Below are positions 1-21,991 of a DNA stretch of 21,991 nucleotides, one piece after another. This DNA comes from a virus. The notes under the pieces were generated by a model, which was not told the origin of the DNA, did not search any database, and worked only from the letters and a program-made list of their open reading frames with translations. The stretch lies in the IMG/VR virus record IMGVR_UViG_3300035459_000057, positions 1 to 21,991 of that record, one strand, 5' to 3'. A program made the position numbers and the translations under genes. How positions within the stretch are numbered: the stretch's first letter is position 1; every line of letters starts with the position of its first letter.

Positions 1-1554
1 GATACCAGCTAATGATCCAGTTCCTCCAATGTGCATAGCTGTCCAAGTATTCAACCATGCGGAAGGAGCGCCACGAACGGCGACATTCCCACCCGTCAGC
101 CGCATGATCTCTGCGTTGTTGGAGCCGAGGATGAGGGGGTAGTTGTCGTAGGTAAAAATGCGCAACCCGTTGGAGTTGCCGTTGGAAACAAGTACCCCGC
201 TATCAGGCTGAAAAAGCAACCCAGCAACGGGAGTAAAGGAATGATTGAATTGCTCCATCGCCGTAACCTGAGAACCATAGTAGCACGAAAAAGCGCTACG
301 AGCAGCAGTGCCAGCGGTATCATTCCGCGAAACAACCTCGGTAAGTCCATTCTGCGAAACCATTATTGATAACGGCAGGTTCGCCGTCGCCACATTCGCC
401 CCGATATAGGCACCGCTCGCATTGAAATTCATCGCCCCAATCAGCCCCGTCGCCCCGTTGACCTTGCCAGTCGAGGTGATACCGATGGAGTCTATGCGCC
501 CCCACTCGGCTGATACCCCGCCGAAAATAAATGGCGCTCCCCCTGCCGATTGAAACGCAAGCCCAATAGTCGAATTCGTTGATATTTTTGCGAGGCTATT
601 ATTTGATAGGCCGTATATCGTTCCGCCAAAATTTGAACCATACACAACGCTGGCCAAATACTTTGATGCGTCATTCATTGCCTGAAACTGCGCATATCCG
701 GTATTGGTCGTATGGGACAATTCAACCGTAGAAACTCCACCTGACCCCTGCGCAACGGTAATCTTCCCACCAGCACCGTCTATTGAAACAGTACCTCCGC
801 CAATAATTCCGGTAGATGCTAACTTCGTGAGTTGAATAGCAGCAGCATTATCCACATCCGCATTAACTAGAAGCGAGGTTGTCAGCTTCCCGGTTGATAC
901 AGCAACATGCACAAGACCTGAAGCAGATGCAAGGTACGAAGAGTACAACGAGCCATCCCCATTCATCGATAGCAATGACGCCCCATTTGTCTGCCAATCA
1001 TACGCCTTATCGGCGGCTACAAGTCCGGTTATTCCAAGTCCAGATTTCTTCCCGGTATTGAATATCATGGCAGCATATGAGGCGCTTGATACAGCTTCAA
1101 ATGCGTCAAGTTGCAAAGCACCATACAAACCTGACACGTCATTAGACGCACCGCGAATGCGAAGACCGCCAGCACTTCTAGCCGTTCCGGTATTGATCGA
1201 ATCAATGAGGGCGAACGCACTTGTCGGAAGCAGGTTAGTCATACCATGCGCGAGGCTGGGCGTTCTCAGCAGCATCATCGCCGCGTTATTCGTCGCATCG
1301 CCGTAGAGCAGGTCTACCGTCGCCACCGTTGAGACAGGGGCGAGTCCGAGGCCGACCGCGCCAGCCGAATGTCTCAGCGGTGAATCACCCCAGGTTGTCG
1401 ATGTTAGGGCGGCAGCGAGGGTGCCGGGGGTGACACCGTGGGCGAGGGGGGAGCTACCGTTGACACCAGCCAACAGCGCGGCAAGATCGGCGTTCATCTT
1501 GGCGGCATCGTTGCAGCCAACATTCGTGAGAGGGTAGTATGGGAGAGTGGCCAT
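1..1554 (-). CDS. Tail fibre protein, 3' part outside window
   Basis: An open frame of 518 codons starts with ATG at 1554 and continues without a stop to the window edge, so the C-terminus is missing. The protein is rich in Gly, Ser, Thr, Ala and Asn with short beta-type stretches, as in phage fibres. It starts MATLPYYPLTNVGC and has an early AHGVTPGTLAAAL segment. Near the edge (about residues 485-518) it has GNVAVRGAPSAW followed by AMHIGGTGSLAG. In many phage fibres this type of stretch comes just before a C-terminal trimerisation or self-cleaving chaperone domain (peptidase S74 or similar), so such a domain may lie just outside. The ATG follows the stop of the homospermidine synthase gene by one base and has no good ribosome binding site, which suggests translational coupling. 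Its last place after the ejection genes fits a receptor-binding fibre. The exact fibre class is uncertain. Confidence 0.75.
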   Translation of the reverse strand, partial: MATLPYYPLTNVGCNDAAKMNADLAALLAGVNGSSPLAHGVTPGTLAAALTSTTWGDSPLRHSAGAVGLGLAPVSTVATVDLLYGDATNNAAMMLLRTPSLAHGMTNLLPTSAFALIDSINTGTARSAGGLRIRGASNDVSGLYGALQLDAFEAVSSASYAAMIFNTGKKSGLGITGLVAADKAYDWQTNGASLLSMNGDGSLYSSYLASASGLVHVAVSTGKLTTSLLVNADVDNAAAIQLTKLASTGIIGGGTVSIDGAGGKITVAQGSGGVSTVELSHTTNTGYAQFQAMNDASKYLASVVYGSNFGGTIYGLSNNSLAKISTNSTIGLAFQSAGGAPFIFGGVSAEWGRIDSIGITSTGKVNGATGLIGAMNFNASGAYIGANVATANLPLSIMVSQNGLTEVVSRNDTAGTAARSAFSCYYGSQVTAMEQFNHSFTPVAGLLFQPDSGVLVSNGNSNGLRIFTYDNYPLILGSNNAEIMRLTGGNVAVRGAPSAWLNTWTAMHIGGTGSLAGI

Positions 1555-1555
1555 A

Positions 1556-3181
1556 TCAGTTTTGGTCTAGGAAATTAGAGAACGACCAAATATTTTTGGT
1601 GTCGATTTTCAGGTCTTTTCGCTCTGGAAAGTATACCGTATTATCCTTCACCGGCGACCACTCAAACTCTTTGCTGATGAAGTTTCCAAGATAGGGTTTC
1701 GCTACTTTCAAAATATACTCGTGGTCGATATCTTCAGGGTCAACAATTCCAGCCGTAGGGTTTTCCAACATCCAGCAAATTGCCGACACCACGCCGATAG
1801 CGACCTGTACAGTAGTGGCGTTCTGTAGCGGCACGAGGTTGCACGCATCCTCGATGTTCAACGACGAACCACACCACCACACGTGCTTATCATCGTAACC
1901 GCCTATCATGCACCCCAGAGTGTCGGCCCCGCCGCTGATGTCGTTGTCATAGGCGATACGCTGCCTTGGCAGGCACTTGTAGTCATTTGCCCTGAGTTCC
2001 TGAAGCGAGGCCATTGTAGAGTCACACGCCAAATAGCAATAGTACACCGTTGGCCGGTATTTGCCATCCTTGGTGGTCAGGAAATCGCTGATCGTGTACG
2101 CCTCACCGTGCCGAATGAGTACGCCGATAATCTGCCCGTTTTGGCTGATCGGTTCGGTCTTATCTTCGCCGGTAGCCTGCGTTTTCTTCATCTCGTCCGT
2201 GGGCGGCACAAATCCCCGCACTCGTGTGTTCATCCCCATCTGATGCAAGAATATCTGATTCTTGGGGCCAACGGCGGGCACAGTGGCACCCATCGGTGGT
2301 TCGCCCTCGTGAGTACCCCACCCAAGCTCTGCCGGGCTTGTAGCCTCTTCCAGGAGGCCCAAACATGACCACGTACCGATAAACTCCCCCGGTTCCCGTG
2401 GTTGCAGCACAATCTGGGTGTCGCGTTCGGTGTCCAGCACAACTTTTACGCCCAAATCCCGCGCCAATTCGGCAAAATCACCGTTGAACTTCTTTTTCTT
2501 GGCCTTTGCCAAGTCCATGAGCCCCTTTTTGGCGAATGTCGAGATAAGGCCGGGGTTGGCACCCATTTCGAGGCAGGCGGTGGTCGCATTTTTCGGCCAG
2601 CCCTTGAGTAGTGCGTTGATCTCCATGCGGCGAGCGTACAGGCTCTTGTCGTAGGCGCTGCGCTTGTCAAAACCGCCGTCTGTGAAGTCCCATTCCTCGA
2701 TGCTGGTATTGATGTACATCACCTTGTTGTCGCGGCACCACTTGAGTATCTCGATGCACGATATGTCATACGCGAGGTCGATGCACAAGTCACCTTCCGA
2801 TAGGTGAGAGTTCATCACCTCTTCAAAGTTCTCTTTGACAATCTGAATCTGCTCGAATGTCGCGCCTTCGTCTATCCAGTTTTGCAGCACTTCGGTGCGG
2901 TCGAGCATGTCGATGAGCGTCACCTGCGCCATGTTCAGGTTAAGGTGCGATATTAGTACCGGGAACATGCACTCGAATACGCTGCCGGTGCCGATGCACA
3001 CCACACGGTTAGCAAAGTCATGCTGCTTAATGGCAACAGGCGCGGGCTGCGCGGGCAACTTCGGCTCTACCTCGCCCTCGTGTCCGTTCGGCACGATCTC
3101 GGGCGGCTGCGGGTTCACCGGCTGCTTGTTCTTCGTGGCAAGCGCCATCATTACGTCAATGCCCTTGGGCTGTTTGTTCAT
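1556..3181 (-). CDS. hss: Homospermidine synthase
   Basis: The 541-residue protein matches bacterial homospermidine synthase (saccharopine-dehydrogenase-like Rossmann family) over its length. The known enzyme makes homospermidine from putrescine, or putrescine plus spermidine, using NAD as a recycled redox cofactor in the cytoplasm. Visible marks: NAD-binding CIGTGSVFE (62-70) with acidic D91 after the second strand, EMGANPG (205-211), ERDTQ (252-256), TWSCLGLLEE (270-279), PAELGWGTHE (283-292), NTRVRGF (318-324), YRPTVYYCYLAC (375-386) and a PYLG segment near 496. By recall of the Blastochloris viridis enzyme, Glu162, Asn209, Glu252, Trp271 and Glu279 match its Glu117, Asn162, Glu210, Trp229 and Glu237, so the active site looks intact. 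The first 55 or so residues are a Pro-rich extension absent from that enzyme. The ATG overlaps the upstream stop (ATGA) with AAGG seven bases before it. An inner start at Met11 or Met12 is possible. Confidence 0.93.
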   Translation of the reverse strand: MNKQPKGIDVMMALATKNKQPVNPQPPEIVPNGHEGEVEPKLPAQPAPVAIKQHDFANRVVCIGTGSVFECMFPVLISHLNLNMAQVTLIDMLDRTEVLQNWIDEGATFEQIQIVKENFEEVMNSHLSEGDLCIDLAYDISCIEILKWCRDNKVMYINTSIEEWDFTDGGFDKRSAYDKSLYARRMEINALLKGWPKNATTACLEMGANPGLISTFAKKGLMDLAKAKKKKFNGDFAELARDLGVKVVLDTERDTQIVLQPREPGEFIGTWSCLGLLEEATSPAELGWGTHEGEPPMGATVPAVGPKNQIFLHQMGMNTRVRGFVPPTDEMKKTQATGEDKTEPISQNGQIIGVLIRHGEAYTISDFLTTKDGKYRPTVYYCYLACDSTMASLQELRANDYKCLPRQRIAYDNDISGGADTLGCMIGGYDDKHVWWCGSSLNIEDACNLVPLQNATTVQVAIGVVSAICWMLENPTAGIVDPEDIDHEYILKVAKPYLGNFISKEFEWSPVKDNTVYFPERKDLKIDTKNIWSFSNFLDQN

Positions 3182-5490
3182 TTGGATGCCTTAGATAATT
3201 CAGAAATTATTGCGGGCAGCGCCGATGCTTCGGCGGAAGTCGATCCGAATCCTTGCTTGAATTTATCCTTAATTGATCCACCATATTCTGGCACTGATTT
3301 TAGAGCCATGCCGCCAGCCTTTTGCAACATTCCTGAACCGAATCCCATGCCAGCCAGTGCCCCGGTAATCAGCCCAGCCGTTTGCTCTTCGGGCGTGTCG
3401 CCAGACAATGCGAACCCGGCCCCGGCCCCGGCAACACCACCGGCCACCGTCTTTTCGAGTGGGTTGAATCCACGCTTGACCAAGAAGCGGGCCATGAGGT
3501 TCACGCCATACGCACCACTGGCAGCAGCACCGACAGCGGCGGGCAACGCGCTTATCAGGCCTTGTCCGGCAGCATGGCCGCCGACACCGCCAGCGATAGC
3601 CTCACCAGCGGGAATGAGCAGGCTCCAAACAGCCGCACCCGTTCCGCTCGGGTTGGTATCGGTAATCAGATTGAACTTGTCGGCCCGTGCCCGGCGCAAC
3701 CCGCGCACCACATCGACAAGCTGATTGGCCTTGTCATCGCCCAAGATCATTCTCAGCGCCCGGCCATTGTACTGCTTGATGTTGTTGGCGAGCTTGTTCA
3801 CCGATATATCGCCGCTGGAATTGAGTATCGAGCGGTCGATAAGCCGCGCCATGAGTCCGGTGCGAAGATTCTGCCGTGTGTCTTCATCCATGAGCTTCAT
3901 CACGACCGACGTTTTGCTCATGTTCGACGGCTTCAACAGGTTGTCGAGAGGTTTGGTCACATCGACAAATCCGGCCTCATCGACACCCTTGTTGTACCCG
4001 CTTAGCTTGGCCGTCACATCGCGGATGTCTTTCGTTGCGGCAAAGAAGCGGTTCACATCTTTCAACTGCTTCACGCCATCTTCACCGGCAATCTTGGCGA
4101 TGTGCGCAACTTCGGCATCAACGAGAGTGCCGTAAAGCGCCTTGTACGCCTCGCGGTCGTTATGGCCCAGCTTGTACGCATCCGGCCCAAAAGCCAAATC
4201 GCCGACCTGAGTTTTGATCGTGCGCAACAGGCTGTATTTATCGGGCGTTTTTGCAATGCCTATATTGCTAACCTGTGCAACAATATCCCCGATACTCTGA
4301 GCGACGGAAGATGTGACGCCGGTCGGCATCTCCTTGCCAACAACAAAGCCGCTTTCATCGAAGATCGGAAACTTGGCATTGATGCGCTTCTTGGCCTCTT
4401 GGCCTACCGCGTAGCCGTCGATTTCAAGCTTGTTCCCGGCCTTGACAATCGTTCCGTACATATCGCGGAATCCCGTATCGAGCTTTTGCACCGTGCCCTG
4501 CAATCCGGCCTGAATCTTCGCCGCTAAGTCTTCGGGTGCAATTTGACCCAATTTCCCGCCAGAAATGCTCTCCAATGCGGTTTTTACCGCATCCGACGCC
4601 TGCCGCTTTTGAGCTGTCATTACGCCAACGCCGCCCGGTAACGTCTGCGCCACTTTCTCGACCGCGCCAAGGGCCGCAGGAGCCACGTTGCCGCCAAGGG
4701 GTGTCAATGCCTGGCTGCGCGTCAAAGGTATGCCAGAACGAGCCGCAGCCGCGTTCTCTGCCTCCATAGCGGGCGTTGCACCCTTGCCTGCCAGAACACG
4801 GGCCGCAATGTCACCGGCAGACCTTGGCTTGGTTACCGCGCTTTTGACCAAATCGAGCAGCGTTTTTGGTTGAGTGGTTGCCTTGGCTGCGGCGGTCAGC
4901 ACTTCCGGCGCTGTTTTGGTAGCCGTCCGTTTGGCAACGTCGGCAAGATAGGCCGCGCCCTTGGTTTCAGCCCCGCCAACGGGCAAAACAGACAGAATAT
5001 CCATCAGGTCAGCTTTAAGTTCATCGGGCTTATCGTATCCAAGGCCGGGAGCGATGGATTCTACACCCTTGCCTATCTGGTCAGTTACAATGCCGACGCC
5101 CTCTTTGATGGCCGGAACCTTGGCAAGCCCGCCAACGACCTTTTTAGCCAAATTACCAGCCCCGGTGCCCGCTGCCTTGACGCCGGGTATCTTCCCGGCC
5201 AAACCACCGGCATCCTTCAAAATCTGCATCAGGAAGTCAACGCCGCCACCGGCCACCTGCGCCCCGGTGCGGATGAGGGGCCGCGCAAGTTCAGTATTCG
5301 GGCCCGCCCATGCGTCGGCTACGGTCTGTGCGCGGCGGTCGAACTTGTTGTAAAGATCGTCCGTTGGTTGTGGCTGGTTGGCTGTTCCGATAGTTGCCGG
5401 AATACCGGGAGTATCATAGACGATGCGGCCACTCGATGCAGCCGGGGATACCGATGGCGTAACATTCGGGGTATCGTAGACTATTGCCAT
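3178..5490 (-). CDS. Large internal virion (DNA ejection) protein
   Basis: A 770-residue protein, Ala/Gly-rich and mainly helical. The N-terminus repeats IVYDTP at residues 3-8 and 23-28. Residues 80-150 contain Gly-rich helices. Around 252-305 a segment of the type SGIPLTRSQALTPLGG, then LPGGVGVMTAQKRQ, resembles a stretch I know from large phage injection proteins. Residues 620-730 hold Gly/Ala-rich, membrane-compatible segments (around 619-662 and 681-722) with GxxxG-like spacing. In podoviruses the internal virion proteins leave the particle and form a trans-envelope channel; the position between the nozzle gene and the fibre fits that job. Start: ATG at 5490 with GGGAGG eight bases upstream, overlapping the previous gene by 10 bases. 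I see no lysozyme or transglycosylase motif. The virion role is inferred from position and composition. Confidence 0.6.
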   Translation of the reverse strand: MAIVYDTPNVTPSVSPAASSGRIVYDTPGIPATIGTANQPQPTDDLYNKFDRRAQTVADAWAGPNTELARPLIRTGAQVAGGGVDFLMQILKDAGGLAGKIPGVKAAGTGAGNLAKKVVGGLAKVPAIKEGVGIVTDQIGKGVESIAPGLGYDKPDELKADLMDILSVLPVGGAETKGAAYLADVAKRTATKTAPEVLTAAAKATTQPKTLLDLVKSAVTKPRSAGDIAARVLAGKGATPAMEAENAAAARSGIPLTRSQALTPLGGNVAPAALGAVEKVAQTLPGGVGVMTAQKRQASDAVKTALESISGGKLGQIAPEDLAAKIQAGLQGTVQKLDTGFRDMYGTIVKAGNKLEIDGYAVGQEAKKRINAKFPIFDESGFVVGKEMPTGVTSSVAQSIGDIVAQVSNIGIAKTPDKYSLLRTIKTQVGDLAFGPDAYKLGHNDREAYKALYGTLVDAEVAHIAKIAGEDGVKQLKDVNRFFAATKDIRDVTAKLSGYNKGVDEAGFVDVTKPLDNLLKPSNMSKTSVVMKLMDEDTRQNLRTGLMARLIDRSILNSSGDISVNKLANNIKQYNGRALRMILGDDKANQLVDVVRGLRRARADKFNLITDTNPSGTGAAVWSLLIPAGEAIAGGVGGHAAGQGLISALPAAVGAAASGAYGVNLMARFLVKRGFNPLEKTVAGGVAGAGAGFALSGDTPEEQTAGLITGALAGMGFGSGMLQKAGGMALKSVPEYGGSIKDKFKQGFGSTSAEASALPAIISELSKASK

Positions 5491-6959
5491 GTTGCGGGCC
5501 TCCCGGCAACGATTATCTTGTCTCCCGCCTGAATTTCGTGTCTTGTCGCTGCCACTTCTGCCTCTGCTTCAGTCGCAAACGATTTGATTGTTACCGGGTT
5601 AGGGTTCTGGTCGAGCGCCCCCATTGCCTTGCTGTACCAATCGGGATGCCGCGAAATTAGGCCGGGGTAGCTCGCCTCCGCCACGCCCGCATTCTTCGAT
5701 ATGATGTCGTTGTCAACCTGTTTCAGGCCGAGAATAACCGCCTTGAGTTGCGCCCGAATATCGGGATTGTTGTACTTTTGCGGGTCGCCGGTGAGGTACT
5801 GCCACTTCGCGGCAAGGTCAGCGCCAAGGCTGTTTTGATACCCCTCTTTCAACTGTTCGGAGTGAGGCACGCCGCCGTTCATGATGCCGTACAAATCGGG
5901 TTGAACAAGCTGCTTGATAGCGTCAACCGAAGAATTAGGATCATTGAGAATGGCAAGCGCACGGTCTGCCCGCATGTTGGCAAGCGCGGCCACACCTACC
6001 GCCGACCGGCTCGAAGCGTGCAACGGGCTGATGAGGTTCATAAACTTGGGCCATGCGCCCTCATCGAATTGCTGCTGCTTCTGACTGATAACGAGCCCGC
6101 CGTGTTCGTCGAATTGCACCGTCTTTGCCGGATGGTGATTCTTCCACGCTTGTTCCATGTCGGCTTTTTTCTCATCGGTCGTCTGTTGGAAACCGGCATC
6201 GTGTAACTCTGTTTTTTGTCCTACAGAAGTGGCCGCCGCATCGCGTATCTTCCGATAACCAGCAGGATCATTTGCCCACATTGAGGCGTTGCCATAGACT
6301 TGAGGGTGTGCCGCAATGTCGGCAACCTCTTCGGTGGTCAACGGCATTGTTTGTTTTCTCGTTGCCAGCTTACCGGCATACGAGAGAATCTCTGACGGGT
6401 CGCCGTACTTCATCGCTATCTGCGCCACCTGTTTGTCGGCGTCGGGCGCGTTCATATCCACGGCGGCGAGTTCTTTGCGCAACGCGCTCTCATTCGCCGT
6501 CTTCTGCCCCGTCACCTTCTCGGCAATCGCGTCTTTCTTCGCCCGTCTCTCGCGGTCGGCTTGCTGTACCAGGAAATCGCGCTGCCCCATTGCGACCGTG
6601 CCGGGGCTCTTCCCCTGAGTGGCAACGCTTTCTAGGGCAGCGAGCGCCGGGAGCACAACCTTCATCATTCCTTCGTTGCTCGAAATGTAGTCGAGGAAGT
6701 TTGAGGCCTTCTCGGGTTCCATCTGCGTTGCTTTAACGACCGGAACGTCAGACGAAACGGTTTCGGGAGCGGTTTCTGGTTTCCACGATGTGAAGTCCGG
6801 AGTTGCCGGTTCTGATGGCGTTGCTATCGGCGTTGCCGTCGCGTCTGCTGGTGCTGGATCAATGCCAAGCCGACGCCTTTGTGCATCAACCTTCGCCCTC
6901 ACATCGTCGATGGTCGGCAGCGTCGCGTTTGGAATGCTTGATGTATCAACGATTGCCAT
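5481..6959 (-). CDS. Putative internal virion protein with C-terminal GDKIIVxGRPAT module
   Basis: A 492-residue protein. It begins MAIVDTSSIPN, reminiscent of the MAIVYDTP start of the next gene, then has a Pro/Ala/Thr-rich linker to about residue 75. A charged helical region follows, including residues 125-170 (QQADRERRAKKDAIAEK). The middle and C-terminal parts look helical and soluble. The last 33 residues (460-492) form a compact module, FATEAEAEVAATR then GDKIIVAGRPATWQ, of a kind I recall at the ends of other phage structural proteins. ATG at 6959 has GAGG seven bases upstream, and the upstream stop lies nine bases before it. Membership of the ejection cassette is inferred from location between small and large putative ejection proteins. 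No enzymatic motif is evident. Confidence 0.55.
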   Translation of the reverse strand: MAIVDTSSIPNATLPTIDDVRAKVDAQRRRLGIDPAPADATATPIATPSEPATPDFTSWKPETAPETVSSDVPVVKATQMEPEKASNFLDYISSNEGMMKVVLPALAALESVATQGKSPGTVAMGQRDFLVQQADRERRAKKDAIAEKVTGQKTANESALRKELAAVDMNAPDADKQVAQIAMKYGDPSEILSYAGKLATRKQTMPLTTEEVADIAAHPQVYGNASMWANDPAGYRKIRDAAATSVGQKTELHDAGFQQTTDEKKADMEQAWKNHHPAKTVQFDEHGGLVISQKQQQFDEGAWPKFMNLISPLHASSRSAVGVAALANMRADRALAILNDPNSSVDAIKQLVQPDLYGIMNGGVPHSEQLKEGYQNSLGADLAAKWQYLTGDPQKYNNPDIRAQLKAVILGLKQVDNDIISKNAGVAEASYPGLISRHPDWYSKAMGALDQNPNPVTIKSFATEAEAEVAATRHEIQAGDKIIVAGRPATWQ

Positions 6960-6968
6960 ATTTGAACC

Positions 6969-7406
6969 TCATGCCGGTTGAATATCGGAAGAAGCATCAG
7001 GAGACTGATCCGTGTTCTGCCAAGATGGCGGCGGCGTCTTTTTCAACAGATTGCCGAATGCGTCGAGCTTGCCGCTCAAATAGTCGGGCAATCCTGACTG
7101 TCCCGCCGCATTGAGAACGCCGCCGAGAACCTTTGAGCCGCTCAAATCGGGTTGGTCAATCACATGAGTATTTTCGGCTCGGCTTGACTCCGGCGTTCTG
7201 TTGTATGCAGATTGTTTCAGCACGCGGGCCAGGGCGTCGGCCTTGGCAAGTTGCATAGTTCTGTCTACATTCTCTTGCTGAATGTTTTTATTCTCAAGAG
7301 CCTGCTTGTTTGTTTGTTTCTCATATTCAGATTGCTTGTTCGCGTTGTTCACCGCACTTGCGGCCTCTGTTATGAGAGAAAGAATCGCCATTATTGGAAG
7401 AGCCAT
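6969..7406 (-). CDS. Small protein with hydrophobic N-terminus, possible internal virion protein
   Basis: A 145-residue protein starting MALPIMAILSLITEAASAV, a short hydrophobic helix that could insert in a membrane or act as a weak signal. It continues with a Gln/Lys/Asn-rich probable coiled coil (about 20-65) and a C-terminal Gly/Leu amphipathic stretch before a Pro/Ser/Asp-rich tail. I chose the ATG at 7406 because AAGGAG lies seven bases upstream; a longer TTG start at 7430 would place that ribosome binding site inside the gene and would overlap the upstream stop (7420-7422). Small membrane-active proteins commonly precede the large ones in podoviral ejection cassettes. A holin is an alternative, but only one hydrophobic segment is present and no lysis gene is nearby. 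Confidence 0.5.
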   Translation of the reverse strand: MALPIMAILSLITEAASAVNNANKQSEYEKQTNKQALENKNIQQENVDRTMQLAKADALARVLKQSAYNRTPESSRAENTHVIDQPDLSGSKVLGGVLNAAGQSGLPDYLSGKLDAFGNLLKKTPPPSWQNTDQSPDASSDIQPA

Positions 7407-7419
7407 TATGATACTCCTT

Positions 7420-9543
7420 TTACCAGCCAAACAGTTTCAACAGGTCTTGTATACCAGTGCCAACCGGGTTGACAATGTAGCTTATCGTTCTGTCGGCAGT
7501 ATTGTTGCCCGTCGATAACCCTCCATTGCCAAGGGTCAGAGACAGCGCCGACTTCGTGCCTTCGTTGACAATGGTGTTCGGGTTGCCGCCAAACATGCTG
7601 AAATTGTTTCCGTACGGGTTGAACTTGCCGCCTGAAACCCAATCACCAGCTTGGTGCCAGCCGTCACGAGCGCCGCCTGTTTTTGTGTTGTATACCTCGA
7701 TCTTGTTTCCGCTTCCGTCAACGAGGTAAGTTATCTGTGTATCAACTTGGTCGTACTTGCCAAGCCCTTCGTTCCAAGCGCCGTTCCGTTTTTCTGAATC
7801 CTGTTGTACTGTGTAATCGCCTGCCGGAACTGGCTGGCCCTTAACATCAACGAGCGGTGTGCCCTGTTGCGGCTGAACCTCGACTTTATTTCCCGGCACC
7901 ACCGTTCCAAGATCATTCGTTGATTTTACTGTCTTCCACGTTCCGCTCAAATCTTCCACCATCGAGCTTTGTACTTTGTACTGAGTACCATCAGCACCTT
8001 GCAGGTACGTGGTGTTGTAGTGGTTTCCATCGGTTCCGGTTTCCGCAACAACATTAGTCGAGTAATTGCCCGGGGGAATAGCCTTGCCGGTAGAATCTAC
8101 GGTACCAGCGGCAACGGCGGCGGTATCCCCCGAATGGAGCGTAGAGAATCCGGTTCCTGCCGCGACATTGACGGTCTGCGCGGTGTATGCCGTTTGCCCT
8201 TGTGGCGTAATCCCGAATTGCGAAAAAAGCTCGTTCAGGGCCGGTGCGTATTGAGATGTTCCTATCAGGTTGCTCAAGCCAGTTATCATCGTGTCTTGAT
8301 ATTTCTGTAGGTTGTCGGCCTTGGTTTTCAGATCGGTTAGGGCTTGCCCACCCTGCCCGCCTTGATAAGCCATTTGGGCTATCGGGTCGCTTGCCATGTC
8401 CTGCTGCTGCTGTGCCGTCAACGGGGTCTTGCTTGCGCCAAGAGCCTGCCAGTACGTTACCTTATTGTCGTTCAGAATCTTCGTTTGTGCCGCCGCCGCC
8501 GTAATGTTGCCCTGCAACGAGATATTACCCGATGTTGCCGCTTCGCTCTCAGCCTGCATCGCACCCTTCCAAGCGCGGTCAATCGTCGCCTGATCCCACC
8601 CGCCCTGAGTCGCCCACCTTTGGAAGTCCTGCTGACTGTTAAACTCGCGGGCGCTTTCAGCGAGCTTCTGGCTGTTCTGGTCGAGCCCCTGCTGCGTTAA
8701 TGCACGGTCAAAGTCGTTTTGGCTCGACTGCCACTTCTGCACCTGTTCTGTCTCGGCCATTTTCTGGCCTGCCGCGAGCTTCTGAGACAGTGCCGCTGCC
8801 CGTTGCGTTCCAAACTGCGTCGAAACGTCGTTCTGGGCCTTCCGAAGTGCCTCATCGATGATTCCGCTATCGGTTATACCCCTGGCCGCCATCTCGCCCC
8901 TAATCGCGTCCTGCTGCTGTTTAAGGGCAGCTGCTTCTTGGGCGTCGATCTGGCCTATGGCAACATCGTACTGGCCTTGGGCGGCCTCTTTGGCCTTGTC
9001 TTCTGGCGTTTGCGCGGTGCTAACCGCTCCCGGCGCGGCCTTGACACCCTGACCCTGCGATTCCGCTAGGTTTTCGGCGGGCGTCTGCGTGGCGTAGTGC
9101 TGTTGTGCGCGGGCCAGTTCAAGCGCCTTGGAGTCAACGGCGGGAGCCCCCTGTCCCTGGGACTCGGCGGCGTTCTGTTCGGGCGTGCGCGTGGCATACG
9201 CGGCCTGCGCCCTTGCCAGTGCGCCCTTGCGATTGGCGGCGGCAACGGCGGCGGCTTGCTGTTGCTCGGGAGTCTGCTGGCCAGTAGGTTGTGCCTGAGT
9301 AGCCACGACCGCACCGCCGGCACCGATCTGACCACGGGCGCTCACCGGAGCGGCAGGAACCTTGACACCCTGACCCTGCGATTCCGCCAATGTCTGAGCC
9401 GGTGTTTTGGTTGCGTATGCAGCTTGGGCGCGGGCCAGCGCGGCTTTCTTATCAATCGCCGCTTGGTCTATGACTGGTTGGGCCTTTTTTGCCACAGAAG
9501 CAACGCCAGAGTCAATGTTTATGCCAAAAAAATCATTTGCCAT
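7420..9543 (-). CDS. Repeat-containing coiled-coil structural protein, putative ejection protein
   Basis: A 707-residue protein in three parts. Residues 32-166 carry three copies of a 28-residue unit with core LARAQ, YAT, TP and AESQGQG, separated by Ala/Gln/Pro linkers. Residues 180-345 are Gln/Ala-rich predicted coiled coil with a RGITDSG motif (221-227) of a type seen in phage structural proteins, and several QxxQ heptad-like runs. Residues 480-620 are beta-like with two copies of a VDxxGxxxPxGxY unit, and the end is Gly/Asn-rich, finishing LLKLFGW. ATG at 9543 is preceded by AAGGAA. Position after the nozzle and before a small membrane-like protein suggests an internal virion or tail accessory protein. 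I do not recognise a characterised family. Confidence 0.5.
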   Translation of the reverse strand: MANDFFGINIDSGVASVAKKAQPVIDQAAIDKKAALARAQAAYATKTPAQTLAESQGQGVKVPAAPVSARGQIGAGGAVVATQAQPTGQQTPEQQQAAAVAAANRKGALARAQAAYATRTPEQNAAESQGQGAPAVDSKALELARAQQHYATQTPAENLAESQGQGVKAAPGAVSTAQTPEDKAKEAAQGQYDVAIGQIDAQEAAALKQQQDAIRGEMAARGITDSGIIDEALRKAQNDVSTQFGTQRAAALSQKLAAGQKMAETEQVQKWQSSQNDFDRALTQQGLDQNSQKLAESAREFNSQQDFQRWATQGGWDQATIDRAWKGAMQAESEAATSGNISLQGNITAAAAQTKILNDNKVTYWQALGASKTPLTAQQQQDMASDPIAQMAYQGGQGGQALTDLKTKADNLQKYQDTMITGLSNLIGTSQYAPALNELFSQFGITPQGQTAYTAQTVNVAAGTGFSTLHSGDTAAVAAGTVDSTGKAIPPGNYSTNVVAETGTDGNHYNTTYLQGADGTQYKVQSSMVEDLSGTWKTVKSTNDLGTVVPGNKVEVQPQQGTPLVDVKGQPVPAGDYTVQQDSEKRNGAWNEGLGKYDQVDTQITYLVDGSGNKIEVYNTKTGGARDGWHQAGDWVSGGKFNPYGNNFSMFGGNPNTIVNEGTKSALSLTLGNGGLSTGNNTADRTISYIVNPVGTGIQDLLKLFGW
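7693..8100 (-). repeat. Two-copy beta-type protein repeat
   Basis: In the C-terminal part of the 707-residue protein, residues 482-524 and 565-617 both read VDxxGxxxPxGxY, then a variable stretch, then a xTYLxxxxGxxxxV ending (TTYLQGADGTQYKV and ITYLVDGSGNKIEV). They look like two copies of one small beta domain. Confidence 0.6.
9046..9450 (-). repeat. Three-copy 28-residue protein repeat
   Basis: Within the 707-residue protein, units at residues 32-59, 105-132 and 138-166 share the core LARAQ, two variable residues, YAT, one residue, TP and AESQGQG. Spacing between cores is 73 and 34 residues. At the DNA level a 28-base identical stretch recurs at 9039-9066 and 9360-9387, covering the end of the third and first units. 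This suggests recent duplication or recombination within the gene. Confidence 0.85.
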
Positions 9544-9555
9544 GTTGTTTCCTTT

Positions 9556-10221
9556 TTACTTCGCCATTGCTCGTTGCATTGCGGCTTGCTTCGCGGCCAT
9601 TTGATCCTGTGCCATCTGCCCTCCACCGGCCTGCTGCATCGCCTGGGTTTTCATATAATCTGCCTGTTGCTGTTGACCGCCAGCACCGGCATTCTGTTGA
9701 GCATAAAACGCCTGAGCGCGTTGAAGCTCGGCCTGCTTATCAAACGGTTGTGCCCCCGCTGCGTTCTTTGCGGCGTTCATTTGGGCCTGCTGTTGGCTTG
9801 AAAGCATTCCCGTACCTTGATACTGCGCCATTTGTTGGGCGGCCTGATTCTTCATTGCTGTGTCAGCGGCTCCTTGGAAAGCTCCGCTTTGCTGTTGCAA
9901 TGCCGCATTCTTTGCCGCCGTATCGGCCATGCCTTGAGCCGAACCGTTCTGCTGTTGTGCAGCCTGATTTTTCTGGTACATCGCCGAAGCTCCGGCGCTT
10001 GGAGCGGCATTCCTTTGCGCGTATTGGGCTGCAAATTGTGGATTTACCCCAATACGACTCTGGCTGCGAGGGTCGCCGCCGCGAGGATTCGGAGTTCCAG
10101 CCGGTTGCATATTCGGAGGTATCATCGCTCCGCCCCTTGGGGCAAGGTTTGCACTCTGCCTAGCAGCAGAAGACTTCTGCGCCCTGTCCTGCATCATTTG
10201 TACGCCTAATGTTTGTGCCAT
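9556..10221 (-). CDS. Gln/Ala-rich low-complexity virion-associated protein
   Basis: A 221-residue protein dominated by Gln, Ala, Met and Gly. Residues 83-142 are three tandem units of about 20 residues with the pattern KNxAxQQQxGxxQGxADTA, the third degenerate. Residues 162-175 (KQAELQRAQAFYAQ) resemble the LARAQxxYA core repeated in the next protein. The start ATG shares one base with the stop of the nozzle gene (TAATG), with AAAGGAG seven bases upstream. The extreme composition and overlap with structural genes suggest a flexible or coiled virion part, perhaps an internal protein or assembly aid. No family recognised. Confidence 0.5.
   Translation of the reverse strand: MAQTLGVQMMQDRAQKSSAARQSANLAPRGGAMIPPNMQPAGTPNPRGGDPRSQSRIGVNPQFAAQYAQRNAAPSAGASAMYQKNQAAQQQNGSAQGMADTAAKNAALQQQSGAFQGAADTAMKNQAAQQMAQYQGTGMLSSQQQAQMNAAKNAAGAQPFDKQAELQRAQAFYAQQNAGAGGQQQQADYMKTQAMQQAGGGQMAQDQMAAKQAAMQRAMAK
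9796..9975 (-). repeat. Tandem 20-residue protein repeat
   Basis: In the Gln/Ala-rich 221-residue protein, residues 83-102 and 103-122 are two clear copies of a unit with the pattern KNxAxQQQxGxxQGxADTA. Residues 123-142 are a weaker third copy (KNQAAQQ, then QGTG). The regular period suggests slippage or unequal exchange and a repeating helix or coil in the protein. Confidence 0.75.
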
Positions 10222-12155
10222 TATCGAGCTCCTTTGATCGTATACCGTAGCGTAATATCGTGAATCTTGAAATGTGCATCAGTAGCGAACACCTCGAACT
10301 TAAACTGAATTTTCTTAGATACGCTCGCCCGCAACACAAGGCGCGTGGTGCTCCGGTTCGCGCCTGAGTTCCACGTCCCGGCACCCCATACGCTGGTTCC
10401 CCAATACGTTGCCGTGCCCGCCATGTTGATGGTGTCACTCTGCCCGGCCTCGTTCTTGGCGTCATTGATGTACGTCACGTTGAGAATGGCGGCGGTATTT
10501 GCATACGTGATGTCGATGAAGCGCCACACCTTCGTAGAGTCCCGGTGTTTCTCATCGCCGGTGATCTCGGGCGTGTAATAATACGAGTCTATCGGTGATC
10601 CCGCGTTGTCGAGGCCGGTCAACAGTTGGTATACCTGCCCGTCGTTGGCCGAAGACCCGGCAACGAGCATGCCCGCATGGTTGACCATGCAATTCACGGT
10701 CGGGGCGCTGATCGGGAACCATGAGCCCTTGGTATGGTCGGGCTGTGTGGCAATCATGTAGTCGTATATGTAAATCTTGTTGTTCGTTGTCTGCGTCGAT
10801 CCACTCGGTACGGCAATGAATATCTTGTTCTGGAAATTGATAGCCGCCGCCTTGGGAAGCGCCGAGTTGTTCAGCGTCAGGATATCTGGCTCGATATCGA
10901 AGCTCTGACTGTCAACGCTGAACTTGCCTATTGTGCCGTCTGCCGCCGATTGCGCCAAGTCCTGACCGGTGAATGCGTACCACCCGGTTTTCGCAAGGTA
11001 GTATGCGAGGTGGTTGGCGAATATAATTGTCTTGTCGCTCTGCGTCGAGAAGTAACACGGCGTACCCATGAGCGACCAGTTTGTAGGGTCAGAGAGTCCG
11101 GTAGTATCCGGCATGTAGAGAATCCAGATACGCCCGTTGCCGAATCCGTCGTTCTTGTGAATGGCAACCGTGGTGCCGAACACCGACAGCCCGGTAATCG
11201 GGTAGCCGTCACCCTTGCCGACGTCGAGGAAGTTCAGAGCGGGCCACACTTCACGCTGACCCTGCTTGCTCCAATAGATGCGCTGCGGATTGTTGGCATC
11301 GCCCGATGCAAACAAGTACCCATTGGCATCAACGACATATTTCACTTTCGGCATAACGCCGTTATCGGTCGGAGCAGCCGCAACGAGCGCCGAATCTGCC
11401 ACATTGTCGGTGTATGCCGTCACGCCGTTGCTTATCGAAGTCACCTTCCACGGAATGCCAGCCGCACCCGCCGTATTGCGGTACAGATTATAGCTGTTCA
11501 CTCCGTAAGACAAGGGAGCGGTCGGTATTCCGCCCAAGGCAATCTGCTTTGAAGCCACAGCAAAAGAATTACTAGCCAAGGCATAATTACCCTCCACGCC
11601 CGCCGTGTTTACCATAGTAAGCCAGTATGTGAACGTGCCCGATAGCACGCCCGCCGCACCGCTCGCCATGCTCAGATTGGCAGTCGGTGCCGTTACGCCG
11701 TAGCGGGTGAACACTGTGCCATCCCACTTATATGCGTAGACGTTGCCGTTGACCATCAGCGCCTTGCCGTCCGTGGTCAGAAACCGCACGTCACTGCCCG
11801 AAGTGAACAAGCTCAAAGCAGAAGGAACGGATGCAAACGTAGCGGCGGTAGTCGCTGATTGTGCGGTCGAGTAGAACAGCGAGCCGCCACACACGGCCAG
11901 CAAATACGGCGAGCCGATAACCGGTGCAAAGCTGTGAATGCCATCTATCGGCGCACTGCCAAGGCCGGATGCGAAGGTAACGTATCCCGGTATGGTTTCG
12001 ATAGCACCGTAGTCATCCGTCCAGACATTCGACAACGACGGCGATTGATTGAGCGGCAATTCGGTAGCTTGGGCCTTGGTGTTCAACCCGCCGTCCCACA
12101 CCTTGATAAGCAGGGGCGTCTTGTAATCGGTGCCAGTCCATACCGCGCGGGCCAT
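10221..12155 (-). CDS. Tail nozzle / stabilisation protein, probable beta-propeller
   Basis: A 644-residue protein of mainly beta character, rich in Gly, Thr, Asn and aromatic residues. It starts with a KVWDGGLNTKAQATELPLNQ segment (18-37), typical of podoviral proteins that close the tail tube (annotated stabilisation or nozzle proteins). Blade-like repeats follow, for example YLFASGDANNPQRIYWS, GLSVFGTTVAIHKNDG and LAYYLAKTGWYAFTGQD. The C-terminal end (about 605-640) is a beta domain ending HFKIHDITLRYTIKG, which fits the common end of this family. It sits directly downstream of the adaptor gene, as in P22-like and T7-like layouts. ATG at 12155 lies one base after the adaptor stop; its ribosome binding site (GGGATGG) is modest, so coupling is likely. 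The broad role is fairly safe, the exact family less so. Confidence 0.72.
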   Translation of the reverse strand: MARAVWTGTDYKTPLLIKVWDGGLNTKAQATELPLNQSPSLSNVWTDDYGAIETIPGYVTFASGLGSAPIDGIHSFAPVIGSPYLLAVCGGSLFYSTAQSATTAATFASVPSALSLFTSGSDVRFLTTDGKALMVNGNVYAYKWDGTVFTRYGVTAPTANLSMASGAAGVLSGTFTYWLTMVNTAGVEGNYALASNSFAVASKQIALGGIPTAPLSYGVNSYNLYRNTAGAAGIPWKVTSISNGVTAYTDNVADSALVAAAPTDNGVMPKVKYVVDANGYLFASGDANNPQRIYWSKQGQREVWPALNFLDVGKGDGYPITGLSVFGTTVAIHKNDGFGNGRIWILYMPDTTGLSDPTNWSLMGTPCYFSTQSDKTIIFANHLAYYLAKTGWYAFTGQDLAQSAADGTIGKFSVDSQSFDIEPDILTLNNSALPKAAAINFQNKIFIAVPSGSTQTTNNKIYIYDYMIATQPDHTKGSWFPISAPTVNCMVNHAGMLVAGSSANDGQVYQLLTGLDNAGSPIDSYYYTPEITGDEKHRDSTKVWRFIDITYANTAAILNVTYINDAKNEAGQSDTINMAGTATYWGTSVWGAGTWNSGANRSTTRLVLRASVSKKIQFKFEVFATDAHFKIHDITLRYTIKGAR

Positions 12156-12156
12156 G

Positions 12157-12804
12157 TTACACCATCCCGAAATCTGAATCGGGGTAACTGTCTATGTCCT
12201 TGACAAACGCAATTGAATCATTCTGCTTGAACTTGGCCCACTCCGTTTCTGCCTTCACAAGGTTTGCATTCCACTGTGCGGTATAGAACTGCGTTCGCCC
12301 AATGTCCTGATCCTTGGCATAGATGCGCCACAAGGCGTAGTCAATCAGGTACGCATGAAACAGGTCGGGAATGGTGAATACCGTTGACGCGCTTGTCAGA
12401 TACGCGGGTGTCTGAATGCCGTAGATGCGGATAGTCTGCGCGGCGGTCGGCGTCGGGTACAGCCCAATGTTGGAACCGAAGCGGTAGTAGTACCAGGCGT
12501 TGCCGGTGCTCTGCTGCCCGTAGTACACATCCATCGCCTCGATGCCGCGAAAGTCGATCTTCTTCAGGCGGTAATTGTACCAGATGATCCGCGAGATGTA
12601 TGTAAACGACGAAGGGACAACATACTCCTGTTGTCCTATCACGGTGACAAGCGAGGTATCAACTACTTCGGCGCATTGAATCTTTTTGTTGAGTTCACAC
12701 TCGGCAAGCCATAAGTAGTTGTATACCTCATCAGCCGATACGAAGTTTCCGCTTGCATCGTTAAACTGATTGGTTACTGTTTGATACGCCTGCGCTGGTG
12801 TCAA
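12157..12804 (-). CDS. Head-tail adaptor (P22 gp4 / tail tubular protein A-like)
   Basis: A 215-residue protein. The N-terminal helical part starts TPAQAYQTVTNQFNDASG and has VYNYLWLAECELNKKI (27-42). A beta segment follows with VTVIGQQEYVVPSSFTYISRI, then Tyr/Trp-rich GNAWYYYRFGSNIGLYPTPT and a C-terminal helical pair. This is the standard form of phage adaptors that bind the portal and extend the tail. The neighbouring nozzle gene supports this. The start is TTG at 12804: AAGGTGG lies six bases upstream, the N-terminal helix is needed, and the next Met is far inside (around residue 90). The gene therefore overlaps the zinc-finger gene by 44 bases, the largest overlap in the window. Confidence 0.75.
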   Translation of the reverse strand: MTPAQAYQTVTNQFNDASGNFVSADEVYNYLWLAECELNKKIQCAEVVDTSLVTVIGQQEYVVPSSFTYISRIIWYNYRLKKIDFRGIEAMDVYYGQQSTGNAWYYYRFGSNIGLYPTPTAAQTIRIYGIQTPAYLTSASTVFTIPDLFHAYLIDYALWRIYAKDQDIGRTQFYTAQWNANLVKAETEWAKFKQNDSIAFVKDIDSYPDSDFGMV

Positions 12805-13213
12805 CGGATGCCACCTTTTCTTTATGTGAACGCATGTGCAACTTCAACTGCTGCTTGCTCGGAAACTCGCGGTCGCAATCGACGCATGCCCAAACCTTCT
12901 CGGATGCGGTCTTGTCATCACCCTTGACCTGATCGGTGTGCGTTTCGAGGTGTTTGTCGAGCTCCTTTTGCGAGCCGAACGTCTGCCCGTCGCGCTGGCA
13001 CTTGAACGTCTGAAGCTGGTCTTCCGTGCCGAGCCGCTCGATCTCCACCGGCCACAACACACCCTTGCCGGGATAGTGCCCTTGAACGGCAACGGCCTCG
13101 TCCAGCGACATTGTTATGAACTTCCTCGCCTCGATGTCATACGACTTCTCGTTGACTTCCGCGTGAAAGTGAGCGTCCGACCGATTCCACAACCTTGCTT
13201 TGATTCCTGCCAT
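12761..13213 (-). CDS. Protein with two C2H2-type zinc fingers
   Basis: A 150-residue protein. Residues 1-65 form a small beta-like domain (RLWNRSDAHFHAEVN, then ITMSLDEAVAVQGHYPG, then VLWPVEIERL), similar in feel to domains of other phage neck-region proteins. Residues 70-92 are a degenerate finger: Cys72, Asp75 where the second Cys should be, His88, His92. Residues 108-130 are a canonical finger, Cys110, Cys113, His126, His130 (CX2C, X12, HX3H) with the usual Phe and Leu core positions. The tail is Ser/Val/Asn-rich. A strong AAAGGGGGA site precedes ATG at 13213. C2H2 fingers usually bind DNA, RNA or protein. Here the gene lies between head and tail-adaptor genes, so a virion or assembly role is as likely as a regulatory one. 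Confidence 0.75.
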   Translation of the reverse strand: MAGIKARLWNRSDAHFHAEVNEKSYDIEARKFITMSLDEAVAVQGHYPGKGVLWPVEIERLGTEDQLQTFKCQRDGQTFGSQKELDKHLETHTDQVKGDDKTASEKVWACVDCDREFPSKQQLKLHMRSHKEKVASVDTSAGVSNSNQSV

Positions 13214-13232
13214 ACCATCCCCCTTTGTTGAA

Positions 13233-13604
13233 TTACCAATGCAGATGCACGATAGGCGAATACGTTGCCGTAGCCGCCGTGCTGACCTCGAATTTCAGGT
13301 ACTTGCAATACGATCCAGGCGTAATGAATATCAGCTTGTTGCCATTCGACAGCGGGGCCTCGAAGTCGGCCATGCCGAACGCCGCGCTGTATGATTCAGA
13401 CAGAACGACGCGCCGGTACGTCCCGGTGAGCGTTGATGCCGCATTGACATACACGTTCGCCTGAGCATCGGACAACCCGACCGAGAACGTCGGCACTTCG
13501 AGCAACACATGATGGCATCCGCACACGTCAACGCCCGTGCCGCACATCGTAGAGCCGACCGCAACGGTCAACGTCTGTACTTTGTATTTGTCAAGACCGA
13601 ACAT
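13233..13604 (-). CDS. Small beta-rich protein of the head/neck region
   Basis: A 123-residue protein, mostly beta-like: alternating hydrophobic and Ser/Thr segments such as VQTLTVAVGS, HHVLLEVPTFSVGL, RRVVLSESY and KYLKFEVST. A Cys/His cluster (Cys21, Cys28, Cys30, His31, His32) near the N-terminus could bind metal, but the spacing fits no family I know. ATG at 13604 has AAGGAG five bases upstream and sits nine bases from the preceding stop. The position between decoration-type genes and the adaptor suggests a minor capsid, head-fibre or neck protein. No family recognised. Confidence 0.5.
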   Translation of the reverse strand: MFGLDKYKVQTLTVAVGSTMCGTGVDVCGCHHVLLEVPTFSVGLSDAQANVYVNAASTLTGTYRRVVLSESYSAAFGMADFEAPLSNGNKLIFITPGSYCKYLKFEVSTAATATYSPIVHLHW

Positions 13605-13613
13605 AATTGCTCC

Positions 13614-13877
13614 TTAGTTGCCGATGGCGAATACATGGTAATCGTCGCCGCTGGTCGCGCTGCCAATCGTGATCGTTGACGCGCTTGACCATGTAATGTT
13701 GCCGTATCCGCTGGTCATCGACATGGGAACCACGGCGGCAAACTTCAAGTTGGTCAACCCGACGACGAACGACGACTCAACCGCGTTGCACGTGACTTTG
13801 CCGTATGTAACCCTGTCGTTGCCGTACACCGTGCTGGTATACATTGACGACTGAACTGTCCATGATGCGCCTGCCAT
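13614..13877 (-). CDS. Small Ser/Thr-rich beta protein of the head region
   Basis: An 87-residue protein starting MAGASWTVQSSMYTSTVYGN. Ser and Thr are frequent and beta strands are likely throughout (FVVGLTNLKFAAVVPM, YHVFAIGN). The start is ATG at 13877: AAAGGAG ends six bases before it, and that site overlaps the stop region of the MptE-like gene. Longer upstream starts in this frame would run through the whole preceding gene's 3' end and lack such a site. It may be a capsid surface or head-fibre protein. Its Ser/Thr content and position right after a putative glycosyltransferase-type gene make it a candidate target, which is inference only. Confidence 0.5.
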   Translation of the reverse strand: MAGASWTVQSSMYTSTVYGNDRVTYGKVTCNAVESSFVVGLTNLKFAAVVPMSMTSGYGNITWSSASTITIGSATSGDDYHVFAIGN

Positions 13878-13888
13878 AGCAATCTCCT

Positions 13889-15034
13889 TTAGTAAATGAA
13901 CCTGATCTGGTTTGTGTCCTTTGCAATGTTCTCCATCTCCGAATGACAGCAGTACATGTGCAAGAAGTCTTCGAGAAGCATCTGCGTAATCTGCCGCATG
14001 TTGCCCTCGTTGTACGCGCCGAGAATACCGCCCTCTGTGCAATTCACAAGAATAGGCGGCTTGCCGAGGTGCCCGCCGAGAGCGAAATACTCGAAGATGT
14101 TCTTGAAGTTGATGTACGACGGCCACGCATACACGCGATTGCCCCACACATCCGTACACGCCTGCACGCCTGCGAACTTCGTATCATAAGGCGAGTCAAA
14201 AGGATGGAACTTCCTCGTATAGTCGAACGCGAAATCGGCCCCGATAAATGCAATCGGCATACATCCGAGAATTGCCCGCGCATGGTACAAACAAGCTCCG
14301 AGCGTATTCCCGCCGACATTGTAGGCGAGGATAAACTTCGTGATCTTATTGTATGCGTCGATATATTCCTTGTTCGGCACCATCGCGTTGAACCACAGTA
14401 TGCGGCCCTTCCACTTGTCAATCAGCTTCGGGTTGCCGCACACCGATGTAACGAGCGTCTTATCCGCCGACCTGTCCCAATACCACTGTTCCGGCTTGCT
14501 TCCGCCCTGGTACATCTCGGATACCGTGATTTCCCCGGCGTCAAGGTTGACATAGCTGTCAACATCAATGCCGAGGTCTTCAAAGTACCCGAAGTTGTGC
14601 AGGCACGAAACAAGCGGAATTTCTTTCGGCTTGTTCAACAGGTGATGCGCATTTCTCTTGAGCGACGGGCCACTACCGGCCACGATTGCCGGGTGGTACT
14701 CGTACTTCTTGAAGTCGTTCATCACTGAGTTTGCGAGGAAGTCGTACTTTGCCGCGTTCGTCGCTACGTGATCCAGCCACACCGGCGACCAGCTTGCAAC
14801 CGTTACGCCGTCGTTGCGGCACGCATTGGTATACAACTGTTCGGGCGGGCAGGGCGGGCCGTCGATAGAGCCCTGATACTGCAACACCATTGGCACCGAT
14901 CCGGCGAGCTTCGCCTTGAGAGCATCGCGCTCTTCGCGTAGCCCAGCAATAACAACGGCGGGATCACCATCCGTTGCGGTCGGTTGAGAAATAACCTGTT
15001 CAGTAGCCGTAGAGTCCAAAGTACCCTCGCTCAT
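13889..15034 (-). CDS. DUF115 / MptE-like (MAF_flag10) family protein
   Basis: A 381-residue protein. After a short acidic coiled-coil N-terminus (22-45), the Rossmann-like core shows AIVAGSGPSLKRN (116-128), SCLHNFGYFEDLGIDVD (143-159), NVGGNTLGACLYHARAILG (239-257), IAFIGADFAF (261-270) and NCTEGGILGAY (331-341). These are marks of the DUF115 family. That family includes archaeal 6-hydroxymethylpterin diphosphokinase MptE and the bacterial motility accessory factors, which attach nonulosonic sugars to flagellin. I chose ATG at 15034 because AAGGGGGGAG lies directly upstream; a TTG at 15070 lacks a site. The gene sits between the decoration protein and small beta proteins. A glycosyltransferase-type role on virion proteins is possible; a pterin role is less supported by context. 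Confidence 0.78.
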   Translation of the reverse strand: MSEGTLDSTATEQVISQPTATDGDPAVVIAGLREERDALKAKLAGSVPMVLQYQGSIDGPPCPPEQLYTNACRNDGVTVASWSPVWLDHVATNAAKYDFLANSVMNDFKKYEYHPAIVAGSGPSLKRNAHHLLNKPKEIPLVSCLHNFGYFEDLGIDVDSYVNLDAGEITVSEMYQGGSKPEQWYWDRSADKTLVTSVCGNPKLIDKWKGRILWFNAMVPNKEYIDAYNKITKFILAYNVGGNTLGACLYHARAILGCMPIAFIGADFAFDYTRKFHPFDSPYDTKFAGVQACTDVWGNRVYAWPSYINFKNIFEYFALGGHLGKPPILVNCTEGGILGAYNEGNMRQITQMLLEDFLHMYCCHSEMENIAKDTNQIRFIY

Positions 15035-15076
15035 CACTCCCCCCTTGTGAAAAGAAAACGGGGTCAGCAACGACCG

Positions 15077-15099
15077 GGATCACCAAAGGGGGGTGATCC
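15077..15099 (-). other. Stem-loop between decoration and MptE-like genes
   Basis: A perfect 8-bp inverted repeat (GGATCACC and GGTGATCC) with a seven-base loop lies in the 91-base spacer 15035-15125. On the minus strand a short T-rich run (CGTTTTCTTTT) follows about 18 bases after the stem, further away than in a normal intrinsic terminator. It may be a partial terminator, an RNA-processing or a stability element that lowers expression after the abundant capsid genes. Beyond it the spacer holds only the ribosome binding site of the next gene. Confidence 0.5.
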
Positions 15100-15125
15100 T
15101 CAGCCGTCGCCTTCCCCAATATCAC

Positions 15126-15623
15126 TTAGTCAAGAATGCAGCTGTTCAGCCACACCTGGCCGCTGGCACTCTCTGCCATTGCGGTGGTGGCGACACCACA
15201 CTGCCCGGCGCGGGCCGTCTGCCCGGTGCAGATCGTTCCGGCAGTCACGATGACACCGGTGAACGCACCGGCAGTTGACAGCGCGACACCGTTACCCAGT
15301 GCGGCGGCAATGACACCGGCCCCGGCACCCATCGAGATGCTGACCGGGCCTTTGACCGCGATCCAGCCGTAGCAGCTGGTCTTCAGGTCGGTGTGTTTGA
15401 CCACACCGGCGCAGAGGTCGCCGAGGACAGAAGTCACGACCACCGTGTACGCACTGTTGGCACTGATGATGACACCGGCACCGACAACGGCAGTCGTTCC
15501 GCCATTGTAGACGTACACGTACTTGTTGGTTCCGTCAGTCCGAGTCGATCCGAGCGCAACGCTGTTTGTCGCCGTGACAGCGGATACGCTTTCCATGTAG
15601 AGCATTGGTCCTGCATTCGACAT
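15126..15623 (-). CDS. Probable capsid decoration (head stabilising) protein
   Basis: A 165-residue, Gly/Ala/Val/Thr-rich beta protein directly after the major capsid gene. It begins MSNAGPMLYMESVSAVTATN, has KYVYVYNGGTTAVVGAGVII (39-58) and GWIAVKGPVSI, and ends QVWLNSCILD. It contains five Cys. This size, composition and position are usual for capsid cementing proteins, though I do not recognise a named family. I chose ATG at 15623 because AAGGAG lies seven bases upstream. The 12-base leader ACAAGGAGTTTT is identical to that of the major capsid gene, which suggests matched high translation. The longer frame back to 15680 has no ribosome binding site and runs into the intergenic hairpin. Confidence 0.6.
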   Translation of the reverse strand: MSNAGPMLYMESVSAVTATNSVALGSTRTDGTNKYVYVYNGGTTAVVGAGVIISANSAYTVVVTSVLGDLCAGVVKHTDLKTSCYGWIAVKGPVSISMGAGAGVIAAALGNGVALSTAGAFTGVIVTAGTICTGQTARAGQCGVATTAMAESASGQVWLNSCILD

Positions 15624-15655
15624 ATCAAAACTCCTTGTTTCGTGTGCTTTCGTTG

Positions 15656-15690
15656 GCCGGTCGGGTATCCACCTCGACACCCGATCCGGC
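15656..15690 (-). other. Stem-loop between capsid and decoration genes
   Basis: In the 75-base spacer after the capsid stop, GCCGG and CGGGT pair with ACCCG and CCGGC around a 12-base loop: two 5-bp helices separated by a small asymmetric internal loop (one base against two). No T-run follows on the minus strand, so it is not a normal intrinsic terminator. A role in mRNA processing or 3'-end protection of the capsid message is plausible. Confidence 0.5.
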
Positions 15691-15698
15691 TTGGTTAA

Positions 15699-16622
15699 TT
15701 ACGCAATCGCTGAGAATTTACCGCACATACGCGGGTTGTCGCAAAGCAGCTGGCCCGAGAAGTAAATCTTGGCGCTCGATGCGTTCTGGTTGATCGGCTT
15801 CTGGAACGGCTCGAACCGGAAATTCTCATCCTGGTGAACGAAGAGGTGCAGATAGTCTTCGTTCAGCATGAACAGGTTGCTCGCCGGAACGTGGTTGTCA
15901 ACGATGAACGGTACACCGTTGAACATCAGGTTCGTGAAGCCGCCCTTGGCGGTCTCTTCGTCCTGGAACCGCTGCTGCGGCTGAAGGAGCGCGTAGTAAT
16001 CGTTCTGAGTCGCCTGGGTTCCGACAAGCAGCGTCGGCTTGTCGTTGCCAACCACGCACTGGCCCCAAAGGGTCTGCATGGCGGGGATGGTCAGGAGCGT
16101 CGTGGTCGAATCGACCTGGCTGTTGAGCCAAGTGTATGTCGAACTGTTCACGCCGCCGTAGGTGCGGCTGGTGCCGACCGCGAGGCGCAACCCGATGAGG
16201 GCATTGGGCGTGGTGCCGAGGTTGTACAGCCCGGTGCCGAGCGTGTCGGCAAGGGTCTTTTCGGCCAGCTGAACCTTCGCCTTGACGAAGTTCACGATTG
16301 CGGCCTTGCCGGAGTTCATGAGTTCGTCTTTGCGGGCGATGGTGATGTTGGCATAGGCAAACGCCCAATCCAACACGATGCTGTCGATCTGGTCGTTGGA
16401 GGTAACGCTGAGAGTGTCGCTCCCACCGTTATACCAGCCTGCCGCCGAAGTCACAGCATAGGCCACGGGGGCCACAAGCTGCGTTCCACCGTCGATGAGC
16501 GTGAGCCACTTTTTGCGGGCACGCATGAGCAGGGGGTTCGACGTGAAGATGTTGTCGATGAGCTTCGGCACGAAATACTTGTGCGTGATTGATCCGAGTT
16601 CGCCGTAATTGATTACCGCCAT
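15699..16622 (-). CDS. Major capsid protein (HK97 fold)
   Basis: A 307-residue protein starting MAVINYGELGSITHKYFVPKL and ending DNPRMCGKFSAIA. Features that fit HK97-fold capsids of short-tailed phages: an N-terminal arm, a long helix (about residues 99-125: ELMNSGKAAIVNFVKAKVQLAEKT), then the P-domain and A-domain pattern LNSQVDSTTTLLTIPAMQTLW, and a C-terminal beta strand with FNGVPFIVDNHVP. It follows the scaffold gene by 19 bases. The ATG at 16622 has AAGGAG seven bases upstream; the longer frame to 16676 would overlap the scaffold gene and lacks a site. There is no sign of an N-terminal prohead protease target, consistent with a separate scaffold. Confidence 0.88.
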   Translation of the reverse strand: MAVINYGELGSITHKYFVPKLIDNIFTSNPLLMRARKKWLTLIDGGTQLVAPVAYAVTSAAGWYNGGSDTLSVTSNDQIDSIVLDWAFAYANITIARKDELMNSGKAAIVNFVKAKVQLAEKTLADTLGTGLYNLGTTPNALIGLRLAVGTSRTYGGVNSSTYTWLNSQVDSTTTLLTIPAMQTLWGQCVVGNDKPTLLVGTQATQNDYYALLQPQQRFQDEETAKGGFTNLMFNGVPFIVDNHVPASNLFMLNEDYLHLFVHQDENFRFEPFQKPINQNASSAKIYFSGQLLCDNPRMCGKFSAIA

Positions 16623-16641
16623 GATAAAACTCCTTGTTGTG

Positions 16642-17532
16642 TTACGCTCCCATTTCCTTGATGGCGGCTTCGGCAATCTGACTGTAGTTCATGCCTGAAA
16701 TATCGGGGCCGTCTGCCGACCTCGGTATGACGTGTCCGTTGGATACCACGCCTCGCCGCTTCTCTTCCTCAATCCTCTTGGCTTCATCTCTGAGCGCATC
16801 GGCCTTGGAGTTCTCCGCAACGCTTCCGAACATATAGAGCTTGTACGCATCTTCTAAATCCGTAAGACCCTTGTCGAAAGCCGTCTTGAGTATCCTCCAC
16901 ATCAGCGTGTGACCGCCTTCGTCTTCCGTTGACCAGTCGTGCTTTGCATACTTGGTCTGCAAATCGCTTTGCTCTTTGGCGAGGGACTCATCGGCCCGTT
17001 GATTGGCTATCTGAGTCTGAAACTCGTCAAATTGCGTCGCCTTTTGCTGGAACGGGGCAATCGCCTGCTGAATGAGTGGCTGAATCTGCTTGAGAAGGTC
17101 GCCATTGGCGTCAATGGCCGGTTGATCTCCGACCTTTTGAGCCGCGCCTAATCCGCTAACCGTATCCTGGTAGAGCTTCATGATCTGGGCCTTGAAACCA
17201 GGATTGGCGTCGAAAGCCTCTGCCAGCTTTTGATACTGGCCGGTTTTCTCTTCCAACTGCTTCAATGCCGCCTCGCGGGTATTGAGTTCAGCCGCCCTCT
17301 GAGAGTAGCCGTACCCCTGCTGCGCCCAATTAACGAGTTGTTCGCGGGTAGGAGGCACTATCTCCTTGTCGCGGAACTTCATTTTGAATTGGGAACCATC
17401 CCACGCACTCGCCGCCGCACCATCAGAGCCATTAGCCGGTTGTTCGACTGTGCCCGCATCCGTAGATGCTGCCGTTGCCTCGGGATCGGCTACCGCCGCT
17501 GCTGCTGCTTCGTCGTATGAAGAATCTGCCAT
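16642..17532 (-). CDS. Capsid scaffolding protein
   Basis: A 296-residue acidic, helical protein. Residues 1-45 are Ala/Asp/Ser-rich and disordered. Residues 50-75 contain KMKFRDKEIVPPTREQLVNWAQQGYGYSQRA in parts, a motif I associate with phage scaffolds. Residues 75-210 are Gln/Lys/Glu-rich coiled coil. The C-terminus has a basic KRIEEEKRRG run and a short amphipathic helix (ISGMNYSQIAEAAIKEMGA region), the part of scaffolds that often contacts the capsid protein. The gene lies directly upstream of the major capsid gene, the usual order. ATG at 17532 has AAGGGGAG nine bases before it. Confidence 0.82.
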   Translation of the reverse strand: MADSSYDEAAAAAVADPEATAASTDAGTVEQPANGSDGAAASAWDGSQFKMKFRDKEIVPPTREQLVNWAQQGYGYSQRAAELNTREAALKQLEEKTGQYQKLAEAFDANPGFKAQIMKLYQDTVSGLGAAQKVGDQPAIDANGDLLKQIQPLIQQAIAPFQQKATQFDEFQTQIANQRADESLAKEQSDLQTKYAKHDWSTEDEGGHTLMWRILKTAFDKGLTDLEDAYKLYMFGSVAENSKADALRDEAKRIEEEKRRGVVSNGHVIPRSADGPDISGMNYSQIAEAAIKEMGA

Positions 17533-17567
17533 AATATTCTACTCCCCTTTGGTTTGAAAGAAACGAT

Positions 17568-17593
17568 AGTAGGGCCGACTACCGGCCCATACT
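17568..17593 (-). other. Stem-loop ahead of scaffold gene
   Basis: Directly after the stop of the 86-residue gene, GGGCCG and CGGCCC form a perfect 6-bp stem with a 5-base loop. The helix extends by AGTA/TACT past one bulged T, making 10 bp. On the minus strand it is followed by ATCGTTTCTTTC, a weak T-rich tail. It could be a leaky intrinsic terminator or an RNA-processing site separating the portal-side genes from the scaffold-capsid genes. Confidence 0.55.
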
Positions 17594-17854
17594 TTACTTG
17601 TCCATCGGCGAAACAAGAACCGACTTGTCGGGCTGCGGAATCGCATGCTTGCCGGGCAGAATCGGGCTGCTCGCATCGAACGACCGCGACGGCGTACCGT
17701 CCTGCGTGTCGGCACTCACGAAATCCGTTGACTTCGCGCCGGACTTCTCGGCAGGAACGCGTGGGCCGAACGAATCAACGCCGTGCATGATGTCGCCATT
17801 GCTGCCGGTCGTGTTCTCATCGCCTTTGTAAAAACTCACACCTACGTCTGACAT
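17594..17854 (-). CDS. Small hypothetical protein between portal and scaffold
   Basis: An 86-residue acidic, Ser/Asp/Gly-rich, probably disordered protein (MSDVGVSFYKGDENTTGSNG at the start, ending VLVSPMDK). AAGGAG lies five bases before ATG at 17854 and the gene begins 12 bases after the previous stop. The tight spacing and ribosome binding site support a real gene. No family is recognised; its place in the head module suggests an assembly or minor head part. Confidence 0.6.
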   Translation of the reverse strand: MSDVGVSFYKGDENTTGSNGDIMHGVDSFGPRVPAEKSGAKSTDFVSADTQDGTPSRSFDASSPILPGKHAIPQPDKSVLVSPMDK

Positions 17855-17866
17855 GGTTGCTCCTTG

Positions 17867-18286
17867 TTAAACGAACAATTTGGCGCCGGGCGCCGAGTTA
17901 AGGTCTTGACCGCCGCCCGCGAATGCACCGATAGGCCGATCCATCGGGGGAGTAGCCCCGGCAGGTGCGCCGGGTGCCGGGCTGGGCGGTACAGCACCGA
18001 CCGGAGCGCTGGCAACAGGGCCGGGAGCTTGCCCGCCCTGACCGACCTTGCCTATCTCTTCCAACAGCGCCTTGAACAGCATGGTCAACGGCGAATCTTT
18101 GGGCTGCGTCATCACGAACTTACCGATGGTCTGCAAAGCGCTGATAACCGGATTCGGGGCGCCCTGCGCCATCGCCTGCGCTTGCTGGTCAGCTTGGCCA
18201 TTGACCTCCGGCATCTGTGCGGCATCTGGATAACCGGCGCCGGGGCCGACTGATGGCATATTGGGAGCTTGCTGAATATCGGGCAT
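17867..18286 (-). CDS. Pro/Gly/Ala-rich small protein of the head module
   Basis: A 139-residue protein. The ends are Pro/Gly/Gln/Ala-rich and likely disordered. The middle (about 48-82, PVISALQTIGKFVMTQP then PLTMLFKALLEEIGKVGQ) is a pair of amphipathic helices. AGGAG precedes ATG at 18286. A two-box promoter lies just upstream (18310-18338), so this gene would begin the transcript that carries scaffold and capsid. It starts MPDIQQ, similar to the MPDQPQQ start of the preceding small gene, though I see no further similarity. No family recognised. Confidence 0.6.
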   Translation of the reverse strand: MPDIQQAPNMPSVGPGAGYPDAAQMPEVNGQADQQAQAMAQGAPNPVISALQTIGKFVMTQPKDSPLTMLFKALLEEIGKVGQGGQAPGPVASAPVGAVPPSPAPGAPAGATPPMDRPIGAFAGGGQDLNSAPGAKLFV

Positions 18287-18309
18287 GTGTTTCTCCTGTT
18301 GGCTATTGA

Positions 18310-18338
18310 ATAATACAACTGTCAGAGCAAATTGTTAT
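18310..18338 (-). promoter_or_regulatory. Candidate phage promoter ahead of scaffold-side small gene
   Basis: On the minus strand ATAACA (18338-18333), a 17-base spacer and TATTAT (18315-18310) match the sigma70 layout, with GTTG directly before the -10 box. The same boxes, spacing and flanking bases occur upstream of the portal gene. The -35 box overlaps the last base of the stop codon of the 94-residue gene. The expected start site is near 18303, leaving a leader of about 17 bases before ATG at 18286. Confidence 0.55.
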
Positions 18339-18622
18339 TACGATACCGGCCCGCCAAGAGCGCGGCCCATTGCGGCCATCTTCGGCGCTGCGGGCTTCTC
18401 AGGCGCGGGCGGCATCTGGCCGTTTGAAAGCGGCTGCAACGGCTGAACCTGTTGCTGGGATTGCGGTGCGGCCTGCTGTTGTGCGCCGAACGCCTTGCGC
18501 ATGACATCCTTCTCGATTGCACCCGCATTGGGGTGCTGAGACAGCCACCGTTGATACACGGCGTCGCCGGGGTTTGATGCGCCCTGTGACGCCTGTTGTG
18601 ATTGCTGGGGTTGGTCGGGCAT
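18338..18622 (-). CDS. Gln/Pro/Ala-rich small protein after portal
   Basis: A 94-residue protein, Gln-rich at the N-terminus (MPDQPQQSQQASQG), with a short helical stretch (about 21-48: AVYQRWLSQHPNAGAIEKDV then MRKAFGAQQQ) and a Pro/Ala-rich tail ending GRALGGPVS. ATG at 18622 lies eight bases after the portal stop, with TAGGAG five bases upstream that overlaps that stop. Likely a head-module accessory protein. No family recognised. Confidence 0.58.
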   Translation of the reverse strand: MPDQPQQSQQASQGASNPGDAVYQRWLSQHPNAGAIEKDVMRKAFGAQQQAAPQSQQQVQPLQPLSNGQMPPAPEKPAAPKMAAMGRALGGPVS

Positions 18623-18630
18623 ACGTGCTC

Positions 18631-20547
18631 CTATGCTTGTGGTGTCGGTGCGGGTGGTTGCTGTGCGGCCTGTGCCGCTTCTGCGGCCTTCTGCATGCGC
18701 TGCCTGACCTTTTCCTTGTTCGGCCAGTCAACGGCGTTCAAAACCTCTTCCTGGTCGATCACTTGCTTGTCGAATAGCGTCATGGCGAGGTTGGCCCGCT
18801 TGTCCTTGGCGTATGGCAGGCTTGTGCCGCTGGTTACAGACAGGTCGAATAGCCCGCGCGATGGCTTGCCAACCGTCCAAGCGTTCTCGGGCACATGCTT
18901 CACCGTTGTCGTTCCGTCTTCGTTCAGCGCCTCGACAGCGTTGTATTTAAGCTGGTGGTACACGTAGCCGTCTGCCGTTTTGTCGATGAAAAACTCGAAG
19001 AATTGCGGGTTTGCGCCCTGCCCGGTGATCTTCACAATTCGCGGTAGCCGGTAGTTCTGCAACATCGTGGCGATAACCAGATAACCAAGCTGAGTCAAGC
19101 TGCATTCGAGGTTCCTGTCTTTGAGCCTAATGCGCGTCTGGCTGGCTTCCTGAAGCGTCTGGATGGCACTGTTGGCCGTCACGCCGGTAGGCTTGCGGCC
19201 CCGTGTCTCATCGTGTACGCCCGTCTCGTAGTCGGCAAGCTGGAATAGCAATTGGTAGAGTCGGAACATTGAGCCCGGCATCTCGGGCGGCGGCTTGCGG
19301 TCGATCTCGCCCGGCCCGGTCTTGACGATGATCTGCCCCACGCCGTTGGTGATCATCGAGGCATCAACGCCGGTCGAACTGTCGATAATCCACGGTGTAT
19401 TATTTACGAGAATGCCGTTGTCCATGATGACGGCCAGAATGCGGTTTATCATGTCCTGCGCACGGATGACGCTCTCATTGATCTCGCCATCGCCGTAGAA
19501 CTTGCGCTGCCGTACATGGTCAACGAGGCGCACGAATGGCTTTTTACCATCGTCGCGGGGGCTTGGCTTGGATTGCAGGAGTAGCTTCTGACTCGGGATG
19601 ATCGTAATGACCTTGCCATTGGGATTCTTGAGCTTTTTACCCATCAACGGCATACCGTCAGGACCGGTCTTGGCCTTGCCGTCCTTGTCGGTCTCCTGAA
19701 AGTCCTCAATCGTGTCATCGGTCGCCCAGCATTCGGCTATCAGCACATCGCCGGTCATTGCCCCATGCTTTTCGACGTCTGTGAGGTTCCGCATGGTAGT
19801 TTTCTGCGTGGTGAGCGCAATGGGTACGATGTCGCCGGAATACGCCTTGTTCTTGTTGCTCCCGTATTCCTGGTCAAGCTCTTTGCCGCTGCCGTCGGGG
19901 TGTATGCGGTCGGCAACTTCGGGGAATGCCCGCTTCAGGTCACCCACGGCCTTGCTCATCAGGTGAACCGCCCACGGGCACGTCTCATCGAAGTCCAGAG
20001 TGCCCTTCTTGGTCAGCACGGTCTTGGGGTCACAGATGGTCACATCAACATCACCAATCCCGCACTTCTTTTCCTCGTTCCAAATGACCTTGGCTATGCC
20101 AATCGGGTACATGAGCGCGTCTTTGACCCACACGGGGATCTTGAAATCCATGTTTTCGGTTTCCCACCACGAGCGGTTCACATCCGTCATCGTGTTGGCA
20201 AAATCGAAGTCATCGGGGTTACGGCCAGAATAGTTGAAGCCGGGGCTGGTGTCGGTCATTATCGGCAGGATGGTCTCGACGGTCGGGCGGCACACGTTGG
20301 CAACCGGCGAACTGCGCCACTTGGGGCGGGAATTGGGCCACTGCTTGGCATCGTAATACTGTTCGGCCTTGTCCCAATCCTTCTCGCGCTCTTGCAGGTG
20401 CTTCTTGCCCTCTTCGATGCACCGGAGCACGAAATCAACGTCTTTTACGTCCTGTTCTGACTCTTGCTGAGATTGTGCTATCGGCGGGGCGGATATGTTG
20501 TCACTGGCAGAAAGATTATTCGAGGGCAATTCAAGGGCTGCGGCCAT
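18631..20547 (-). CDS. Portal protein
   Basis: A 638-residue protein of the P22-type portal class. After a disordered N-terminus (1-30) it has the typical EREKDWDKAEQYYDAKQWP (53-71), then RPTVETILPIMTDTSPGF (87-104), a Trp-rich helical segment and DVDVTICDPKTVLTKKG (166-182) in the wing region. Near the middle come VRQRKFYGDGEINESVIRAQ and MINRILAVIMDNGIL, then ETGVHDETRGRKPTGVTANS (clip and stem side). The C-terminus is a long helix ending in a Gln/Ala/Pro run. It forms the dodecameric DNA gate at one capsid vertex. A candidate promoter precedes it, and ATG at 20547 has CGGAG nine bases upstream. The terminase would be expected before this window. Confidence 0.85.
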   Translation of the reverse strand: MAAALELPSNNLSASDNISAPPIAQSQQESEQDVKDVDFVLRCIEEGKKHLQEREKDWDKAEQYYDAKQWPNSRPKWRSSPVANVCRPTVETILPIMTDTSPGFNYSGRNPDDFDFANTMTDVNRSWWETENMDFKIPVWVKDALMYPIGIAKVIWNEEKKCGIGDVDVTICDPKTVLTKKGTLDFDETCPWAVHLMSKAVGDLKRAFPEVADRIHPDGSGKELDQEYGSNKNKAYSGDIVPIALTTQKTTMRNLTDVEKHGAMTGDVLIAECWATDDTIEDFQETDKDGKAKTGPDGMPLMGKKLKNPNGKVITIIPSQKLLLQSKPSPRDDGKKPFVRLVDHVRQRKFYGDGEINESVIRAQDMINRILAVIMDNGILVNNTPWIIDSSTGVDASMITNGVGQIIVKTGPGEIDRKPPPEMPGSMFRLYQLLFQLADYETGVHDETRGRKPTGVTANSAIQTLQEASQTRIRLKDRNLECSLTQLGYLVIATMLQNYRLPRIVKITGQGANPQFFEFFIDKTADGYVYHQLKYNAVEALNEDGTTTVKHVPENAWTVGKPSRGLFDLSVTSGTSLPYAKDKRANLAMTLFDKQVIDQEEVLNAVDWPNKEKVRQRMQKAAEAAQAAQQPPAPTPQA

Positions 20548-20571
20548 GTTTATGGTCTCCGGTTGTCTTTA

Positions 20572-20600
20572 ATAATACAACGGGAGGCCATAAATGTTAT
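20572..20600 (-). promoter_or_regulatory. Candidate phage promoter ahead of portal gene
   Basis: In the 52-base spacer before the portal gene, ATAACA (20600-20595), 17 bases and TATTAT (20577-20572) on the minus strand form a sigma70-like pair with GTTG just before the -10 box. The match to the second copy (18310-18338) covers both boxes, the TT following the first box (ATAACA, one variable base, TT), the GTTG and the T after the -10 box, at exactly the same spacing. The expected start site is near 20565, leaving a leader of about 17 bases. The -35 box overlaps the last base of the upstream stop codon. Confidence 0.6.
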
Positions 20601-20851
20601 CACCATACCGCGTCTCTGATCTTCTCAAGCAGGTCGTCGGGCAGTTCGGTTATCTCGCGGATGTCACACCCTTTCTTGATGGCGATTACCGGCGTCTGGC
20701 CGAAGCACTTGGCTGGTAACCCGGCGAGAAGCTGCCCGAGGTCGTTGCACTCCTTCTTGTCCTTGGCCGTTATCACGATCACCGACCGCCAAGACGGGCG
20801 CAGGCGACGGATTTTCCACACAAAGATGAGTTTAAACAGGAATTTGAGCAT
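20600..20851 (-). CDS. Small basic hypothetical protein
   Basis: An 83-residue protein. The N-terminus is hydrophobic then strongly basic (MLKFLFKLIFVWKIRRLRPSW), followed by a small alpha/beta-like stretch (SVIVITAKDKKECNDLGQLL, then TPVIAIKKGCD) and an acidic C-terminal helix ending KIRDAVW. I chose ATG at 20851: GGAGG lies seven bases upstream and the start overlaps the upstream stop as TAATG. The TTG at 20875 would put the site inside the gene. The N-terminus might bind a membrane. No family recognised. Confidence 0.55.
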   Translation of the reverse strand: MLKFLFKLIFVWKIRRLRPSWRSVIVITAKDKKECNDLGQLLAGLPAKCFGQTPVIAIKKGCDIREITELPDDLLEKIRDAVW

Positions 20852-21405
20852 TATTCTGCCTCCAAGTCCACCCAAAGTTTCTCGAAATCTCCGCGATTAA
20901 CCTTCCACATCACGTATGGTGCCGGATGGGTTGCCGCAACGTGAATATTTTTGAGAACAATGTCGATGTCAGACAACCCCCAAGAATCATCGTCGGAACA
21001 ATCGGAGTTGATCGAATCCCGCTCAAGCACAACGCCACTCATCGGGGGTATCAAAAAGCCCATGCAAGAGAAAACTCCCTGAAGTCTTGACAAAACACTC
21101 TTGCCGCCGACAAAATGACACAGAGTAATTACCCCTACAGGCTTTCCGGCTATGCGAGGATCGGCTTCAAGGTGTGTAAAGTCTTCGATGAATTTCTGCA
21201 TTGGTGATCCGCACGAATCCCAATAGGTTCCGGTAATGAGAAGGTACGCATCGGCGGCGCACAAGTCGCGCTCTAATGGCATTTTTTCGGAGAGATATAC
21301 CACTTCGGTTTCCTCAAATGGCGATAAGACTGTTATTGCCTTAATAATCTCGCCACAATTCTTTGTCCTGCCGTGAATGCCGCCCTCGATAATTAATAGC
21401 TTCAT
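20851..21405 (-). CDS. Flavodoxin-fold protein, NAD(P)H-dependent FMN reductase-like
   Basis: A 184-residue protein with flavodoxin-like marks: first strand and phosphate loop MKLLIIEGGIHGRTKNCGEI (1-20), an acidic connection, then LLITGTYWDSCGSPMQKF (55-72), where small residues would contact the flavin, and VGVITLCHFVGGKSVLSRLQG (90-110). This order fits the NADPH-dependent FMN reductase group, which uses FMN to reduce small molecules or partners. The C-terminal third (125-184) has an Asp/Ser stretch and is less typical. ATG at 21405 has AGGGGGAAT directly upstream. A redox function for phage growth or defence is unknown; a diverged, non-catalytic role is possible. Confidence 0.65.
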   Translation of the reverse strand: MKLLIIEGGIHGRTKNCGEIIKAITVLSPFEETEVVYLSEKMPLERDLCAADAYLLITGTYWDSCGSPMQKFIEDFTHLEADPRIAGKPVGVITLCHFVGGKSVLSRLQGVFSCMGFLIPPMSGVVLERDSINSDCSDDDSWGLSDIDIVLKNIHVAATHPAPYVMWKVNRGDFEKLWVDLEAE

Positions 21406-21412
21406 ATTCCCC

Positions 21413-21757
21413 CTATTCGGTTATCGCGTTGTCGAATGCGCCACGCGGGAAGTCAAACTCTTTCCGCTTGGGCGCGTATGGCATCGGCGCATCGGTTCCG
21501 ACCTCGACCATGTTGTGGCCGGTCGCCCGCTTGTAGTCGCTTTTGGCACGTTGAATGTCCTGCTTGCTGGTGATGTTTCGGCCTAACCCTTGGTCGTAGT
21601 AGTCGAACCACGGGGCCTCGATCATCGGGGCCGTGTATTGGCGCTCCATCGTGGCGTCGCACTTCAGGCACATCTCCGGCGCGGCGCAGTCGGACACCGG
21701 GCGCACCACCTCTTTGTAATCGCCGCACATCGGGCACTTGAAAGGGTAGACTGGCAT
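21413..21757 (-). CDS. FmdB-type zinc-ribbon protein
   Basis: A 114-residue protein with an N-terminal zinc ribbon: MPVYPFKCPMCG gives Cys8 and Cys11, and EMCLKCD gives Cys30 and Cys33. It continues with ERQYTAPMIEAPWFDYYDQG and LGRNITSKQDIQRA, a C-terminal pattern I recall from short phage proteins of this kind near terminase and portal genes. The function of these phage proteins is not established; the ribbon may bind nucleic acid or protein. I chose ATG at 21757, where the protein begins with the family's usual start and GAGG lies nine bases upstream; the longer frame to 21859 overlaps the previous gene out of phase. Confidence 0.72.
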   Translation of the reverse strand: MPVYPFKCPMCGDYKEVVRPVSDCAAPEMCLKCDATMERQYTAPMIEAPWFDYYDQGLGRNITSKQDIQRAKSDYKRATGHNMVEVGTDAPMPYAPKRKEFDFPRGAFDNAITE

Positions 21758-21758
21758 A

Positions 21759-21991
21759 CTACAAATCCTCGTATGTTTGTTCTTCGGCCTTGCGGTTGAC
21801 CTTGGCCGCGCTGTGCTGGGTAGCCGTGGACTGCTTGCGAGTGGAGAGCACGGAAGCACACCCTACGGACCCATAGCGCGTCTGGTCGGCCTCATCGTCG
21901 CCCGCCTGCTTCAGGTATACTTCCTGGTCGTTCTTGTCGGTGATGACCGCCGCCATGCCGTCAACGAGCGTCGTATTCCACCCGCCGCCGA
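21759..21991 (-). CDS. C-terminal end of an unidentified gene, 5' part outside window
   Basis: The frame is open from the window edge to a TAG at 21759-21761. The visible end reads GGGWNTTLVDGMAAVITDKN and then a charged, Gln/Ser/Thr-rich tail ending EEQTYEDL. The inner ATG at 21956 has no ribosome binding site, so I take this as the 3' end of a longer gene. The Cys in the tail and its low complexity give no family. By position it could be a terminase-side or minor structural protein. Confidence 0.5.
   Translation of the reverse strand, partial: GGGWNTTLVDGMAAVITDKNDQEVYLKQAGDDEADQTRYGSVGCASVLSTRKQSTATQHSAAKVNRKAEEQTYEDL

Follow-up and report, generated by a model that had tools for sequence, protein, structure and literature searches.

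Predicted homospermidine synthases of a phage-specific clade lie among the virion genes of unrelated tailed phages

The homospermidine synthase gene and its neighbors

The window analyzed here, a virus fragment of 21,991 bases (IMG/VR record), carries a complete open reading frame with an ATG start whose product is almost certainly a homospermidine synthase (Hss) (Table 1). Its start overlaps the stop of the upstream gene as ATGA, and its own stop (1556) and the following ATG (1554) are a single base apart. The initial annotation had described this tight spacing between an ejection gene and a tail fiber gene; the spacing stands, whereas neither neighbor found a match in a PHROG search. The names “ejection” and “tail fiber” derive from gene position and from distant relatives in two phages with P22-type portals (L002 and L010), and need care. 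The upstream protein does contain a glycine-zipper stretch, with a Pfam score below the cut-off, and the relatives of the tail-fiber-like protein are large tail-module proteins. The relative of the 492-residue protein in L010 occupies an equivalent position. The adaptor, portal and major head genes are on the same strand as Hss, the relatives of the major head protein being those of Myxococcus phages Mx9 and Mx8. Judged from these assignments, the module around Hss is structural. A scan for promoters and terminators gave no excess above shuffled sequences.

Two further features of these modules were observed. The ejection-like proteins each start with a short, phage-specific tandem repeat (IVYDTP; SEYDALLSVDT; EDITDLASPV; MTDAEM-like). 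The slot taken in the window by an MptE-like gene is filled in L002 and L010 by an unrelated-looking phrog_1574 protein, a family annotated without function.

Table 1. Features of the Hss locus and of related phage contigs (window coordinates unless a contig is named)
Feature	Position	Strand	Basis or remark
Tail-fiber-like protein, runs off the window	1..1554	(-)	26-43% identity over 114-141 aa to L002/L010
Homospermidine synthase (Hss), 541 aa	1556..3181	(-)	Pfam, PDB match, Foldseek, eight catalytic residues
Hss arm, residues 25-59	3005..3109	(-)	conserved in clade; motif NGxxGExEPQLPAxPAPxA
Hss leader, residues 1-24	3110..3181	(-)	variable, differs between phage types; modeled disordered, pLDDT ~30
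Ejection-like protein, 770 aa	3178..5490	(-)	27% over 597 aa to L002 protein of the same module
Ejection-module protein, 492 aa	5481..6959	(-)	33% over 258 aa to L010 538-aa protein
SU10-type adaptor protein	12157..12804	(-)	PF24175, E 2.8e-22
MptE-like (6-hydroxymethylpterin diphosphokinase-like) protein	13889..15070	(-)	between head and adaptor genes
Major head protein	15699..16676	(-)	phrog_9953, E 3.8e-54
P22/SU10-type portal protein	18631..20547	(-)	PF16510, E 2.6e-27; phrog_156, E 1.7e-46
Flavodoxin-like (FMN-reductase-like) protein	20851..21405	(-)	64% to L011:12875-13420; Pfam FMN_red just below cut-off
Repeat-bearing ejection-like proteins	window 3178..5490; L002:5991-8036; L061:2097-6806; L010:6318-8099	(-) in window	short tandem repeat at start
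MKIEAA-leader genes, jumbo phage L067	G214:C1:7116-13370, 23147, 32530	forward	DNA pattern

The protein is predicted to be a working Hss

Both Pfam domains of the family scored above the cut-off: Sacchrp_dh_NADP (residues 60-202, E 2.8e-19) and Sacchrp_dh_C (residues 207-501, E 4.1e-20). Among PDB sequences, 2ph5, the Hss of Legionella, was the top match (E 1.5e-86). Every one of the 14 matches listed was an Hss, including those of Legionella, Pseudomonas and Blastochloris, with no carboxyspermidine or saccharopine dehydrogenase among them. An AlphaFold2 model built on a 7-row alignment was unusable (pLDDT 43), and a 16-row alignment gave a model with pLDDT 85.6 and pTM 0.88. Compared with the PDB by Foldseek, this model had Hss as its top 21 matches (target TM 0.90-0.93, 32-34% identity), the next being a carboxyspermidine dehydrogenase (TM 0.71, 12% identity). 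Carboxyspermidine dehydrogenase (target TM 0.64-0.71) and saccharopine dehydrogenase (0.42-0.47) were both ruled out against the values reached by Hss, and a chance reading frame was ruled out by the length of 541 residues, the two Pfam domains and purifying selection.

The catalytic residues of the Blastochloris viridis enzyme were named by Krossa et al. (PMC4725965), and each has an identical counterpart in the window: Asn162 (N209), Glu210 (E252), Trp229 (W271), Glu237 (E279), His296 (H358), Glu298 (E360), Tyr323 (Y381) and Asp361 (D420). The initial annotation had proposed a full-length Hss with its cofactor loop and had staked this proposal in part on the alignment of Glu210, Trp229 and Glu237; as all mapped residues proved identical, it passes this test. 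The same eight residues and the cofactor loop are found in every member of the clade described below, where pN is 0.13-0.25 with synonymous sites saturated, arguing strongly for purifying selection. Taken at the level of sequence, the data strongly support the enzyme identity and an intact active site, and we infer that the window Hss is enzymatically active. The long divergence from bacterial Hss (~33-46% identity) and the novel N-terminal arm might suggest instead a repurposed protein that makes no homospermidine and serves as a structural or NAD-binding part or acts on another substrate. Given the conserved catalytic residues and loop and the selection on the gene, we consider this highly improbable.

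A phage-specific clade of Hss

Scans of viral contigs (IMG/VR) uncovered 13 further members of the clade (L002, L010, L061, L062, L011, L012, L013, L004-L008 and L014), 55-74% identical to the window Hss where directly compared with it and 55-80% identical within the clade as a whole. In a tree of 38 sequences, 13 of them rows of this clade, the clade was monophyletic at 100/100, a result that strongly supports its distinctness. Sequences placed apart from it included L068 (taken to be Ralstonia phage RSL1), those of freshwater T4-like phages, and those of jumbo phages, Motura among them, so membership of the window Hss in the RSL1 or Motura lineage was ruled out. Planctomycetota sequences and one from a Legionella adelaidensis plasmid share with the clade a wider group (100/99), within which it is nested. 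A tree had been proposed earlier as the way to find the donor lineage, and it does provide this grouping; a donor of planctomycete type is no more than a lead, because the sampling of bacterial Hss was narrow, covering Planctomycetota and plasmids. Recent transfer from a host was ruled out, as the G+C content of Hss agrees with that of each carrying phage and one genome scan with narrow patterns found no prophage carrying the clade.

Hss genes were also frequent in large phage contigs (L067-L083; 34-39% identity to the L011 query), where they fall in at least two branches outside the clade. In two of these jumbo phages (L078 and L081), Gln replaces the residue equivalent to B. viridis Glu117, the “ionic slide” for the substrate, and all eight catalytic residues are retained.

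Hss stays in the virion module of otherwise unrelated phages

The gene neighborhoods of the relatives revealed a recurrent placement. In all 14 clade contigs, the neighbors of Hss are ejection, portal/MuF/scaffold or tail genes, in about four gene arrangements, in agreement with the earlier description of a gene embedded in a late structural operon. Both P22-type podoviruses and MuF-type phages carry the clade, and their capsid genes are either ~25% alike or show no detectable kinship. In L002 and L010, Hss is downstream of ejection-like and tailspike genes, and in L061 and L062, also with a P22-type portal, it stands between a giant ejection-like protein and a giant tail-like protein; L012 is arranged like these two, its upstream gene being present on the contig by its C-terminal end only. 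In L004-L007, L013 and L014, Hss is flanked by MuF on one side and scaffold/major head genes on the other; several of these contigs stop shortly beyond Hss. In L011 it is flanked by portal and MuF. The L008 contig starts inside Hss and runs on into scaffold and major head genes. In one of the MuF-type contigs (L004:1211-3607), the large terminase has an intein-like insertion in the P-loop (after HGK) whose first residue is not the usual cysteine or serine.

The Hss proteins of L011 and L013 are 62% identical while their structural proteins are only about 25-28% identical, and the flavodoxin-like protein of L011 is the sole other match that the window has in the MuF phages. Since Hss is kept while the other genes diverge or are unrelated, transfer of the gene from phage to phage is probable, with its place in the virion module retained. 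That quite different viruses carry close relatives in a similar place also suggests that Hss is probably tied to particle building. The pattern is strong but short of proof, as the 14 placements amount to only about four independent ones, and some relatives have intergenic gaps around Hss without any overlap.

The flavodoxin-like proteins of the window and L011 are 64% identical, above their Hss (59%), and these two phages have no further detectable gene in common. An internally deleted flavodoxin-like remnant stands directly before Hss in L006 (~5144-5240). With its occurrence limited to the window, L011 and this remnant, the flavodoxin-like protein is not a general companion of Hss.

Hss could instead be a cargo (moron) gene that occupies a permissive site within the late operon and shifts host polyamines generally, independently of the particle. 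Many kinds of phage polyamine enzymes are indeed encoded outside structural modules (PMC9992855): Hss adjoins glutathionylspermidine synthase in Motura, and in T4-like phages it is near MazG-like and other non-structural genes. The flavodoxin-like gene in the same late-module slot in L011, with its remnant in L006, would also fit a permissive site. Such a reading is nevertheless improbable in view of the placement of every clade member in a virion module, in phages otherwise sharing almost no gene.

An N-terminal arm and phage-specific leaders

Full-length clade members, with lengths counted from the likeliest start, have ~50-90 residues ahead of the Rossmann loop; the corresponding stretch is 9-25 residues long in Motura and in most of the bacterial enzymes compared. 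The enzyme-proximal part, or arm, is conserved in the clade and was not found in the bacterial Hss compared, while the outer part varies with phage type. The arm was mostly modeled with confidence by AlphaFold2, with a block mean pLDDT of 68 at residues 21-30 and 89-93 thereafter. A DNA pattern for NGxxGExEPQLP recovered only three already known clade members and no other proteins, an HMM of the leader of the MuF phages matched no other protein, and the window leader resembled no neighboring protein. The outer leader of the L002 and L010 Hss, MPKLSDI, is nearest to co-encoded ejection-module proteins starting MPSIGQID and MPTLSQID, with best similarity scores that none of 368 background N-termini reached; phmmer gave no support for this similarity.

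An unrelated jumbo phage, L067 (record G214), has a leader common to several proteins, and its Hss begins MKIEAAKRLKA. Searched as a DNA pattern, this leader gave 11 hits in the 189,689-base record, all of them in the forward direction, and none in the reversed control. The leader is thus on Hss and ten other genes. Most of these copies are clustered close to a head-tail connector gene, and beyond it lies a tail sheath gene. In T4, diverse internal head proteins have one common capsid targeting sequence (PMC3012670), and by this analogy the common leader makes the packaging of some phage Hss plausible.

These N-terminal features make packaging of the enzyme itself, beyond its product, a serious option, one that the initial annotation had not brought up. 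Hss would then be internal to the virion and ejected with the DNA, converting host putrescine at the start of the next infection, before phage transcription, for instance as a means of blunting an alarm based on putrescine or of priming translation. The ejection-like, MuF, portal and scaffold neighbors, the clade-specific arm with its leader varying by phage type, the leader similarities in L002 and L010 and the jumbo-phage leader are all in line with this, as is the reported role of putrescine as a danger signal hampering phage in P. aeruginosa, according to work cited in PMC11898732. On the other side are the negative phmmer result, a window leader unlike any neighbor, and the position of the conserved arm, modeled within the folded enzyme, where it may simply stabilize Hss. 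We regard ejection followed by early conversion as rather unlikely, and the broader proposal that Hss is a portable virion effector, swapped between unrelated phages, targeted to the head by phage-type-specific leaders and rewiring host polyamines before phage expression, as similarly doubtful. Packaging or ejection of the enzyme, taken by itself, is a tentative suggestion at best slightly stronger than these.

A proposed late supply of homospermidine for particle assembly

Packaged polyamines have long been known for some phages and are generally taken to be whatever the host supplies. Polyamines are present in the virions of several phages and aid DNA compaction (PMC7226272; PMC3012670). Ornithine and arginine decarboxylase and AdoMetDC families were not found in nine phage records, some of them fragments, so the putrescine would be host-derived.

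The explanation we favor, with moderate confidence, is a working Hss made late in infection and using host putrescine, its activity coupled to particle assembly or maturation. The initial annotation had proposed late synthesis of homospermidine to help condense DNA, to ride with it in the capsid or to shift the host from its normal polyamine, and this proposal is supported in part. An NAD-dependent Hss of a phage-specific clade, mobile between unrelated tailed phages, would join two host putrescines to form homospermidine. Because the gene is retained in the virion module, the enzyme would be made late, alongside head, ejection and tail proteins, and its late co-expression with the structural genes is very probable. 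Homospermidine would be supplied while heads fill and particles mature, as a counter-ion for packaged DNA and for late translation, and the enzyme itself may also enter the particle via its N-terminal region. The simplest mechanism is that host putrescine is converted late, providing homospermidine to the head as it fills; whether the product has a particle-linked role at all seems to us evenly balanced. Against this explanation are the small number of independent placements and the gapped arrangements noted above, and generic polyamines are enough for other phages. The degrees of confidence expressed in this work are judgements and were not computed.

With a mobile Hss clade in virion modules, the choice of genome counter-ion, or a metabolic enzyme borne in the virion, would become open to direct test, and the arm motif and leader offer a sequence handle for finding more particle-linked enzymes.

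Comparison with known systems

Phage Hss as a class was already known, as the initial annotation had noted: the enzyme is reported to be functional in RSL1, and Achromobacter phage Motura, chloroviruses and giant viruses also encode one (PMC9992855). The “homospermidine synthase” of phage JG004 was set aside as a precedent since it rests on an E value of 0.32. Our literature search retrieved no report of an Hss clade tied to virion modules, nor of its N-terminal arm. The RSL1 and Motura enzymes are likewise phage-encoded, but the window Hss is on a separate branch (~30-38% identity) and, unlike them, has the arm and a virion-gene slot of this kind. The bacterial enzymes of B. viridis (4PLP), L. 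pneumophila (2PH5) and P. aeruginosa (6Y87) have the same fold, Pfam domains and catalytic residues at ~33% identity; the window protein differs from them by the arm and leader, an insert near residues 328-348, and its setting among phage virion genes. Carboxy(nor)spermidine dehydrogenase is of the same superfamily fold, with TM of only about 0.64-0.71 and 11-15% identity.

The capsid targeting sequence of the T4 internal proteins provides an analogy only. The jumbo-phage leader is common to several proteins including Hss, whereas the window leader is not common to its neighbors. Finally, those MuF head proteins that bear effector domains (PMC5576092) likewise place an activity beside portal and MuF genes, but Hss, a metabolic enzyme, has a gene of its own and no fusion to MuF.
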